Origin: Sunxiuqinia elliptica
Lineage (GTDB): Bacteria > Bacteroidota > Bacteroidia > Bacteroidales > Prolixibacteraceae
DNA length: 64,000 nucleotides
Assembly: GCF_900113005.1 (NCBI RefSeq)
Contig: NZ_FONW01000004.1
Coordinates: 62,001-126,000 of the forward strand
Direction of reading: 5' to 3'
Positions 1 through 64,000 of the stretch are shown here, piece by piece (position 1 is the stretch's first letter; every line of letters starts with the position of its first letter). The notes beneath the pieces are model-generated. The model had not been told where the DNA came from. It was given only the letters and a program-made list of their open reading frames with translations, and searched no databases. A program made the position numbers and the translations under genes.

Positions 1-1310
1 TTCTTTCTCGCTGTAACTTTCCCATTTTCAACCACGCGGTCCAGGTAATCAAACAAGGGCGTATTCAGTTCACTCAAGTTTGTTACATCGGCCAACCAAT
101 AGTTCATCTGCAGATTAATATTCAAGTGGTAGTCAGCATTCCAGGGAGCTGTGATATGTTGATTCCATAGCCCTTGCAGGTTTGCTGGGTTTGTTCCCAT
201 TCGCGAAGAGCTGATCAGCAAATAACGTCCATATTGAAAAAGCAAAGACTCCAGCCCAGTGTCCGTTTGCCCTTCTTTAACTTGTTGTAAACGCTTGTCG
301 GTTGGTATCGAATCCAGTTGCTGATCATTGATATCTAAACTCACCCGGTTGTACAACTCTTGAAAATCCTGAACATGATCAGCATAAACCTTAGTTAAAG
401 GTGTTTCACTTACCGCTTTCAGGTCCTGCTTATTTTGTCCGGCATAGTCATCAAAATAAAATGAAGAGTTTGAAACCAAGTATAAAGTTGCTTGCTTAAC
501 CCCCTGCAACTCTAGGAAATCATCACCACGAGCGACAGTTCCATCTTTATGATCAATTTTTAAGCAAGTTTCAAATTGAACCCCATGCTCAATCGGATCT
601 GGCTTTGAATCGAATACCGCATCACGCTGGGTCACTTCCCCTTGCATCAGCAATAAATTATCTGCAGTTGTTTTGGTTACTACGGTTGGCTTTCCTCCAT
701 CCATCGGACGACTCAAGCTTACTTTACCGTTCAAACCGTCAGCGGCTTCAGTCGCCAACTCGATAACAATTGCACGATGTGGATGCGAAACAAAAATCTT
801 CTCGGTCACCAGCTTGCCATTTGTCCGATAGCTAACGGTTGCTGTTGCTGTTTGAAGGTCCAAATCCCGGCGATAATCGGTGATGTTTTCATGCTGAAAC
901 CCTAAATGTAAATCGCCCAATGTTTGATGAGAGCGAACAACCCGTTTTCTTGAAAATTTCTCAACAAATAAAGCATCGGCCTCCACATGCTTGCCTGCCT
1001 TTAACAACTCCCGAATCTGCTCCAGGTCGTTTTCATTTCCAGCAGGCTCATCCCAGCCTTTATCTGCTGGCCACATCGAATCATCATTCAACTGAATGCG
1101 TTCCTCACTCGGTTTACCAAAAACCATCACACCAAGCCGCCCATTTCCCAATGGCAATGCCTCCTCCCATTTTTGGGCTGGCTGCTCATACCACAGCACG
1201 TGTTCTCCAGGCAATCGATTGTCCTCTACCTTATTGCTACATGACGAAAATGCAATAAGTACAATTACACAAAGGCTCCAAAAGCCCGGTAAAAATCCTT
1301 TCTTTTTCAT
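1..1310 (-). CDS. GH95-type alpha-L-fucosidase lipoprotein, 5' part only
   Basis: The reading frame starts at an ATG at 1308-1310 and stays open to the left window edge, so the 3' part (most of the catalytic barrel) is missing. The N-terminus is a lipoprotein signal (MKKKGFLPGFW, hydrophobic stretch, lipobox FSSC). The mature protein begins with the GH95 N-terminal pattern: LWYEQPAQKWEEALPLGNG, then RLGVMVFG and an IQLNDDSMWP-like segment. Further on, NPANLQGLWN and NLQMNYW are typical of GH95 (alpha-1,2-L-fucosidases and relatives). The enzyme would be surface or periplasmic and release fucose, or a related sugar such as L-galactose, from glycans. The family assignment rests on motifs; substrate cannot be decided from this fragment. 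Confidence 0.85.
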   Translation of the reverse strand, partial: MKKKGFLPGFWSLCVIVLIAFSSCSNKVEDNRLPGEHVLWYEQPAQKWEEALPLGNGRLGVMVFGKPSEERIQLNDDSMWPADKGWDEPAGNENDLEQIRELLKAGKHVEADALFVEKFSRKRVVRSHQTLGDLHLGFQHENITDYRRDLDLQTATATVSYRTNGKLVTEKIFVSHPHRAIVIELATEAADGLNGKVSLSRPMDGGKPTVVTKTTADNLLLMQGEVTQRDAVFDSKPDPIEHGVQFETCLKIDHKDGTVARGDDFLELQGVKQATLYLVSNSSFYFDDYAGQNKQDLKAVSETPLTKVYADHVQDFQELYNRVSLDINDQQLDSIPTDKRLQQVKEGQTDTGLESLLFQYGRYLLISSSRMGTNPANLQGLWNQHITAPWNADYHLNINLQMNYWLADVTNLSELNTPLFDYLDRVVENGKVTARK

Positions 1311-1462
1311 AATTTCTGAGTAGTTAGTATGTTTGATGTTAGTCTAATACAAATCGTATTCCTCTAACTAAGCGCCAAAATAGCACTTTTCGGTGAGATT
1401 TCAGAATGAATAGTGAGTACGTTCCAGACTTCCGTAAAACTCAAAAATTCAATCGTAAAAAG

Positions 1463-2353
1463 CTACGATACCCTTTCGCCTAAAGTGCCGAAGTACTTTT
1501 TAAAAGCGCGTACATCAGCAACCACTTTAAAATTGGAGGGCAATTGCGGATGATGTAGCGAAAGCTGTGCTCCGGTTACAAACACCTTTTTGCGTTTAAA
1601 TGCTGCATTCATTTGCTGAATATAGTCGTTCAGCTCATCGGGTTCAATACCGTTGATAAACGCTGTAAACACCCGATCAACCTTTTGCATTCCTTCAAGC
1701 TTTAGCAAGTCGTCGAAAGGCACATTTTGCCCCAAGTACAAGGTTTTGTAGCCAGCTTTTAGGGCTAAATACTGATAGAATAGCAAGCTCAGTTCATGCA
1801 ACTCCCCTTCTCTTAAATAAAAAAGAACCGTTGAACTAGCTTGGTGATTCGAAAAGCGAGAACTTTCACGAATTAATAATTGACGAGTAATGTTGGACAC
1901 AAAGTGCTCCTGTGCTGGAAAAACAGAGCCAATTTGCCAGTAAATGCCCACCTTCTCGAAAAGCGGAAAAACGACTGTCATGAACGTTTCCTCAAAACCA
2001 ATACGTTCAATTTCCTGCGCCAGTATTCCTTCAAAATTGAGATGATCAAAATTAACCATCGAAACGATAAGTTGATCGATAATCCCTTCTGAAGAAAGTG
2101 ACTTTTCGTTCAATTTCAACACTTCCTGCTGAATCTGCTTGTCCTCAAAAACAGAAACCTTGGATATTTTATACCCATGCTTAACCAGCATCGAAACATT
2201 CAAAAGCTTACGAAGCTCCTCATCGCTATAATAGCGAATGTTCGTGATTGTACGCAAGGGCTCGAGCAAACCATATCGTTTCTCCCAAATACGAATGGTA
2301 TGGGCTTTAATGCCCGACAAAGTCTCCAAATCTTTAATCGTATAATAGTTCAT
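1463..2353 (-). CDS. MerR-family regulator with B12-binding (CarH/LitR-like) domain
   Basis: The N-terminal 70 residues are a MerR winged helix (MNYYTIKDLETLSGIKAHTI, IRIWEKRYGLLEP). The rest matches the cobalamin-binding half of CarH/LitR photoreceptor regulators. The Wx9EH motif of the helical cap is present (W139, E149, H150), and ELHELS near H186 corresponds to the (E/D)xHxxG cobalamin-ligand motif, with Ser in place of Gly. LYLGQNVPF is the usual next strand of a B12 Rossmann fold. I chose the ATG at 2351-2353; the 15-base longer form would begin with TTG. In this family adenosylcobalamin allows light-dependent control of DNA binding. The usual carotenoid or photolyase targets are not visible nearby, so the regulon is unknown. 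Confidence 0.85.
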   Translation of the reverse strand: MNYYTIKDLETLSGIKAHTIRIWEKRYGLLEPLRTITNIRYYSDEELRKLLNVSMLVKHGYKISKVSVFEDKQIQQEVLKLNEKSLSSEGIIDQLIVSMVNFDHLNFEGILAQEIERIGFEETFMTVVFPLFEKVGIYWQIGSVFPAQEHFVSNITRQLLIRESSRFSNHQASSTVLFYLREGELHELSLLFYQYLALKAGYKTLYLGQNVPFDDLLKLEGMQKVDRVFTAFINGIEPDELNDYIQQMNAAFKRKKVFVTGAQLSLHHPQLPSNFKVVADVRAFKKYFGTLGERVS

Positions 2354-2685
2354 AAGACCAAAATTCAACGTTTCTATTTAGTCGTTCCTCCTAAACAAGC
2401 GTATTCTTTGAAGCTCAACATTTCAGCTGAGCCGGTTAAAGCACTTAACTTAATCCTGTTGCAGGCCTTTCGAGAAAATCAGAGGAGCAAAATAGCTCCG
2501 AAACCTGCAAAATTACTAAACTATAACACGGTATCTGCATTTTTGTTTAACTTTTATCTAAATAAAATAAACAGGATAATTTTTGCTAAATCCTGTTTCA
2601 TCTAAGACAAAAAGCCAGATCGAAATAGTTTTTTGAGATTCAACATTTCCATTAATTTTGATCCACAATCCAATATGCAATTGAA
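2354..2685. other. Divergent intergenic region between MerR gene and BatA-like gene
   Basis: About 330 bases without a convincing gene. It holds a good candidate promoter for the plus-strand gene (2632-2660). It also holds a short inverted repeat, GGAGC-N6-GCTCC at 2484-2499, and a minus-strand TAATTTTG-type element (plus-strand CAAAATTA at 2508-2515) that could serve the MerR gene. The inverted repeat is a candidate regulator site, but nothing links it to a particular protein. Confidence 0.5.
2632..2660 (+). promoter_or_regulatory. Candidate Bacteroidota-type promoter of BatA-like gene
   Basis: TTTG at 2632-2635 and TAATTTTG at 2653-2660 are separated by 17 bases and match the Bacteroidota -33/-7 consensus (TTTG and TAnnTTTG). 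The element ends 25 bases before the start codon at 2686. Confidence 0.6.
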
Positions 2686-4758
2686 ATGAAGTTTATCTAT
2701 CCTGAATTTTTAGTAGCTCTGCTTTTGATCGGCATTCCGATTCTTATTCACTTTCTTCATTTCAAACGCTACAAAACCGTTTATTTTAGCCAAGTCAATT
2801 TTCTGAAAGCTGTTAAAGAAGAAAGTCGCAAAAAGAATAATCTGAAGCAATTACTCATTCTACTTTGTCGGATTTTAACTGTTGCAGCCCTTGTTTTTAT
2901 TTTCTCTCAGCCTTATTTCCCGGCCAATAAAGAAGCCAAAAACCTAGCTCAAAAACTTGTAGCCATTTATGTTGACAACTCTTTTAGCATGAAGCAAGAG
3001 GGTAATCAAGGAATTTTGCTGGAGCAAGCCAAGAGTAGAGCAATGGAAATTGCTCAAAGCTATGGGCCCGCAACCCGCTTTTTACTGATCGATAATCAGC
3101 AACAACCAGAAAGTCGGCAAATCCTTAGTCAAAGCCAACTGATCAGCAAACTCGGAAGTATTCATGAAAGCCCGGTACAGTTGCCATTATCGCAAATTCA
3201 TCAAAGCCTATCCAACAGGCTACAAAAACAGGGAGCAAAAGCCGAGAAGAATATTTATCTTATTTCGGATTTTCAGAGCTATGCTACCGATCTTAATGTT
3301 TTTATAAAAGATACAAGTATTTATACCTATCTCATTCCTTTAACAGGACAAAGCACGAACAATTTATTGATTGATAGTTGCTGGTTTGAAACTCCCGGAC
3401 ATAAAAAGAACCGAGAAGAGATTCTAAGTGTGCGTATTCAAAATCAGTCCAGTCAAAGCTACCAGAACGTTCCCGTTCGACTAAAGATCAATGATACAAT
3501 CAAGGCAATCAATAATTTATCAATTGAACCTGAAGCCACGGAAGAAATTCAGCTCACCTATAAAAACAACCAAGCTGGTATACACCGCGGCCTTGTTGAG
3601 CTGGATGATTATCCTATTGTTTATGACAACCATTATTACTTTAGCTATACAGTCCATTCAAAAAATCGGGTGTTGGCCATCGCTCAGCCCAATGATCTAA
3701 CAAACAGCAAACTAGAAGCACTTTTCAAAGCTGATGAAAATATTGATTTTGAAACGATTGCTGTCAATAAAATTCAGGTCAGTCAATTCAAAAATTACCA
3801 GTGCATCTATCTGCTGAACCTGGAAAATTTAAGTTCGGGCCTAATAAGCTCACTCAAGCAATTTGTGGAACAAGGTGGATCGTTGGCAGTCTTTCCGGGA
3901 ATTAATAGTCAACTAAGCAGCTACAACCAACTGTTTGCAAGCTTAAATGCTGTGCAACTAATTGCCGGCGACTCTACGCAATTACGAATGGAAAAAGTTA
4001 ATTACAAGCATCTTCTATTCGACAAGGTCTTCTTACATGAGAAACAAGACCTCGAGCTTCCTCGTGTTTCATACAGTTTTAGAACAAGTACAAACTCTCG
4101 AAGCCTGGAAACTTCATTGGTAGAGTTCAACAACCGACAGCCGGCAGTCTCTGAATTTCAAGCAGGTTCAGGCCGCTTATACCAATTCAATTTCCCGCTG
4201 GATGACGAGAAAACAAATTTTACACAACAAGCCATTTTTGTTCCACTGATCTACAACATCGCTTTAAACAGCTTTGCCCCACAGGATATTCAATATGAAA
4301 TAAAGAATGATCTAGTTTTAAACCTCTCATTCAATGAAGCACAACGACCAACTAACACGCAAACGCTTTTGCTGGACAATGGCAAACAACAATTCAGAAT
4401 TCCGGTGATCAATCAATTGAACAATCAACTACGAATTGACCCGGGACAAGCAATTCAGCAAGCTGGTTTTTACGATCTGTACAGCAACGAACACCAACTC
4501 CGAACGCTGGCATTTAACTACAGCCGGGAAGAATCTCGCTCCTCGACTCAAAATGCACAACAGTTGAACCAAGTTCTATCAACTCTAAATAATCCGAACA
4601 TCACGACCATTGAAGGAGGTAACAACGACTTTGTTCAACAGCTTTTAATTGCCAATGAAGGTACTCAACTTTGGAAAATTTTCTTATTTCTTGCACTCTT
4701 CTTTCTTGCGATGGAAGTTCTTATCAGTCGTTTTTGGGAGATGATCTTTAAAAGGTGA
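2686..4758 (+). CDS. BatA/aerotolerance-type membrane protein with VWA-like domain
   Basis: A 690-residue inner-membrane protein. The N-terminus (MKFIYPEFLVALLLIGIPIL, then HFLHFKRYKTVYFSQVNFLK) is the BatA N-terminal domain (PF07584) with its first membrane helix. A second helix lies near residues 60-80 (LLILLCRILTVAALVFIFSQP). The following region, with YVDNSFSMKQEG, resembles a von Willebrand A strand with a DxSxS metal site (DNSFS, first Asp present). The middle has a GATase-like or WFA-type periplasmic fold (FVEQGGSLAVFPG), and a final helix sits at about residue 665 (LWKIFLFLALFFLAMEVLI). Family members are widespread in Bacteroidota; their function is not established here. A promoter is visible directly upstream and the gene stands alone. 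Confidence 0.8.
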   Translation: MKFIYPEFLVALLLIGIPILIHFLHFKRYKTVYFSQVNFLKAVKEESRKKNNLKQLLILLCRILTVAALVFIFSQPYFPANKEAKNLAQKLVAIYVDNSFSMKQEGNQGILLEQAKSRAMEIAQSYGPATRFLLIDNQQQPESRQILSQSQLISKLGSIHESPVQLPLSQIHQSLSNRLQKQGAKAEKNIYLISDFQSYATDLNVFIKDTSIYTYLIPLTGQSTNNLLIDSCWFETPGHKKNREEILSVRIQNQSSQSYQNVPVRLKINDTIKAINNLSIEPEATEEIQLTYKNNQAGIHRGLVELDDYPIVYDNHYYFSYTVHSKNRVLAIAQPNDLTNSKLEALFKADENIDFETIAVNKIQVSQFKNYQCIYLLNLENLSSGLISSLKQFVEQGGSLAVFPGINSQLSSYNQLFASLNAVQLIAGDSTQLRMEKVNYKHLLFDKVFLHEKQDLELPRVSYSFRTSTNSRSLETSLVEFNNRQPAVSEFQAGSGRLYQFNFPLDDEKTNFTQQAIFVPLIYNIALNSFAPQDIQYEIKNDLVLNLSFNEAQRPTNTQTLLLDNGKQQFRIPVINQLNNQLRIDPGQAIQQAGFYDLYSNEHQLRTLAFNYSREESRSSTQNAQQLNQVLSTLNNPNITTIEGGNNDFVQQLLIANEGTQLWKIFLFLALFFLAMEVLISRFWEMIFKR

Positions 4759-4828
4759 CAGCTATTAAAAATGCAATTATTAAGTTGATTCCCGCTATAT
4801 ATTAAAACGGATAAACCTCTTAAAAGGA

Positions 4829-6730
4829 TTACTTCTCTGCCTCGACATGCGGAATTGAAAAACGAAAAGTCGCTCCTTTCCCCGGCTCACTCTCCAACCA
4901 AACCATGCCATCATTCTTTTCAATAAATTCACGGCAAATAACTAGGCCCAAACCACTTCCGGTCTCCCCTGCTGTTCCCGGAGAACTTGTATTTTCCTCG
5001 TAATTGAAGAACTTGTGTTGTTTTTCGGCGTCAATACCAATTCCCTGATCAATAACGGAGACCTGAATATTTTCTCCAATCTTCTTTGCATTCACCCGAA
5101 TAACCGAATCTGGGTAAGAAAACTTGATGGAGTTAAAAATCAAGTTTCGAACAACTGTTGCAATCATATCTTTATCGGCAAAAACCTGCAAACTGTCATC
5201 AATATCCAACTCGACACGTTGCGATTTAGCCACCAAGTTTGGCGTTGCCAAGCTAACCACATTGTCGACAACACTTTTTAAGTTAAAAAAAGTCTTGTAC
5301 ACCTTAATTCGATTGGTTTGCGAACGCGTCCAAAACAACAAATTCTCGAGTAAAGCAAAGCCCTGCTCAGTTGCATCACTCAAGTCTGTAATAATCTGGC
5401 TCAGCTCCTCTTTGGTAAACGAGTCAAACTCTGATCGGAGCAAGCTGGTATAACTCACCAATGCATTGAATGGATTCTTAAGGTCGTGGGCGATAATGGA
5501 GAAAAAACGATCTTTCGAAGTATTCGATTTCTTAAGCTCCTCGGTTTTCTCCTGAAGCTTCCGAGCCAATATCTTTTCTTCTCGAAGTAAATAGAACAGA
5601 ATAGCCAAAAAGAGAATGACCAACCCTATAATTAAGTACAAATACCCCTGAATATTTTTTGAACTGTTCAGCAATTCTTTCTGCTGCATATTCTCCTGCT
5701 GAAGCTCCAAAATCTCACGCTGTTTCTTTTCCAGCCGGTATTGAGCTTCCAACTTTCGAATCATTTCGGTTTGTTTCCCTCCAATCAGGCTGTCATATAC
5801 CTCGTTATAAAGATCGTAGTACTTTAACGCATTTTTATAATCTTCCTGTTCTTCGTAATAAAACGACAAATTACTATAGATATCACCTGAAAAATCGTAC
5901 AGGTCAATCTCTTGTGCAATTTGCAAAGCCTCCTTAAAATTTTTCAGCGAACGTCTGTATTTTTTCTGATCCAGGTATACCAAGCCAATATTGTTCTTAG
6001 CCATAGCAATACCTCCCTGGTCTCTGGATTTTTCATACAAGTCCAAGGCTTCTTTATAATAATCTAAGCTCTCGTCGTAATCCTTTTCATCATAAGCCAA
6101 GGTTCCCATATTGTTCAGTACATTGACTTGAGATAAGCTATCTCCGCTGGTCTCAGCCAACTGATACGCCTTGTTGTTAAACTCCCACGCTTTCTGGTAT
6201 TGTTTCAGATTTTGATAACAGATTCCCAAGTTGATGTAGCTCGCAAGTAATCCCTCCGCATTGGCAGCCAAGCTATCCAACCGAAACGACTCCTTGTAAA
6301 ACTCCAGCGCCCGCGAAAAATCTTCAAGTTCGTCGAATACCATTCCCAGATTGTTATAAACCTTCGCTTTCTGTTTTAAATTTGGATTGTGATCCAGTAA
6401 ATTCAGGGCCTTATAAAAATAATTGGTCCCTTTTTCGTAGGCACCAACATTAAATTCGGCAAGTCCGAGGTAATTATAAACTTCTACTTGAAGGGAGTCA
6501 TTTTCAACACGAATGGCACTATCTAAAGCTTCTTCTAAACAAGAAACTACATAGTCGTTATATAGAACCGAATCCACATAGTTTTTTGCAACCTCGACCA
6601 ATTTACTTACCCGCTCCGACTTGCTCTTGTCAACTTCCAATTTTAAGGAATCTAGCCTGGGCTGCTGCCCGCAAACAAAAACCGGCACGGGAAGAAACAG
6701 TAAAAATAAGATCGCATTTTTACACTTCAT
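4829..6730 (-). CDS. TPR-containing membrane sensor histidine kinase
   Basis: This 633-residue kinase starts with a signal peptide (CGQQP after a hydrophobic stretch), followed by about seven tetratricopeptide repeats in the periplasm (roughly residues 60-310), a coiled coil, one membrane helix (about 363-382) and a cytoplasmic HisKA/HATPase module. The phospho-acceptor is H415 in SIIAHDLKNPF. The N box reads NLIFNSIKFS, the G1 box DQGIGI and the G2 box GSGLGL. No receiver or DNA-binding domain follows, and no response regulator is adjacent, so it is an orphan kinase here. I chose the ATG at 6728-6730 because the longer form would begin with GTG and gain only three residues. The TPR input suggests sensing through protein partners or peptides; the ligand is unknown. 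Confidence 0.9.
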   Translation of the reverse strand: MKCKNAILFLLFLPVPVFVCGQQPRLDSLKLEVDKSKSERVSKLVEVAKNYVDSVLYNDYVVSCLEEALDSAIRVENDSLQVEVYNYLGLAEFNVGAYEKGTNYFYKALNLLDHNPNLKQKAKVYNNLGMVFDELEDFSRALEFYKESFRLDSLAANAEGLLASYINLGICYQNLKQYQKAWEFNNKAYQLAETSGDSLSQVNVLNNMGTLAYDEKDYDESLDYYKEALDLYEKSRDQGGIAMAKNNIGLVYLDQKKYRRSLKNFKEALQIAQEIDLYDFSGDIYSNLSFYYEEQEDYKNALKYYDLYNEVYDSLIGGKQTEMIRKLEAQYRLEKKQREILELQQENMQQKELLNSSKNIQGYLYLIIGLVILFLAILFYLLREEKILARKLQEKTEELKKSNTSKDRFFSIIAHDLKNPFNALVSYTSLLRSEFDSFTKEELSQIITDLSDATEQGFALLENLLFWTRSQTNRIKVYKTFFNLKSVVDNVVSLATPNLVAKSQRVELDIDDSLQVFADKDMIATVVRNLIFNSIKFSYPDSVIRVNAKKIGENIQVSVIDQGIGIDAEKQHKFFNYEENTSSPGTAGETGSGLGLVICREFIEKNDGMVWLESEPGKGATFRFSIPHVEAEK

Positions 6731-6945
6731 GAATACCACACTTTACTGACTAGCATGCAAATATAAGATAAAACGAGAAAGAATCTTAAGATTTATAACA
6801 GAAAGCATAGTAAGGGAAAAAATATGAAATTTAAAAATGGTTTTGTCATTCGGAAAGATTTTATTTAACAGGCTAAAACACTTTGAAATACAACTGATAA
6901 TATGTAATTCTGCTATTCAAATAAACGCGCTAATTTATACTACTT

Positions 6946-8169
6946 ATGGAAAATCAATCAGCTCAATTTTTCATTGATCGTGAAGCACGATTCGGAGCAC
7001 ACAACTACCATCCACTTCCTGCGGTTTTAGAACGTGGCGAAGGCGTCTATGTATGGGATGTGGAAGGAAAACGCTACATGGATTTTCTGGCTGCTTATTC
7101 AGCCGTAAATCAAGGGCATTGCCATCCCAAAATTGTTGAAGCTTTAAACAAGCAAGCCAATACCTTGGCTCTAACCTCCAGGGCTTTTTACAACAATGTA
7201 CTAGGTGAATGGGAAGAATACATGAGTAAGCTCTTTGGTTACGATAAGATGCTGCCGATGAACTCAGGTGCCGAGGCTGATGAAACAGCGCTTAAACTCA
7301 TTCGCAAGTGGGCCTACAAAGTAAAAGGTATTCCTAAAAACGAAGCCAAGATTGTTGTCTGCAACGGCAATTTCCACGGTCGCACCATTACCATTGTTTC
7401 CATGTCTTCCGACCCGGATGCCTATAATGATTACGGCCCGTTTACGCCAGGTTTTGTCAATATTCCGTACAATGACCTGGAAGCGCTGGGAAATGCCCTG
7501 CAAGACCCACAGGTTGCTGGCTTTTTGGTTGAGCCAATTCAAGCAGAAGCCGGAGTTTATGTTCCTGAAGATGGATTTTTGAAAAAAGCATCAGAGCTCT
7601 GTAAAAAGTACCATGTGCTATTTGCTGCCGACGAAGTACAAACGGGTTTGGCGCGTACTGGAAAAATGCTGGCCTGCGACCACGAAAATGTGCGCCCTGA
7701 TATTCTGATCTTAGGGAAAGCCATTTCCGGAGGGATGTTTCCTGTCTCTTGTGTCCTGGCCGATGATGAAATCATGCTAACCATTGCCCCGGGCGAACAT
7801 GGTTCAACCTATGGTGGGAACCCGATAGCAGGGAAGGTAGCCATGGCTGCACTCGATGTTATTCAGGATGAAAAATTGGCCGACAATGCTGAAAAAATGG
7901 GACAGCTCTTCCGTCATGAAATGAGCTCCATTAAATCGGAAATGATTGAAATTGTAAGAGGAAAAGGGCTGCTCAATGCCATTGCGATCAAACCCGTAGA
8001 AGGAAAATCCGCATGGGATGTTTGTTTGGCAATGAAAGAAAATGGCATTTTAGCTAAACCAACGCACGAACATATTATTCGCTTTACGCCACCTTTGGTA
8101 ATTAATGAAACCCAAATGCGGGAAGCGATTGAAAAGATAAAAGAAACTTTTAAAAGTTTTGGTTTTTAG
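6946..8169 (+). CDS. rocD: Ornithine aminotransferase
   Basis: A class III PLP aminotransferase of 407 residues. It converts ornithine and 2-oxoglutarate to glutamate-5-semialdehyde and glutamate, linking arginine, proline and glutamate metabolism in the cytosol. The N-terminus ([20 protein letters not shown]) and the segment [15 protein letters not shown] are characteristic of ornithine aminotransferases rather than other class III members. [13 protein letters not shown] and [14 protein letters not shown] bind the cofactor phosphate and ring. The Schiff-base lysine is K258 in [14 protein letters not shown], preceded by the PLP-contacting Asp in AADEVQTG. It is complete, single and followed by a clear terminator. 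Confidence 0.95.
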
Positions 8170-8197
8170 TGTACTGCATGTTCAACATGTTTTTATT

Positions 8198-8227
8198 AGA
8201 GGGAGGCTTTCGGGTCTCCCTCTTTTC
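8198..8227 (+). terminator. Intrinsic terminator of rocD
   Basis: An 8-bp perfect stem AGAGGGAG / CTCCCTCT (8198-8205 and 8216-8223) with a 10-base loop, then a short T run, 29 bases after the rocD stop codon. Confidence 0.8.
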
Positions 8228-8276
8228 ATTCCAACAGATTCACAAGCAGGAATCTTAATGACCTTTCCCAAAAGGC

Positions 8277-8387
8277 TTACTCTTTCGATTTCGCTTTTGC
8301 CTTAGCTTTCTTCTCAAGCCTTTTTTCTTTCAATGATTTTTCAGGCTCTTTCTTTGTATTCTTCCGAGCCTCACGATTCTTTGACAT
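8277..8387 (-). CDS. Small lysine-rich basic protein (36 aa)
   Basis: An ATG at 8385-8387 opens a 36-codon frame ending in TAA at 8277-8279. The product is MSKNREARKNTKKEP followed by a segment of repeated K/E/A residues (EKSLKEKRLEKK, KAKAKAKSKE); about 40 percent of the residues are lysine. Very similar short, highly charged proteins (MSKxxxxRKxxKKxP start, KEKxxEKxxKK tail) recur in Bacteroidota genomes and are usually unannotated. The composition suggests a disordered, nucleic-acid- or ribosome-binding protein, but that is inference. It lies in the same direction as the YdeI-like gene, 176 bases downstream of it. Confidence 0.6.
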   Translation of the reverse strand: MSKNREARKNTKKEPEKSLKEKRLEKKAKAKAKSKE

Positions 8388-8563
8388 GAATAACTCAATT
8401 TAAATGAATAACATTTTGATTACTAATAACAGAGGTATTATTGGTGTAAATTTAAATGAAAGCCTGCAAACAACAACAATTTATTTTTCGAAAAAATAAA
8501 TATCCAGAAAAGAAGAGATCCCCACACAACATCCTGTATAAAAAAGCACAACAACAACTGAAG

Positions 8564-9142
8564 CTATCTCATCTGTTTAATTTTAAGCCCAGCTTCGCTA
8601 TCAGCAATCAGTTGATCCAGTCTACGTTTTCGAGTCTGTTCCTGCTTGGCACTCATCACCCAACGAACCACAACTTTATGATAATATTTTGGCATCCTCA
8701 TAAAGTTATCCCAAGCCTTTTTATTCGCTTTAAATGTAGCCAAGTATGTTTGGTCGAACGCCTCCTTTTGTTGCTCGTTCCCATAAATCCCGGATTGATC
8801 TTTTTTCCTGCGCTGAAAAGCAGCCAAGCCAGCAGGACGCATCAAGCCCAACTTCGTTAGTTGATCTACTTTCTGAATATTCACATTGCTCCAAACGCTA
8901 TCCGGTCTTCGGGGAGTAAACCGGATACAATAGCTTTCCTGATCAATTGACTTTCGGATGCCATCAATCCATCCAAAACACAAAGCTTGATCCACTGACT
9001 CACTCCATGTCATGCTTTTCTTTCCGCTCTTTACTTTATAAAAACCAACTAATAATTCGGAAACCGATGTATAATTATTTTTCAGCCATTCCCTGAATTC
9101 TTCTTGAGATTCAAAAAACAATAGTGTTTCTTCTGATTTCAT
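8564..9142 (-). CDS. YdeI/OmpD-associated family protein
   Basis: A 192-residue cytosolic protein of the YdeI/OmpD-associated family. Diagnostic segments are EEFREWLKNNY, LLVGFYKVKSGKKSMTWSESVDQALCFGWIDG (quoted here in two parts: a substrate-like pocket and CFGWIDG) and YCIRFTPRRPDSVWS. The C-terminal RRLDQLIADSEAG matches the bacteriocin-protection (PF13376) tail. Members have been linked to resistance to antimicrobial peptides in a few species, but the biochemical activity is unknown. It stands alone, with no obvious operon partner other than the downstream 36-residue gene. Confidence 0.85.
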   Translation of the reverse strand: MKSEETLLFFESQEEFREWLKNNYTSVSELLVGFYKVKSGKKSMTWSESVDQALCFGWIDGIRKSIDQESYCIRFTPRRPDSVWSNVNIQKVDQLTKLGLMRPAGLAAFQRRKKDQSGIYGNEQQKEAFDQTYLATFKANKKAWDNFMRMPKYYHKVVVRWVMSAKQEQTRKRRLDQLIADSEAGLKIKQMR

Positions 9143-9429
9143 GACGCAACATTTATTTACAAAGATTTTTTACGAACCAACCTCCAAATTAACTGACAAC
9201 AAAACATTTGTAGCTATCGGATGATTCTCACACCTTGTTTTTAGTAAACAGAGGATTTCCCCAATTGTTTACATAACAGATATATAATAATTCTATTTTG
9301 AAATAGGGATAGCTCTCAAAAATTAAATGGAAAGAAAAATAAACTAGTGCTGTCTCACTTTTTAGAAGGTAAAGTGAGTAAAGAGGTTAATTATCTCCAG
9401 TTGGTTAATCAGGTTCATTTCTTAAAACA
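9143..9429. other. AT-rich intergenic region
   Basis: I see no coding frame with recognisable content. It contains an 8-bp inverted repeat CTCACTTT / AAAGTGAG at 9354-9361 and 9371-9378, without a T run on either strand. It could be a weak terminator for yjbQ (stop at 9430) or the remnant of a small repeat. Confidence 0.35.
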
Positions 9430-9840
9430 TCAGGAAAACACCGTCAACACTAAACGACGTGAGCCCCCGTAATTTCGGAATTCGCCCAAGTAAATCCCCT
9501 GCCAGGTTCCAAGATTCAACCGACCACGTGTTACCGGAATCGTTAATTCACTCCCAAGCAATGACGCTTTTAAGTGGGCTGGCATATCATCGGATCCTTC
9601 ATAAGTATGCGTATAAACCGGATGATTTTCAGGAATAAGCTTATTCAAAAACGATTCAAAATCAATCCTCACCGAAGGGTCTGCATTTTCATTAAGCGCA
9701 ATTCCTGCTGATGTATGCTTGATCAGAATATGTACCAATCCCTGTTCTGGAAGCTCAGGAAGAGCCCGAGCAACCAAATCAGTAATTAGATGAAACCCTC
9801 TCCGAAACTCGGGCAAACTTATTTCCTTCTGCTGAATCAT
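9430..9840 (-). CDS. yjbQ: YjbQ family protein (UPF0047)
   Basis: A 136-residue protein matching the UPF0047/YjbQ fold. The conserved histidine-rich segment HILIKHTSAGIALNENADPS and the C-terminal GTWQGIYLGEFRNYGGSR are typical. Members can show weak thiamine-phosphate synthase activity in vitro, hence the common label secondary thiamine-phosphate synthase; the real role is uncertain. It follows the radical SAM gene by 16 bases in the same direction, so the two may be cotranscribed. Confidence 0.9.
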   Translation of the reverse strand: MIQQKEISLPEFRRGFHLITDLVARALPELPEQGLVHILIKHTSAGIALNENADPSVRIDFESFLNKLIPENHPVYTHTYEGSDDMPAHLKASLLGSELTIPVTRGRLNLGTWQGIYLGEFRNYGGSRRLVLTVFS

Positions 9841-9856
9841 AAACGCAACATTTAAC

Positions 9857-11056
9857 TTATTTCATGAAGTCATCAAAGGCATTGTAAATGCCTCCTGACT
9901 GTTGAGACTGTTGCATATCATGTTGATCTTGTTGCCATTTCAGAGCAATATCTTGTAAAGTAGAATCAGCATGATTAAAAAACAGTTTGTAAGAAGTACA
10001 GAAGCGAGGTTTACGCTGATCGCGTGGATCTTTAATCCGATCTTTTGTACACCCACCATAACATTTGGTCAACCAGCTACACTGCTTACACTCTCTGGGC
10101 AGCTGTGCTTTGGCCATACCAAAAATATTTTGCTTTTTCGAATTTAACATGTTGATGACCCGATCGTGCATCACATTGCCCAATTTCCATTTTGGCTCAA
10201 CAAAGAAGTCGCAGCTATACACATTGCCATTGTGTTCAATAACAACGTAAGGGCCACACTCTTTTAACATGGTACACTCCGGAGCCTCCAAGCCAACATA
10301 GCTATAAAAAACCGACTCAAAATGACGAACAGAGGTGGTTGGCTGACCATCTTTAAAATCGGCCAACCACAGGTCAAACAACTTATTCAGGAAGTGTCCA
10401 TAATCAGCAGCTGATACCGAAAACTCTGCCGCTTTTGTAGGATCGTCCTTATCGGTCTCAACAATTGGAATGAACTGCATGAAGGTCAAGCCCAAGTCTT
10501 TATAGTAGTTGTAAAGTTCTTCTGGATGCTTTACTGAATGACTGGTTACACAGCACATCGCATTGGCGGCCACCCCTTCATCCAACAACATTTTGGCTCG
10601 GTCTTCAACGCGTTGGTGTGTTCCTTTTCCTGCCTGATCAAAACGATAGTGATCATGAATAAACGCAGGACCATCTAGTGAAAGTCCAACCAACCAATCG
10701 TATTTCTTCAGAAATTTAGCCCAGTCACGGTTCAACAACAAGCCATTGGTTTGAAGCCCGTTTCCCACCATTTGTCCATGACCATATTTTTGTTCCAGCT
10801 CAATCGCCCGCTTGTAAAAATCAAGTCCCATCAAAGTAGGTTCACCTCCCTGCCAAGCCAACGAAACACTATCGCCTGATTGCTGCATAACCTGCCGGAT
10901 CGTTTCTTCCTGAACTTGAGGGCTCATTCGATGCGTTTTCTGCTGATGAAACAGAGCTGATTTTTCAAGATAAAAACAATACGTACAATTCAAGTTGCAA
11001 TCTGGTCCTGATGGTTTAATCAGTACAGAACTAAGGGGTCTAAATTTCTTTGCCAT
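9857..11056 (-). CDS. Anaerobic sulfatase maturase-type radical SAM/SPASM enzyme
   Basis: A 399-residue radical SAM protein. The 4Fe-4S/SAM motif is CNLNCTYC (CX3CX2C) in KPSGPDCNLNCTYCFYLEK, and the C-terminal SPASM cysteines are visible (ECTMLKECGPY, YSCDFF, CKQCSWLTKCYGGC). The pattern fits anSME enzymes, which oxidise an active-site Cys or Ser of sulfatases to formylglycine without oxygen. I chose the ATG at 11054-11056 (MAKKFRPLSS); the open frame extends 26 codons further upstream but that extension has no family resemblance. No sulfatase gene is visible in the window, so its targets must lie elsewhere. The presence of a GH95 enzyme nearby fits degradation of sulfated fucose-containing glycans, which is inference. 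Confidence 0.85.
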   Translation of the reverse strand: MAKKFRPLSSVLIKPSGPDCNLNCTYCFYLEKSALFHQQKTHRMSPQVQEETIRQVMQQSGDSVSLAWQGGEPTLMGLDFYKRAIELEQKYGHGQMVGNGLQTNGLLLNRDWAKFLKKYDWLVGLSLDGPAFIHDHYRFDQAGKGTHQRVEDRAKMLLDEGVAANAMCCVTSHSVKHPEELYNYYKDLGLTFMQFIPIVETDKDDPTKAAEFSVSAADYGHFLNKLFDLWLADFKDGQPTTSVRHFESVFYSYVGLEAPECTMLKECGPYVVIEHNGNVYSCDFFVEPKWKLGNVMHDRVINMLNSKKQNIFGMAKAQLPRECKQCSWLTKCYGGCTKDRIKDPRDQRKPRFCTSYKLFFNHADSTLQDIALKWQQDQHDMQQSQQSGGIYNAFDDFMK

Positions 11057-11190
11057 TTCTAATTCCGGTCTTTGTATAATAAGGAGCACAAACTTAGTAA
11101 AACATTCACAAAACTGTAAATTATTCCAATTCAAGCTAGATTTTAATATCTTGCTTACCTAAATCAGTTTATTAATTTGAATTTCGAATT

Positions 11191-11826
11191 ATGCGTAAGG
11201 AGAAACATCGATCAAATAGGCAAATCATCCTCAAAATGAGCCTGCTAATCCTGTTTGTTACAAGTTGGAGTATTTCCCAGGGGCAGCATTTAATCCGAAA
11301 TCAAGGCTTTTTTTATGGTTTAGAAGCCGTTTATGGACACGCAATGAAATTGCATTCCGACTATATTATTGATACCGATGCCTATTCTCCAACAGGCTAC
11401 GGACTGAAAGCGTCGGCCAACTGGTTTATGAACTACAATTTATCGGTTGGAGCTGGCTTAGGCATACTAAACTACGAAAGCCCCAACATGTTTACCTTTC
11501 CGGTTACCGTAAACTCTCAAACATATTTAAACAAAGGATCGAATACCCCCTTGGCCTATGTTGAAGCGGGTTACGGAGTCCGCTTTAATCACCGAACACA
11601 AGATCAAGGGCTTTTATACGAAGCTGGACTCGGCTATCGCTACCGGATCAAATGGCGCAACTTTCTGGTTTTTAAAGTTGGCTACCACAACTATACCAAC
11701 AACGAGTGGCTATGGAAACGAAAAGTTGACGGCTCTGCCACTCCAGAGGATCCTTTCCAATGGTTTGATTTAAAACGTCAGTCCATCACCTTAACCGTTG
11801 GCTTCTATTATTCAACACGATATTAG
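11191..11826 (+). CDS. Outer-membrane beta-barrel-like protein of unknown function
   Basis: A 211-residue protein with an N-terminal signal peptide (LLILFVTSWSISQGQ, cleavage probably before Gln-His-Leu). The mature part alternates aromatic and polar residues in strand-like segments (FFYGLEAVYGHA, YGLKASANWFMNYNLSVGAGLGI, YVEAGYGVRFN, LLYEAGLGYRYRI, FLVFKVGYHNY) and ends in ITLTVGFYYSTRY, with a terminal aromatic residue as expected of an outer-membrane barrel. I do not recognise a specific family. It is divergent from the radical SAM gene, with 134 bases between the starts. Confidence 0.65.
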   Translation: MRKEKHRSNRQIILKMSLLILFVTSWSISQGQHLIRNQGFFYGLEAVYGHAMKLHSDYIIDTDAYSPTGYGLKASANWFMNYNLSVGAGLGILNYESPNMFTFPVTVNSQTYLNKGSNTPLAYVEAGYGVRFNHRTQDQGLLYEAGLGYRYRIKWRNFLVFKVGYHNYTNNEWLWKRKVDGSATPEDPFQWFDLKRQSITLTVGFYYSTRY

Positions 11827-11955
11827 TTGATTGAACAAAGCTCTTTGAAGAACAAAAGAGGACCTAGGCTGTTGAACTTTGAAGTTCTTAGAGCTACCCA
11901 ACAAGATCTATTGAACACAAAGATCAATCTTTGAATTGATATAAAAACGAACAGC

Positions 11956-12384
11956 ATGGGTAAATTCATCTTAAAAACAGATCCTCAGGTGGAAACGATT
12001 TTTGCTAATTATCCCGACTTTGTAAGGGACAAAATGCAGCATCTGCGTAATTTGGTCATCGAAACGGCAGAGGAAACCGAAGGAGTGACCCTTTTAGAAG
12101 AAACCTTGAAATGGGGAGAACCAAGTTTTGTAACTAAAAACGGGAGCACCCTGCGCATGGACTGGAAGGAAAAAACGCCTGATCAATATGCCATGTATTT
12201 TCAATGTACAAGTCGATTAGTTGATACCTTTCGAATGGTTTTCGATCATAAATTTCAATATGAAGGAAAACGGGCAATCGTTTTTCAACTAAATCAGAAA
12301 GTCCCGGAATTAGAACTAAAAGAATGCATCAAAGCTGCTCTAACCTACCACCAAGTAAAAGGCTTGATAACACTGGGGATTTGA
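11956..12384 (+). CDS. DUF1801 domain protein
   Basis: A 142-residue cytosolic protein. The segments IFANYPDFVRDKMQHLRNLVIETA, LLEETLKWGEPSFV and GSTLRMDWKEKTPDQYAMYFQC match DUF1801 (PF08818, YdhG-like fold). A C-terminal GKRAIVFQLNQKVP completes the domain. The fold is related to frataxin-like iron-handling proteins by structure in some members, but no role is proven. It follows the barrel gene by 129 bases and may be separately expressed. Confidence 0.8.
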   Translation: MGKFILKTDPQVETIFANYPDFVRDKMQHLRNLVIETAEETEGVTLLEETLKWGEPSFVTKNGSTLRMDWKEKTPDQYAMYFQCTSRLVDTFRMVFDHKFQYEGKRAIVFQLNQKVPELELKECIKAALTYHQVKGLITLGI

Positions 12385-12435
12385 GCATTGCTAAAAAAAC
12401 AACAGTCAATTCCTGCTTGCCACAAGAGTAATTCT

Positions 12436-14082
12436 TTAATTGCCCTGTAAAACGTCCTCGATAATGCGCCCCGTGCAGTGTTTTGGAATTCCCATTCCTA
12501 AACTGTATAAAATAGTTGGCACCATATCAACTGCTTCCACTTGCTTTAACGTACTTCCTTTACCGACTCCCTTTCCATACCAAACTAAAGGAATTCGCGA
12601 ATTGTCATTATATATCGTACGCTTGTATTTATATTCAGGCTGCCAGCCATCTTCCAAGGCATACAGAATATCGCCAGAACGTTTAAAGTTGAATGAATTT
12701 GCAATAACAGCCAACTGGCTTTTCATGTAATCTCCCTGCTCAAAACTAATTGCCGGCAAGGCCAATTTCACTCCTTCAAACTGGTTGATAAAGGCGGCTG
12801 CTTTTTCTTGCACTCGTTCCAGTTCCAAGTCTTCTTTCTCAATCAAATCACGATTCAAGTAAATCTGCTGATCACCAATAAACTCAACCCACTCCCCTTG
12901 CCCATAGCTGATGTTCAGGTAAGATTTTAGCAGAGCTACCATCCGCTCTGGAGCAACAAAACCAACGGGCATGTTAAACTCTTCTTTGAGGTAGTTCACC
13001 GGATATCCAGTAGAACAGGCCGAGCTAAGAACCACCAGGTATTGATCTCTTCCAACTTCCTTATCAAGATAGTTCAGTAAGTGCTCAATATTCCGATCCA
13101 AACGCAAGTACAAGTCCTGAATTTCCACCGAGTGAGGATTAAAAGCACCTTGCTCATAGTCCATCGACGAAAAATTAACCGCAAGCAAGTCCGGAGTATG
13201 ATCCTGTCCTAGTTCTTCAGCTTCAATTAAAGCCAAAGCAAAGTCTTTGACCATCGTATTTCCAAAAGGAGTCGTCTTCAGTATTTTATAACTTCCGGCG
13301 CGACTCTTTAATTTGCTCAAATTGTAGGGAAGCGTATTCCATTTTTCATAGTATCCAGGTTCCAACACATAATCATCAGCCAGGCTTTCAGTATAGCTCG
13401 TTGATGGCAATAAGGTTTCCCAGTCCCTGTTGACATACATTTCGGCAAACCCCTTATCGTTGAATGTTCGGACCCAATCCGGGAACTGGTCCACAAAATA
13501 CGAACTGCTAATCATGTTTCCTGTTTGCTCATCCATCCAATAGGCTCCATCAGCCGAGTGCCCTGCAGAAAAAACAGCACTGTTGGCATTTAATGCAACG
13601 GAAAACACCTTGGATTGATTCTGGCTACTGAGTTTCAAAACATCACCAATAGTTGGGCTCAATAGTTTTACTGCCGACAACTGACCTTCTTTGGAGTCAC
13701 TTCCAACTGTCATGAAATAGTCATCCCTTAAGGCATCCACATCATTTTGCCTCAAACGATCGTACCAGCTATCATTCACAATCCCATGACGCGATGGATA
13801 CACTCCTGTAAAAAGGGTTGGCACCCCGGTCACAGTTTTTTGAATATGTAGGTCCATTGAGGCATTTTCGCAGACCATTCCATCATTTACCAATCGCTTA
13901 AATCCACCTTCCTGAAATTGATTCCAAAAACGACTGATGTAATCGGTTCGCATTTGCTCTACATTCAACACAACGACCAAACGTGTTTGACTTTCCGCAT
14001 TCAAAGGAACCTGCTGAGCAACAACAGGCATAGCAACGACACAAAGCAGTAATGACAACAGTCTTTGGAATTTATTCAACAT
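12436..14082 (-). CDS. PafA-like alkaline phosphatase-fold protein lacking metal ligands (probable pseudoenzyme)
   Basis: A 548-residue secreted protein with signal peptide (LLLCVVAMPVVAQQ). Its scaffold matches the PafA branch of type I phosphodiesterase/alkaline phosphatases: VVVLNVEQMRTDYI, FTGVYPSRHGIVNDSWYD, SAGHSADGAYWMDEQTG, LYLRLDRNIEHLLNYLD and SRIPLVWYGKG. The catalytic residues are largely gone. The first metal-site Asp is Glu42 (VEQMR for VDQMR). The DYxGH site reads DYEQG, so Asp308 remains but the His is Gly. The TADHG site reads SSACS around 353-357. The Lys/Arg substrate clamp of LKDRAAI reads LNANSAV. The final HGxxYxYD histidine is also absent. A Thr in the nucleophile region (KTVTG) remains. 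The reading frame is intact, which argues for a selected non-catalytic role, perhaps ligand binding or scaffolding in the periplasm. Confidence 0.8.
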   Translation of the reverse strand: MLNKFQRLLSLLLCVVAMPVVAQQVPLNAESQTRLVVVLNVEQMRTDYISRFWNQFQEGGFKRLVNDGMVCENASMDLHIQKTVTGVPTLFTGVYPSRHGIVNDSWYDRLRQNDVDALRDDYFMTVGSDSKEGQLSAVKLLSPTIGDVLKLSSQNQSKVFSVALNANSAVFSAGHSADGAYWMDEQTGNMISSSYFVDQFPDWVRTFNDKGFAEMYVNRDWETLLPSTSYTESLADDYVLEPGYYEKWNTLPYNLSKLKSRAGSYKILKTTPFGNTMVKDFALALIEAEELGQDHTPDLLAVNFSSMDYEQGAFNPHSVEIQDLYLRLDRNIEHLLNYLDKEVGRDQYLVVLSSACSTGYPVNYLKEEFNMPVGFVAPERMVALLKSYLNISYGQGEWVEFIGDQQIYLNRDLIEKEDLELERVQEKAAAFINQFEGVKLALPAISFEQGDYMKSQLAVIANSFNFKRSGDILYALEDGWQPEYKYKRTIYNDNSRIPLVWYGKGVGKGSTLKQVEAVDMVPTILYSLGMGIPKHCTGRIIEDVLQGN

Positions 14083-14238
14083 AGTATCAATTTTTAGCGA
14101 CTCAAAAATATAAAAAAGAAAGGAACACTCTAAACTTAACGGAGGCTGTTGCCAACTATTACCTTTATTCTTTAAAATTGGCGACCTGATTTTATTCTCT
14201 CCCCTATTTCACCGCGCACTCCTTTTCTTTTTATAAAA

Positions 14239-14284
14239 AAAAACTCCAGTCAGTCACCTCATAAGATGCAACTGCTGGAGTTTT
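14239..14284 (-). terminator. Intrinsic terminator downstream of nagB fusion
   Basis: Inverted repeat AAAACTCCAG / CTGGAGTTTT (14240-14249 and 14275-14284), followed on the minus strand by a long T run (the A run at 14236-14243 on the plus strand). It lies 45 bases past the nagB stop. Confidence 0.75.
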
Positions 14285-14328
14285 CAAAGGTATATTAGTC
14301 GTTGTTAACTTTCCTGTTGTGAACTTTC

Positions 14329-16275
14329 CTATTTCAAGAAAGATTCTTCGTCTTCGAATGGGTAACGTACGAAAGCTTCGATAGCTTCATACTCAACCAA
14401 ACCTAGTTCGTCATAGATTTTCGCAGTTTCGCGGTTACGATCTTCGGCACGTTGCCAGAACTCACGTTTGTCTTCACCTGGGAAAACAGGCTCGTCTTTC
14501 TGTGACTGGTGCTTGAAGATTGCTTTACGCTTACGCATCAATTCATCCGGGCTAATTGGAACGGCCATTTCGATGTCTTCAACATCCCACTCTTGCCATG
14601 CACCACGGTACAACCAAGTGTAGCAATCGTTGGTCCACTCCTCGCCTGCTTCGCGCAACTTACGGAATGCTTTAAAAATAATTTGCAAGCATACTTCGTG
14701 TGTTCCGTGTGGATCCTGCAAGTCACCTGCAGCAAAAATTTGGTGAGGTTTTACGGCACGCAGCAAGTCAACCACAATTTGAACATCGGCATCACTTACC
14801 GGTCCTTTTTCAACCTGACCAGTTTCATAGAATGGCAAGTTCAAGAAATGCACATTGTCTTCTTTCACTCCACTGAAACGACATGCAGCAGCAGCCTCTC
14901 CTCTCCGAATCAAGCCTTTTACGTTTTTCACAAACGGAGTATCAATATCACCTGGCTTTTTATTTTTCAAGAAGTCGATCAACTCAACGTGTGACTGATG
15001 CAACTTGCTTCCTTTTTCACCTTGGCTTTCCAACAAATCAATGGCAAATTGAGAGAAACGAATAGCATCGTCATCAAACACAGCAATGTTTCCAGATGTT
15101 TGATAAGCCACGTGAACATCGTGCTTTTGATCAACCAAACGCAACAAAGTTCCACCCATTGAAATTACGTCATCATCAGGGTGAGGGCTGAAAATCAATG
15201 AACGTTTTACCGCTGGCACTGGACGCTCTGGACGTGTTTTTTCAGTTGCTCCGGGTTTCCCACCTGGCCATCCAGTAATCGTATCACGGATCTCGCTAAA
15301 AATCTTAATGTTCAAATCGTAAGCACCGCCATACTGTGCAAGCAAGTCGCGAAGACCTTCTTTTTTATAGTCGTCATTGGTTAATTTCAAAATTGGCTTT
15401 TGAGTTTTTTGGCTCAACCAAATAACAGCACGTCTTACCATACGTGGAGTCCACTCGCATACACCAACTAACCAAGGAGCTTTTGTACGGGTAAATTCAG
15501 AAACTGCCGGTTCATCAACATAAACCGAAACATCATTGTGCAATTGCAGGAATGAAGCAGGAACATCGCTTGATACTGGTCCTTCAATCATTGCTTTCAG
15601 AATTGCTGATTTACTTTTTCCCCATCCAGCTAAAATAATTTTACGCGCGCTCAAAATGGTTTCGATTCCCATTGTAATGGCACGGTGAGGGACAGCTTCT
15701 TCGCTTCCAAAATCTTTGATCGCATCACGGATTGTAATGCCATCCAATTTCACCAAGCGTGTTGTCGAGTTAGCAGTTGATCCAGGCTCATTAAAACCAA
15801 TGTGGCCTGAACGACCAATACCCAAAATTTGGATATCGATTCCACCTGCTGCTAGAATCTTTTCTTCATAAGCAGCACAAAACTCAGCCACTTGATCAAT
15901 GGCCACTGTTCCATCCGGAATGTTCACATTCTCAGGTTTAATGTCAATATGATTGAACAAGTTCTCGTGCATAAAGTGAACATAGCTCTTGTTGCTAGCT
16001 GGGTCCATTGGATAGTATTCATCCAAGTTAAACGTAATCACATTTTGAAAGCTTAAACCTTCTTCTTTGTGCATTCGAACCAACTCCCGATATATTTTAA
16101 TGGGTGAAGAGCCTGTAGCTAAACCCAAAACAGCCATCTCATTGTTTGCTTGCTTCTCTTTAATTAAGTCAGCAATCAAACCAGCAATGAGGACTGCACC
16201 TTCTTGTTGATTCTCCAAAATTTGAACAGGGAGTTTTTCAACTGTCCTTTCGATGTAGTTAAACGTCTTAGTCAT
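14329..16275 (-). CDS. nagB: Glucosamine-6-phosphate deaminase fused to PIG-L/LmbE deacetylase-like domain
   Basis: A 648-residue two-domain protein. Residues 1-290 are NagB-like: GLATGSSP at 51-58, FNLDEYYP with D85 at the catalytic-base position, and LGIGRSGHIGFNEPGS with H158 and E163. Ser156 replaces the Asp that precedes the active-site His in E. coli NagB (NDGH). Residues 355-640 form a PIG-L/LmbE domain with SPHPDDD at 363-369 and a DPHGTHEV metal-ligand segment. The fusion is a known Bacteroidota architecture. Expected chemistry is conversion of glucosamine-6-P to fructose-6-P and ammonia, with deacetylation of an amino-sugar conjugate by the second domain; neither has been shown for this version. 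A LacI-type regulator lies upstream and shares an operator-like sequence with it. Confidence 0.85.
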   Translation of the reverse strand: MTKTFNYIERTVEKLPVQILENQQEGAVLIAGLIADLIKEKQANNEMAVLGLATGSSPIKIYRELVRMHKEEGLSFQNVITFNLDEYYPMDPASNKSYVHFMHENLFNHIDIKPENVNIPDGTVAIDQVAEFCAAYEEKILAAGGIDIQILGIGRSGHIGFNEPGSTANSTTRLVKLDGITIRDAIKDFGSEEAVPHRAITMGIETILSARKIILAGWGKSKSAILKAMIEGPVSSDVPASFLQLHNDVSVYVDEPAVSEFTRTKAPWLVGVCEWTPRMVRRAVIWLSQKTQKPILKLTNDDYKKEGLRDLLAQYGGAYDLNIKIFSEIRDTITGWPGGKPGATEKTRPERPVPAVKRSLIFSPHPDDDVISMGGTLLRLVDQKHDVHVAYQTSGNIAVFDDDAIRFSQFAIDLLESQGEKGSKLHQSHVELIDFLKNKKPGDIDTPFVKNVKGLIRRGEAAAACRFSGVKEDNVHFLNLPFYETGQVEKGPVSDADVQIVVDLLRAVKPHQIFAAGDLQDPHGTHEVCLQIIFKAFRKLREAGEEWTNDCYTWLYRGAWQEWDVEDIEMAVPISPDELMRKRKAIFKHQSQKDEPVFPGEDKREFWQRAEDRNRETAKIYDELGLVEYEAIEAFVRYPFEDEESFLK

Positions 16276-16619
16276 TTTATAATAATTTTAATATCAGAAT
16301 TTTGGTTGGTATTTTTTATATTTTCTCCTTCAAAACTAAGGATATTTTTTGCAAAAGCAGCTTTATTTAACCGAAAAATGTGCCCGCGCACACAAAATAT
16401 CATTTATCCTTAAGTATCCGTACTTGCGCTTCATAATCTCGCTTATTTTTCATCAGAAATACAATTACTTATAACTATTTTTGCTTATTATCAAACTCTG
16501 CTGTTTATTGTTTCATTGTCATTCCACACAACCAGTTAAACCCGAACTCAAACAAACCACTTTCTCATAAACAAGCCAACAGCCCTTTTTGTTACTACTT
16601 GCAAGCATAATTCTTCATT
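16276..16619. other. Intergenic region upstream of nagB fusion
   Basis: A 344-base AT-rich stretch without a recognisable gene. The half next to nagB carries the putative LacI-family operator at 16375-16407. The half next to the regulator stop codon (16620) shows no strong hairpin terminator. Confidence 0.5.
16375..16407 (-). promoter_or_regulatory. Putative LacI-family operator upstream of nagB
   Basis: The 14-base imperfect palindrome TGTGCCCGCGCACA (16379-16392, 12 of 14 positions symmetric) sits in a block that is nearly the same as one upstream of the LacI-type gene (17787-17820). Both blocks read AAAATGT, then GCGCACACAAA, then CATTTAT on the plus strand. The block starts 100 bases upstream of the nagB start codon, versus 97 bases for the regulator gene. 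Confidence 0.65.
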
Positions 16620-17690
16620 TTAATTCAATCCAGAATTGAGGTAAGACTTAATGTTTTCTCTTGAAACGACCTCTAAAGGGAACAACACCGTTGCTGGCGG
16701 CATTTTCTTGAACAACAAGTAATTTACCAAGTAACTAATACCTAAAAAGGCTTGTTTTCTTGGGTTCTGATTGATCAAATAATTAATCACCCTCTCATAC
16801 ATATAATGTATATTATCTTTTAGCAAGTCATACCCAACCAATCCAATATCTCTTTTCCCCGCTTTATCAATGACTGAAGCTGTTAGGTGCGTTCCTTTTG
16901 AAGTTGATACAAAAATCCCTTCAAGTTGATTCTGAACAATGACATCCAACAGCTCCCTGCTAAAAGCAGATTCGCTATAATTCTCAAACTCAAACCGAAT
17001 GATGTTGTAATCATCCATTCGATTATCTTTAAAAAAGTCACGAAAACCACGCTCCTTTTCACTTAAGTGCACGGCATTCTGAATATCCTCGTTAATATGC
17101 AATACGGCAACATTCCCAGGTCTTTTTATTCGGGCAGTCAGCATTTCGGCACAAACCCGACCACTTTGATACAGATCCTGTCCGATGAAACACAGCGGCT
17201 TAGCCTCTGGAATATTGGTATTAAAAAGAACGTATGGAATCTTCCGCTCATCCAACGTTTCGAAAAATGCATTGGCCTCCTGATGGAAAATCGGAGCAAT
17301 CAAAATGCCATCTGGTTCAAAATTCAAAACTTGCTCTGCGACCTTCTTAAACGAATCTCGCTCATGCAAATTGAAATAGAACGACTCAATATGAACATTG
17401 TATTGTTCCCAATCTTCCTGCGCATTGAAAACCCCGGAGCATGATTGATTCCAATAATCATCAAGTACCGGATTCGGAATAAGGGTTGCAATCTTATACT
17501 TCTTATTCGATCCCAATGTACTGGCAATCAGGTTGGGTTTATAGCCTGTTTTTTCCAACGCGTCCATCACCTTTTTCAGGGCCTTCTCCGATATTTTCCC
17601 ACGTTTGTGCAAAACGCGGTCAACCGTAGCCACTGAAACTCCCGCCATCTCAGCAATATCTTTTATCCTAACGTTTTTAAAATCTGGCAT
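16620..17690 (-). CDS. LacI-family transcriptional regulator
   Basis: A 356-residue repressor-type protein. The N-terminal helix-turn-helix reads VRIKDIAEMAGVSVATVDRVLH with hinge helix KPNLIASTLGSNKKYKI, followed by a periplasmic-binding-protein-like sensor domain (LIPNPVLDDYWNQSCSG, ILIAPIFHQEA, VGYDLLKDNIHYMYERVINYLI). The DRVLHKRG variant and the sensor pattern resemble the group that binds sugars or sugar phosphates. I chose the ATG at 17688-17690 because the helix-turn-helix starts immediately after; the longer open frame adds 42 residues unlike the family. The gene lies upstream of nagB on the same strand, and the two share a palindromic site, suggesting autoregulation and control of amino-sugar use. 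Confidence 0.88.
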   Translation of the reverse strand: MPDFKNVRIKDIAEMAGVSVATVDRVLHKRGKISEKALKKVMDALEKTGYKPNLIASTLGSNKKYKIATLIPNPVLDDYWNQSCSGVFNAQEDWEQYNVHIESFYFNLHERDSFKKVAEQVLNFEPDGILIAPIFHQEANAFFETLDERKIPYVLFNTNIPEAKPLCFIGQDLYQSGRVCAEMLTARIKRPGNVAVLHINEDIQNAVHLSEKERGFRDFFKDNRMDDYNIIRFEFENYSESAFSRELLDVIVQNQLEGIFVSTSKGTHLTASVIDKAGKRDIGLVGYDLLKDNIHYMYERVINYLINQNPRKQAFLGISYLVNYLLFKKMPPATVLFPLEVVSRENIKSYLNSGLN

Positions 17691-17786
17691 GTAAAACTTA
17701 TTTTTTCGAATAATCCCAGGGGCTCTCACTCTTCTTTTTCTACAATCAATGCCCCTCGAAATTAGAATATAAACATCGAAGTACGC

Positions 17787-17820
17787 AAAATGTTTGCGCA
17801 CACAAATATAAATCATTTAT
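17787..17820 (-). promoter_or_regulatory. Putative autoregulatory operator and promoter of LacI-type gene
   Basis: TGTTTGCGCACACA (17791-17804) is a 14-base imperfect palindrome (12 of 14 symmetric) and partner of the site upstream of nagB. On the minus strand a TATATTTG element (plus-strand CAAATATA at 17803-17810), matching TAnnTTTG, abuts it, with TTAG 20 bases upstream in place of the -33 TTTG. A regulator bound here would block the promoter. Confidence 0.65.
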
Positions 17821-17939
17821 TATTCGATTGCTAAGAAACAGCCTTTTGATTTTGAAAATGCCCCATGATTTCCAATCAGATAATTAAGGGTAAAGTGGAC
17901 TCCAACTGTCTTTTAGGGGAAAAACTAAAAATCGAAATA

Positions 17940-18461
17940 ATGAAACCATCTTTACTCGCAATCCTATTTTGTGGACTCAGCTTAAATCTATTTGCCCAAC
18001 AACATCCCTCCAGTGAACAAATCCAACAACTCGACAGGCTCCATCTGATTATTGAGCGCTCTTCAATCGATTCAGTCAAGGTTCACTATGCAAAAATAAT
18101 GACAGCATTGAAATTACCTTTAACCAGTTTTAAACTCCCTGATGGACATTACCATGGAGAATCGCCTTATGATGACTACAACTACAAACATGAGGTAACA
18201 TTTGAGATAAAAGAAGGCGAGCTCATTTCCGTTGATTACGATGAGGTTCACAAATTGGGAAAAGGCAAACAAGACGACACGACCTACTGTAAAAAAATGA
18301 GTGTATCGGGAACCACTCCAGCAATCGCCTACCCGATCTACGAAAAAGCATTGATTCAAACTCAAAATGCAGAAGCAATTGATGCTGTTAGCGGTGCCAG
18401 CTACTCTTTTTATCGGCTTAAACTTGCGATGGCTTACGCCATCCTAAACGGGCCACTCTAG
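17940..18461 (+). CDS. FMN-binding domain protein, exported
   Basis: A 173-residue protein with a signal peptide (MKPSLLAILFCGLSLNLFAQ, cleavage near AQQ). The C-terminal half carries the NqrC/RnfG-type FMN-binding pattern (PF04205). Its DAVSGASYSFYRLK segment corresponds to the SGATxT/S motif, where a Ser or Thr takes a covalent phosphoester-linked FMN in this family. The HGESPYDDYNYKHEVTFEIKEG part fits a compact beta domain. I chose the ATG at 17940; an upstream in-frame ATG at 17865 would place 25 charged residues before the signal sequence. It converges with the aminomutase gene with a 3-base gap. A redox role in the periplasm is likely but partners are unknown. Confidence 0.75.
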   Translation: MKPSLLAILFCGLSLNLFAQQHPSSEQIQQLDRLHLIIERSSIDSVKVHYAKIMTALKLPLTSFKLPDGHYHGESPYDDYNYKHEVTFEIKEGELISVDYDEVHKLGKGKQDDTTYCKKMSVSGTTPAIAYPIYEKALIQTQNAEAIDAVSGASYSFYRLKLAMAYAILNGPL

Positions 18462-18464
18462 ACA

Positions 18465-20687
18465 TTAGTCAACATCAAGATTGGTCATTTCTGTAGTAAC
18501 AGAGAAAGGATAAGTCGGGTACTCATAAATAGGCATCCGTGGTTCTGTTTCTCCAATAGAATAGCCATAGATTCCTTCGTATTCACGAATGTCTTCTCCC
18601 ATGCTCTCCAGCTGCGCCAAATATTCACTAATTGATTTGGACTCAATAATAATCACTTTTCCCATTTTATTGATGATTGGACTGTGCCTGCGTGTAGGAT
18701 CGTGCTCAAAGCGTAAAATACGCCGCCCATAGCGAGTAATTCCAATCACTCGAAACGATAAGCTCTTTCCTACCCCGGGAAGGTTAAGCACATTTCGGTC
18801 GGTTGCCAAAAACGGCAAGCCCCCCCTTTCCTGCAGGTCAGCAATTTGCTCAACCATTTGAGGAGTATGCTTAGGAAATTCACGAATTTCATCATAATAA
18901 GTTTTCGGAATTTCACCCAAGACTTTCTCCTCATTCTGCTCTTGCAACGAACGTGCATTAACGGCGAAATTGTGGTTGTTTTCCATATAGCCCTTTACCG
19001 TGAAGGTGTAATAGGGCAACACGCCTACTTCATTCAATACCTGACGCAGTTTACAACTATGCCCTCGCCTCGAAGCTGCAGCAGTAAAAACCAATTGATT
19101 TGTTACAATCCATCCTGCTGAAAGTAATTGTTCAATACTGCTTTTTGCTTCAGGAGTTATTTCCATGGGCGATTCAACATGGGTTTGAATAACAAACTGC
19201 CGAATGCCAACTTTCAAGGCTTTCGATTTAAACGCTGCTAAAATACGAATGAGCTCTGGGGTTATGCGTTGGGGCAGGTAAATTGGCAGGCGTGTTCCCA
19301 ACCTTACCCGGACAATCTCAGCATACTTCTCTCCTTCGCGCCTTTTTTTGTTAGCTTCGCGCTTGCGCATGGCCATATCGAACACGGCATCCAAAATATT
19401 TTTCAAAGATTGATCGGCACTCATCAAGGCATCCCCTCCCGTAATCAAGATGTCGCGCAATTGCGAATCATTCTCAAAATATTCCATCAAATGGACTAAC
19501 TGCTCATGCCAGTTTCTTTTTGGGCGAAGTTTTTCCAAATCAAAATTTAAGTGCCCTCGTTGAAAGTCAAACATCCGTTGGCATGAAGTGCAAAGCCCAC
19601 CACAGGTTCTCCCGGCAGTATCCGGAATCAAAATAGCCACCTCTGGATAACGCCGATGAATATGATGAGAAGATGGCAACAACCATCCCGCAGCATTCGG
19701 CTCTCCGGGCTTAACCAAATCCTCCTTTTCCCAGGCCGAAATACGCCCAAACTCATTCACCAGCTGACGTGAATAGATGATGTAATCGCGAATGGCCAGA
19801 TCAGCACCAATGGCAAAATAAGGCACACGAACATGCAACAACGAAAGATAATAGGGATTGACAAAAAATGGAATTCCTGCATCACGAGCATCATACAAGA
19901 TTTTCATCGTATCCGGATCGAGTGAATTGCCCAACATCTCGTTGAGTAACTCGGGACTTCGAACGGCAAATTTGAGATGAAAACGATGATCACTCCACCA
20001 ACTCAGCACTTTGTTATACTTCTTCTGATAAGACCAGTTTTCTCCGAAACTAAATCGAACGCTTTTAATTTTCTCCGTATCAATAAGTTTAATAATTACT
20101 CCAATAATACGCTCTCGATTCTCTTCGCGCAGCTTCACAATTCGCTCATCCAAGCCGGATGGGTAACGCTCCATCCACTCCTCAATCTGCCTTCGACCAG
20201 GCTGTTTTGGTGTTTGCTCTCCCCGATACTGTCGAAACAATTCGAGCATGTCTTCAAAAAAATAAGGTTTGGCGCCTCCCGTACCCTCGGTAACTGCCAG
20301 CCAAATCATCTTTATTGGGTTGCTCACAGCAATTTCTCCATGCAAATTCAAGTCAGGAAATTCATGTCCCGCAAAATCAATGTAATCCAGAATACGAATA
20401 GCCGCATAATCTTCCCAACTCAAGTGTTGAAGCGAGACCTTTTTCCCATTTCGGATATAGTAATTGTAAGCATCAGGTTTTTGCTTCAGTCGCAATAAAA
20501 CCCAATTACGCACACCAACCAATGCTTCCGTCTCATTCTTCGAGCTCTTCATAATTTCTTCCAAACGCGGATTTTCTCGAAGAAGTCGTTTTACCAGACG
20601 ATGTGATTTGACATTAATTGCAATTTTATCCAGCTGCTGAATCTTTGATGTGACCATTTTCGTTTTCTCCTTATTGTTATTTTTCAT
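18465..20687 (-). CDS. KamA-family radical SAM aminomutase, glutamate 2,3-aminomutase-like
   Basis: A 740-residue PLP- and SAM-dependent enzyme. The radical SAM cysteines are C362, C366 and C369 (CGGLCTSC, CX3CX2C). The PLP lysine is K641 in LPGVGKS, matching PGGGGK of lysine 2,3-aminomutase. The two Asp residues that hold the lysine side-chain amino group in lysine 2,3-aminomutase (D293, D330) align with K565 (PYYTFTVKGY against PYYIYQCDLS) and N635 (NLPG against DAPG). As I recall, Lys and Asn at these places distinguish glutamate 2,3-aminomutase. The likely product is beta-glutamate, an osmolyte or antibiotic precursor. About 330 residues precede the radical SAM core, longer than classical KamA. 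A second ATG at 20657 has an AAGGAG nine bases upstream and may be the real start. Confidence 0.82.
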   Translation of the reverse strand: MKNNNKEKTKMVTSKIQQLDKIAINVKSHRLVKRLLRENPRLEEIMKSSKNETEALVGVRNWVLLRLKQKPDAYNYYIRNGKKVSLQHLSWEDYAAIRILDYIDFAGHEFPDLNLHGEIAVSNPIKMIWLAVTEGTGGAKPYFFEDMLELFRQYRGEQTPKQPGRRQIEEWMERYPSGLDERIVKLREENRERIIGVIIKLIDTEKIKSVRFSFGENWSYQKKYNKVLSWWSDHRFHLKFAVRSPELLNEMLGNSLDPDTMKILYDARDAGIPFFVNPYYLSLLHVRVPYFAIGADLAIRDYIIYSRQLVNEFGRISAWEKEDLVKPGEPNAAGWLLPSSHHIHRRYPEVAILIPDTAGRTCGGLCTSCQRMFDFQRGHLNFDLEKLRPKRNWHEQLVHLMEYFENDSQLRDILITGGDALMSADQSLKNILDAVFDMAMRKREANKKRREGEKYAEIVRVRLGTRLPIYLPQRITPELIRILAAFKSKALKVGIRQFVIQTHVESPMEITPEAKSSIEQLLSAGWIVTNQLVFTAAASRRGHSCKLRQVLNEVGVLPYYTFTVKGYMENNHNFAVNARSLQEQNEEKVLGEIPKTYYDEIREFPKHTPQMVEQIADLQERGGLPFLATDRNVLNLPGVGKSLSFRVIGITRYGRRILRFEHDPTRRHSPIINKMGKVIIIESKSISEYLAQLESMGEDIREYEGIYGYSIGETEPRMPIYEYPTYPFSVTTEMTNLDVD

Positions 20688-20899
20688 GTAACAGCTCTTA
20701 ACGCATTACTCTTTAAGATACGAAAAATCGGTTTTATAGTCATGCAACTATCGCCTGTTGCACACCATACAAGGAGGCATTTACAGCTCCTTTTTTGAAA
20801 TTCTGTTTTTTTCAATACGTTTGTACACGTATTTCCCTGGTGAACATTTTATGGGGGGATAACTGTTACACTCTTTTTAAATTGGCAATTCGATTGAAC
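20688..20899. promoter_or_regulatory. Divergent control region between aminomutase and DoxDA genes
   Basis: The region holds two short inverted repeats: TGCAAC-N8-GTTGCA around 20745-20764, and AATACG-TTTGTACA-CGTATT at 20814-20833. A 6-bp hairpin AAGGAG / CTCCTT (20771-20776, 20787-20792) followed by T residues could act as a weak terminator or attenuator on the plus strand. None can be assigned to a known regulator. Confidence 0.35.
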
Positions 20900-21295
20900 A
20901 TGACGAAAGCATATCCAACAAAGCAAAATCTTTTTCAAAAGTTGGGCTCTTTGAAAGCGCCTCACCTTTTGTTGATTTTTCTTGTGCTTACAGCATCATG
21001 TACAGTTCGTCATTCTGTTCAGCATTTATTGGACGTTCCACTTTCTGAAACGCTCAATCCGAACAAAACAAGCTTAAATCAAGCCAACTCTTGTGTTGAT
21101 TACACCCAAGATCAGGCCACCAAAAATGTGGCCCAAGCAACATTTTCATTCGATTCTTTGGAAGGTGATTTCACTGCAACGATCAACCAGCCAATTACCT
21201 CACAAAACTTTAATCAGGCTGCCGAAGACGAACGAAAGTCAGGAAAATCACTCTCTCTTTATATTTTGTACCGAAAAATGAAAATCCTGAGCTAA
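20900..21295 (+). CDS. Small putative lipoprotein upstream of DoxDA
   Basis: A 131-residue protein starting at the ATG at 20900 (MTKAYPTKQNLF). A long N-terminal region is followed by a hydrophobic stretch (HLLLIFLVLTASC) with a lipobox-like TASC, so the mature part starts at Cys near residue 36. The mature protein (VRHSVQHLLDVPLSETLNPNKTSLN, quoted only to show composition, then CVDYTQDQATKN) has no family I recognise. It contains one further Cys. It lies 191 bases upstream of the DoxD-DoxA fusion in the same direction and may be its partner in sulfur or quinone metabolism, but that rests only on position. Confidence 0.5.
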   Translation: MTKAYPTKQNLFQKLGSLKAPHLLLIFLVLTASCTVRHSVQHLLDVPLSETLNPNKTSLNQANSCVDYTQDQATKNVAQATFSFDSLEGDFTATINQPITSQNFNQAAEDERKSGKSLSLYILYRKMKILS

Positions 21296-21486
21296 TAAGC
21301 TCCGCACAACGAGTTTATCAACTCAACACATCTTTTTTCATTTTAAACCCCTAATCAACAAGTGCTTTGGATAATTTCAAACACCAATATTTTGATTTGC
21401 TTTTTTGAGGAAAGCAAGCTTCCATCAAGCTCAATCCAAGCCTTGTTTGATTGTACAATTTATTCATTTAGAGAAAGAACAAAATC

Positions 21487-22524
21487 ATGAATTCAATCAA
21501 TAAAAACACCCATGAATTACCTGCATACAACTTGGCAGGTCTCGCAACTTTAGCTATACGTTTAGTGATAGGATGGACCTACTTTTCCGCCTTCTGGCGA
21601 CGTTTATTTTTAGCCAATAAACTTGATCCGGAAGTAGCCGGTTACATTGGAGAAAAGTTCAATCATTTTTTACCGAATGCACTCGGCATCAAACCAATTA
21701 TTGAGTACCTGGTAAGCAACCCGGATATGCTTTGGTGGGCCATGGCCGCCTTCACCATTATTGAGGGGATTGTCGGTCTGCTTCTGATGTTTGGACTATT
21801 TACCCGTCTGATGAGTATTGGTGTATTTGGTCTGGCCATGGGAATTCTGCTAGGATCAGGCTGGATCGGCACCACCTGCCTCGATGAATGGCAAATTGGA
21901 ATCTTAGGAATTGCTGGCGGGTTTGTCCTGTTTCTAACCGGAAGCTCCCATTATTCCATTGACCACTGGCTTTACAACAAATCGTATCCAATAACTCAAA
22001 AGCGATGGTTTAGCTGGATTGGGTCAGGCGTACTTCCAATTCCTGCCGACAAACTGAAGAAATTTGCCTTTGGTGGAGCCATGGCTATTTTAGGTATCAG
22101 CTTGTTTACCAACCAGTATTTCCATGGTGGATTATGGGGAACACTGCACAACAAGTCCGTAAAACCTAAAGTGGAAATTCAACACGCCGAAATTCAACAA
22201 AATCAACTTCAATTTACCGTTCACCGGGTTGAAGGAGTTGATGTTTACGGTTCATTCCTGATTGGAATAAGCCTGACCAATGCTCAAGGGGAAAAACTCA
22301 TAGATTACAATGGCGAACAGCTGGCTAAGCTTTCAACGCAACAAATTGAAAACGCTTATGTCGCCAAAGTGAAACCGGGAGCACATAGCCTGATTATTCC
22401 ATTAGGAAGTAAGGCAACCATCAATCTTAATATACCCAATCAGAATCAATTAAAATCGGGGAAATATAACCTGCAACTAACTGATATTAGCGGAGCCCAA
22501 TGGACCCGTGAAATCGAGTTTTAA
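21487..22524 (+). CDS. DoxD-DoxA fusion, thiosulfate:quinone oxidoreductase-like membrane protein
   Basis: A 345-residue protein combining both subunits of TQO. Residues 10-165 form the DoxD domain (PF04173), with four membrane helices: LATLAIRLVIGWTYFSAFWR, WWAMAAFTIIEGIVGLLLMFG, SIGVFGLAMGILLGSGWIG and ILGIAGGFVLFLTGSSHYS. After another helix near residue 195, the C-terminal 150 residues form the DoxA-like extracytoplasmic beta domain (PVKPKVEIQHAEI-type strands, IQHAEIQQNQLQFTVHRVEG). In Acidianus, DoxD and DoxA oxidise thiosulfate to tetrathionate with reduction of quinone. In Bacteroidota the function is untested. The gene ends at a strong terminator. Confidence 0.82.
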   Translation: MNSINKNTHELPAYNLAGLATLAIRLVIGWTYFSAFWRRLFLANKLDPEVAGYIGEKFNHFLPNALGIKPIIEYLVSNPDMLWWAMAAFTIIEGIVGLLLMFGLFTRLMSIGVFGLAMGILLGSGWIGTTCLDEWQIGILGIAGGFVLFLTGSSHYSIDHWLYNKSYPITQKRWFSWIGSGVLPIPADKLKKFAFGGAMAILGISLFTNQYFHGGLWGTLHNKSVKPKVEIQHAEIQQNQLQFTVHRVEGVDVYGSFLIGISLTNAQGEKLIDYNGEQLAKLSTQQIENAYVAKVKPGAHSLIIPLGSKATINLNIPNQNQLKSGKYNLQLTDISGAQWTREIEF

Positions 22525-22533
22525 ACCACACCC

Positions 22534-22570
22534 AAATAAGCCGGAAGCCCTTTGTCTTCCGGCTTATTTT
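22534..22570 (+). terminator. Strong intrinsic terminator of DoxDA gene
   Basis: Perfect 13-bp stem AATAAGCCGGAAG / CTTCCGGCTTATT (22535-22547 and 22556-22568), an 8-base loop and a T tail, 10 bases after the stop codon. Confidence 0.9.
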
Positions 22571-22760
22571 GATTTGGCTACCCTACATTTTTTTCTAACA
22601 TTTGCACCATTCAATTTTAAGAAGATGAAACGAGCATAATTTTATTCATCATTAAATCACCAAGGAGTATGATTTAAAAAATTATGCAAGAGCGAAGCGG
22701 TTCCATGAGTTTGAATTCTTCAGTTAACTCATTAACCGGTAATTACAAAATCACAAACGA

Positions 22761-23234
22761 ATGAAAAAAACAAATGCCGTACGGATTCTAGATAACCACA
22801 AAATGCCTTACGAACTGATTGCCTACGAAGTTGATGAATCTGATTTGAGCGCAACAACATTAGCTGAGAAGTTGGGACAAAACATCAACCAGATTTTTAA
22901 AACACTGGTATTAAGAGGAACCAACACGGGTATTTTCGTCGCTGTAATTCCGGGACATGCAGAAGTTGATCTGAAAAAGGCGGCTAAAGTTTCGGGCAAT
23001 AAAAAGGCCGAAATGGTTGCAATGAAAGAACTACTCCCCCTAACCGGATACATCCGCGGAGGTTGCTCTCCCGTAGGACTGAAAAAGCCCTATCCGATCT
23101 TCATCCATGAAAGCTGTCTTGACCACGAAACGATTTACATCAGTGCCGGCAAACGCGGAATGCAAGTTAAACTTCAGCCTCAACACCTCATTGATGTTAC
23201 CCAAGCTGAAGTTTGCGATTTGGTGAGCCAGTAA
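22761..23234 (+). CDS. ybaK: Cys-tRNA(Pro) deacylase YbaK
   Basis: A 157-residue YbaK/EbsC family protein. It hydrolyses Cys-tRNA(Pro) made by mistake by prolyl-tRNA synthetase. Diagnostic parts are the N-terminal KTNAVRILDNHKMPYELIAYE, FKTLVLRGTNTG, VAVIPGHAEVDLKKAAK (with the conserved catalytic Lys in the KKAAK segment) and TGYIRGGCSPVGLKK. It is complete and converges with the ABC permease gene, with only 5 bases between the stops, so antisense read-through is possible. Confidence 0.92.
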   Translation: MKKTNAVRILDNHKMPYELIAYEVDESDLSATTLAEKLGQNINQIFKTLVLRGTNTGIFVAVIPGHAEVDLKKAAKVSGNKKAEMVAMKELLPLTGYIRGGCSPVGLKKPYPIFIHESCLDHETIYISAGKRGMQVKLQPQHLIDVTQAEVCDLVSQ

Positions 23235-23239
23235 AATGT

Positions 23240-24361
23240 TTAACTGGCTGTTTTCCGATAGCGCCAGATGGCCAGACCAAGGAAAACAGTTCCGATAACT
23301 GTTAGCGAGGCAAACTCTTCCCAAAGGTCGAAAAAGCCTGAACCTTTCAAGACAACCATCCGCATTATTCGCATAAAATAATAAATCGGATTGATGCGAT
23401 CTAACCACTGAGCCCATTCAGGCATGCTCTCTACCGGGGTGAAAATTCCTCCCATCAGGATAAAAATCATCATAAAGAAAAAGGTGATGAACATGACCTG
23501 CTGTTGTGTTTCGGTGACCGTTGAAATAAACAACCCCAAGCCCAAAACACCTACCAAATACAGAGCTGCAAAGCCAAAGAGCAAAGGCAAACTTCCAACA
23601 ATGGGCAAATCGAATACCAAGCGTGCTATAATTAACCCAAAAGCCAAATCAAACAAGGCAATAACCAGAAATGGTAATAACTTCCCGAGAATGAATTGAT
23701 ACTTTTTGATAGGCGTCACATTCAGCTGCTCAATAGTGCCTATTTCCTTCTCGCGAACCAGGTTCATCCCCGAAAGAAACATTCCAATGATGGTGACTAA
23801 GATGGCTAAAATCCCCGGCGCCATGTACCATTTATAATCCAACTCCGGATTAAACCAATAGCTATCTTTCACCTCAATCCGATGAGGAGGATTAAACTCC
23901 GGCAAGCTTTTCCATTCTGCAATTACTTCCTTGTTGTAGCGAGAAAGAATCCCAAGCGTGTAAGAATAAATCAACGATGCTTTATTCCCGTCAATGGCAT
24001 TGATTAACAGCTCCACCTTCGCTTCGTCTTCCCGAACTAAATCCCGCTCAAAACCAGGAGGAATAATCATGACAAACTCTGCCTCTTCTTTCTTAAAGCT
24101 GCTCTCGGCATCTTTCAAATCAAATGAAGCATCATAAATCCGAAAAAAGGGAGAAGCTTCAAATTTCCCTACCAACTCACGCGAAGTGGCCGATTGATCT
24201 TGATTCACCAGGTAGAGATCTACATTTCTCAAATCGTACGTGGCCGCAAAAACCAAGATGAGCATTTGCACCAATGGTAGCACAAAAATCATAGGCAACA
24301 TGGTTTTATTCCGGAATACCTGAATAAACTCTTTCTGAAGAATATAGCGTATTGTTCTCAT
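23240..24361 (-). CDS. ABC-2 type transporter permease
   Basis: A 373-residue membrane protein, last gene of the efflux operon. It has one N-terminal helix (MLPMIFVLPLVQMLILVFAA), a large periplasmic loop (about 45-175) and five C-terminal helices. GTIEQLNVTPIKKYQFILGKLLPF is the characteristic coupling-helix segment of ABC-2 permeases of the YhhJ/YbhR type (PF12698). With the neighbouring permease it should form the membrane dimer of a YbhFSR-like multidrug or lipid exporter driven by the two ABC ATPases. The spacing to the upstream permease gene is 161 bases, filled with heptamer-periodic sequence. Confidence 0.9.
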   Translation of the reverse strand: MRTIRYILQKEFIQVFRNKTMLPMIFVLPLVQMLILVFAATYDLRNVDLYLVNQDQSATSRELVGKFEASPFFRIYDASFDLKDAESSFKKEEAEFVMIIPPGFERDLVREDEAKVELLINAIDGNKASLIYSYTLGILSRYNKEVIAEWKSLPEFNPPHRIEVKDSYWFNPELDYKWYMAPGILAILVTIIGMFLSGMNLVREKEIGTIEQLNVTPIKKYQFILGKLLPFLVIALFDLAFGLIIARLVFDLPIVGSLPLLFGFAALYLVGVLGLGLFISTVTETQQQVMFITFFFMMIFILMGGIFTPVESMPEWAQWLDRINPIYYFMRIMRMVVLKGSGFFDLWEEFASLTVIGTVFLGLAIWRYRKTAS

Positions 24362-24434
24362 TTTTTAATAGACATCAGACTTTAGACAATAGATAGTATA
24401 CTTTTAGACAACTTGAAAGCTTGAGATTGAAAAA

Positions 24435-24476
24435 CAGAAATTAGAGACCAAACAACAGAAACCAGAAACTCCAACT
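24435..24476. repeat. Degenerate 7-bp tandem repeat in operon spacer
   Basis: Six consecutive heptamers read CAGAAAT, TAGAGAC, CAAACAA, CAGAAAC, CAGAAAC and TCCAACT. The period of 7 with a CA(G/A)AAC core continues loosely beyond this stretch. It lies between the two permease genes and is not coding. Confidence 0.55.
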
Positions 24477-24522
24477 CCGTCTCCTTTCAAACAACGTCAA
24501 ACTTACAGAGGCCACTTATATT

Positions 24523-25629
24523 CTATTCCAGCCTCGTTTTAAATTTCTTCACCGCAATAGCTGTAAATAGTACTGCCATTCCCAGCAGGATCAATGTTTC
24601 TTTCCAAACGTAAAGCAGACCAGTCCCTTTCAACATGATGTTTTTCAAAATGACAATAAACCATCGGGGCGGCATGGCATGCGAAAGAATTTGCAAAGGA
24701 ACAGGCATATTCTCAATCGGAAAAATAAAACCAGACAACAAAATCGTTGGTAACATCAGGGCAATCATCGAAATAAACATGGCCACCATTTGTGTTTTGG
24801 CCATGGTCGAAATTAAAATTCCAAGGCATAGGGCCATCAGAATAAACAGAATACTTTCGAGCATTAACAACACCCAACTTCCAGCAATAGGCACTCCGAA
24901 CACCCAATGTCCAATCAATAAAATAACCACAGCGTTGATGATCGACAATCCTAAGTAAGGAGCCACTTTCCCCAGAATGATCTGCACCGGACGAAGCGGC
25001 GACACCAGCAGAATTTCCATGGTGCCAAGCTCCTTTTCGCGTGTAATGGAAATCGAGGTCATCATGGCAGAAATCAACATCAGAATCATAGCCATAATCC
25101 CCGGGACAAACATGTGTACCGATTCCAAACCTTCATTATAATACATCCTTACTTCCGGCTTAATCTGCATCGGCAGCTGCATTTCGCCCATTTCCTTTAG
25201 CATGTAGTCATTAATAATGCCGCTGGTATAATTAGCGAGCAATTTTCCTACGTTTGGATCGGACGCATCAGCAATAACCTGCACCTTTGCCTTTCCTTCT
25301 TTTTCAAGAGATTGAGCAAATCCGGCCTCAAAAACCAGTACTTCCCTTACCTTGCCTTTCTTAAAGATCGCTTCAATATCCGCAGTACTTTCCAGATACT
25401 GGTCCAGCACGAAATAGCCCGAAGACAATAGTTTTGTGGTTATTTCCTGGGTTACTTCATCCTTCGATTGATCGTAGATGGCGATATGAGCATCCTTGAT
25501 TTCATTGGTAATAACTGTTCCGAACAGCAGCAATTGCGCAATCGGAATACCAAACAGAATGATCATGGTTCGAGCATCTCGAAATATGTGGTAAAATTCT
25601 TTCTTTACAAATCCCCAAAAACGGTTCAT
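24523..25629 (-). CDS. ABC-2 type transporter permease
   Basis: A 368-residue permease homologous to the next gene downstream. An N-terminal helix (TMIILFGIPIAQLLLFGTVI) precedes a periplasmic domain (about 40-170), and five helices follow. ITREKELGTMEILLVSPLRP is the conserved motif just after the second helix, LMLPTILLSGFIFPIENMP the typical late helix pair, and MPPRWFIVILKNIMLKGTGL the family segment before the last helix. Together with the partner permease it forms the channel of the exporter. It is read 57 bases after the upstream ATPase gene. Confidence 0.9.
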   Translation of the reverse strand: MNRFWGFVKKEFYHIFRDARTMIILFGIPIAQLLLFGTVITNEIKDAHIAIYDQSKDEVTQEITTKLLSSGYFVLDQYLESTADIEAIFKKGKVREVLVFEAGFAQSLEKEGKAKVQVIADASDPNVGKLLANYTSGIINDYMLKEMGEMQLPMQIKPEVRMYYNEGLESVHMFVPGIMAMILMLISAMMTSISITREKELGTMEILLVSPLRPVQIILGKVAPYLGLSIINAVVILLIGHWVFGVPIAGSWVLLMLESILFILMALCLGILISTMAKTQMVAMFISMIALMLPTILLSGFIFPIENMPVPLQILSHAMPPRWFIVILKNIMLKGTGLLYVWKETLILLGMAVLFTAIAVKKFKTRLE

Positions 25630-25685
25630 AATTATTCGGTTTTGAGTCGCTAAACACCTCTGATGATGGTGTATTGCGAGTTTAT

Positions 25686-26426
25686 TTATTCGGTCGCTTT
25701 TGCCTTTCGGGCCAGCTTCAGAAACACCTCGTTCATATCTGCCGCCTCAAATTGTTTTTTCAGTTTTTCAGGAGTATCCAGTGCTGCAATTCGGCCATCA
25801 ACCATGATGGAAACCCGATCGCAATACTCCGCTTCATCCATGTAGTGGGTAGTCACAAAAATCGTCTTTCCATCGGCTGAAGCTTCGTAAATAAAGTCCC
25901 AAAACTGCCGACGCGTGATTGGATCAACTCCTCCAGTAGGTTCGTCCAGAAAAATAATTTGAGGATCATGCAACAAAGCCACGGAAAAAGCCAACTTCTG
26001 CTTCCACCCAAGCGGAAGCGAAGCAATCAATTTATCGCGTTCGCCCTGCAGGCTTAATTTACTTAGCAGGACTTCCTCTTTCGCTTTGCGCTCTTTCACC
26101 GACAAACCATAAATCCCGCCGTAAAACCGGATATTTTCAGCAATGGTCATGTCTTCATACAACGAAAACTTCTGGCTCATATAGCCAATATTCCGCTTAA
26201 TTTGCTCAGTTTGAGAATAGACGTCATACCCACCTACCATCAACTCTCCTGAAGTTGGAGCAGAAAGGCCACACAGAATACGCATTGCCGTTGTTTTCCC
26301 AGCTCCATTAGCTCCCAGGAACCCAAATATTTCTCCTCGATACACATCGAAAGTTAAATGGTCATTGGCCACAAAACTGCCAAACTTTTTAACCAAATTT
26401 TTCACTGATATAACTGGAGTTTTCAT
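25686..26426 (-). CDS. ABC transporter ATP-binding protein
   Basis: A 246-residue ATPase. Walker A is GANGAGKTT, the Q loop lies in IGYMSQKFSLYEDMT, and Walker B with catalytic Glu is IIFLDEPTGG. The signature reads SLPLGWKQKLAFS, a variant of LSGGQ (PLGWKQ) that is common in YbhF-type drug-export ATPases. The switch His is in VTTHYMDEAEYCD. I chose the ATG at 26424-26426 (MKTPVISVKNLVKKFG); the open frame extends 23 codons further into the spacer. It is the second of two ATPases, and being paired with two permeases suggests a heteromeric exporter. Confidence 0.92.
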   Translation of the reverse strand: MKTPVISVKNLVKKFGSFVANDHLTFDVYRGEIFGFLGANGAGKTTAMRILCGLSAPTSGELMVGGYDVYSQTEQIKRNIGYMSQKFSLYEDMTIAENIRFYGGIYGLSVKERKAKEEVLLSKLSLQGERDKLIASLPLGWKQKLAFSVALLHDPQIIFLDEPTGGVDPITRRQFWDFIYEASADGKTIFVTTHYMDEAEYCDRVSIMVDGRIAALDTPEKLKKQFEAADMNEVFLKLARKAKATE

Positions 26427-26485
26427 ATGGAAATAGACATTAAATGTTAGATTTTTGGATATTCGGATTTTCAAATTTTCAGAAT

Positions 26486-26513
26486 CAAGAGACAAGAACC
26501 AAGAGCCAAGATT
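26486..26513. repeat. Degenerate 7-bp tandem repeat in operon spacer
   Basis: Four heptamers CAAGAGA, CAAGAAC, CAAGAGC and CAAGATT in the spacer between the two ATPase genes. They have the same period and CAAG core as a duplicated heptamer in the outer-membrane pseudogene near 51940. Confidence 0.6.
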
Positions 26514-26571
26514 TTAAATATTAAGCTCTTGGGCAACCCGACAACTGGAAACTGCATTCCTCCTCCCTTCA

Positions 26572-27480
26572 CTACTCCTTTTCTTTCATTAGAGCCATAA
26601 AGACATCTTCAATCCCTGGACTAATTTCATTGACCTGCAGTTTCTCGTGTTTTTGCGTCATCAGAAATTTTTCCAGCTCAACAGCTTCCATCTCATTCCG
26701 CTTAGGAGTTACATGAATAAACTGGCCAAAAGCATAGGCCGATTCAACCTCATCCCAGTTGCGCACATCCTGAATCAAGCGGTTCATATTATCAGACCGG
26801 GCAGCCAGAAGGGTACGAGTATAATTCTCAACAATACGAGCTGGCGAATCAATTTCCATCACCTCTCCTTTTTGCATCAGCGCCACCCGATCGCACAAAC
26901 TCGCCTCGTCCATGTAGGGCGTTGATACCAGAATGGTAATTCCCTGCTGCTGCAGTTTTTTGAGCATCTCCCAAAATTCCTTTCGCGACACGGCATCAAC
27001 ACCGGTAGTGGGCTCATCCAGCACCAAAATTTCCGGCTTGTGAATCAATGCACAGGAAAGAGCCAGCTTTTGCTTCATCCCACCGGATAGCTTTCCTGCC
27101 AGCCGCTTTTTGAACGGTTCAATTTGAACATAGATATCTTTGATCAGCTCATAATTTTCGGCAATCGTTATTCCAAAAACGGTTGCAAAAAACTCCAAAT
27201 TTTCTTCAACTGACAGATCCTGGTATAAGGAGAAACGCCCGGGCATGTAGCCCACCAACTGCCGAATCTGCTTGTAGTCGCGAACAACATCCAGACCACT
27301 CATCGAAGCCTTTCCCTCATCAGGAACCAGCAAGGTCATCAAGATGCGCATTAAGCTTGTCTTTCCTGCTCCATCGGGGCCAATCAATCCAAACAACTCG
27401 CCTTGGGTTACTTCAAATGAAATACGATTAAGAGCCTTTGTTGCCTGATAGCTTTTGGATATGCTTTCAACTTTGATCAT
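26572..27480 (-). CDS. ABC transporter ATP-binding protein
   Basis: A 302-residue ATPase. Walker A is GPDGAGKTS, the signature LSGGMKQKLALS, Walker B ILVLDEPTTG, and the region of the switch residue reads VSTPYMDEASLCD. Here the H-loop His is replaced by Pro (STPYMDEA, compared with TTHYMDEA in the partner ATPase). That makes this half a possibly degenerate ATP site and fits a heterodimer with one consensus and one weak site. A C-terminal extension of about 80 residues follows (ending in PGIEDVFMALMKEKE), as is usual in this class. It overlaps the operon arrangement hlyD-ABC-ABC-permeases. Confidence 0.9.
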   Translation of the reverse strand: MIKVESISKSYQATKALNRISFEVTQGELFGLIGPDGAGKTSLMRILMTLLVPDEGKASMSGLDVVRDYKQIRQLVGYMPGRFSLYQDLSVEENLEFFATVFGITIAENYELIKDIYVQIEPFKKRLAGKLSGGMKQKLALSCALIHKPEILVLDEPTTGVDAVSRKEFWEMLKKLQQQGITILVSTPYMDEASLCDRVALMQKGEVMEIDSPARIVENYTRTLLAARSDNMNRLIQDVRNWDEVESAYAFGQFIHVTPKRNEMEAVELEKFLMTQKHEKLQVNEISPGIEDVFMALMKEKE

Positions 27481-27559
27481 CTCTTTAAATTGTTAGATAT
27501 TAGCCTTCGGTTATTCAGAGCCAAGATTGCAGACTTTTGATTCTTGGAAAAACTGACAA

Positions 27560-28447
27560 CTAAAAGTTGACTTCTCCTGGCATGCCAATTTTAAGGCGAC
27601 CATCATTTTTAACACTCACTTTTACTGCATAAACCAGCTTAACCCGTTCCTCTTTGGTTTGAATGATTTTGGGAGTAAACTCGGCCTCCGGAGAGATCCA
27701 GCTAACCTTCCCTGTCAGCGATTGATTCTCTGTGCGATCCTGGTCTATCAGCACTTCAACCTGCTGCCCCAGTTGAATAGATGGAAGTTGTGCTCCACTC
27801 ACATACACCTTCAAATCCAGTTCTTCCAAATCTCCTAACTTAACCACAGCCTTGCCTGGAGCAGCCAATTCGCCAAGCTCAACGTACTTCTCCAAAACCA
27901 CACCATCCATCAAGCTTGTAATTCGGCATTGGTCCAACTTATCACGAAAAATAGCCAACTGCGCGTCCTGAACTTCCAACTCACTATTGATCGATACAAA
28001 CTGTGTTTTCAGGCTCTCCAGCTGCTTTTGCATCACCTGCATCTGCCCATCAACATCATCAACCTGCTTTTGAGTAGCTGCCTTATCACTAAACAAGCGA
28101 TGAATTCGTTCCTGATTGATACGCAGGTGTTTGATTTGTTCCTGCTGCACATCAACCTGCGCCTGAACAGCAATCCGGCGTACAGATACCGCCTGCTGTT
28201 GTGCTTCAATTTGATGAATTTGTAAACTCAGTTGAGTGGTGTCAACCAAGGCAAGTAAGTCTCCGCTTTTTACCTGATCTCCTAGTTCTACATCAAAATC
28301 GACCAATTTACCAGCAACTTCCGAAGAAATAATTACCTCATCTGTTTCGAAATTGCCATAAGCATCTGATAAATCATTGTTTCCCTGGCAAGCAGTCAGT
28401 GCCAGCAAAGCCCCAACCAATACCTGATATCTTTTTATGCGTTTCAT
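27560..28447 (-). CDS. HlyD-family membrane fusion lipoprotein
   Basis: A 295-residue periplasmic adaptor. The N-terminus is a lipoprotein signal (LVGALLALTACQGN, lipobox LTAC). A split lipoyl domain (VAGKLVDFDVELGDQVKSGDLLALV and DGVVLEKYVELGELAAPGKAVV) flanks a long coiled-coil hairpin (about 70-165, rich in Q and L). It should bridge the ABC-2 exporter to the TolC homologue encoded just upstream. Its short length, with a single hairpin, is typical of YbhG/HlyD_D23-type adaptors. It lies 79 bases downstream of the first ATPase start. Confidence 0.9.
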   Translation of the reverse strand: MKRIKRYQVLVGALLALTACQGNNDLSDAYGNFETDEVIISSEVAGKLVDFDVELGDQVKSGDLLALVDTTQLSLQIHQIEAQQQAVSVRRIAVQAQVDVQQEQIKHLRINQERIHRLFSDKAATQKQVDDVDGQMQVMQKQLESLKTQFVSINSELEVQDAQLAIFRDKLDQCRITSLMDGVVLEKYVELGELAAPGKAVVKLGDLEELDLKVYVSGAQLPSIQLGQQVEVLIDQDRTENQSLTGKVSWISPEAEFTPKIIQTKEERVKLVYAVKVSVKNDGRLKIGMPGEVNF

Positions 28448-28468
28448 CTGTTTTCTATTTTTACGATT

Positions 28469-29731
28469 TTAGATTCCCTTAATGGTTTGATAGTTGATTT
28501 TTGCAGCTTCCAACTGCACTTTATGTGTCTCAAGCGTGATCCGGGCTGACAGCTCTGCATTCAAGTCCTGAATGTAATCCGAGGTTGTAATTGTTCCGTT
28601 TTCTAGCTTTGAGGCAGAACTTTGCGTTATCCGCTGCTGCAAGGCTATCAATTCCCGGTCACGTTGAAGTGTGGCTTCTAATTGTTTAATTTTTCGGTAT
28701 TCGCTATCTAAAGCAATGGTCATATTGCGTTCAAAATCCTGTTGTCGCGTTGCAACTAGCTGTTGCTGCATGCTTATTGTTTCTTTTTCCCGCTTGGTTT
28801 TCTTCCAGTCAAAAACAGTCCAGTTTAGCCCTACTCCCACCAAAGCGTATGTGTCAAAATCATCGCTTAACATGTTCAGTCCCGGGCGCCCATAGCCTAG
28901 CTGTCCAAAGCCAAACAGTTTTGGGTTTCGTTTCTTTTGAATCAAGTCCGCAGAAGCACTCAACATCTCGGTTTGTTTCTCAAACAACTGTAATTCGGGA
29001 CGATGCGATGATCGATCGGCGCTAAACTCCAAAGACTCCATCTCCAAATTGGACAGCACCCCAACTTCTTTTCCTGTTAAAATGGCTAAGGTTGCCAAAG
29101 CAATTTCCCGCTGCATTTCCAGTTCCAATTGTTGCTGCTTCACTTTCACCTGCTCAGCCCACAACTGATCCAACTCTGAGGATAATAAAGTCCCCTGCTC
29201 CACCGCAACCTGAAGCTGCTCGATGCGGGCTTTCAACGTCTCTTCTTTTTTGGCTAGCAAATCCAGGTTTTTCTGAATCAAAAAGCTGGCAAAAAAGGTG
29301 TTATTTACCCGCTCTTGTACTCGGTATAGCTCCACCTCAACACCTTGTTGATCGGCCTCACTCTTGGCCAATTCCAAAAGTTCATTACCCTTGGTTAAGC
29401 CACCATCCCAAATAGACTGTTTGACATCTGCATACAGTTTGTATTGATCCTTGGCCAGTTCTGGCAAGGAGACATTTGGCAAGCTAATCCCGACTTTGGT
29501 AACATCGGTTTGATAAGTTGCCTGGCCATTCAAATCAATCTGAGGAAAGTAATTTGTTTGGTTGTTTGCCAACTTCAGCTCCTTAATTTGCTCGTAGAGT
29601 TCTTTTTGCTTCAGCAACGGATGCTGTTCTCTGGCCCATTGCTGACAATCACTCAGTCGAACAACCTCCTGCCCAAAGCTCAGCTGAGCCATGGTAAGCA
29701 GAAATAGTCCTATTAGTTTTCTTGTTTTCAT
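28469..29731 (-). CDS. TolC-family outer-membrane efflux protein
   Basis: A 420-residue protein with signal peptide (LIGLFLLTMAQLSFGQ). Two repeated coiled-coil/strand halves are visible: the first around LSDCQQWAREQHPLLKQ and YFPQIDLNGQATYQTD, the second around RNPKLFGFGQLGYGRPG and GVGLNWTVFDWKKTKRE. This is the OEP (PF02321) pattern of a trimeric outer-membrane duct. It is second in the operon, directly after tetR, with 48 bases between them. It would complete a tripartite efflux path with the adaptor and the ABC-2 exporter. Confidence 0.92.
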   Translation of the reverse strand: MKTRKLIGLFLLTMAQLSFGQEVVRLSDCQQWAREQHPLLKQKELYEQIKELKLANNQTNYFPQIDLNGQATYQTDVTKVGISLPNVSLPELAKDQYKLYADVKQSIWDGGLTKGNELLELAKSEADQQGVEVELYRVQERVNNTFFASFLIQKNLDLLAKKEETLKARIEQLQVAVEQGTLLSSELDQLWAEQVKVKQQQLELEMQREIALATLAILTGKEVGVLSNLEMESLEFSADRSSHRPELQLFEKQTEMLSASADLIQKKRNPKLFGFGQLGYGRPGLNMLSDDFDTYALVGVGLNWTVFDWKKTKREKETISMQQQLVATRQQDFERNMTIALDSEYRKIKQLEATLQRDRELIALQQRITQSSASKLENGTITTSDYIQDLNAELSARITLETHKVQLEAAKINYQTIKGI

Positions 29732-29779
29732 TTGTTTAAAATTGTTTGTTTCACTGGCTATTATACTTGTTCTCTACCT

Positions 29780-30388
29780 TTAAGCTTGAATGGCCCGAAT
29801 TACAAACCGCTTGATCTCTACCCGACGTTCCTCGTAAAATGCCTGCGTCGCCTTTTTATCATCATCAAAAGCAACATGACTAATCACAGGCTTGACTGCG
29901 AAAGGAAATACGCACAACCCAATTACGTTGACTAGCAAATGTTCTGGCTTCATTCGAACAATCTCATTGCGATCCATTGCCTCCTGAACAATCGCAAAAA
30001 GAAACTCCAAGTTGAATCCATATTTTTCAATCAGTTTGAAGAATAGCGAGCGATCACGATTCATTTCCTTGATAATAAAAGCTGGCAGATAAGGATGTTT
30101 CAACAATAAATCCATGTAGGTGTCAACCACATGCTCCACTTTCTCGACAAAAGGAATATCTTCCTGCAGAACTCGCCCAATTCGAGGGAAAGCCAAACCA
30201 ATCAGTCGGCCAAAAATGGCATCGAATAATTTCTCTTTACTTCGAAAATAGTAATGCAATAAGGCCTTGTTTATGCCAGCCTCATCCGCAATCTCTTGCA
30301 TTCGTGCTCCATCCATCCCTTTCTTAATAAATACATCCTGAGCTGCATCTAAAATCTTATCTTCCGTGTTGTCCTTTTTTGCATTCAT
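29780..30388 (-). CDS. TetR-family repressor of efflux operon
   Basis: A 202-residue TetR regulator. The N-terminal DNA-binding domain reads KILDAAQDVFIKKGMDGARMQEIADEAGINKALLHYYFRSKEKLF, of which the helix-turn-helix core is MQEIADEAGINKALLHYYF. The remaining 140 residues are the helical ligand domain. It is the first gene of the efflux operon on the minus strand, and its upstream region has two copies of a perfect palindrome around the promoter, so it very probably represses its own operon and is released by an exported compound. Confidence 0.93.
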   Translation of the reverse strand: MNAKKDNTEDKILDAAQDVFIKKGMDGARMQEIADEAGINKALLHYYFRSKEKLFDAIFGRLIGLAFPRIGRVLQEDIPFVEKVEHVVDTYMDLLLKHPYLPAFIIKEMNRDRSLFFKLIEKYGFNLEFLFAIVQEAMDRNEIVRMKPEHLLVNVIGLCVFPFAVKPVISHVAFDDDKKATQAFYEERRVEIKRFVIRAIQA

Positions 30389-30413
30389 TATTTCTTGATT
30401 TTATCAATATTGA

Positions 30414-30457
30414 TTTGACCACAAGGTTTAACCACTTGGTTAAATCATATGGTCAAA
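30414..30457 (-). promoter_or_regulatory. Nested TetR operator, promoter-proximal
   Basis: A perfect palindrome TTTAACCA-CT-TGGTTAAA (30427-30444) lies inside an outer inverted repeat TTTGACCA (30414-30421) / TGGTCAAA (30450-30457). The outer right arm overlaps the -7 promoter element of the tetR operon. Confidence 0.85.
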
Positions 30458-30485
30458 AGTATGTCTTCTGGAAAACAAATCCAAA
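30454..30485 (-). promoter_or_regulatory. Promoter of tetR-efflux operon
   Basis: On the minus strand TTTG (plus-strand CAAA at 30482-30485) and TACTTTTG (plus-strand 30454-30461) are separated by 20 bases, a full match to TTTG-N19-21-TAnnTTTG. The promoter sits between the two TetR palindromes. Confidence 0.8.
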
Positions 30486-30501
30486 AAAATAAACCAAAAA
30501 G

Positions 30502-30519
30502 TTTAACCAAATGGTTAAA
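30502..30519 (-). promoter_or_regulatory. TetR operator, promoter-distal
   Basis: A second perfect copy, TTTAACCA-AA-TGGTTAAA, 75 bases centre-to-centre from the first. The identical 8-base arms leave little doubt that the same protein binds both. Confidence 0.85.
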
Positions 30520-30638
30520 ATATCTCAAAAAGCACTATAAATAAACAACTTAATCAACTTCCAATTCAAGTTCTATCCTTCAATTAAATATCAATATAAA
30601 ATTTACTAACTTCACCTCCGACTAAAACAGAATGACCA

Positions 30639-31451
30639 ATGACAAACAAACAACTTAAACGATTAGCTCAAATTAGCAGCTTGTTTTTATTCATCTTGTT
30701 GTGTTCTTTTCAACCCAAAAAGGAAAAAGGATGGATCCAATTATTTAATGGGAAAGACCTGAAAGATTGGAAAATAAAAATTACCGGAAGTGAATTAGGA
30801 GAAAACTATAAGAATACTTTCCGGGTTGAAGATGGCTTGCTCAAAGTGCGGTACGATGAATACGACACCTTCAACGGCGAATTCGGACATCTGTTTTACA
30901 AGCATCCCTATTCGCATTACAAAATGCGTATTGAATATCGTTTTGTAGGAGAGCAAGCTCCCAATGGGCCGCAGTGGGCTTATCGAAACAGCGGCATTAT
31001 GATTCATGGTCAAAGCCCCGAAAGCATGGAGGTTGATCAGGATTTCCCAACCTCAATTGAAGTCCAGCTACTTGGAGGAAATGGCACTGATAAACGGTCA
31101 ACCATGAACTTGTGCTCTCCGGGAACCAATGTTGTCATTGATGGGAAGTTGGTTTTAGATCATTGCATCAACTCCAGTTCCCCAACTTTTCATGGCGACC
31201 AATGGGTGACTGCCGAAATTGAAGTTATTGGCGACTCACTAATTAAGCATTTTGTCGATGGGAAGTTAGTCATGCAATACACCCAACCTCAACTCGATGA
31301 GCGCGATGCGACCTATCAAAAGTTACTTCCTCCCGATGGAAATAAGTTGCTAAAAGGTGGTTCAATTTCGTTACAGGCAGAAAGTCACTCGGTTGATTTC
31401 CGAAAAGTTGAATTGCTTAACCTCGGCGATGACTGTCCTGAGAGCTGGTAA
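30639..31451 (+). CDS. DUF1080 (3-keto-disaccharide hydrolase-like) protein, exported
   Basis: A 270-residue exported protein. The hydrophobic N-terminal stretch (ISSLFLFILLCSFQPKK) resembles a signal peptide or lipobox (LLCS). The rest is the DUF1080 jelly-roll (PF06439): WIQLFNGKDLKDWKIKITG, FRVEDGLLKVRYDE, GHLFYKHPYSHYKMRIEYRF, NSGIMIHGQSPESM and IEVQLLGG, and the C-terminal GSISLQAESHSVDFRKVELL. Some members cleave 3-keto-glycosides made by a glucose-fructose-type oxidoreductase. No such oxidoreductase is seen here, so the assignment stays at family level. It is divergent from the tetR operon. Confidence 0.85.
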   Translation: MTNKQLKRLAQISSLFLFILLCSFQPKKEKGWIQLFNGKDLKDWKIKITGSELGENYKNTFRVEDGLLKVRYDEYDTFNGEFGHLFYKHPYSHYKMRIEYRFVGEQAPNGPQWAYRNSGIMIHGQSPESMEVDQDFPTSIEVQLLGGNGTDKRSTMNLCSPGTNVVIDGKLVLDHCINSSSPTFHGDQWVTAEIEVIGDSLIKHFVDGKLVMQYTQPQLDERDATYQKLLPPDGNKLLKGGSISLQAESHSVDFRKVELLNLGDDCPESW

Positions 31452-31541
31452 ACAACTCACTTGGAACAACGTCCAATTTACAAACGAAAAAAAGATAAGT
31501 CAGTAGATTCTATAAAACTCGCGAATAAACGATTGATAACC

Positions 31542-31973
31542 ATGAATGTTGAAGTGAATCAAAAAGCGCCGGCATACAGTGAAAGTCAGATTTTAATTCA
31601 CGCTCCGATTGAAAATGTTTATCAACTGCTTAGCACCATAAACGCCTGGCCCAACTGGCAAAGCCAAGTAACAGACGCCTCAATAAAAGGAGAAATAAAA
31701 GAAGGGACAACTTTTCATTGGAAAGCAGGGGGCTTCCGTATTCATTCAAAGATCCATACCGCTGAAACGCCAGAGAAGCTGGGCTGGACCGGAAATATGC
31801 TCTGGATTAAAGCTATTCACAACTGGAGTCTGTCTCGAGAAGGGAAGTCGACTCGGGTAAAAGTACAGGAAAGCCTGGAAGGCTTCTTAGCTCGTTTTAT
31901 GCAAAAAACGCTTACCGATGGAATGCAGAAAAATCTTTATGAATTAAAGCTGGAAGCTGAAAAGAACAATTAA
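31542..31973 (+). CDS. SRPBCC-family (polyketide cyclase/START-like) protein
   Basis: A 143-residue helix-grip protein. YSESQILIHAPIENVYQLLSTINAWPNWQSQV is the start of the SRPBCC fold, followed by FHWKAGGFRIHSKIHTAE and TRVKVQESLEGFLARFMQ with a C-terminal helix (DGMQKNLYELKLEAEKNN). The pattern is typical of lipid- or hydrophobic-ligand-binding members; the ligand is unknown. I chose the ATG at 31542. A longer frame begins with TTG at 31461, only 10 bases after the previous stop, and its first 27 residues are highly charged and unlike the family. Confidence 0.8.
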   Translation: MNVEVNQKAPAYSESQILIHAPIENVYQLLSTINAWPNWQSQVTDASIKGEIKEGTTFHWKAGGFRIHSKIHTAETPEKLGWTGNMLWIKAIHNWSLSREGKSTRVKVQESLEGFLARFMQKTLTDGMQKNLYELKLEAEKNN

Positions 31974-32035
31974 AACACACAGCTCTCCAACAGCCGGACG
32001 TGATTGCAATCCCCACCTCAATATTTACTTGAGAA

Positions 32036-32971
32036 TTAATTTGCTTTTAAACTTTGCAAGCGAACCCGTTTTGCTGCTCTCCGGTTTGAGTAGTTCAAAA
32101 CAAGCAAGGCCATGGCGATCACAAGCATTCCAAAAAGCGATACAAAGTCAGGCGACTCATCAGGCATAATGATCCAACTTAAAATGGCGCCTGCTACAGG
32201 AACCAAGAACTTCCAGGTATTTAGTTCTGAGACTTTAACTCCCGGGCGTTGTAGCAAAGTAAACCAAATGGTGAATGCTGCTGCAGACAAAAAGCTCAGC
32301 CAAGCCAAGGCAACGAAATACTCGGGAGCAACTGCTTTAATACCATAGCCTTCAACAGGAATAGAGATTGCAATTAATCCCAATCCTCCAAGAAACAGCG
32401 AAGTTGAGCTAAGCACGATAGGTGAAAGCATTGCAGGCTTTTTAGCAACCAACACATTGGAAAAACCGGAGATCACATTGTTGAGCAACAATAAACTAAC
32501 TCCCAAAATGCTTATTTTTACTCCTGATGGCAACTCACTTCGGCCGAAACTAATAATTCCAACACCAACAACCCCCAACAAAATGCTGATACTCTTAATC
32601 CAATCCATCTTGTCATCATGAAAACTAAAGTGCGAAACAATGGAAATAAATAAAGGAGAAGCCCCGATAATCAAGGCTGAAATAGAGGCTGGCAGCAAGT
32701 CTAATCCGGCATAAAACAGCATGTACTGAATCACGGTTTGCAATAAAGCCACTGAGCCAATAAACCGCCAATTTTCGAGTAATTGATTCCGATACCTACT
32801 ATACTGGTTAAAATACAACATCAGCATCAGTCCAGAAAGCGTAAAACGAACCCCCGCAAACTGAAAAGGCGTATGGTACTGCAAACCAATTTTAACCCCA
32901 ACAAAAGCAGAGGACCAAAGTAAGCAGGCAATAATCGCCAAAAATATCGTATTTGAAAACAAATTTTTCAT
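32036..32971 (-). CDS. EamA-type (DMT superfamily) transporter
   Basis: A 311-residue integral membrane protein with ten predicted helices in two EamA repeats (PF00892). The first starts with LFSNTIFLAIIACLLWSSAFVGVKIGLQ and contains ALIIGASPLFISIVSHF; the second starts at VKISILGVSLLLLNNVISGFSN. It likely exports amino acids or other small metabolites. The ATG at 32969-32971 is preferred over a TTG nine bases upstream. A basic tail (SNRRAAKRVRLQSLKAN) is cytoplasmic. It converges with the SRPBCC gene. Confidence 0.88.
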   Translation of the reverse strand: MKNLFSNTIFLAIIACLLWSSAFVGVKIGLQYHTPFQFAGVRFTLSGLMLMLYFNQYSRYRNQLLENWRFIGSVALLQTVIQYMLFYAGLDLLPASISALIIGASPLFISIVSHFSFHDDKMDWIKSISILLGVVGVGIISFGRSELPSGVKISILGVSLLLLNNVISGFSNVLVAKKPAMLSPIVLSSTSLFLGGLGLIAISIPVEGYGIKAVAPEYFVALAWLSFLSAAAFTIWFTLLQRPGVKVSELNTWKFLVPVAGAILSWIIMPDESPDFVSLFGMLVIAMALLVLNYSNRRAAKRVRLQSLKAN

Positions 32972-33084
32972 ACCTATCAATTTTATAGACTTGCCATTGC
33001 AAGAAAACTCATTTAATAACTAACCGCTACCAACTAAGCATTAGCCAAAATTTATTGCCACCACCTAAAGCCTATGAGCCAATA

Positions 33085-34359
33085 TTAAGCACCAGCAACA
33101 ACCGTATAGAAATCTTCTTCGTTTAGATAGCGATTAGCCAAGTCCAACAAATCGGCTGGCGTTATTGTAAGTAAAGTTTGGTAATAAGCATCGTAAAATT
33201 GCTGATCCAGGCCAAAGTCATCAACAGCCCGGAAAGATTGAGCTTGAGCAAATGGGCCATCAAAATCTCGAATAAACTCCCCGAGCAGGTATTGACGTAC
33301 ACGTTTCAACTCCGCCTCAGAAACTTCCTCTTCCCTCAACTTCTTCAATTCCAGAAACACCTCCCGAACCGTTGCGTCAACATACTCGTTGGCTGTTTCA
33401 GTCGCAATCACCCAATAGCCCGCATTTTTCAAATTCATAATGGAAGAGCCAATCCCGTAGGTATAGCCTTTCTCTTCCCGGATGTTTGCCATTAGTCGGG
33501 AACTGAAGTAGCCCCCTAAAATCGTATTCAAAATCTGCAAGCCGATGTAGTCAGGATGATCTTTTTGTACCAATGGGCGCCCAATTCGAATTGCTGACTG
33601 AATCGCATCTTTTTGGCTAACATGATACTCTTTCTCTGAATTCGGCTGAAGCTTCCGATCACGGATCAACAACGCTTCGCCAGCCCAATCAGCAGCTCCG
33701 AAATGCTGTTCGAGCATTACCGGAAGTTTTTCATCCGTTTTTCCCGTAGCCAATATCCGACAATGATTGGAACGATAACAACGCTGGTAAAATTCTACCA
33801 GATCTTCCCGTTTTATCGTATTGAAATCATCTGCCTTTACTCGCTGGGCATATGGATGGCTATCACCAAATAAAGCCGTTGAAAACCGCTTTTGACACAA
33901 TACTTTTACTTTCTTGTTCTCCAGCAAAAAACGTTGCTTACGCCGGGTAATCAAGGTATCCAGTTCCGCTTGCTCAAACAGTGGATTTTTGATTAAATCT
34001 TCGACGACCGGCAGTAAATATGGCAGATGCTTATTCAAAGCAATCAAGCTGATTCCTCCCAAGTGATGGTCTGCCAAAAACTGGATGTAAGCCCCCCGAA
34101 AGTCCATTATTTCGGCCAGTTGGGCTCCCGAATAATTCTGACTTCCTTCCTGAAGCATTGCGTTGGTCATTACTGCTTGTAGGTGCTTGTTTTCATACCA
34201 AGTACCGGCATCAAACAAAAAATCGAGTCGGGTAACTTCCTGCGTTCCCGCATTCATGATGCGCAAAGGAATGCCATTCGTCAGCTGATGCGCCTCCGGC
34301 GTTAAGATATCCGGTTTTCCCGGAGTGTAAATAGGTGGTTGTATTTCTTGCTTAATCAT
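33085..34359 (-). CDS. M16-family peptidase homologue lacking HxxEH (non-catalytic partner)
   Basis: A 424-residue M16 (pitrilysin/MPP) fold protein. At the position of the zinc motif HxxEH it reads AVMTNAMLQEGSQ, so the zinc site is missing. The later Arg/Tyr region typical of the partner subunit is present around EEKGYTYGIGSSIMNL. Such proteins form heterodimers with a catalytic M16 subunit. The upstream gene encodes exactly that, and the two overlap by four bases in an ATGA arrangement (start ATG at 34357-34359, upstream stop TGA at 34356-34358), which implies translational coupling and equal dosage. Confidence 0.88.
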   Translation of the reverse strand: MIKQEIQPPIYTPGKPDILTPEAHQLTNGIPLRIMNAGTQEVTRLDFLFDAGTWYENKHLQAVMTNAMLQEGSQNYSGAQLAEIMDFRGAYIQFLADHHLGGISLIALNKHLPYLLPVVEDLIKNPLFEQAELDTLITRRKQRFLLENKKVKVLCQKRFSTALFGDSHPYAQRVKADDFNTIKREDLVEFYQRCYRSNHCRILATGKTDEKLPVMLEQHFGAADWAGEALLIRDRKLQPNSEKEYHVSQKDAIQSAIRIGRPLVQKDHPDYIGLQILNTILGGYFSSRLMANIREEKGYTYGIGSSIMNLKNAGYWVIATETANEYVDATVREVFLELKKLREEEVSEAELKRVRQYLLGEFIRDFDGPFAQAQSFRAVDDFGLDQQFYDAYYQTLLTITPADLLDLANRYLNEEDFYTVVAGA

Positions 34360-35594
34360 TGCTTTGCCATGTAATTGAGTTGCGAACAATTTGTTTCCCG
34401 GAACAATTGTCCCGCCCTTGTCATCAGATCTGAGCTGGTAATCGACCGATAAATCAGCATCTGCTCATTGATTCGCTCTGCACGATCAATATTTTCGAAG
34501 CCTGCCAGTTCCTGAGCCATATGCAAATAATTCATTTGCGAATAAACCACGTTGGCTTCCAGCTTATTTTTCACTTTCTCCAACTCAATCGCAGTTACCG
34601 GTTCTTCCTGAATTCTCCTAAGCTCTTCCCATATTGCCTTTCGAGCCTGATCGATTGTAACACCGCCAGCCAACTTGCCAGAAACAATAAACAAGCCCGG
34701 ATCGTGGTCTCCTGACACATAAGCGTCCAGCTCAACAAATAGTTTCTGCTCTTTAATCAGTCGCTGATACATCCGGGAACTGTTGCCGTTGGAAAGAACA
34801 TCTGAAATTAAATCACAAACATAGTAGCCGCGCTCCTGGCGTCCGGGCATATGAAAGGCCAGGTACAAAGCCGTATCCGGAACATCTCGCTCTACGGTCA
34901 TTTCACGTAAGGCTGTTTGTTTGGGTTCTTGCGGAATTGGCGCCTTATTAACCTGTCGATTAGGAATCGATCCAAACCACTTTTCAGCCAACTTTACACA
35001 CAAGTCTTCGTCTACATTTCCACTTAAAATCAGAGCAGCATTATCTGGCGCATAATAGCGATAAAAGAACGCCTTAACTTCATCCAAACTGGCATCTGCA
35101 ATATGGCTGATTTCCTTTCCGATGGTTTGCCAACGGTAAGGATGCACCTCGTATGCTAAGGAACGCAACAACTCCCACACATCACCGTAAGGCTGATTCA
35201 GGTTACGCTGTTTAAATTCTTCAATCACCACATTCTTCTGAATGTTTAATTTCTCTTCAGAAAAATCCAACTCCAGCATCCGATCCGCTTCCAGCCAAAA
35301 ACCCGTTTCCAGGTTCTCTTTAGGGACCGTCAAATAGTAATTGGTCAAATCATTGGTTGTGTAAGCATTGTTTTCACCTCCGGCATGCTGCAATGCCTCA
35401 TCGTAATCCGGAATTCTTTTGGTTCCTCCAAACATGAGATGCTCAAACAAGTGAGCAAAGCCTGTCCGGTTTGGATTTTCATTTTTAGCTCCTACATGAT
35501 AGCACACATCCAAGGCAACCATGGGAGTTGAATAATCTGGATAAACTAAAATTTGCAGCCCATTGCTAAGCTGATGACGGTAAAATTTGACCAT
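34356..35594 (-). CDS. M16-family zinc metallopeptidase, catalytic subunit
   Basis: A 412-residue processing peptidase. The zinc motif is H48-L-F-E51-H52 (HLFEHLMFGG), and the third ligand is expected near E128 in the NVVIEEFKQR region. Other conserved parts are ALDVCYHVGAKNENPNRTG and the C-terminal M16 domain (PDTALYLAFHMPGRQERG). It has no visible signal peptide. It degrades or processes peptides together with the HxxEH-less partner encoded downstream. It is preceded by the nitronate monooxygenase-type gene with a 3-base gap, so three genes probably form an operon. Confidence 0.92.
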   Translation of the reverse strand: MVKFYRHQLSNGLQILVYPDYSTPMVALDVCYHVGAKNENPNRTGFAHLFEHLMFGGTKRIPDYDEALQHAGGENNAYTTNDLTNYYLTVPKENLETGFWLEADRMLELDFSEEKLNIQKNVVIEEFKQRNLNQPYGDVWELLRSLAYEVHPYRWQTIGKEISHIADASLDEVKAFFYRYYAPDNAALILSGNVDEDLCVKLAEKWFGSIPNRQVNKAPIPQEPKQTALREMTVERDVPDTALYLAFHMPGRQERGYYVCDLISDVLSNGNSSRMYQRLIKEQKLFVELDAYVSGDHDPGLFIVSGKLAGGVTIDQARKAIWEELRRIQEEPVTAIELEKVKNKLEANVVYSQMNYLHMAQELAGFENIDRAERINEQMLIYRSITSSDLMTRAGQLFRETNCSQLNYMAKQ

Positions 35595-35597
35595 ATA

Positions 35598-36560
35598 TCA
35601 AAATCTGAAATTAGCACCTTCAACAAGCTCACGACGTACTTGTTCATATTCATCAATCAGTCGCTTCATCAACTCCGCAACAGTTGGGACATCGTTAAAC
35701 AAAGCGGCCACCTGACCAATTTCGAGTTCACCTTCCTCCAAGTCTCCTTCAAACATTCCCAACTTCGCGCGTCCTCTTCCCAATAAAGCGTTCAACTCTT
35801 CGGTAGAAGCTCCCCTTGCTTCCGCTTCATTCACCTGGTTAAAAAACTCATTTTTGATCAACCGTACCGGAGCCAGTTTTTTCAAAGACAATTTTGTAGC
35901 TCCCTCTCCGAGCGACGCTACCAGTTGCTTAAAGTTCTCATGAGCTGAAGATTCCTGTGTCAACGCAAAGCGCGACCCGATTTGAACGCCATCAGCTCCT
36001 AACGCCATTGCCGCCAACATAGACTGGCCACTTCCAATACCTCCTGCTGCCATCAAAGGCAAATTAGTTGCTTTACGCACCGAAGGAATCAAGTTCATCG
36101 TTGTAGTCTCCTCACGCCCGTTGTGACCTCCGGCTTCAAAACCTTCGGCCACAATTGCATCAACTCCGGCTTCTTCGCATTTTCCTGCAAAATAGGCACT
36201 GGCAACCACGTGCACTACCATAATCCCCCGGGATTTCAACCAACTGGTCCATTTTTTAGGGCTTCCGGCCGAAGTAAAAACAATCGGTACTTTTTCTGCT
36301 GCAATGATCTCCATCAACTCCTCAATTTGAGGATACAACAAAGGCACATTCACCCCAAAGGGCTTATCGGTAGCTTGCTTGGTTTTCCGAATATGCTCCT
36401 GAAGCATCTCCGGATGCATCGATCCGGCACCTAAGAGCCCCAGACCTCCATGATTACTAACAGCAGAAGCCAGTTTCCAACCACTGCACCAAACCATCCC
36501 TCCTTGTATGATAGGATATTGTATTCCAAAAAGTTGCGTTATTCTATTTTGCATGCTCAT
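35598..36560 (-). CDS. Nitronate monooxygenase / 2-nitropropane dioxygenase-like flavoprotein
   Basis: A 320-residue FMN-dependent TIM barrel. The N-terminus MQNRITQLFGIQYPIIQGGM and motifs GGLGLLGAGSMHPE, PFGVNVPLL, VVHVVASAYFAGKCEEAGVDAIVAEGFEAGGHNG (quoted as successive parts: VASAYFAGKCEEAG and VAEGFEAGGHNG), LMAAGGIGSG and GADGVQIGSRF define the NMO/FabK family. Nitronate detoxification and enoyl-ACP reduction cannot be told apart with certainty. A second in-frame ATG six bases downstream (36554) is an equally good start. Confidence 0.85.
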   Translation of the reverse strand: MSMQNRITQLFGIQYPIIQGGMVWCSGWKLASAVSNHGGLGLLGAGSMHPEMLQEHIRKTKQATDKPFGVNVPLLYPQIEELMEIIAAEKVPIVFTSAGSPKKWTSWLKSRGIMVVHVVASAYFAGKCEEAGVDAIVAEGFEAGGHNGREETTTMNLIPSVRKATNLPLMAAGGIGSGQSMLAAMALGADGVQIGSRFALTQESSAHENFKQLVASLGEGATKLSLKKLAPVRLIKNEFFNQVNEAEARGASTEELNALLGRGRAKLGMFEGDLEEGELEIGQVAALFNDVPTVAELMKRLIDEYEQVRRELVEGANFRF

Positions 36561-36731
36561 TTCAATTTACACCATTTTTCAGCCGTTCAAAATCGGCCTC
36601 ATCTTAAGAGCCTGCAAAGGTAACACAAGTTCTCCAATCTCATAAATTCGCTTTTACATCAAAATGTTAAGCTTTTTAGGTGATTACGGAATCTAAAATA
36701 ATTTCAACGGGTACTTAGACAAAGGATCCGA

Positions 36732-37814
36732 TCAATCGAAATCTTTTGTCTTTAAATGGAGGTCACGTTGGGGGAAAGGAATAACAATCTTATTTTCTCG
36801 GAACTGATCATCAATTCCAAACCGCAAATCGCTTTTTATGTTCTCAACTAAAAAATCATTTGCCGTCCAGAAATACAATTGAAAATCGAGCGAAGAGTCA
36901 CCAAAATCGTTAAATCGGACAAATGGTGCAGGTTTTTTGACGATTTGAGAATGAGCTTTCGCCACATCAAGCAACAGTTTTTCGACCAAACGAACATCCG
37001 ATCCATAAGCCACACCAACAGGAACATAAAAACGAGTCAAGTCTTCATTGTGACTCCAGTTGATTACATGACGGCCGGTAAAACGAGAATTTGGGACAAT
37101 GATAACGACGTTATCGCGGGTAAGCACTTTCGAAACGCGCAAGCCAATATCCAGTACACGCCCAACAACTCCTTCCACTTCTACAACATCATCCACTTCA
37201 ATAGAACCATCAAACAGAATAATGATGCCTGAGAAAAAATCATTGAAAATATGCTGTAGCCCAAAACCAACACCAATCAATAAAGCAGAAATACTCGCGA
37301 TGATCAGTGTAATTTGAAAGCCCATAGAGGCAATAACAACGACAATTCCAACCAGCCAAACAAGGTACTTTACAATCTGCAGGAAAGACTTTCCTCGTCC
37401 CCGATCCAACTTCTGACTCTCAATCCGGATATCAAACCAATACTCAATAGCAAAAGATAAGCCTCGAATAAGGAAAAGCAGTGCCAGAATAATAAGGAGG
37501 TTATAGATATGAATTGAAAACTTCTCTGAACCATACAACTCGTAATTCAAAAAGCTTGAAACATCAAACTTCATGATATTGAACAGCAGGAAAAAGAAAC
37601 TACCCCAGACAAAGAGGCGGGCGCCCTGTTTTAAGAATAAAGAAAACCGATTGGATAAAGATTTCTGAAGGCTGAGCCTGCGAATCAGCCTACGAATTAA
37701 CCGCATCAACACGAAACCGAGCAATACTAAAAAAATAATCTGGATGAGATCAAGCAAATCTAAACGTAACTTGCCACTCTCAAACAAAACTATTTCTTTT
37801 AGACTACTCAGCAT
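36732..37814 (-). CDS. MscS-family mechanosensitive channel
   Basis: A 360-residue membrane protein. Four helices occupy roughly residues 20-190, the last being the pore-lining TM3 (IASISALLIGVGFGLQHIFNDFFSGIIILFD, whose GVGFGLQ... segment has the Gly/Ala-rich MscS pattern). The soluble beta domain (IEVDDVVEVEGVVGRVLDIGLRVSKVLTRDN) and C-terminal cage domain follow. It releases osmolytes on hypo-osmotic shock. I chose the ATG at 37812-37814; a TTG four codons upstream is in frame. Its start overlaps the end of cdaA by 11 bases. Confidence 0.92.
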   Translation of the reverse strand: MLSSLKEIVLFESGKLRLDLLDLIQIIFLVLLGFVLMRLIRRLIRRLSLQKSLSNRFSLFLKQGARLFVWGSFFFLLFNIMKFDVSSFLNYELYGSEKFSIHIYNLLIILALLFLIRGLSFAIEYWFDIRIESQKLDRGRGKSFLQIVKYLVWLVGIVVVIASMGFQITLIIASISALLIGVGFGLQHIFNDFFSGIIILFDGSIEVDDVVEVEGVVGRVLDIGLRVSKVLTRDNVVIIVPNSRFTGRHVINWSHNEDLTRFYVPVGVAYGSDVRLVEKLLLDVAKAHSQIVKKPAPFVRFNDFGDSSLDFQLYFWTANDFLVENIKSDLRFGIDDQFRENKIVIPFPQRDLHLKTKDFD

Positions 37815-38601
37815 CTTCTGTTTCAATAATGATATTTTCCAATCGACTACTTAATTCAATAACAGTAATATTCGGTGTGAGTTCACCACCTTCTGCGATT
37901 GAGATATTTCCATTTTCCTCAGAAACAATAATGGCAAATGCGTCCGAATTTTCGGTAACACCAATCGCTGCCCGGTGTCGAAGGCCAAATAAAGGATTAA
38001 TATTCACCTTGCTTGTTAGCGGCAAAATACAACGAGCTGCCGATATTTTGTTACCATTAATAATTACGGCCCCATCGTGCAAAGGTGTATTTTTAAAAAA
38101 GATGGTTTCCAGCAAAGCATCAGAAATCCTTGCATTAATTTTTTCGCCTGTTCGAATGTATTCTTTCAATTCCGAATTTTGAGCAATAATGATTAAGGCT
38201 CCGGTTTTGGTTTTTGCCATATTCTCACAGGCCCGAACCATCATTCTCAAATGCTGTCCCGAAGCAGACTTGGTTTTGTCGGAATGAAACAGTTTCTCAA
38301 CCCGAAGGAACCTATTGACCTGTGGGTTGCTCCCGATCAAAATCAGGAAACGGCGTATCTCCGGCTGAAAAACCACGATTAACGCCAGAATACCGACTCC
38401 AATAAATTGGCCCATGAAATTTCCCAACAGCTCCATGTTGAGTGCCCGGACAACCAGCCAGAACAAATAAATCAGGAAAAGACCAACGAAAATATTAAAG
38501 GCAACAGTTCCCTTGATCAGGAGGTAGAGCTGGTAAAGCAAAAAAGCAACCAGTAAAATATCCAGAACATCGAGGAACCTTAATGTTATAAATAAGCTCA
38601 T
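37804..38601 (-). CDS. cdaA: Diadenylate cyclase CdaA
   Basis: A 265-residue membrane-bound c-di-AMP synthase. Three N-terminal helices (about 1-85, including VAFNIFVGLFLIYLFWLVV and VGILALIVVFQPEI) precede the DAC domain. The DGA motif (PLHDGAVII) and RHR motif (FGLRHRAAIGVTE) that bind the two ATP molecules are both present. The usual Firmicutes partner CdaR (YbbR) is absent. It sits between folP (overlap of four bases at its start) and an MscS channel gene (overlap of 11 bases), the folP-cdaA order being common in Bacteroidota. The coupling to MscS fits a role in osmotic homeostasis. Confidence 0.95.
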   Translation of the reverse strand: MSLFITLRFLDVLDILLVAFLLYQLYLLIKGTVAFNIFVGLFLIYLFWLVVRALNMELLGNFMGQFIGVGILALIVVFQPEIRRFLILIGSNPQVNRFLRVEKLFHSDKTKSASGQHLRMMVRACENMAKTKTGALIIIAQNSELKEYIRTGEKINARISDALLETIFFKNTPLHDGAVIINGNKISAARCILPLTSKVNINPLFGLRHRAAIGVTENSDAFAIIVSEENGNISIAEGGELTPNITVIELSSRLENIIIETEDAE

Positions 38602-39479
38602 AAATTTGCGACTTCTTTCAGCTTGGTAAAAATCCTAACTGACTCCACAGCATCTTTCACATCATGTACGCGCAGAATATCTGCTCCACCAAGTAATGCC
38701 AAAGTATTAACGGTAGTGGTGCCTGTTAAACTATCTGCAGCTTCAATTTCAAGCAACTTATGAATCATTGACTTACGGCTAACACCAACCAAAACTGGCA
38801 ACTGAAACACCTTAAACGAATCCAGTCTGTTTAGCAAGTCGTAGTTGTGCTCCATGTTTTTTCCAAAACCAAATCCAGGATCCAGAATCACATCTTTCAC
38901 TCCAGCTTTAGTTAGCTTACGCACTTTCTCCGAAAATTGGCGCGAGATATCTTTAATAATATCATCGTATTGAGGATCATCCTGCATGTTTTGCGGTGTT
39001 CCCTGAGCATGCATCAAAATATACGGAACTCCTAACTTCCCTACTGTATCAAACATGTGATCATCAAAATCACCTCCTGTAACGTCATTAATAATGCACT
39101 CACCACATTCATCAATAACCCGTAAAGCCACCCACGATCGATAGGTATCGATTGACAAAGGCACCTCAGGGAAATGCTTCCGAATTGCTGTTACAGCCGG
39201 CAACAAACGCGTTAGCTCTTCCTTCGTTGATATACCACTTGACCCCGGACGTGTAGATACTGCGCCCACATCAATAATGGAAACACCCTCCTGAATCATT
39301 TCTTCAGCACGCTTCAGAATGGCTTCTTCCGTGTTGTATTTTCCGCCATCAAAAAACGAATCTGAACTAACATTCAAGATTCCCATGACAACCGGATTGG
39401 TTAAATCGATTAACTGACCATTTAAACTAACCGAATGTTTTCGTTTAAAAAACTTGCTGGCAGAACTTGTGATCAACAT
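38598..39479 (-). CDS. folP: Dihydropteroate synthase
   Basis: A 293-residue TIM-barrel enzyme of folate synthesis that joins pterin diphosphate and p-aminobenzoate. The two pterin-binding signatures are present: VVMGILNVSSDSFFDGG and IDVGAVSTRPGS. DPGFGFGKN and VGVSRKSMI are the further conserved loops. It starts with ATG at 39477-39479. It is the first gene of the folP-cdaA-mscS operon and divergent from the DUF1599 gene, with about 85 bases between the starts. Confidence 0.95.
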   Translation of the reverse strand: MLITSSASKFFKRKHSVSLNGQLIDLTNPVVMGILNVSSDSFFDGGKYNTEEAILKRAEEMIQEGVSIIDVGAVSTRPGSSGISTKEELTRLLPAVTAIRKHFPEVPLSIDTYRSWVALRVIDECGECIINDVTGGDFDDHMFDTVGKLGVPYILMHAQGTPQNMQDDPQYDDIIKDISRQFSEKVRKLTKAGVKDVILDPGFGFGKNMEHNYDLLNRLDSFKVFQLPVLVGVSRKSMIHKLLEIEAADSLTGTTTVNTLALLGGADILRVHDVKDAVESVRIFTKLKEVANL

Positions 39480-39564
39480 ACAACTTATGAATTAGATGGG
39501 TTAGACATTGCTTCATACAAAAGTATAATAAAGCCAACAAAATACGCATTTAATTCCTATTTTT

Positions 39565-40131
39565 ATGGCGCAAAAAATAAAGAGAAACATGGAAAAAACC
39601 ATTCAACAATACGATCACGTCATTAAAATCTGTGAAGATATTTTTGTTAAAAAGATGAAAGATTATGGCGTTGCCTGGCGCATTTTAAGGCCCAGTTCTA
39701 TGACCGACCAAATCTTCATTAAAGCCCAAAGAATCAGAAGCATTGAAATGAAAGGAACCATGAAAATTGCAGAAGATCCCCGATCTGAATACATTGGGAT
39801 TATCAACTACTGCATCATGGCGCTTATTCAGTTGGAAAAGGGGATTGCCGACGAAGACGATTTAACTACAGAAGAAACACATAATCTTTATATCTCTTAT
39901 TTTAATCAGGCTAAAGACCTGATGTTAAACAAAAATCACGACTACGATGAAGCGTGGCGTCACATGCGCATCAGCTCCATTACCGACCTTATCTTAATGA
40001 AAATCAAGCGAACCAAGCAAATTGAAGATAACGCCGGACAAACAATAATTTCCGAAGGAATTGACGCCAATTACCTTGACATGATCAATTATGCTGTTTT
40101 TGCGTTAATTAAACTGGAATTTAAAGAATAA
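39565..40131 (+). CDS. DUF1599 protein with internal duplication
   Basis: A 188-residue protein made of two DUF1599 repeats. The first (CEDIFVKKMKDYGVAWRILR, then PSSMTDQIFIKAQRIRSIE) and the second (AKDLMLNKNHDYDEAWRHMR, then ISSITDLILMKIKRTKQIE) align along their whole length, and each is followed by a DxI/M-NY-ALI/QLE helix. DUF1599 is related to nucleotide pyrophosphatase-type all-alpha folds, but I cannot confirm an activity. An alternative start at 39589 (MEKTIQQYD) has a purine-rich AAAGAGAAA upstream and may be the true one. It is followed by the DoxX-like gene with a 5-base gap. Confidence 0.85.
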   Translation: MAQKIKRNMEKTIQQYDHVIKICEDIFVKKMKDYGVAWRILRPSSMTDQIFIKAQRIRSIEMKGTMKIAEDPRSEYIGIINYCIMALIQLEKGIADEDDLTTEETHNLYISYFNQAKDLMLNKNHDYDEAWRHMRISSITDLILMKIKRTKQIEDNAGQTIISEGIDANYLDMINYAVFALIKLEFKE

Positions 40132-40136
40132 TCATT

Positions 40137-41285
40137 ATGAAGACTTTATGGCACGTTGCACGAATCCTGCTGGGGTTGGTGTTTATTTACTCTGGGTTTG
40201 TAAAAGGAATCGACCCTTGGGGAATGACTTACAAATTCACAGATTACTTTACTGCCTGGGGCATGGAGAGTTTATCATCGTTAGCATTCCCTCTTGGAAT
40301 CCTGTTATCTGCAGTAGAATTTATCATTGGAATTGCCTTGGTTTGCAACGTGTTCATTTCTTTTTTCTCCTTTTTGAGTTTACTCATGATGGGATTTTTC
40401 ACAATTTTAACCCTGGTTATTGCGATTCAGAATCCGGTTACTGACTGCGGTTGTTTTGGTGATGCCCTCATCTTAACCAACTGGGAAACGTTTTTCAAAA
40501 ACATCTTCCTTCTGGCTTTCGCTATTATTACATTTTTCTACCGCAAGCGTTACCGTCCTAAAAAATTGCCGCTCATCGCTTCAATTATGGCGGGAACTAC
40601 GGTTTTTGTTTTTGCTTACTTGGTTGATTATTCCTACAACCACCTGCCTATTCTGGATTTTCGCCCGTATAAAATTGGCGTTAATATTCCCGAGGGCATG
40701 ACCGTTCCGGAGGATGCCCCTCAGGATGTCTATGAAAATACGTTTCATTACAAAAACAAAAATACAGGAGAAGTAAAAGAATTTAATCAGGAGAATTATC
40801 CTTGGCAAGATACCATCAACTGGGAGTTTGTTTCGATGGAAGATCCTGTATTGGTCAAAAAAGGCTATGAAGCGCCTATTCACAACTTCTTTATTGAAAC
40901 TCCAGAAGGTGAAGATATCAAAGACTTCTTTTTGTATGATGAAAATTACACCTTCTTCTACATTGCTTATAATTTACAGAAAAGCAATCTCTCGACACTC
41001 CCCGTATTAGACGAACTTGCTCGTTATGCGGAGCAGAATGGAATGAATTTCATCGGACTAAGTGCCTCATTACCCGAAGATATCGAAGCCTTCAAACAAG
41101 ACAACAGCCTGTCATTCGAAATTTTCAACGCTGACGAAATTACACTAAAAACCATGATCAGATCAAATCCGGGTTTGATGCTACTGAAAAATGGGACAAT
41201 CATTGACAAATGGCACTTTAACGATTTTCCATCTGTTGAAGAATTTGAACAGCAACTAAACTATCTGAAGCAGGTAGGCAAATAA
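40137..41285 (+). CDS. DoxX/MauE-like membrane protein with thioredoxin-like C-terminus (BT_3928 family)
   Basis: A 382-residue protein. Four helices in the first 130 residues start with LLGLVFIYSGFVKGIDPWGMTYKFTDYF, typical of MauE/DoxX, and include the conserved NPVTDCGCFGDAL motif with a CxC pair that may exchange electrons. A fifth helix follows at 145-160. The C-terminal 180 residues (PVLVKKGYEAPIHNFFIETPEGEDI onward, with LLKNGTIIDKWHFNDFPS) look like an AhpC/TSA-type thioredoxin fold without a visible CxxC. The DUF1599-DoxX pair is a conserved Bacteroidota arrangement; I recall tpiA often following it, but it does not follow here. It probably works in cell-envelope redox or disulfide handling. 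Confidence 0.8.
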   Translation: MKTLWHVARILLGLVFIYSGFVKGIDPWGMTYKFTDYFTAWGMESLSSLAFPLGILLSAVEFIIGIALVCNVFISFFSFLSLLMMGFFTILTLVIAIQNPVTDCGCFGDALILTNWETFFKNIFLLAFAIITFFYRKRYRPKKLPLIASIMAGTTVFVFAYLVDYSYNHLPILDFRPYKIGVNIPEGMTVPEDAPQDVYENTFHYKNKNTGEVKEFNQENYPWQDTINWEFVSMEDPVLVKKGYEAPIHNFFIETPEGEDIKDFFLYDENYTFFYIAYNLQKSNLSTLPVLDELARYAEQNGMNFIGLSASLPEDIEAFKQDNSLSFEIFNADEITLKTMIRSNPGLMLLKNGTIIDKWHFNDFPSVEEFEQQLNYLKQVGK

Positions 41286-41379
41286 TTGATCATCATATTT
41301 AACAGAACTTTTTAAATTAATTGATCATTTTGTAACTTTATAAGCTACTTGTAGAAACAATGAAGAGCAAAACTCCTAA

Positions 41380-43479
41380 ATGAAAACAGAATTATTCTTA
41401 AAATTAACAAGAATAACTCTTGACCAAGTAGAGGCAAAAACAAGGAAAAAGTCCTGTGAAAAATGGATTCTACTTAGCATCATGGTTTTGTTTTGTCTGT
41501 TTTCAACCAATCAAAAAGTACTAGCTCAAGCTCAAATCGCCGATCAAATTTACTACATTGGATTACCTCATGTTCCAGGTTTAATGTCCAGAGATCCATC
41601 AGGACAAGTAAAAGGACTTCCTTTGGAATTATTCGAGGCTATCGCTCACGAGGAACAAATCCAGTTTGAATGGGTGGAAGGCTCTTGGAATGAACTTTAC
41701 CAACAGCTACAAGTAGGGGCCATTGATATGCTCCCGGGCACACAGGAAACGCCAGAACGTCAAGCCTCCCTAAATTTTACCACTTCCAGCATTTACAGCA
41801 TGTGGAGTGAGCTATACCTGAATAAGGAAAAACGGTTCAATAGCATTATTGAACTTGATAAGCAAAGAATCGGACTCGTGAGAGATGACAACAATGCATC
41901 GGGCTTTGAAAAATACATCGCTGCTTTTGATATTCAGTTTGTCCCAGTCTATTTCTCCAGTCACGCTGACGCACTTTTGAGCCTCGAACGTCAAGAGATT
42001 TATGCAATGGCCGGCCCCTCTCCTAATCTTTTAGGTGAACTTCCTCCACATATTGTCAGCTCTGGGCTCCATTTCAATCCTGTTGAGCTCAAATATGCGT
42101 TTCCTGGAGGTCAACACATACTGCTTCAAAAGCAAATTGACAATCGACTAATTGCTTACAAAAGGAATCCTAATTCGGTCTATTATCAGTTGCGAGAAAA
42201 ATATGACCAAGCCCGTTTTGAAACAGCCAAATGGCACATGCCGCTCTGGATGCAAATAGCCTTACCTCTGGCACTGCTCCTACTCGCCTCAACCACCCTT
42301 TTTATTATCATGCTAAAACGCGAGGTTACTTTTCAAACGAAAGAGCTAAAAAGCAGGGAAACCTTTTTACGCAAGGCCATTGAAGTTGGAGAAATGGGAA
42401 TCTGGCAGTTCGATGTTATCAAAGATCTGGTTTATTGGTCTGAGGAAGTTTATAATTTCACGGGAATCCCAAAGGAAAAAGATTACCTGACTTTTGAAGA
42501 TATTCGAAAAATCATACACCCTGATGATTTAGAAGAAATCCGGGCTTTTCTGAGCTCAATCAAATCAAACGAAGCCTTTGAAAAAGAATGCCGGGTTATC
42601 AATCCTCAAAAACAAACCATCTACTTACGATTGATTGGACAGTTTATTCCGAATAAAAAACAACCTCAACATTTGGCTACTGGGATTATACAAAATATCA
42701 GCAACCAAAAACTCTACGAACAAGAGCTGATTCAAGCCAAGGAAAAAGCTGAACGCAACGAGAAATTGAAATCAGCCTTTTTAGCAAACATGAGTCATGA
42801 AATCAGAACTCCACTTAATTCAATTGTTGGCTTTTCTCACCTCATAGCAACCGAAGAAATTGATGACCTCAGGAAAAAAGACTATCGAAAAATCATTCTG
42901 AAACAAAACGAGGTCCTACTTACCCTTGTTAATGATATTATTGACATTTCTAAAATTGAATCAGGTTCTATTGAAATTCGATTTGGACAGACCAATGTTC
43001 GTGAACTTATTCTGGGGGTTTTTGAGAATCACCAAAACACCTGTCCCGACAATATTGACTTTCAGCTTGATTTTCAACTCAACGAAACGAGCTGCCAAGT
43101 ATATACCGATCGTACACGTTTAGAGCAAATCATCAATAACCTCGTTTCGAATGCCTTCAAGTATACTCCCGAAGGACGCGTTGTAATAGGCTGTCGTTTG
43201 TCTGATAAACCAGGCTATTTTGATGTTTTTGTAAAAGACTCTGGCATTGGAATTAGCCAAGAGGATCAATCCATGTTATTTTTGCGCTTCAATCAACTCA
43301 ATAACCTCAAGCAGGGAACCGGGCTTGGCTTAGCCATTTCGCAGTCGCTAGCAATTCTTCTCAACAGCCGTATCATTGTTATTTCAGAAGAAGGCAAAGG
43401 CTCTGAATTCTATCTTTCTTTCCCTTTCCAAGCTAAGAAAAGCAAGGAAGCTGTGCCCAATTTACAAAGCGAAGCATAA
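41380..43479 (+). CDS. Sensor histidine kinase with periplasmic solute-binding and PAS domains
   Basis: A 699-residue kinase. A helix at about 28-48 (ILLSIMVLFCLFSTNQ) leads to a periplasmic SBP_bac_3 domain (about 55-285; GLPLELFEAIAHEEQIQFEWVEG and QVGAIDMLPGTQETPERQ). A second helix (290-312) leads to a PAS domain (330-445; IEVGEMGIWQFDVIKDLVYWSEE, PDDLEEIRAFL) and HisKA/HATPase. The phospho-acceptor is H473 in ANMSHEIRTPLN. N box NLVSNAFKYTP, G1 KDSGIGIS and G2 GTGLGLAIS are intact. No receiver domain or adjacent response regulator is present. The input resembles amino-acid-binding proteins. Upstream, AATTGATCAT occurs twice (41284-41293 and 41319-41328), and a seven-codon frame at 41360 overlaps the start by ATGA. 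Confidence 0.9.
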   Translation: MKTELFLKLTRITLDQVEAKTRKKSCEKWILLSIMVLFCLFSTNQKVLAQAQIADQIYYIGLPHVPGLMSRDPSGQVKGLPLELFEAIAHEEQIQFEWVEGSWNELYQQLQVGAIDMLPGTQETPERQASLNFTTSSIYSMWSELYLNKEKRFNSIIELDKQRIGLVRDDNNASGFEKYIAAFDIQFVPVYFSSHADALLSLERQEIYAMAGPSPNLLGELPPHIVSSGLHFNPVELKYAFPGGQHILLQKQIDNRLIAYKRNPNSVYYQLREKYDQARFETAKWHMPLWMQIALPLALLLLASTTLFIIMLKREVTFQTKELKSRETFLRKAIEVGEMGIWQFDVIKDLVYWSEEVYNFTGIPKEKDYLTFEDIRKIIHPDDLEEIRAFLSSIKSNEAFEKECRVINPQKQTIYLRLIGQFIPNKKQPQHLATGIIQNISNQKLYEQELIQAKEKAERNEKLKSAFLANMSHEIRTPLNSIVGFSHLIATEEIDDLRKKDYRKIILKQNEVLLTLVNDIIDISKIESGSIEIRFGQTNVRELILGVFENHQNTCPDNIDFQLDFQLNETSCQVYTDRTRLEQIINNLVSNAFKYTPEGRVVIGCRLSDKPGYFDVFVKDSGIGISQEDQSMLFLRFNQLNNLKQGTGLGLAISQSLAILLNSRIIVISEEGKGSEFYLSFPFQAKKSKEAVPNLQSEA

Positions 43480-43551
43480 ACTTTATCTTCTAGAATAGGT
43501 TGAAAAACTTTTGATTTTATGCGAGCTAGATGGTACGTGTAAAGCGCTATT

Positions 43552-43600
43552 AAAATCCCCCGCCAGTAAGGTGAGAGAAAGGATTTTGGCGGGGGTTTTA
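43552..43600 (+). terminator. Intrinsic terminator after sensor kinase gene
   Basis: A 9-bp GC-rich stem CCCCCGCCA / TGGCGGGGG (43557-43565 and 43587-43595) with a 21-base loop, flanked by AAAA and TTTT that can extend the stem. It lies 74 bases after the kinase stop. Confidence 0.85.
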
Positions 43601-43694
43601 AAAAGTTAATAATACCACTAAGGTAAGTATTTTCTGCTACAACTGTAATGGATTGAAGGCTTTTGAGACTTTTAAAGCAAAAACCTAACTGAAC

Positions 43695-44942
43695 ATGACG
43701 ATGCAAAAGCTCTTCATCCTTTTTTTGTTTGCTCTGCTAGTTTCCTGCAAACAGACACCTCAAATAACAGAGTGGCGCGGCACGAACCGGACTGGTGTTT
43801 TCGAAGCCAATAATCTACTAAAAAGCTGGCCTCAAGAGGGGCCTTCCATGTTATGGGAAGTTGAAACATTGGGAAATGGCTACAGCAGCCCCATTGTAAC
43901 CGACGAACATATTTATATTTCTGGAGAAGTTGATAGTATTGGCTACCTATTTAAACTCGATCAAAGCGGCAATGAAATCTGGCGATCAGCTTATGGAAAA
44001 GAGTGGACAACCAACTTTCCTGGTCCAAGAGGAACTCCAACACTTGCAGGGAACCATATTTACCTATGCTCAGGTATGGGAGATGTTTTTTGTAAAGACG
44101 CTTCAACCGGAGAAACAGTATGGCAAAAAAGCATGCCTAATGAACTCCAAGGTGTAAGTCCTCGATTTGGCTATTCGCAGGCTTTGGTGGTTCATGATGA
44201 TTTCGTTTACTGTCAGCCCGGAGGTACTGAAAACAATTTAGTTGCTCTCAACCGGCATTCCGGCGAACTTATATGGGCTGCAAAAGGTATGGGTGAACGA
44301 CCAGCTTACAATTCTCCTTGTCTATTCAAATGGGGAAATAAGAAAATATTGGCCGCTTTTTCTGCTTACCACCTGCTTGGATTCGATGCTCAAACAGGCC
44401 AACTTCTGTGGACACATGAACAAACCAACACCAGACCCGAAGATCGACAGCCCGGACAAGGCGACACCCATGGCAACACCATTTTATTCGATAATGGCTT
44501 TATTTACTATGCAGCAGCTGATGGAAACGGAGGCATAAAACTCGCATTAAACAAAACTGGCGATGCAATTACAGAGATTTGGACGACTCCGAAGCTCGAC
44601 AATTTCATGGGTGGCTTTGTTAAGCTACACAATACACTTTACACCGGAAGCCACCGAAAGCAACAATTAGTAGCAATAGACAGCAATACCTCAACCAAAA
44701 CAGACAGCTTAAAGTTAGGGCGTGGAATTACAATTGCTGCTGATAGCATGCTTTATTTCTACTCCAACAACGGGACCATTTCATTAATTGACCCATCTTC
44801 CTCGCAACTCACTTCCAAAGGAAAGTTCAGGCTCAAAAAAGGAACAAAAGAGCACTATGCTCATCCGGCCATTCACAACGGGAAGCTTTATTTAAGGCAC
44901 GGAAATTACCTTGGAGTTTACGATATTCAGGCAAAATCATAA
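43695..44942 (+). CDS. PQQ-like beta-propeller lipoprotein
   Basis: A 415-residue lipoprotein (FLFALLVSCKQ lipobox). The mature part is a beta-propeller of PQQ-like repeats, with the tryptophan-docking pattern (EWRGTNRTGVF, WEVETLGNGYSSPIVTDEHIYISG, NHIYLCSGMGDVFCKDASTGETVWQK, LVALNRHSGELIWAAKGMG, LLGFDAQTGQLLWTHEQ). Quinoprotein dehydrogenase residues are not apparent, so it is probably a structural or outer-membrane assembly relative, or a carbohydrate-associated propeller, rather than an oxidase. An ATG six bases downstream is an alternative start. A terminator follows its stop. Confidence 0.8.
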   Translation: MTMQKLFILFLFALLVSCKQTPQITEWRGTNRTGVFEANNLLKSWPQEGPSMLWEVETLGNGYSSPIVTDEHIYISGEVDSIGYLFKLDQSGNEIWRSAYGKEWTTNFPGPRGTPTLAGNHIYLCSGMGDVFCKDASTGETVWQKSMPNELQGVSPRFGYSQALVVHDDFVYCQPGGTENNLVALNRHSGELIWAAKGMGERPAYNSPCLFKWGNKKILAAFSAYHLLGFDAQTGQLLWTHEQTNTRPEDRQPGQGDTHGNTILFDNGFIYYAAADGNGGIKLALNKTGDAITEIWTTPKLDNFMGGFVKLHNTLYTGSHRKQQLVAIDSNTSTKTDSLKLGRGITIAADSMLYFYSNNGTISLIDPSSSQLTSKGKFRLKKGTKEHYAHPAIHNGKLYLRHGNYLGVYDIQAKS

Positions 44943-44952
44943 ATTCTCCGAA

Positions 44953-44986
44953 AGAGCAATCCATGAACGATTGCTCTTCTTTTTTG
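44953..44986 (+). terminator. Intrinsic terminator of propeller lipoprotein gene
   Basis: Perfect 9-bp stem AAGAGCAAT / ATTGCTCTT (44953-44961 and 44971-44979) followed by C and six T residues, 10 bases after the stop codon. Confidence 0.9.
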
Positions 44987-45046
44987 AATTACAACAGCTC
45001 ATTCAACTTATCGCTCGGAATAAAATATCAGCTATAATTTTTCCCA

Positions 45047-45082
45047 TAAAAAACCCTCCACAACAAACAGCTGGGAGGGTTT
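45047..45082 (-). terminator. Intrinsic terminator of pfp
   Basis: Perfect 9-bp stem AAACCCTCC / GGAGGGTTT (45051-45059 and 45074-45082), followed on the minus strand by a T run (plus-strand A residues 45047-45053). It lies 22 bases after the pfp stop. Confidence 0.88.
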
Positions 45083-45103
45083 CCAATATTCTTAAAAGAA
45101 GGA

Positions 45104-46762
45104 TTATTTTCCTTCTTGTTCCAATTGCAAAGTAACAGTAGTACGGTCGCAAACTTCAGTTGGTCCCCAGTACTGAATTGGTCCTGGATACAAATAGCAA
45201 GTTTCAACAGCCCACTGGTCACGGTTAGCAACCAAGTATTTGTAAGGAGCTCCGTCTAGCTCAACCAATGCTTTCTGAATTACTGGCTTCATGTGTCCAT
45301 GGCGTTTTTCCATGTTCATCATCATGGTTACAGGAACACCTCCAGCAATCCACTCATCAGCAGCAGCTGTTGTGTTGCGTACACTTGACATGTAACCTGT
45401 TTTTCCTGAACCGATCAGAACAGAAGCAGTATAGCCCAATGAATAGCAATAGTCGGCATCGAAATTTGAAGGAGCAGCACAACGACCTTCGTAACCGAAG
45501 AAGTGATACTGAGTTCCAAATTTACCGTTGAATTCACCTTTTTCTTTCATCTCAGCTAAACGCGTTTTCACCATTTCACCCAGCAATTTTTCAGTTTCAA
45601 TCAATGAAACTTGTACGTTTCCGTGTGGGTCACGATCCAAAGTTAACTGATTAGCAATTCCGCTAGGCAATGATTTGAAAACAGCAGCTGATTCTGGAGT
45701 CAATTGTGTAGCCAACCATTCTAAACGATGACCTTTTTTCATCATTTTGAATTCCTTCTCAATGTCAGAACCTTCGGCCAACAAGTCATTTAATTCAGCA
45801 ATCAATTTCTTCATTTCAGGTACGAACTCAATCAATCCTTCAGGAATAAGAGCTACACCGAAATTGTCACCATTGGCAGCACGCTTGGCAACAATGCCAG
45901 CCATGTAGTCAACGATTTGCTCCAAGGTTTGCTTTTTCTCAGCAACTTCTTCTGAAATCAAGGTAATGTTTGGTTGCGTTTGCAAAGCAGCTTCCAAACC
46001 AATATGAGAAGCTGAACGTCCCATCAACTTGATAAAGTGCCAGTATTTTTTTGCAGAGTTGGCATCACGTTGAATGTTACCAATCAACTCTGAATAAACT
46101 TTAACAGCAGTGTCAAAACCAAATGAAGTCTCAATCATTTCGTTTTTCAAGTCACCATCAATTGTTTTTGGGCAACCAATCACCTGAACACCTGCATCTT
46201 TAGCAGCATAGTACTCAGCCAACACACAAGCGTTGGTGTTACTATCATCACCACCAATAATTACCAGAGCTTTGATGTCCAATTCCTTTAAAATTTCCAA
46301 GCCTTTGTCAAACTGAGCTTCTTCTTCCAGTTTCGTACGGCCTGAACCAATGATGTCAAAACCACCAGTGTTACGGTATCCTTCAAGATATTCTGCAGTG
46401 ATTTCAATGTATTTATGATCAACCAATCCGCCTGGTCCACCTAAGAAACCAAACAATTTGCTACCAGCATTCAATTGCTTAATTCCGTCGAAAATTCCAG
46501 AAATAACGTTGTGTCCACCCGGAGCCTGACCACCGGACAGGATTACACCAACATTCATTGCAGGAAACTCAATTGCATCACTACCTTCTTCTAAAGTAAC
46601 GATTGGCATCCCGTATGTATTAGGGAATAATTTCTTAATCTCTTCCTGATCAGCTACTGATTCTGTAGCAGCACCGTCAACAAGTTTTACGGCACCTTTT
46701 AATGATTTAGGAAGTTTAGGCTGGTATTGAGCCCTGGCTTTTTGTAATGCGCTAATGGTCAT
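45104..46762 (-). CDS. pfp: Diphosphate--fructose-6-phosphate 1-phosphotransferase
   Basis: A 552-residue PPi-dependent phosphofructokinase of the long (clade II/plant beta-like) type. [13 protein letters not shown] contacts the diphosphate. The GGDDSNTNA motif has the second Asp (GGDD) that excludes ATP and marks PPi use, and the TIDGDLKN loop carries the catalytic Asp. [19 protein letters not shown] and the fructose-6-P loop [17 protein letters not shown] are also intact. The enzyme is reversible and saves ATP in glycolysis, as usual in anaerobic Bacteroidota. A minus-strand TATTTTTG element (plus-strand 46814-46821) upstream is a likely -7 promoter box. A terminator lies downstream. Confidence 0.95.
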
Positions 46763-46813
46763 GTTATTAATTTTTTAGGATAGTATTATTATTTTTTTTC
46801 GAACAATCCGCTG

Positions 46814-46821
46814 CAAAAATA
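46814..46821 (-). promoter_or_regulatory. Candidate -7 promoter element of pfp
   Basis: TATTTTTG on the minus strand matches TAnnTTTG and lies 52 bases upstream of the start codon. No clear -33 TTTG is seen at the right spacing, so this is tentative. Confidence 0.4.
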
Positions 46822-46909
46822 ACTTAAAATGATAGGATTGCACCTGTTGTAAAAATACCTGCAACTGATTTAAAGTTAATTTAAACAGCCTGCATCCCTT
46901 TTAACATGA

Positions 46910-48139
46910 TTAGTTCAGCATCGTTTCAACTTCTTTCAAATGACCATCCGTTTCAGCCGGATCAAGTCCCAAAATTTTTGCAAACAAACTATACAAATGA
47001 ATATTCTTAAAAGAGTCGTGCTCCATGTCCTTTTTAAAAGCAGGTCCGGTAGCATAAAAAATGGCGTGCATATCACGATTGACCGGATCGTAACCGTGGG
47101 TGCCGCCAGTTGCATAACTTTCAGCATTCCAATACAAACTCCAGGCACTATCCGCAACACAAACCAAGTCTAAAATACGCTCGCTTTCAGTATAATGAAA
47201 AGCTTCAGGCATGGTTTCTTTGGTATAAACACGCATGTATTCCACCTTATCCAGCACCTGAAACACCTCATCTTCAAATCCCTTATTGGGTTGAATCATC
47301 ACGACCGGATTACCAGCCTCAACCCGCTCAACCCACTCCTCTTTCAAGAGCTGATCCAGTTCAATCGCTCGTCCGGCATCGATTGGCCCCATGCCATGAT
47401 CCGATGTGAACACCAAATTGATCGAATCCTTATTTGGTAAGGAATTAATTTTCCGACAAAACACACCAACCAAACTATCCAAGCGCTCAATAGTTTGCTT
47501 TGTTATTTCATGTTCCGGGCCATAGTTGTGCCCCACATGGTCAGGCTCATCAAAATACCACATGATTAAATGAGGACGCTCCTGTTCCGGAAGCTGCAAC
47601 CAGTCGATAACCGAATCAATCCGAGCCTCATAAGAAACTGAGCCATCGTATTTTTTCCAAATCGAAGGGTAATACCCTTGGATTGGCGCTTCAGAGCCAG
47701 GCCAGTAATAACAAGCCGACCGCATCTGCTGCTTTTCGGCGGTAACCCAAATTGGTTCTCCCAAATAAAAATCAGGGTTTTGAACCGCCTCCCGATCACT
47801 CAATTTATAACGACCAATCACCGGATCTTTAAACGAATTCATGACAATCCCATGATTTTCAGGATGCAATCCGGTAGCCATCGAATAATGATTCGGGAAT
47901 GTTTTGCTAGGGAAACAAGGTTCCAAAGAAGCTGATTTCACTCCTATCTCCGCTATTGAATCAAGATTAGGAGTATCATAAAGCATCGGATAATCCCAGC
48001 GAAAACCATCCATCGAAAGCACAATAAGATAGGAGGCATCCGTTCGAACTTCTTCTGTAAGATTGAGTGTTTTTCCTTCCGGTGTTGACTTGCAAGACAG
48101 CAGTGCAAGCAGGCTTGCAAAAAGCAATAGTTTCTTCAT
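46910..48139 (-). CDS. ENPP-type nucleotide pyrophosphatase/phosphodiesterase lipoprotein
   Basis: A 409-residue lipoprotein (LLFASLLALLSCKS) of the type I phosphodiesterase family (PF01663). All metal-site motifs are intact: the first Asp in VLSMDGFRWDY, the Thr nucleophile in PSKTFPNHYSM, the DEPDHVGHNYGPEH site, FTSDHGMG, and the late His in TGGTHGYDPVNRD. It should hydrolyse nucleotide-like or lipid phosphodiesters outside the inner membrane. The contrast with the ligand-less PafA-like protein at 12436-14082 is instructive. I chose the ATG at 48137-48139; the longer frame begins with TTG. Confidence 0.92.
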   Translation of the reverse strand: MKKLLLFASLLALLSCKSTPEGKTLNLTEEVRTDASYLIVLSMDGFRWDYPMLYDTPNLDSIAEIGVKSASLEPCFPSKTFPNHYSMATGLHPENHGIVMNSFKDPVIGRYKLSDREAVQNPDFYLGEPIWVTAEKQQMRSACYYWPGSEAPIQGYYPSIWKKYDGSVSYEARIDSVIDWLQLPEQERPHLIMWYFDEPDHVGHNYGPEHEITKQTIERLDSLVGVFCRKINSLPNKDSINLVFTSDHGMGPIDAGRAIELDQLLKEEWVERVEAGNPVVMIQPNKGFEDEVFQVLDKVEYMRVYTKETMPEAFHYTESERILDLVCVADSAWSLYWNAESYATGGTHGYDPVNRDMHAIFYATGPAFKKDMEHDSFKNIHLYSLFAKILGLDPAETDGHLKEVETMLN

Positions 48140-48237
48140 GATTGATCTTGTCAAATATCTTAAGTAAATAGCACGGCTAAGCTAATCAAGCGATACGAGT
48201 ATTCGATTAAGACAACATTAAACTTCCAGGGCAAGTG

Positions 48238-48789
48238 TCAATTTCGTTTGGCAATTCGGAATCCGTTTACCACAGGAGCATAAGCCCCATTCTCTTCATC
48301 CAATCTCATTTCAACCCAGCCCAACTGTTCTCCATTCAACAAAAATGCAAGGTAAAACTGACCGGTAATTTTATCAGCATTCATCTCGTCTGGCGTATCC
48401 GGCCACACAACAGCCCGGCCGTTGCTATCATGCCAAGTATCTGTAAGCCCAATGACCGATCGAAAAGGACTTGATTGAATCTGGTTACCATCAACCTTCA
48501 GCCACAAATTTACTTTAGGAACCATTGCTGGGATCGCTGTGTACCCGGTAGTTCCTGGCACTGAAATACTCTTAAAAACCAGATCGTAAACACCATCTTG
48601 ATTCAAGTCCAAAGAATCTTTATCTTCAAAATCGGTATAAATCAGAACTTCTTCGTCATTGGTAAACATCCCCAAGTCATCACCTAAAATAATCTCACCA
48701 GGGAATGACGATTCTTTCTTACATGCCAAGCTCAACAAAATCAAACAAAGCATACTAAGACCTATTTTATTGCCCAATAATCCCTTCAT
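48238..48789 (-). CDS. Lipoprotein of unknown function
   Basis: A 183-residue lipoprotein (LSMLCLILLSLACKKE, lipobox LACK). The mature part contains DLNQDGVYDLVFKS, an EF-hand-like DxNxDG loop that may bind calcium, followed by beta-rich sequence. I do not recognise the family. I chose the ATG at 48787-48789 rather than a GTG nine bases upstream. It follows the esterase gene by 8 bases, so the two are probably cotranscribed, which suggests an accessory role in the same envelope process. Confidence 0.6.
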   Translation of the reverse strand: MKGLLGNKIGLSMLCLILLSLACKKESSFPGEIILGDDLGMFTNDEEVLIYTDFEDKDSLDLNQDGVYDLVFKSISVPGTTGYTAIPAMVPKVNLWLKVDGNQIQSSPFRSVIGLTDTWHDSNGRAVVWPDTPDEMNADKITGQFYLAFLLNGEQLGWVEMRLDEENGAYAPVVNGFRIAKRN

Positions 48790-48797
48790 AAAGAACA

Positions 48798-49610
48798 CTA
48801 ATTGTTTCCAAAGAAATCATTAAAATACAACAAGTGATATTTCACAGAGTTAGTCCAGTATTCCCAAGTATGACCACCCGGACGCTCCGTGTAGTCATGA
48901 GGAATGTTTCGTTCCACCAGCTTTTGATGAAGCCGTTGATTCACGCCATAGAAAAAATCATCCACACCACAATCGAATACCAACTTCAACCGACGTCCGT
49001 CCAACAAGTACACCAGGTTAGTTACCGTGTTCTCTTCCCAATTAGCCTTATTCTCGGCATAGGTTCCCAAACGTTTTGCAATATCCCAATTGTTTGGAAA
49101 TGGACGAATATCAACTCCCCCGCTCATACTTCCTGCAGCTCCCCATACATCCTGATGACGAAAAGCCAGGTAAAACGCACCGTGTCCCCCCATGCTCAAG
49201 CCCGTAATGGCCCTTCCTTTTGGCGAAGCAATCGTTTTATAAGTTTGATCAATCTGACTTACAAGCTCTGATGAGACGTAGGTCTCGTACTGCATGGAAG
49301 GATCAACAGGGCTGTCAAAATACCAGCTGGTTCGCCCGCCATCCGGACAAACAATCAAGACCTGATAGTGGTCGGCATAACTTTTTACAGCCGGCACCTT
49401 AGTCACCCAATCAGCATGATTACCTCCTGCACCGTGCAACAAATAGACCACAGGGAAAGCATTCGAGCCATCATAATTATCAGGCAGAATGACAACATTT
49501 TTAACCAATTTATTCATTGCTTCGCTTTGCACCTGCAAGGTGTCTACGCGAGCTGCAATTACATTTAAAGACCATACGGAAATCAAAAAGACGACTAGTA
49601 AACGTTTCAT
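48798..49610 (-). CDS. Esterase D/feruloyl-esterase-like alpha/beta hydrolase, exported
   Basis: A 270-residue protein with signal peptide (LLVVFLISVWSLNVIA, cleavage near AAR). The catalytic Ser is in the nucleophile elbow GLSMGGHGA, with HGAGGNHADW as the oxyanion-hole loop. VFDCGVDDFFYG probably supplies the acid, and RPGGHTWEYW the catalytic His. This matches PF00756 (EstD and related carbohydrate esterases, also mycolyltransferase-like). It may remove acetyl or feruloyl groups from polysaccharides. It lies upstream of a small lipoprotein gene. Confidence 0.88.
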   Translation of the reverse strand: MKRLLVVFLISVWSLNVIAARVDTLQVQSEAMNKLVKNVVILPDNYDGSNAFPVVYLLHGAGGNHADWVTKVPAVKSYADHYQVLIVCPDGGRTSWYFDSPVDPSMQYETYVSSELVSQIDQTYKTIASPKGRAITGLSMGGHGAFYLAFRHQDVWGAAGSMSGGVDIRPFPNNWDIAKRLGTYAENKANWEENTVTNLVYLLDGRRLKLVFDCGVDDFFYGVNQRLHQKLVERNIPHDYTERPGGHTWEYWTNSVKYHLLYFNDFFGNN

Positions 49611-49875
49611 TGTTCTTTAGGTTTAGAAAAAAACAAAGGTAAAAAATCAATCTGCTTAATGTATGCCAACTTCAAACTATTTGCGATAATATATGCTTTT
49701 ATAAAATCCTGCCACGGGGCAAATTAAGCATCTCTTTGGTTCATATTCTTGTCTGTAACCTTACCTTTTATGAGCCCTTCCTTATAGTTTTCGGGTTTCT
49801 GATTCTATTGCAAAAGCCAACTTTTGCGTTTATCTTGTGCTACTGTTCCAAAACCCGATGACAACCCAACAAACC

Positions 49876-51012
49876 ATGAATATCCTGCTTTGTCCCGACT
49901 CATTTAAAGATTGCCTGTCAGCTCAAGAAGTTATTGAAGCTCTAGCAACGGGGGTTCAGCACGTTTTCCCTGAGGCCATCATCACAAAAATCCCACTGGC
50001 AGACGGAGGAGAAGGATTTGTGCAGACACTGCTCACTGCGCTTGGGGGGCAATTGATTTCAATACAGGTGAAAAATCCGTTGGGTAGATTGACGGATGCT
50101 TCTTACGGAATACTGGGTGACAAACAGACCGCTGTTATTGAAATGGCTGCAGCATCAGGAATTGAGCTTTTAAAACCGGAAGAACGTAATCCCATGCTGA
50201 CCTCAACATTTGGCACCGGGCAACTGCTACTTGATGCCATGCAACGGGGTTGTCGTAACTTGATTATTGGTATTGGAGGCAGTGCAACCAACGATGGGGG
50301 AACTGGCATGGCCAAAGCCCTTGGTTATCGTTTTCTGAATATTCATGGTGATGAAATTGCAGAAGGAGGAGGAGAGCTGGCTCAACTCCACCATATTGAT
50401 ACCTCAAAAGTAACAGCTCTTTTAAAGCAAACTCAAATTACAGTTGCCTGCGATGTTACCAATCCGTTGACGGGAACACATGGAGCATCCTCGGTTTACG
50501 GACCACAAAAAGGCGCGACCGCTGAAATGGTCGAAAAACTGGATGAAAACCTGCAACATCTTGCCAATTGTATTGAAAAAGACTTGGACAAAACCATTTT
50601 GGATCTTGCAGGAGGTGGAGCTGCCGGAGGCTTGGGCGCAGGCCTCGTTGCTTTTGCCCATGCAGAATTAAGCCTGGGTTTCGATATTGTGAAAGAGCAA
50701 ACCCAGTTAGAAAAAGCAATTCAACAGGCAGACTTTATTATCACCGGAGAAGGAAAAATGGATGTTCAAACCAAACAGGGAAAAACGCCATGGGGAGTTG
50801 CTCAGTTGGCCAAGAAACACCATAAACCGTGTCTTGGAATTGCGGGTTTTCTGGGTGAAGGGTACCAAGAATTGTATCAGGAAGGATTTACGTCCTTACT
50901 CGCTTTGCCCAACGGACCGATAAGTTTGCAAGAAAGTATCCAACTGGCTTCTGAGCTATTGGCAGACAAAGCGGAGCAAGCCATGCGCCTCATCAGTTTC
51001 TATCGGCATTAA
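49876..51012 (+). CDS. Glycerate kinase
   Basis: A 378-residue member of the GarK/GlxK family that phosphorylates D-glycerate (to 2-phosphoglycerate in this family). MNILLCPDSFKDCLSAQEVIEAL, ITKIPLADGGEGFVQTL, VIEMAAASGIELL, IGIGGSATNDGGTGMAKALG and PLTGTHGASSVYGPQKGA are all family signatures. VIITGEGKMD-like FIITGEGKMDVQTKQGK is the nucleotide-loop region. I chose the ATG at 49876 because family members start with MxIxxxPDSFK. An ATG at 49858 (MTTQQTM) is an alternative; the longer frame starts with GTG at 49837. Confidence 0.92.
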   Translation: MNILLCPDSFKDCLSAQEVIEALATGVQHVFPEAIITKIPLADGGEGFVQTLLTALGGQLISIQVKNPLGRLTDASYGILGDKQTAVIEMAAASGIELLKPEERNPMLTSTFGTGQLLLDAMQRGCRNLIIGIGGSATNDGGTGMAKALGYRFLNIHGDEIAEGGGELAQLHHIDTSKVTALLKQTQITVACDVTNPLTGTHGASSVYGPQKGATAEMVEKLDENLQHLANCIEKDLDKTILDLAGGGAAGGLGAGLVAFAHAELSLGFDIVKEQTQLEKAIQQADFIITGEGKMDVQTKQGKTPWGVAQLAKKHHKPCLGIAGFLGEGYQELYQEGFTSLLALPNGPISLQESIQLASELLADKAEQAMRLISFYRH

Positions 51013-51028
51013 TCAGTTTCACTGGACT

Positions 51029-51571
51029 CTAGCGTTTTACACTTTGGGTCGTAAACGAAATACCTTGTTGTCCGGAAGTGGAGATCATCACAGCCTCAAA
51101 CAGGGGCTCGTGACATTGAGGGGCTACCGCCCATTCAAAAATAAAATTAGCTCCTGTCCCACCATGTTCATCAGCTTCGTCAACAACAATTTCGATCGAC
51201 TCCAATGGTTTTAGCGCAATAGGGTGATCAAAATAGGTTCGAATTAAATCCCCTTGCGTATTGTAATAGGCTGCACTTAATAGGTAAACTGCATCTGTTG
51301 AACTAATATTCCGCATGCTCACGGTAGCCGTCAAATTATAGGTTCTCTTTTCAGATTGACTGTAAACTTCGGAATAAATTGACAAATACGAACTTCCATG
51401 CAGTAATCCATCTGGCAGTGCGTTCTTAATTGCATGCTGTTCCCACACCCCCGGATCACTTGAACTATACTCACGTGTTTGCTGACAAGCCGCAAAACCA
51501 AGTAACAAGGCAAACAGGACTCCTCCTGATAAAGCTTGTTTTATTTTGAATGAAAACGCGTATTGTACCAT
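51029..51571 (-). CDS. DUF3124 lipoprotein
   Basis: A 180-residue lipoprotein (GVLFALLLGFAACQQ lipobox). The mature part matches DUF3124: SSYLSIYSEVYSQSEKRTYNLT, VSMRNISSTDAVYLLSAAYYNTQGDLIR, HPIALKPLESIEIVVDEAD and GGTGANFIFEWAV. The fold is beta-rich; no function is known. I chose the ATG at 51569-51571 because a longer frame adds 24 residues, including a CHCC stretch, before the signal sequence. It converges with the glycerate kinase gene. Confidence 0.8.
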   Translation of the reverse strand: MVQYAFSFKIKQALSGGVLFALLLGFAACQQTREYSSSDPGVWEQHAIKNALPDGLLHGSSYLSIYSEVYSQSEKRTYNLTATVSMRNISSTDAVYLLSAAYYNTQGDLIRTYFDHPIALKPLESIEIVVDEADEHGGTGANFIFEWAVAPQCHEPLFEAVMISTSGQQGISFTTQSVKR

Positions 51572-51679
51572 GCTAATCGAATTAAAAGCCCAAATATCTT
51601 GACTTGCGTCAGTGGTGCTGAAACAGCAATGGCAAGTTAACAAAACAAGCTCAAATTAACTGCATCACCTATCAATTAT

Positions 51680-52195
51680 TCATCTCTGCTCCAAAGAACC
51701 TCTTTTTAATGTATAACCGATCTTCAACGATGCCACAAACGGAAAGGTGTTTACTTGCTCCCAGGCTTTTTAAACAAAAATTAACCCGACATCCACTTGA
51801 ACAGTAAAACCTTCCAGGGCTATGTATTCAACACCAACTGGGCAGTAAATCCCCAGTTGCCGGTCTGCCCCGGAAGAACCAAATAACAGATACTCTCGAT
51901 AAGCAATTGCCTGTACTCCTACGTAAATTGAAGTTTGGTGCTTGGTGCTTGGCACTTGATAAAAGATAAACGGATGTTCTAACATGAGCATCCATATTTA
52001 CGCCAAGCCCAGTATTTATTCCGACTCGGTTGCTCAAATTGTAAGTGACGTGGACTCCAACAACTTCCGGTCCCCAAGCTTGAGCAAATAAACCAACATG
52101 TCTTTCAGGGAGCCTTCTTGCTGGTTGAGTAATCACTCGCAGACTCCCCATCTGTAAAAAAAAACTGAAATTACAATAATCAAAAAACGATACAT
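51680..52195 (-). pseudogene. Disrupted outer-membrane beta-barrel protein
   Basis: Three pieces in different frames join into one barrel protein. A signal peptide starts at the ATG at 52193-52195 (MYRFLIIVISVFF). One base is missing in a T9 run (plus-strand A residues 52156-52164); an extra T would join it to LPERHVGLFAQAWGPE and VHVTYNLSNRVGINTGLG. The frame is broken again at a tandem heptamer (51935-51952). Removing one 7-bp unit gives SAKHQTSIYVGVQAIAYREYLL, and the protein continues to GFTVQVDVGLIFV. An in-frame TAA at 51770-51772 follows, after which the same frame continues AWEQVNTFPFVASLKIGYTLKR to a stop at 51680. The product would be about 170 residues. Three lesions indicate a dead gene. 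Confidence 0.75.
51935..51952. repeat. Tandem heptamer duplication inside pseudogene
   Basis: TTGGTGC occurs twice in a row (51935-51941, 51942-51948) followed by TTGG. The second unit shifts the frame by +1, and its removal restores a barrel strand. Confidence 0.8.
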
Positions 52196-52316
52196 ACCTC
52201 ATGTATGTTCAACACCTTGCATACGTTTTCAATCTTCCTGACATTAATTCCTTTTTGATGTATTTAGTGTCATTTTTTACTTAATTTAGTTGTTTCTATA
52301 GTCAAATGTAGCACTC

Positions 52317-53762
52317 ATGAAGATACTTTTAACTGGAGTAACGGGATATGTGGGGAAAAGACTTTTGCCTATTCTAATCGATCAAGGCCATCAACTTGTT
52401 TGTTGTGCCCGCAACTTGGACCGCATCGAAGAACGCTGGTTTGAACATCCACATATTGAGTGGGTCGAGATTGACTTTTTAAAACCAGATTCCTCAAGTG
52501 TTTTCCCAAAAAATTTGGAGATTGCCTACTACCTGATTCATTCTATGTCAACAGCATCGGGAGATTTTGAAGAACTGGAACTGACTGCCACTCAGAACTT
52601 CCGAAAATCAATTTCTCATACAAATGTGCGACAAGTGATTTATTTGGGGGGAATTTCGAATGACGAAAACCTATCCAAGCACCTTCGCTCCAGGCTCAAT
52701 GTTGAAAAGGAACTGCAGAAAGGTCCTTATGCCCTAACTGCGCTTCATGCTGGAATCATCATTGGCTCTGGCAGCGCTTCGTTTGAAATTATTCGTGACA
52801 TTGTAGAAAAGCTCCCCATCATGATTACGCCCCAATGGGTACTTACACTTTCGCATCCCATTGGAATTCGTGATGTATTGAAATTCCTAACTGGTGTAAT
52901 TGATCAGGACTCCTGTCTAAATCAAAGCTTTGATATCGGCGGAAGAGACATTCTCACATACAAAGAAATGCTTTTGCAATATGCAGCAATCCGAAAGCTA
53001 AAACGTCGCATTGTGACTCTGCCCATTATGACTCCCAGGCTTTCTTCATATTGGCTGTTTTTTATTACCTCAACTTCCTACCGACTAGCCGTTCACTTGG
53101 TCAATAGTCTAAAAGTAGAGGTCATTGCCAAAGAAAACCCACTTCCCAAACTGCTCCAGATTAGGCCAATGAGTTATGTCGAGGCTGTAGAAGCAGCCTT
53201 TACCAAAATTCGTCAAAACCAAGTGTACTCCAGTTGGAAAGATGCTTTAAGCTCTTCTGCTTTCGATCCTCACTATGCCGATCAAATTGATGTCCCGGAA
53301 TATGGCTGCTACAGAAACCGGCAACAAATTGCTTTCCAAACCAATCCTCATAAAGTTTTACAAACGATTTGGGCCATTGGAGGAGATAATGGCTGGTACT
53401 ATGCCAATTCCCTATGGAAGCTTCGCGGCTACATCGACAAACTATCTGGAGGAATTGGACTTCGTCGTGGCAGAACCAGTCCTGATGAAATAAAAAATGG
53501 TGATGCCCTTGACTTTTGGCGGGTCTTACTTGCTGACAAAACCAAGATGCGCCTTTTATTGTATGCAGAAATGAAACTTCCCGGAGAAGCTTGGCTGGAA
53601 TTTAAAATCGTTTCCAAAAACAATCAATATTCCTTGATTCAAACAGCAACTTTCCGACCTAGAGGAGTAGCCGGACGTTTTTACTGGGGTCTCTCCGGGC
53701 CATTTCACCTGTTCATTTTTAAAGGAATGGCTCGCAACCTGTTAAAAAGAGCCAGCAGTTAA
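52317..53762 (+). CDS. NAD(P)-binding SDR-like protein fused to DUF2867
   Basis: A 481-residue protein. The N-terminal 300 residues form an atypical SDR Rossmann domain: nucleotide motif GVTGYVGKRLLP, substrate-region sequence AYYLIHSMS, and VIYLGGISND. The C-terminal 170 residues form DUF2867 (WAIGGDNGWYYANSLWKLRGYIDKLSGG, FWRVLLADKTKMRLLLYAEMKLPGEAWLEF). The combination is a frequent fused family annotated as SDR/DUF2867 and may act on lipids or pigments. It is divergent from the pseudogene. Confidence 0.85.
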   Translation: MKILLTGVTGYVGKRLLPILIDQGHQLVCCARNLDRIEERWFEHPHIEWVEIDFLKPDSSSVFPKNLEIAYYLIHSMSTASGDFEELELTATQNFRKSISHTNVRQVIYLGGISNDENLSKHLRSRLNVEKELQKGPYALTALHAGIIIGSGSASFEIIRDIVEKLPIMITPQWVLTLSHPIGIRDVLKFLTGVIDQDSCLNQSFDIGGRDILTYKEMLLQYAAIRKLKRRIVTLPIMTPRLSSYWLFFITSTSYRLAVHLVNSLKVEVIAKENPLPKLLQIRPMSYVEAVEAAFTKIRQNQVYSSWKDALSSSAFDPHYADQIDVPEYGCYRNRQQIAFQTNPHKVLQTIWAIGGDNGWYYANSLWKLRGYIDKLSGGIGLRRGRTSPDEIKNGDALDFWRVLLADKTKMRLLLYAEMKLPGEAWLEFKIVSKNNQYSLIQTATFRPRGVAGRFYWGLSGPFHLFIFKGMARNLLKRASS

Positions 53763-53777
53763 ATCCCAACTGCCGGC
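53746..53777 (-). terminator. Intrinsic terminator of ccsBA
   Basis: Stem GCCAGCAGTT / AACTGCCGGC (53751-53760 and 53768-53777, one mismatch able to pair as G-U), followed on the minus strand by CTCTTTTT. It overlaps the last codons of the convergent SDR gene. Confidence 0.7.
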
Positions 53778-53783
53778 CTCAAA

Positions 53784-56700
53784 TTATTCTTTCGCTTCAA
53801 GCTTGACTAGCTTATCAGCATCTCCATATTTTCGTTCAGAGCGTGCTGCCAATACAATCGCAACAACGATAATTCCAATAGCTACAAAAACAAAATCAGG
53901 AACGGGAGGTGCTTCTCCTTGAGCATAGGAGTGCATTCCTGATAAATAATAATTCACCCCAAAGAAGGTCATCAATACGGAACTAAAACCAACCAAAGAC
54001 ATCGCACTCAATGAAAAGTTAGTGTACATCCCTGGCACCTTGCGTAGATGAATAATAAACGAATAAACTAAAATGGTTACCAAGGCCCAGGTCTCTTTCG
54101 GGTCCCATCCCCAATAGCGTCCCCACGACTCGTTTGCCCAAACTCCTCCAATAAAAGCACCAATGGTCAACAAAATTAGGCCGACGATTACACAAAGCTC
54201 GATCACAATAGCTAGTTCAACAATGGTAAAAGAAGCATTTCGCAAGTTTGAGCCCTTGCGAAACATCATAATAAACAGATTCAGAAAACCTAAAATAGCG
54301 GCTACTCCCAGAAATCCATAACTGGCTGTAATAACTGCAACATGCACAATCAGCCAATACGATTTCAGCACAGGAACCAAGTTGGTAATTTCGGGATTCA
54401 TCCAGCTCATTCCGGCCACCATCAGAATCAAGGAAGCCAGAATAGTGGTTACAGCTAGCGTTATGTGCGACTTCTTAATGAATACAAAACCGGTTAATAA
54501 GGTTGCCCAACCAACATAGAGGAGCGTTTCATACCCATTACTCCAGGGAGCGTGCCCTGAGATATACCATCGCATGGCGAGTCCCAAAGAGTAGGCTGCA
54601 AAAACAAAGGCAATCAAAAAAGTTCCCAGGGTTTGGAGTTTGCTCAGCTTCAGCTTATCATTAAAAATACGAATCAAATGAACGATGAGCAGGAAGAGCC
54701 CAACAACACCCGCAAACTTTGACAATAAGCTAAAAATATTAAGTTTATTATATAAAATCTCAAGCTTTATTTTTGCCTTTCCTGGAATAATTTCATGCCC
54801 GTGTGTTTGCTGGAAGTCTCTTAAAGCCTCCAACTTTTGGTTGGCAGTTTGATAATTCCCCTGCCCCATGGCCTGATTAACCGCCTGAAAATAATCTGTC
54901 AGTAAATGAATTGAATCCTGTTTATGCGCCGGAGATTCATAAAACTCTTTTTCATTGGCCCACTTATTATTATCATGATTCAAAACAGGAAATACCTGCA
55001 AAAAGTCTCCTTGAAAAATCTGAAAACAGATATTCATACGTTCATCGACATTGATCACCTCTTTATCAAACTTATTCCGTTGGGTTTGTTGCTTCTGATA
55101 AGTAGCATCGACCAACTGTTGCAGTCGATACACCCCGGTCTGCAAATCAAGCAATTGATTAAACGCGATGTACTCATCCCGAAGCCCCAGCTGCTTTCGT
55201 AATTCACTATTTGAAACCCGGATGATCGGTACATTTCGCCAAGCATTTGGGCGAGCACTCATGCTCAAAAATACTTCGGAAGCAGACATCCCCTCAAACG
55301 AGTTCTTTCGATTTAACTTTCGTAAAACTTCTGAAGCCAGTGTATTAACAGGCTCAACACGCCCTTTGGGATCCTGTACCAATAAGGTTTCAAACGACTT
55401 CACATGCTCCTGATTCAACTCTAAATTAGTCACAGACTGAGCCGAGCCCCAAAAAGGAGCAATCGTTAAAAGTGCCAGAACGATTACCGGTATACTTTTC
55501 TTGCGCAGCTCTTTTAAACGAGAGCTGGAACGCAACAATGCATGAAAACGGCTTTTCCCATTGAAGAACGTAAAAATCATTCCCAATGACATCAGAAAAT
55601 AACCAAAATAAGTAACCACTGTCCCAAGGTAATCGTGACTTACCGAGAGTACCGTCCCTTTTTCATCGGTATCATAAGAAGACTGGAAGAAGCGGAAGCC
55701 GCCATAATCCAGAATGTTATTCATAAAAATCCGGTAAGGCATTTTTACGTTCTCGGTGTCATCAATTAGCGTCACCTCGCTCGCGTAAGAAGATGGACTC
55801 ATACTTCCTGGATAGCGTTCCAGCTGGAAGTCATCCAGGAAGATACTAAAAGGGAGTTCTATTAATTTAGAGCCAAAATTAAGCTTAACCTCTACATCAC
55901 CGAATTGTGCTTTACTGGCAGCATGCTCCTTTCCTTGTTTGTAGGCAACAATCTGCCTCTCTTCACCATTCATTGCCAATCGTACCATTAACGCATCACG
56001 TCCTAAAGCTGCAGCTCGTCCAGTCGCTGTAGAAAGCACCTTTCTACCTGAAGGCAAATAAGACTTCGTTGCAAAAATACGGTCTCCCACTTGATACATC
56101 CCTTTGGAGCTCAGCTCGAACTCATGTCCAGCCGGGAAAACTTGTTCTGTTTTTCCAGTCATTGACACGACTTTGACACTATCCTTTGCTTGCATCAAAA
56201 GCTTAATTCCCGATCTTCGAACATACAAATCAGCCTCTTTGTTTTCCCCTTCAAAACTAAGCGTATAGTCGTTATTTGTTACCTCCTCTGTTGCTTCCAA
56301 AACGACATCCCGCCTGGCTCCATTGCGGTTCAACAAAATAAAAGACAATAAAGGCTTACCTCCTTCATCGGCCACAATATCTTCCATGGCTGTAGGCACA
56401 TAGTCAAGCACTTCTATGGATAGTTTGTCTCCATTAATAGCCATTTCTTTCGAAAAAGCATTCTTGGTGTATGGTGAAAACCGAACTTTCCAATCACCTG
56501 AAACAACGGACTTTCCCGACTTTGCTTCTACTTCAATATAGGTATCACTAGAAATCAACTGATTGGATGATTTTCCTTCACGAATATGCAACATCCCCTC
56601 ATAGCTATAGAAGCGGGTTATAGCGGCCCCTGCCAGAATGATTAAAAAGGCCAAGTGGAATAAAACCATGCTCCAACGCTTCAATAAAAAGGCTTTATAA

Positions 56701-56900
56701 TAAAACAAACTCCCAATCAAATTGAAAGCTGCAAATCCCAATAAAAGGTTGAACCATCCTGCTTCATAAACTAAAATTTTGGCTGTGTCGGTACCATAAT
56801 CATTCTCAATAAAAGTGGCATAAGCGATAGAAACTCCAAAAATAACCACTAAACAAGAGGTCGTTAACATTGAAAATAAGGTGGACTTTATCTTTTTCAT
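53784..56900 (-). CDS. ccsA: Fused cytochrome c assembly protein CcsBA (ResB-CcsA)
   Basis: A 1038-residue system II cytochrome c synthase. The N-terminal half is ResB-like: helices at about 10-30, 45-65 and 80-95, a large periplasmic region with repeated beta strands (SDTYIEVEAKSGKSVVSGDWKV) and a helix near 425-445. A further periplasmic region (about 490-740, from TNLELNQEHVKSFETLLV) leads to CcsA with about eight helices. The haem-handling WWD-type signature reads WGRYWGWDPKETWAL, with flanking His residues in IVHVAVITASYG and IIHLRKVPGM. It exports haem and attaches it to CxxCH motifs. Placement next to a multihaem cluster with 22 haem motifs is functionally coherent. Confidence 0.93.
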   Translation of the reverse strand: MKKIKSTLFSMLTTSCLVVIFGVSIAYATFIENDYGTDTAKILVYEAGWFNLLLGFAAFNLIGSLFYYKAFLLKRWSMVLFHLAFLIILAGAAITRFYSYEGMLHIREGKSSNQLISSDTYIEVEAKSGKSVVSGDWKVRFSPYTKNAFSKEMAINGDKLSIEVLDYVPTAMEDIVADEGGKPLLSFILLNRNGARRDVVLEATEEVTNNDYTLSFEGENKEADLYVRRSGIKLLMQAKDSVKVVSMTGKTEQVFPAGHEFELSSKGMYQVGDRIFATKSYLPSGRKVLSTATGRAAALGRDALMVRLAMNGEERQIVAYKQGKEHAASKAQFGDVEVKLNFGSKLIELPFSIFLDDFQLERYPGSMSPSSYASEVTLIDDTENVKMPYRIFMNNILDYGGFRFFQSSYDTDEKGTVLSVSHDYLGTVVTYFGYFLMSLGMIFTFFNGKSRFHALLRSSSRLKELRKKSIPVIVLALLTIAPFWGSAQSVTNLELNQEHVKSFETLLVQDPKGRVEPVNTLASEVLRKLNRKNSFEGMSASEVFLSMSARPNAWRNVPIIRVSNSELRKQLGLRDEYIAFNQLLDLQTGVYRLQQLVDATYQKQQTQRNKFDKEVINVDERMNICFQIFQGDFLQVFPVLNHDNNKWANEKEFYESPAHKQDSIHLLTDYFQAVNQAMGQGNYQTANQKLEALRDFQQTHGHEIIPGKAKIKLEILYNKLNIFSLLSKFAGVVGLFLLIVHLIRIFNDKLKLSKLQTLGTFLIAFVFAAYSLGLAMRWYISGHAPWSNGYETLLYVGWATLLTGFVFIKKSHITLAVTTILASLILMVAGMSWMNPEITNLVPVLKSYWLIVHVAVITASYGFLGVAAILGFLNLFIMMFRKGSNLRNASFTIVELAIVIELCVIVGLILLTIGAFIGGVWANESWGRYWGWDPKETWALVTILVYSFIIHLRKVPGMYTNFSLSAMSLVGFSSVLMTFFGVNYYLSGMHSYAQGEAPPVPDFVFVAIGIIVVAIVLAARSERKYGDADKLVKLEAKE

Positions 56901-56934
56901 AAGTATAGGCTTAAGCGGTAACTCGCTTGGTTTA

Positions 56935-56980
56935 TTACAAAAAATTACTTCAACCTTAATTTATTCGGGTTGAAGTAATT
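56935..56980 (-). terminator. Intrinsic terminator of multihaem cytochrome operon
   Basis: Perfect 13-bp stem AATTACTTCAACC / GGTTGAAGTAATT (56943-56955 and 56968-56980), followed by six T residues on the minus strand, between the NapC-like gene and ccsBA. ccsBA may therefore have its own promoter, or be reached by read-through. Confidence 0.88.
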
Positions 56981-57042
56981 CCTCCATTTTCTAAATGATT
57001 CTTTACTTCAGAAATCCTTTTTCAAAATACCAATTTATACGG

Positions 57043-58545
57043 TTAATACAAACTAAAATGGCACTCAGAACAGAATGTTGTTCGCCATGTTTCGTTGATA
57101 TTGATCGGATGTTTAAATTCCAATGGATTATCAGATGCCGCATACTGCATTTCATCAGCTGTTCCTTGAGCTAAAATATTATGACACAAGTTACAGTCGC
57201 GAGATATGACTTTCCCTCCAGTCGCTTTATGGCGATCATTATGACAACGATAACAGCCATTGGTCTCCAAATGTCCGAGATGATTCGGATACACTTTCCA
57301 GTTCACTTTCATCTCCGGAAAAATATTTTCATTAAAGCCGTCTTTCATTGCAGTCAATGCTTGTTCATAAAGTTCCTTTTGGTCACTTAAAACCTCAGGA
57401 TACATGATTTCATAATACTCATTGGCATAAGCCTCAATAGCCCGCATTGCACTATCAGCTGTCGGGTAATCTGCTCCTAAGGCATCCATTGCGACCACTT
57501 TAATATCAGGAATATCTTTTGAAATACGGCCAGATGTAATGTAGTCATCGATAAAATTAGCAGGTGATTGATAGTTATGAGAAGGTCGGTTATGACAATC
57601 GATACAGTCCATTGTCCTCAACTCCAAGGTCTGTAAATCCATGCCTTCAGTTTCGACTGATTCGTCTTCATAGATCGTCACCTCCCCGGTTTTCAGGTTG
57701 GTATATTTCACCCAAGGAATTGTGTCACGCCCGACATCCAGCGCTTTATATTCTATTTTTACATCTGGATTGATGTGCCAGTGAATACCTTCCTGGAGCC
57801 CTTGAGCACTATAAGTTGCACTGGTTTTCATCATTAAATGAATATCCCACTCGGTATTACTTCCATCAGCCAAATATGATTTTTTTGTCTTGATTTTGCG
57901 ATCATAGAATTTCTCCGTCCAGTGACATTCTTCGCAGGTTTCCCGGGCCGGTCTCAAACTGCTGATTGGCGTATGAATGGGTTGCGGATATTTATTAAAG
58001 AGTACTGAGTAGACCTGATATAATCCTGAAAGCTTACTTTTTACATACCATCCAGCTCCCGACCCCACATGACATTCAACACAGCCAACCCGCTCATGTG
58101 CCGACTCTTGGTAGGCAGTGTACTCCGGCTTCATTACCTGGTGACACAACTTACCACAAAATTCATCTGACTCTGTTAAATGAAAGGCTTCGAAACTCCC
58201 AATTGATGACAAGATCAAAAAACAGATTGTCCCCGCTACAAAAATGATCGTTGCATTTCTAACCGGTTGCTGATTGAAATCAATTACGGGCCAATCTTTG
58301 GGCTCCTCATATTCAGGATGTTTTTTCAACCTTCGCTTCTCTCGCCACATTCCGATTGGCATCAGAATCAATCCCAATACCAAAACCATTGGCATAACGA
58401 CATAAATAAAGATGCCCAAGTAGGAACTCCCAATCTCAAAGATTGATGAAACAATAAAGAGAAACAGGATAATCAATAAGCTGATAACAGCAATAGAAGC
58501 ACCAACGACAGTAGTCAAATTTCGAACTGATTGCGGCAATTTCAT
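57043..58545 (-). CDS. NapC/NirT-like membrane-anchored multihaem cytochrome c
   Basis: A 500-residue protein. It has two helices near the N-terminus (about 12-35 and 40-65) and a third at about 95-118, then a periplasmic domain. The haem motifs are CGKLCH, which has three residues between the cysteines (CX3CH), and six normal CX2CH: CVECH, CEECH, CIDCH, CYRCH, CNLCH and CSECH. The ESDEFCGKLCHQVMKPEYTAYQ segment is the NapC/NirT quinol-oxidation region. It most likely accepts electrons from menaquinol or the cytochrome b and passes them to periplasmic cytochromes. I chose the ATG at 58543-58545; an upstream in-frame start adds 17 residues before the first helix. It is last in the operon, before a strong terminator. 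Confidence 0.88.
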   Translation of the reverse strand: MKLPQSVRNLTTVVGASIAVISLLIILFLFIVSSIFEIGSSYLGIFIYVVMPMVLVLGLILMPIGMWREKRRLKKHPEYEEPKDWPVIDFNQQPVRNATIIFVAGTICFLILSSIGSFEAFHLTESDEFCGKLCHQVMKPEYTAYQESAHERVGCVECHVGSGAGWYVKSKLSGLYQVYSVLFNKYPQPIHTPISSLRPARETCEECHWTEKFYDRKIKTKKSYLADGSNTEWDIHLMMKTSATYSAQGLQEGIHWHINPDVKIEYKALDVGRDTIPWVKYTNLKTGEVTIYEDESVETEGMDLQTLELRTMDCIDCHNRPSHNYQSPANFIDDYITSGRISKDIPDIKVVAMDALGADYPTADSAMRAIEAYANEYYEIMYPEVLSDQKELYEQALTAMKDGFNENIFPEMKVNWKVYPNHLGHLETNGCYRCHNDRHKATGGKVISRDCNLCHNILAQGTADEMQYAASDNPLEFKHPININETWRTTFCSECHFSLY

Positions 58546-58667
58546 AATGACAGTAATTAGGTGATTAGTAATCCTTCTGCAAATATCTTCATTCACTCAA
58601 TCGCGCTGAATGAGTTACTCATAATCAACACCAAACCAAATCCTTCCCCAATAAACCAGCCAACTAA

Positions 58668-59324
58668 TTATTTCTTCTCTTTGGGATCCTCCTCTTTTGG
58701 ATGAACATCATGGTAACCATTTACGATACTTCGGAAATTGTCCAAAGGATTCTTCCCAATCGATGCGACATACAAATGAATAATCAAGAATACCGAGATC
58801 AGAAAACCAACAGAACCGTGCAATAAGGCAGTTAGAAATACCCCACTAACAGCATATACCTCTTCAATAATTAACTCAGGAAACAATAGTGCGATCCCGG
58901 TTAAGATGGCTAAAGGCACAAAGACGTACATCACAAAAATGTATGCATACTTTTGCAGTGGATTGAATTTTCTTTTCTCAGAAATTGGGAAAGGAGCTTC
59001 TTCGCCTTTGAATAATCCCGACAGATAATAGTTAGCTTGCTTACGAACGCGCTTAACTAATCCTTTGGGTTTGATACGATAGTATTTTTTATTGGGTGTT
59101 ACCAGATTACCAATAATAAAAACAAAATAGTTTAATGTAACCACAACTCCACTAATATTGTGCATCTGGACTGCCGTTCCAAAATCCATTGATAAAAGTC
59201 GTAAATCTGAATATTGCAAGCGAATACCGGTTATAATCAGCAGTATAATTCCCAAAGCATTAATTCCATGCCAAATTCTCAACCAGAGCGGGTACAGGTA
59301 TATTTTATTATTTTCAGAGGTCAT
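58668..59324 (-). CDS. Cytochrome b561-type membrane subunit
   Basis: A 218-residue protein with four or five helices. The first reads WHGINALGIILLIITGIRLQY, with a likely haem-binding His in WHG; a second His lies in MHNISGVVVTLNYFVF; later His residues are in LLHGSVGFLISVFLIIHLYVA. This is the pattern of PF01292 cytochrome b561/HydC/PsrC-type subunits that bind two b-type haems and oxidise or reduce quinone. It starts two bases after the stop of the seven-haem cytochrome gene, so the two are translationally coupled and presumably form one complex. Confidence 0.87.
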   Translation of the reverse strand: MTSENNKIYLYPLWLRIWHGINALGIILLIITGIRLQYSDLRLLSMDFGTAVQMHNISGVVVTLNYFVFIIGNLVTPNKKYYRIKPKGLVKRVRKQANYYLSGLFKGEEAPFPISEKRKFNPLQKYAYIFVMYVFVPLAILTGIALLFPELIIEEVYAVSGVFLTALLHGSVGFLISVFLIIHLYVASIGKNPLDNFRSIVNGYHDVHPKEEDPKEKK

Positions 59325-59326
59325 AG

Positions 59327-60268
59327 CTACTTTCTTTTAACGATTCGGAAAATCCAGTGAATTGCGATAGCAACAAGTGTCATTCCAAAGATAATGAAGC
59401 TTAAAAGCCTCATCAATGGATTTTGATTGGCTCCAATCACGTACGACTCATTCCTGATCAAATTACTCAACTCTCCATCTTCACTTCGGGCTTGTAAGTT
59501 TTGATATTTATACAATGATGCCTTTAACAATGAGTTGGACGAGTGACAATCATTGCAATTTCGCAAAGCTTCCTCTTTTGGCAAGATGTTGTGAGAAACT
59601 AAAAATGAATCGACAACCACCGTATGGCATTCAATACATCGAACATTTTGGAAATGCAATTCCTGGTTTGGTAACCAATCGTGCACTTGACTTAACTGAG
59701 GATTTTCCTCTGACGAAACCGTTTGAAACTTTAAAACGTTGTCATGACAAGACAAACACATATTATTATTGTAAGTCACAATTTCAGATACCTTGCTACT
59801 GTTACGGGCCGTCGCCTGGTAATAGTGTTGGTTATGACATTTAGAGCAAGAAAAGCTCTCTCCACTTGTCTGAAAATGAACACTTTTATGAAATTCCTCT
59901 TCAATTTTATCGAACTGGTAGTCAGCGTATGTATCATCGCCTCCATGGCAATCAATACATGTTGCCAATGGCTCCAGCTTTAATTCTGCATTGTGCGGAT
60001 AGGTTTCATAATCCGCAGAATGACAATCAGTACATCTAAAAGTACCATGCACACCTACTGCCATCATTGTTGAGTCAATGATGTAAAAAGGATTCATCAT
60101 CCTTTTAGTTTCCACCTCTAACCATTCATTAAAAAACGAATAGGTTTGGTTGGCATGGCACGATAAACAATGGCTATTTTCAGCAGGCATCTCCTTATCC
60201 TGCCCATTCCCTACAATTCCTATCAAAAGAAATGACAAGAATAAACACGTTTTGAGAAAGGTTGACAT
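59327..60268 (-). CDS. Seven-haem cytochrome c with C-terminal membrane anchor
   Basis: A 313-residue protein with signal peptide (FLKTCLFLSFLLIGIVGNGQ). It has seven CX2CH motifs: CLSCH, CTDCH, CIDCH, CSKCH, CLSCH, CIECH and CNDCH. Extra His residues (for example in EEFHKSVHFQ and NQHYYQ) are candidate sixth ligands. A membrane helix ends the protein (LLSFIIFGMTLVAIAIHWIF), followed by a basic RIVKRK tail, so the haems face the periplasm. The His in that last helix may take part in quinone or haem contact. I chose the ATG at 60266-60268, because an upstream ATG (60298) lies inside a terminator hairpin. It is coupled to the cytochrome b gene. Confidence 0.9.
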   Translation of the reverse strand: MSTFLKTCLFLSFLLIGIVGNGQDKEMPAENSHCLSCHANQTYSFFNEWLEVETKRMMNPFYIIDSTMMAVGVHGTFRCTDCHSADYETYPHNAELKLEPLATCIDCHGGDDTYADYQFDKIEEEFHKSVHFQTSGESFSCSKCHNQHYYQATARNSSKVSEIVTYNNNMCLSCHDNVLKFQTVSSEENPQLSQVHDWLPNQELHFQNVRCIECHTVVVDSFLVSHNILPKEEALRNCNDCHSSNSLLKASLYKYQNLQARSEDGELSNLIRNESYVIGANQNPLMRLLSFIIFGMTLVAIAIHWIFRIVKRK

Positions 60269-60281
60269 TTTGCGAAGGATT

Positions 60282-60308
60282 AAAAGCCGGAAGCTCATTG
60301 CCTCCGGC
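60282..60308 (-). terminator. Hairpin between monohaem cytochrome and seven-haem cytochrome genes
   Basis: Stem GCCGGA / TCCGGC (plus-strand 60285-60291 region and 60303-60308), followed on the minus strand by TTTT. It lies 15 bases after the upstream stop and 14 before the next start. It is probably a partial terminator that sets relative expression within the cluster. Confidence 0.65.
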
Positions 60309-60322
60309 CCAATAACAGATTC

Positions 60323-60742
60323 TTATTTCATTGATCTCAAATAGTTAACTAGCGCCCAGCGATCTTCCTCCTCTGGAATTTTACTTTCATAATTTGGCAT
60401 CTCATCACGTCCAATAATGGATTGATAATAAATAACACCATCAGACTGCCCCTGAAACTTATCTGAGGTAAATGATTCAATTGCTGTCTCTAAGCTGGCA
60501 GCTTTCGGTCCATCTCCCTCTCCCTTATTTCCGTGGCATGACCGACAATGCTTGATGTAAAGAATCTTTCCAACCTTCATCAGCGATGCATCATCTTTTG
60601 ATGGATTTTCCATCTTCTGATATTTTTCTGGAACATCCCATGCTTCACCTTTTTTCTTATCTTGAACGGTTACAAACGATAATAGTAATCCGCCAATAAA
60701 TACAACAGCCAAAAGTGTTAAAAAATTTCTGTGCTTTTCCAT
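60323..60742 (-). CDS. Monohaem class I cytochrome c
   Basis: A 139-residue exported cytochrome. A signal anchor (FLTLLAVVFIGGLLLSFVTVQ) without a clear cleavage site is followed by a class I haem domain: CRSCHGNKGEGDGPKAASLE with GxGDG, then a Met ligand candidate in GRDEMPNYESKIPEEEDRWALVNYLRSM. The C-terminal helix WALVNYLRSM is typical of small soluble c-type cytochromes. It may shuttle electrons between the membrane-bound cytochromes and the outer-membrane components encoded upstream. Confidence 0.92.
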   Translation of the reverse strand: MEKHRNFLTLLAVVFIGGLLLSFVTVQDKKKGEAWDVPEKYQKMENPSKDDASLMKVGKILYIKHCRSCHGNKGEGDGPKAASLETAIESFTSDKFQGQSDGVIYYQSIIGRDEMPNYESKIPEEEDRWALVNYLRSMK

Positions 60743-60764
60743 ATCCTTCGATTTTAGTTAACGA

Positions 60765-61646
60765 TTAAAAACTCCACAATCGAGTGATTGTGAACCCTAT
60801 AGCAAAGTTATCAAAATCCGTGCTATTGAAGTTGTTCATCATGATGTCCTGCAACAACATACCTTCTGAATTGCCCATATAAATCTGGAAAGCATGGGTA
60901 CTTGTAGAAACTTCATACCCAAATGATAAATTTGGCTTAGGGTGGTTGTCCCATTCTGGACGTTGTTCTGATATCTTATCAATTTTCAGAGGAGCATCGA
61001 AATTAAAGATAATTGCTCCCTGAGGACTAACCTTTGCGCGACCATTAAAGTGAAGTCCAACCCGATCATGATCATACTCCGGAGCCACTGAGTTGGCATG
61101 AGAGAAACTAAGTCCTGCTTGCAAGGAAATTCCGTCAGTAACTTTTCGCCCAATAATCAATTGTGAAAAGTAAGACAGACGATCGCTAAACTGGTATTCA
61201 GTTCCAAAATCTTCTTCTGGACTTCCCTCAATCGCTGCATTTCCATACAGTGTTACAAATACTGGAATCTGATTTTTTCGGGTTTGCTCCAAAATAGTCC
61301 ACTTGGCATTAAAATCATTGTACATTTTTCGCTTAGAAATACCCCAACCTATTTCCACATTATTGGCAACAACATAATTCAGTCCAAGCCGAATATTGCC
61401 AGCGGGAGCATAAATCCCCCACAAATCAGAATGGCCATTTTCTACTGGTCCGAATTTATGCTGAATAACCATCTTCAGCGTTTTTACCGTAGGAATATGA
61501 GAAGTTTGCTGATCAATCAACACCCCACTCTCCCACGCAAATCTTACGGGTTTATCTTTTTCCTTTTCTTCGGTAGCTTCATCCTGAGCAAATAAATTAG
61601 TGGAAACAAACAGACCTAAAAGGATAAATAATATAATATTCTTCAT
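60765..61646 (-). CDS. DUF5777 outer-membrane beta-barrel protein
   Basis: A 293-residue protein with signal peptide (FILLGLFVSTNLFAQ, cleavage near AQDE). The mature part is a beta-barrel: strand-like stretches TLKMVIQHKFGPV, IRLGLNYVVANNVEIGWGI, IPVFVTLYGNAAI, RLSYFSQLIIGRKVTDGISLQAGLSFS (given in two halves: LSYFSQLIIGRKV and ISLQAGLSFS), LSFGYEVSTSTHAFQIYMG and a C-terminal FAIGFTITRLWSF ending in Phe. It matches the DUF5777 barrel family. Its location between cytochrome genes makes it a candidate pore or scaffold for an outer-membrane cytochrome. Confidence 0.8.
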   Translation of the reverse strand: MKNIILFILLGLFVSTNLFAQDEATEEKEKDKPVRFAWESGVLIDQQTSHIPTVKTLKMVIQHKFGPVENGHSDLWGIYAPAGNIRLGLNYVVANNVEIGWGISKRKMYNDFNAKWTILEQTRKNQIPVFVTLYGNAAIEGSPEEDFGTEYQFSDRLSYFSQLIIGRKVTDGISLQAGLSFSHANSVAPEYDHDRVGLHFNGRAKVSPQGAIIFNFDAPLKIDKISEQRPEWDNHPKPNLSFGYEVSTSTHAFQIYMGNSEGMLLQDIMMNNFNSTDFDNFAIGFTITRLWSF

Positions 61647-61669
61647 AGTTTAAGTTCTTTTGAATTTCA

Positions 61670-62050
61670 CTAATTATTCTTCGCTCCTTGTTCAATCCAC
61701 ACCAAAAGATATTGTGCTTGAGCTGCCGACAAGTGCTTCCAGCTGTGTGTCGAAGCATCGGGCGCTGCATAAGAATAGATCAAGCTTGATTCAGGATTGT
61801 CCTGATTAATATATTTGGTTGTGTTAATGCTCTGGTAAGCATTTTCAGCAGTAAGATCCGGGGCTTTCCCTCCAGGCTTGTGGCAACTGGCACATTGCGC
61901 TGTAAAAATTGGCAGCACTTGCGTTGCAAAGCTAACGTCCTCCGTTGAAGGGATATCTGGCACTTCCTCAGGGACAACAAAAGCATAATCACAAGATGCA
62001 ATTGTTAAACCAAGGAATGCAATTAATAAGAGTATTTTATTTTTTTTCAT
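61670..62050 (-). CDS. Monohaem cytochrome c-like lipoprotein
   Basis: A 126-residue lipoprotein (LLLIAFLGLTIASCDY, lipobox ASCD). It has one CASCHKPGG haem motif in the setting VLPIFTAQCASCHKPGGKAPDLT, which is the DUF1592/PSCyt-type short cytochrome domain found in Bacteroidota lipoproteins, and a C-terminal QAQYLLVWIEQGAKNN helix. I chose the ATG at 62048-62050, because a longer frame adds 17 residues before the signal. It stands between the six-haem lipoprotein and the barrel gene. Confidence 0.88.
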   Translation of the reverse strand: MKKNKILLLIAFLGLTIASCDYAFVVPEEVPDIPSTEDVSFATQVLPIFTAQCASCHKPGGKAPDLTAENAYQSINTTKYINQDNPESSLIYSYAAPDASTHSWKHLSAAQAQYLLVWIEQGAKNN

Positions 62051-62133
62051 GCTGCGTAGTATTAAACTTATCAAAGAATAAGAAAAAAGCTTCCATTTCA
62101 CCCAGAAGCTTCTTCCTTTGCACTATATTTTAC

Positions 62134-63174
62134 CTATTCTGCTTTAAGTGCTTCAATTGAATTGTTCAACAGCGCTCTAACATATTTTGGATTGTGAACA
62201 CCCAAACTACGGTCTTCTTCTAAACCAACCCAGTTAAAGAATGCTCTTGCTTCAATCATTGGATAAGTACCTACAACTGGATGGAAACCGTCCTCTTCAT
62301 TGCCGGCAATTACTCCACGATCAAGCAGCAAATCTCTTAGCTCAGCCAAACTTTCGTGCATCTCGGTTTGAACACCACCATAATTATAGTCTTCCAAATT
62401 TGCATCGTGACAGTCGTTACATGCATCAACATTAGGAATCCAAGAGTGGCCGCCTTGGCCGCTGGAGAATTCAGCCATATGACATCCAACACAAGAAGCT
62501 TGATTCAAGTGGAAATTTGAACCTGTTTCCGGGTATGGAGAAGAGCCGTCAATTTCAGCAAAACCTACACCTGCAACAACATTAGCTTGTGCACCATGGT
62601 GTGGACCGTAGTGAGTACTTGATATGTAGAATGTTTCTTCTCCTGGATTCGTTTCATTCGGTTCTGCTCTGCGAGACTGGTGACAATTGGCACAAAGGTT
62701 ACTATTACCTTGAAGATCCATCGTTATTGCATCATTAAAGATAGGAGCAACCGGATCAGTCAATCTCAAGGCATAGTCATCGGAATCAAATGAATCATGC
62801 AATCCGTGGCATGTTCCACACTCCCAAGCATTAGGGCTAGTTATATTTCCAAATACTTCACCGAACTCGGCATACTGAACAAATCCTTCATGAGAGTGGC
62901 AGGCCGCACATGAGGCGCGCGCTCCAGCATAGGCGACTGCATTAACACCACTTTTGTGGACCGACATGGCGAACTGCCCTTGAATTGCTTCAATATTGTC
63001 ACCCCCATGACAAACCAAGCAAGTAACATGACCATCAGCTCCATCCGAACCATCGGCTCCATCAGCTCCATCAGCTCCATCCAATCCCGGAGGACCTTCT
63101 TTTACACACGCAGGAATAATAAACAATACCAACGAGGCAACAAACAGTAATCGAACTATTTCTCTGAGTTTCAT
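62134..63174 (-). CDS. Six-haem cytochrome c lipoprotein with collagen-like linker
   Basis: A 346-residue lipoprotein (LFVASLVLFIIPACVKE). Directly after the lipidated Cys a collagen-like stretch of seven Gly-X-Y triplets runs from GPPGLDGADGADGADG to GSDGADG. Then six CX2CH motifs follow: CLVCH, CAACH, CGTCH, CANCH, CVGCH and CNDCH. The repeat is visible in the DNA as 9-bp units around 63040-63090. The linker probably spaces the haem domain from the membrane, possibly to expose it on the surface or to form a trimer. The start is the ATG at 63172-63174. It is first in the cluster, behind an FNR-type box. Confidence 0.87.
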   Translation of the reverse strand: MKLREIVRLLFVASLVLFIIPACVKEGPPGLDGADGADGADGSDGADGHVTCLVCHGGDNIEAIQGQFAMSVHKSGVNAVAYAGARASCAACHSHEGFVQYAEFGEVFGNITSPNAWECGTCHGLHDSFDSDDYALRLTDPVAPIFNDAITMDLQGNSNLCANCHQSRRAEPNETNPGEETFYISSTHYGPHHGAQANVVAGVGFAEIDGSSPYPETGSNFHLNQASCVGCHMAEFSSGQGGHSWIPNVDACNDCHDANLEDYNYGGVQTEMHESLAELRDLLLDRGVIAGNEEDGFHPVVGTYPMIEARAFFNWVGLEEDRSLGVHNPKYVRALLNNSIEALKAE

Positions 63175-63297
63175 ACGCTTAAAATTTAGTACGTTCAATA
63201 AACATGGAATGACTTCCATTCTTAGTTATGAGTATAAAAATAAAGTTGAAAGTACTAAGTTCTAAAGCTTAAGGGGTGACATATTGCGAGAGTAGAA

Positions 63298-63311
63298 TTG
63301 ACATATATCAA
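63298..63311 (-). promoter_or_regulatory. FNR/Crp-type box upstream of multihaem operon
   Basis: TTGACATATATCAA matches TTGAT-N4-ATCAA at nine of ten consensus positions. It lies 124 bases upstream of the six-haem gene start and directly after the stop codon of the Crp/Fnr gene. Confidence 0.65.
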
Positions 63312-64000
63312 TCAGCCGTTTTTACTGATTTTTATCAGCTCTGGCTCATTCAAAATCTCAATTTCATTACGGCTTTGTTTGATGATACCTGAGACTTCTA
63401 ATTCCTTCATACTTCGGATAAAGCTTTCCTTTGTCATTCCAGACATTTCAGCAAACTCTTGTTTGCTTAATTTGTAGGTAAAAGGATTGGCATGAAAGAT
63501 CTCATTTTTCAAGTAGAGTAGAGTATCTGCTACCCGCCCGGGCATATATTTTTGGGTTAGTCCAATTAGCGTGCTAAGCATCTGCAAATTTTGCTTATTG
63601 TTATATTTGAGCAGTTCGTAAGCAAATTTACTATTCCGAGCAAGGAGGGTGTGTAGCCTATTCGAATCAATGAAACAGCATTCAACTTGAGTTAAAGCCG
63701 TCACCGTGAAATGTCGAATGTCATCACTAATTACTCCACCAGCCGTAATTAAATTATGTGTAGAAATTAGCTTCAAAATAACATTTTTACCATTGGTACC
63801 TTCTGCGAGGACTTTAGCTAAGCCTTCCTTCATACAAACAAAATGAGTTGTAGAAGTATTTTGTTTTATAATTGTCTCACCTGGATTAAAAATGACATTG
63901 CGTTTGCAAGTCATTAGATAATCCATATCTTCTTTCGTTAAACATTCAAAAATGCTTGCTTCAGCCTTAGGCAAACAGTTTAGACAACAAGTTCGACTAC
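63312..64000 (-). CDS. Crp/Fnr-family transcriptional regulator, N-terminus cut by window end
   Basis: The frame is open to the right window edge, so the start is not in the window. The visible part reads CCLNCLPKAEASIFECLT at the start, a cysteine cluster like that of FNR-type sensors. A cyclic-nucleotide-binding fold follows (FNPGETIIKQNTSTTHFVCMKEGLAKV and ILKLISTHNLITAGGV), then a dimerisation helix and a helix-turn-helix (YKLSKQEFAEMSGMTKESFIRSMKEL). A TTG at 63972-63974 could serve as a start, but an upstream one is likelier because the frame remains cysteine-rich and open. Being next to the cytochrome genes, it probably controls them in response to oxygen or redox state. Confidence 0.85.
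   Translation of the reverse strand, partial: SRTCCLNCLPKAEASIFECLTKEDMDYLMTCKRNVIFNPGETIIKQNTSTTHFVCMKEGLAKVLAEGTNGKNVILKLISTHNLITAGGVISDDIRHFTVTALTQVECCFIDSNRLHTLLARNSKFAYELLKYNNKQNLQMLSTLIGLTQKYMPGRVADTLLYLKNEIFHANPFTYKLSKQEFAEMSGMTKESFIRSMKELEVSGIIKQSRNEIEILNEPELIKISKNG

Follow-up and report, generated by a model that had tools for sequence, protein, structure and literature searches.

CbcBA of Geobacter, a quinol oxidase split into b- and c-type parts, and the MtrCAB and Pcc systems, in which a beta barrel, an outer-membrane multihaem lipoprotein and a quinol oxidase work within one system, are among the closest described counterparts of the locus analysed here, together with OcwA of Thermincola potens, a nine-haem terminal reductase of the cell surface, located in a Gram-positive cell wall. 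A further counterpart is ImcH, a NapC/NirT-like quinol oxidase that serves extracellular respiration in Geobacter; its homologues in Geobacter and its kin are 495-519 amino acids (aa) long, with three helices at the N-terminus and, besides six CX2CH motifs, an atypical CX3CH (PMC6295460). Within the phylum, a Bacteroidetes_1 anode cluster of seven genes, encoding six cytochromes and one beta barrel, was called a previously uncharacterised extracellular electron transfer (EET) cluster (PMC8258643, in the passage on this cluster). Some EET surveys rely on models of the MtrB, OmbB and Ext porins, as set out in part of PMC7399161.

Here, we describe a seven-gene cluster (A to G) in a stretch of 64,000 nucleotides, hereafter the window, on contig NZ_FONW01000004.1 of Sunxiuqinia elliptica. 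Like MtrCAB and Pcc, it combines a barrel, a predicted outer-membrane multihaem lipoprotein and a candidate quinol oxidase, and like the anode cluster it has seven genes, six for cytochromes and one for a beta barrel, a comparison made by published description only and with a source whose authors call all six cytochromes multihaem (PMC8258643, same passage). The cluster probably encodes an anaerobically induced respiratory chain, by which electrons taken from menaquinol would reach an acceptor located on or beyond the outer membrane. The first-pass annotation of this DNA had already likened its quinol oxidation part, carriers and outer-membrane haem lipoproteins to EET, and this likeness has since been reinforced by the ImcH signature of G, the OcwA-like character of A, an FNR-like box, a CbcL-like gene in some relatives (a marginal domain match) and the presence of these genes in an Fe(III)- and Mn(IV)-reducing isolate.

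Layout, conservation and regulation of the cluster

All seven genes lie on the minus strand at 57043-63174, in the order A-B-C-D-E-F-G given by the first-pass annotation, and a direct recount of haem motifs (six CX2CH in A, one in B, one in D, seven in E, and six CX2CH plus one CX3CH in G) agreed with its total of 21 CX2CH and one CX3CH. The cluster is flanked on one side by the gene of a Crp/FNR regulator, R (63312..64000, minus strand, extending past the window end to ~64037; 241 aa), which matches cNMP_binding and HTH_Crp_2 (Pfam) and carries an N-terminal cysteine cluster. On the other side, the next gene on the same strand, H (53784..56900), encodes a CcsBA cytochrome c maturation protein with ResB and Cytochrom_C_asm (Pfam), its score against the CcsB model being just under the model cut-off. 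Beyond the window end follow the rest of the regulator gene and then SPFH-like, sigma-factor-like and UvrA-like genes, as read by eye. A soluble terminal reductase directly adjoining the cluster, named at the outset as an observation that would count against EET, was looked for in this sequence and none was found. The earlier statement that no terminal reductase such as NrfA is encoded thus stands for the neighbourhood, the true NrfA of S. elliptica lying away from the cluster (G000:C16), but not for A, which is itself terminal-reductase-like and a member of the OcwA/NrfA superfamily.

The core of A, B, C, E and F recurs across Bacteroidales, and many Prolixibacteraceae as well as other Bacteroidales carry the cluster. 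In a search seeded with A, C and E were present in the same stretch at 28 of 30 relative places fetched, and this co-occurrence is therefore more than chance. When loci were instead collected with E as the seed, 59 of 80 had enough flank and form the denominator of the counts that follow, with A scored by a strict definition. B and C were each present in 59/59 and F in 58/59, following E in 58/58, while A was found on the same strand in 53/59 and on the opposite strand in four more; the order A, B, C was kept in all 53 loci with the three genes on the strand. D alternates with 4- or 19-haem genes in relatives. A 19-haem gene lies nearby in 15 of the 59 full-flank loci, neither G nor a 19-haem gene in 22, and a CcsBA gene is near the cluster in 26. 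In a phylum survey, E was matched (E<=0.001) in 29 of 198 genomes, of which only four, S. elliptica included, exceeded 100 bits, the remaining matches being short stretches inside larger multihaem proteins. Clusters of E-F-G without A-B-C occur outside the class (Bacteroidia). In one relative (L056), the cluster is followed by the gene of a 16-haem cytochrome that bears a T9SS sorting tail and is thus probably secreted.

The FNR consensus is a box of the TTGAT-N4-ATCAA type, and a palindrome resembling it, TTGATATATGTCAA (minus-strand reading), lies upstream of A at 63298..63311. The pattern TTGA-N6-TCAA, of which the whole 64-kb window holds five occurrences, precedes A in 41 of 62 loci versus 12 of 704 other genes, with a mean of 0.5 in shuffles. 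The N-terminal cysteines of R are also present in 14 relatives inspected, of 38. Accordingly typed by its N-terminal cluster cysteines and the TTGAT-N4-ATCAA-type box, R is an FNR-type regulator with a putative iron-sulfur cofactor. A scan for sigma-70 promoters gave no excess (22 seen, 21.5 expected). Anaerobic induction of the cluster is probable, as part of the chain proposed below.

Predicted components of the inner and outer membrane

Two candidate quinol oxidases are encoded at the downstream end of the cluster. The seven-haem cytochrome E (59327..60298, minus strand) matches Cytochrome_C7 (4.8e-12), appears by eye to end in a membrane helix and contains seven invariant non-motif His as well as His314 in the C-terminal segment (23 sequences). 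Its neighbour F (58668..59324, minus strand) is a cytochrome b561-like membrane subunit (PF01292 Ni_hydr_CYTB/b561, 4.7e-25) with four invariant His (19, 55, 169, 183) across 77 sequences, and its best named model, under cut-off, is the PhsC-like NF011582, a thiosulfate reductase b subunit. In their division into a b-type and a c-type part, E and F resemble CbcBA. The second candidate, G (57043..58596, minus strand; 517 aa as listed), contains a NapC/NirT region (1.4e-8) and an N-terminal membrane part, read by eye, with putatively three helices. Its CX3CH, next to the membrane part at 147-152, and its six CX2CH are conserved across 42 sequences. In length (~500-517) and haem-motif signature, and apparently in its membrane part, G fits ImcH as described in the literature; the difference is that the G gene often shares an operon with genes of an outer-membrane module. 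No CbcL-type fused gene is found in the window. Yet, the 19-haem gene of some relatives is comparable to CbcL/MtrH/MtoC of Geobacter in its c7 repeats and marginal b561 match, and the one 19-haem protein scanned appears to follow the CbcL plan, with c7 repeats and a b561 match that is marginal at 30.6 bits versus a cut-off of 30.1.

The six-haem lipoprotein A (62134..63174, minus strand) carries a collagen-like Gly-X-Y stalk; its listed open reading frame starts at 63219, and the start at 63174 fits a signal peptide and lipobox. The best Foldseek match of its structure model (pLDDT 84.5) is OcwA (PDB 6i5b; 5.8e-5, TM 0.50 by query length and 0.37 by target length), and profile matches were obtained with OcwA (6.9e-16), the multihaem cytochrome chain 6qvm (3.4e-15) and then NrfA. 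By this shared fold and significant profile match, A belongs to the OcwA/NrfA superfamily. Like OcwA, A has CX2CH in place of the CX2CK of octahaem nitrite reductase, and both contain a C-terminal S-x-G-V-H-N motif, a further point of likeness being a His-His pair, present in 41 of 52 A proteins; A differs from the nine-haem OcwA in its six haems, predicted lipid anchor and Gly-X-Y stalk. The catalytic CX2CK of NrfA and the octahaem nitrite reductases, with which A has the superfamily fold in common, is absent from A, whose six motifs are all CX2CH, and from all 52 aligned A proteins. This, with the true NrfA elsewhere in the genome, led us to reject A as an NrfA-type nitrite reductase. Membership in the MtrC family was likewise rejected: PF22113 scored above cut-off on A but also matches Escherichia coli and is hence unspecific, and OcwA is the better match. 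Haem 2 of A aligns with the haem that is bound by the catalytic CX2CK in octahaem nitrite reductase, and conserved His of A sit close to the NrfA positions of the active-site Tyr and His. An alignment of relatives revealed six conserved non-motif His positions for the six haems, which hints that bis-His ligation throughout A is possible; OcwA, however, also has enough His yet two open haem sites, as reported in the part of PMC6703420 dealing with its haems. As the same source, in part, describes slow reduction of nitrite and hydroxylamine by OcwA (PMC6703420), an OcwA-like fold is no proof of a solid acceptor. Mature A begins with C-T/V-K-E-G in 51 of 52 relatives, matching only in part the Bacteroidota lipoprotein surface signal, given as K-(D/E)2 in the relevant passage of PMC5080379.

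The remaining products are assigned to the periplasm and outer membrane. D (60323..60742, minus strand), a monohaem cytochrome c (PF00034, 4.1e-9), is likely a periplasmic carrier. B (61670..62101, minus strand) is a lipoprotein with one CX2CH, translated probably from 62050 (MKKNKIL), and its lipobox and N-terminal motif are conserved in relatives. Across 26 sequences of B, none of the distal residues is invariant; its likely axial-ligand loop contains His in 72 of 75 parsed relatives and Met in the other three, and the idea that barrel C donates the sixth ligand was dropped. C (60765..61646, minus strand; DUF5777, PF19089, 1.3e-67) is predicted to form a 12-strand beta barrel (pLDDT 89.9) whose Foldseek matches are FapF, OmpG, NanC and KdgM, with conserved His/Arg residues predicted on the outer wall. 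The modelled backbone radius is ~11-12 Å versus ~24 Å for a 26-strand barrel, and by this model the 12-strand barrel of C leaves no room inside for a folded cytochrome. In contrast to MtrCAB and Pcc, the cluster in the window also holds no large periplasmic multihaem cytochrome to fill the barrel, the candidate D having one haem. An MtrB-type porin (PF11854) was found in none of 10 genomes, Labilibaculum manganireducens included, in a search that had no positive-control genome and in which one control match fell under cut-off.

Outside the cluster, DUF5777 was inspected at 25 other places, of which 14 have a monohaem gene beside or near C and nine lack a haem gene in the stretch fetched. Hence, DUF5777 is not always a cytochrome partner, and not by itself an electron conduit. 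Some DUF5777 loci adjoin YceI or a Rieske protein; simpler loci of DUF5777, a monohaem gene and YceI exist, one of them with a T9SS-tailed monohaem protein. No mention of DUF5777 was found in the literature searched. The first-pass annotation had proposed a porin-cytochrome conduit and had itself named too narrow a barrel as an argument against it; given the modelled width of C, the search for MtrB and the DUF5777 places without haem genes, a conduit of the Mtr or Pcc kind is not supported.

Proposed electron path and competing explanations

In the chain we favour, F (two b haems) and E (seven c haems) would oxidise menaquinol in the inner membrane, and G alone may do so as a second route. D would ferry the electrons across the periplasm to the outer membrane, where B may serve as a lipid-anchored one-haem relay held or positioned by barrel C. 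Finally, A, tethered by its lipid and the flexible Gly-X-Y stalk, would act as the terminal reductase for an acceptor outside the cell, whether Fe(III) or Mn(IV) minerals, humics or something else. Many Bacteroidota lipoproteins are flipped to the cell surface. As C is too narrow for a folded cytochrome, it could be speculated that the outer membrane is crossed through an unusual contact between B and C, or that A and B, too, reach the surface by such flipping and are fed by another path. It is also conceivable, though we hold this only tentatively, that Bacteroidales evolved a form of extracellular respiration of their own. Its surface reductase would be of the OcwA type, borne on a collagen-like stalk, and would draw electrons across the outer membrane from a monohaem lipoprotein combined with the narrow DUF5777 barrel of 12 strands and its predicted outer-wall His/Arg, with no cytochrome-filled pore, unlike MtrAB; the loci of DUF5777, monohaem gene and YceI would then represent a reduced form of this trans-membrane device.

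The superfamily membership of A, the position of its haem 2 and its conserved His would also suit a periplasm-facing reductase, anchored in the outer membrane, of a soluble nitrogen, sulfur or other acceptor. C would then be the solute channel for this acceptor in an ordinary periplasmic chain, in keeping with its resemblance to small-solute and export channels, and the thiosulfate reductase model closest to F would fit as well. However, A lacks the CX2CK of NrfA, as OcwA does, the genome already encodes a true NrfA, and extracellular respiration is suggested both by the 19-haem partners and by the likeness of G to ImcH, so that we consider a soluble acceptor unlikely, while still giving it appreciable weight. 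Multihaem electron chains can be reversible, and the cluster might carry electrons inward, with Fe(II) outside the cell, metallic iron or a partner cell as the donor that feeds the quinone pool through A and B. Prolixibacteraceae are named in a passage of a review on iron corrosion by electron transfer (PMC4767289). Yet, the part of PMC6295460 on ImcH homologues reports them, by 2018, only from Fe(III) reducers, and both the FNR-like box and a Labilibaculum isolate that reduces Fe(III) and Mn(IV) agree with respiration, making inward flow very improbable. The DUF5777 places without a haem gene, some beside YceI or a Rieske protein, and the E-F-G clusters without A-B-C could further indicate that the barrel and lipoproteins serve another outer-membrane task, such as protein assembly or solute uptake, and are merely co-transcribed with the quinol oxidase module; with B and C accompanying E at every full-flank locus, and a monohaem gene so often close to C elsewhere, there is very little chance of this.

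Metal reduction in Labilibaculum and wider significance

An outward respiratory chain of this kind may bear on the genus Labilibaculum. In culture, strain 59.10-2M of L. manganireducens reduces Mn(IV) oxides as well as Fe(III), the latter both as citrate and as oxides, and of the Labilibaculum isolates, which reduce Fe(III), one also reduces Mn(IV); in the portion of the description concerned with this trait, the pathway is left unexplained and only a ferric reductase and NrfHA are put forward as candidates (PMC5760507). The L. manganireducens genome encodes B-C-D-E-F together (L089), with A (64% identity) and G (51%) on other contigs, and NrfA is also present. E occurs in seven of nine genomes of the genus. 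The link between the cluster and metal reduction in Labilibaculum is one of co-occurrence only, and the cluster makes a good candidate for the chain still missing from accounts of metal reduction in Bacteroidota. Its genes provide a short list of knock-out targets for Labilibaculum metal reduction. Surveys based on the MtrB, OmbB and Ext models, as outlined in the part of PMC7399161 cited above, may overlook a DUF5777-type cluster. If our reading is true, Bacteroidota, which seldom figure in lists of metal reducers, would gain an electron-transfer system of the outer membrane that does without an MtrB-type porin and carries a type of reductase known from a Gram-positive metal-reducing bacterium.

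Gene content, conservation and regulation of the cluster

Seven genes occupy the minus strand at 57043-63174, as the first-pass annotation had described, and its protein families and haem-motif counts agree with the Pfam and NCBIfam results and with a recount per protein. The cluster encodes a six-haem lipoprotein (A, 62134-63174; six motifs), a monohaem lipoprotein (B, 61670-62101; one), a DUF5777 barrel (C, 60765-61646; none), a monohaem cytochrome c (D, 60323-60742; one), a seven-haem cytochrome (E, 59327-60298; seven), a cytochrome b561-like protein (F, 58668-59324; none), and a NapC/NirT-like protein (G, 57043-58596; six plus one CX3CH). Downstream lies a gene for the cytochrome c maturation protein CcsBA (53784-56900; Pfam, NCBIfam), and upstream one for a 241-aa Crp/FNR-type regulator (from 63312), cut by the window end. 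The genome measures 5.09 Mb, with the window on its contig C11. Among named relatives, those closest to E come from Sunxiuqinia (81 and 80% identity over the best segment), which makes a Sunxiuqinia-like member of Prolixibacteraceae the probable host.

When 61 genomes related to that of the window were searched, 30 gave a match to A. Of 30 A-like places fetched, 28 had both DUF5777 and an E-like gene within the stretch. L038 and L043 did not; on the L038 contig, B-C-E-F lies ~12-13 kb from the A-like gene (stretch L155). An E-profile scan of titled genomes, independent of the A search, gave 250 relatives, and the best 80 loci bore mostly Bacteroidales or Bacteroidetes titles, with two metagenome bins titled Chlorobiota (L054) and Chitinophaga (L071). 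Among the 59 of these 80 with full flanks (at least 3.3 kb left and at least 4 kb right of E), B and C were on the same strand in all 59, F in 58, G and the regulator in 35 each, D in 33, and CcsBA in 26. Strictly defined, A was on the same strand in 53 and on the opposite strand in four more. The order A-B-C was kept in 53/53 loci with all three on one strand, and F followed E in 58/58. The cluster is thus a conserved unit.

A palindrome of FNR-box form, TTGA-N6-TCAA, is found at 63298-63311, one of five occurrences of this pattern in the 64-kb window. It precedes A in 41 of 62 loci, compared with 12 of 704 other genes in those loci, and a shuffle control gave a mean of 0.5 and a maximum of 4. 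The N-terminal cysteines of the regulator are clustered, and the same is true of 14 relatives inspected out of 38. Set beside what is generally known of FNR regulators and their boxes, the natural reading of these features is that the operon would be under oxygen or redox control.

The DUF5777 barrel and its other settings

The model of C (mean pLDDT 89.9) has 12 strands, and its PDB matches, among the best 50 of 931, include FapF, OmpG, NanC, KdgM, and other small channels and barrels. Since the backbone radius of a 12-strand barrel is ~11-12 Å (~24 Å with 26 strands), a folded cytochrome cannot fit inside C as modelled. In addition, PF11854 (MtrB/PioB) was found in 0/10 genomes, including the window's and that of Labilibaculum manganireducens, in a search run without a positive-control genome. 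The porin-cytochrome conduit first proposed is therefore not borne out in its Mtr-like form. Judging from the alternation of hydrophobic residues, the conserved Arg86, Asp111, Lys115, Arg203, and Glu245 are predicted to face the lumen, and the conserved His63, His183, His251, Arg167, and Arg289 to face outward, with the invariant His63, His251, and Arg289 predicted on the lipid face.

Among 25 more DUF5777 places fetched, L155 represents the present cluster type again. At 12 places, DUF5777 was accompanied by YceI (the match being weak at one) and by a monohaem gene, which at two of them matched the monohaem gene of the C10 paralogue and not B. Two places had a B-like gene without YceI, nine had no haem gene in the fetched stretch, and one was a fragment. 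By this tally, the commonest partner of DUF5777 here is a monohaem lipoprotein, though not a fixed one. At the YceI-type locus L141, the monohaem protein carries a T9SS sorting tail. The window's genome has a second DUF5777 gene (C10:614577-615386; L004 8554-11214) in an operon encoding a CHRD-like protein, a monohaem lipoprotein, YceI, and DUF5777 (named by eye), a layout repeated in L144 and L145. In L150 (7571-7975; by Pfam) and L152 (6189-6611; by eye), DUF5777 adjoins a Rieske-type protein, and these stretches held no haem gene.

Putative quinol oxidases and carriers, and distribution

Four His of F are invariant across 77 sequences, enough for two putative b haems. E combines seven haems with seven further invariant His and one His in the C-terminal segment (23 sequences). 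Together, E and F presumably resemble CbcBA, a split quinol oxidase. All motifs of G (CX3CH and six CX2CH) are conserved in 42 sequences, and most relatives are ~500 aa long. With 517 aa, CX3CH at 147-152, and six CX2CH, G resembles ImcH, whose published homologues in Geobacter and its kin are 495-519 residues long and combine three N-terminal helices with six CX2CH motifs and an atypical CX3CH (PMC6295460). ImcH is reported to operate at potentials higher than about -0.1 V; for CbcL and CbcBA the reported potentials are lower (PMC12307469, PMC9129911).

Of the 59 full-flank E loci (among the best 80 of 250), 15 carry a 19-haem gene, and 22 have neither it nor G nearby. Scanning of the L057 copy showed c7-type repeats together with a borderline b561 match (30.6 bits, cut-off 30.1), a layout shared with CbcL/MtrH/MtoC. 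This protein (~940 aa) is encoded between F and G in L054, L057, L060, L072, L081, L082, and others; a C-terminal hydrophobic segment is visible by eye in the copies of L054, L057, and L060. D alone was found in 32 full-flank loci, 4-haem/19-haem genes alone in 20, both in one, and neither in six, a near-exclusion (Fisher p 1.5e-9, related loci not being independent) expected if these were interchangeable carriers. In L056, the gene directly 3' of the cluster's CcsBA gene (11122-13812) encodes a protein of 16 haems that bears a T9SS sorting tail and is probably a secreted surface cytochrome.

Across the phylum, E matches above 100 bits were found in 4 of 198 genomes drawn, the window's included. 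The other three are all outside the class and have E-like genes with 7 or 13 haems; two also carry F, G, and the 19-haem gene, and the third (L160, contig end) has an 8-haem gene weakly matching A. As A-B-C was absent from the fetched stretches of these three, the sampling so far suggests that the module was added within Bacteroidales. Its tandem duplication upstream of E in L042 and L115 suggests a unit diversifying on its own.

The six-haem lipoprotein and the possible electron acceptor

Mature A begins C-T/V-K-E-G in 51/52 aligned relatives, followed by Gly-X-Y repeats with low model confidence at residues 20-49. This part (about 63030-63110) consists of collagen-like Gly-X-Asp repeats, here in a bacterial outer-membrane cytochrome, which might allow trimerisation besides acting as a stalk. 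In the model (mean pLDDT 84.5), the chain finishes with long helices; among PDB structures it matches OcwA best, followed by NrfA and octahaem nitrite reductases. Profile matches are OcwA (6.9e-16), the multihaem cytochrome chain 6qvm (3.4e-15), NrfA (6.8e-13), and MtrC (3e-10). The second haem of A aligns with the CX2CK haem of octahaem nitrite reductase, yet A has CX2CH. OcwA serves Thermincola as terminal reductase at the cell surface; its fold is similar to that of NrfA, a His-His pair lies over each of its two open haems, and it acts slowly on nitrite and hydroxylamine (PMC6703420). The G-P-H-H-G segment of A has His-His in 41/52 relatives and His-Tyr in 10/52. Separately, the window's genome carries a full-length NrfA-family gene (C16:35902-37203).

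With glucose present, L. manganireducens 59.10-2M reduces Fe(III), as citrate and as oxides, and also Mn(IV) oxides; the authors of that work named a ferric reductase and NrfHA and gave no established pathway (PMC5760507; repeated in PMC9765461). Its genome holds B-C-D-E-F at a contig end (L089), A on another contig (64% identical), and G on a third (51% identical). E is found in 7/9 Labilibaculum genomes, and in L. euxinus A and F are neighbours on opposite strands (L091, L164). The link between cluster genes and metal reduction in L. manganireducens is co-occurrence, not proof.

No mention of DUF5777 was found in the literature searched, nor a description of this operon in the portions available of the literature searched on Bacteroidota with EET, porin, ImcH, and CbcL. 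A 2021 study of an anode-enriched Bacteroidetes genome reports seven clustered genes, six for cytochromes and one for a beta barrel, as previously uncharacterised (PMC8258643); by its description, this may be the same cluster. The main rival, a periplasmic reductase of a soluble acceptor, appears rather unlikely, and the cluster is best read, with somewhat better than even confidence, as encoding an extracellular or outer-membrane respiratory chain.
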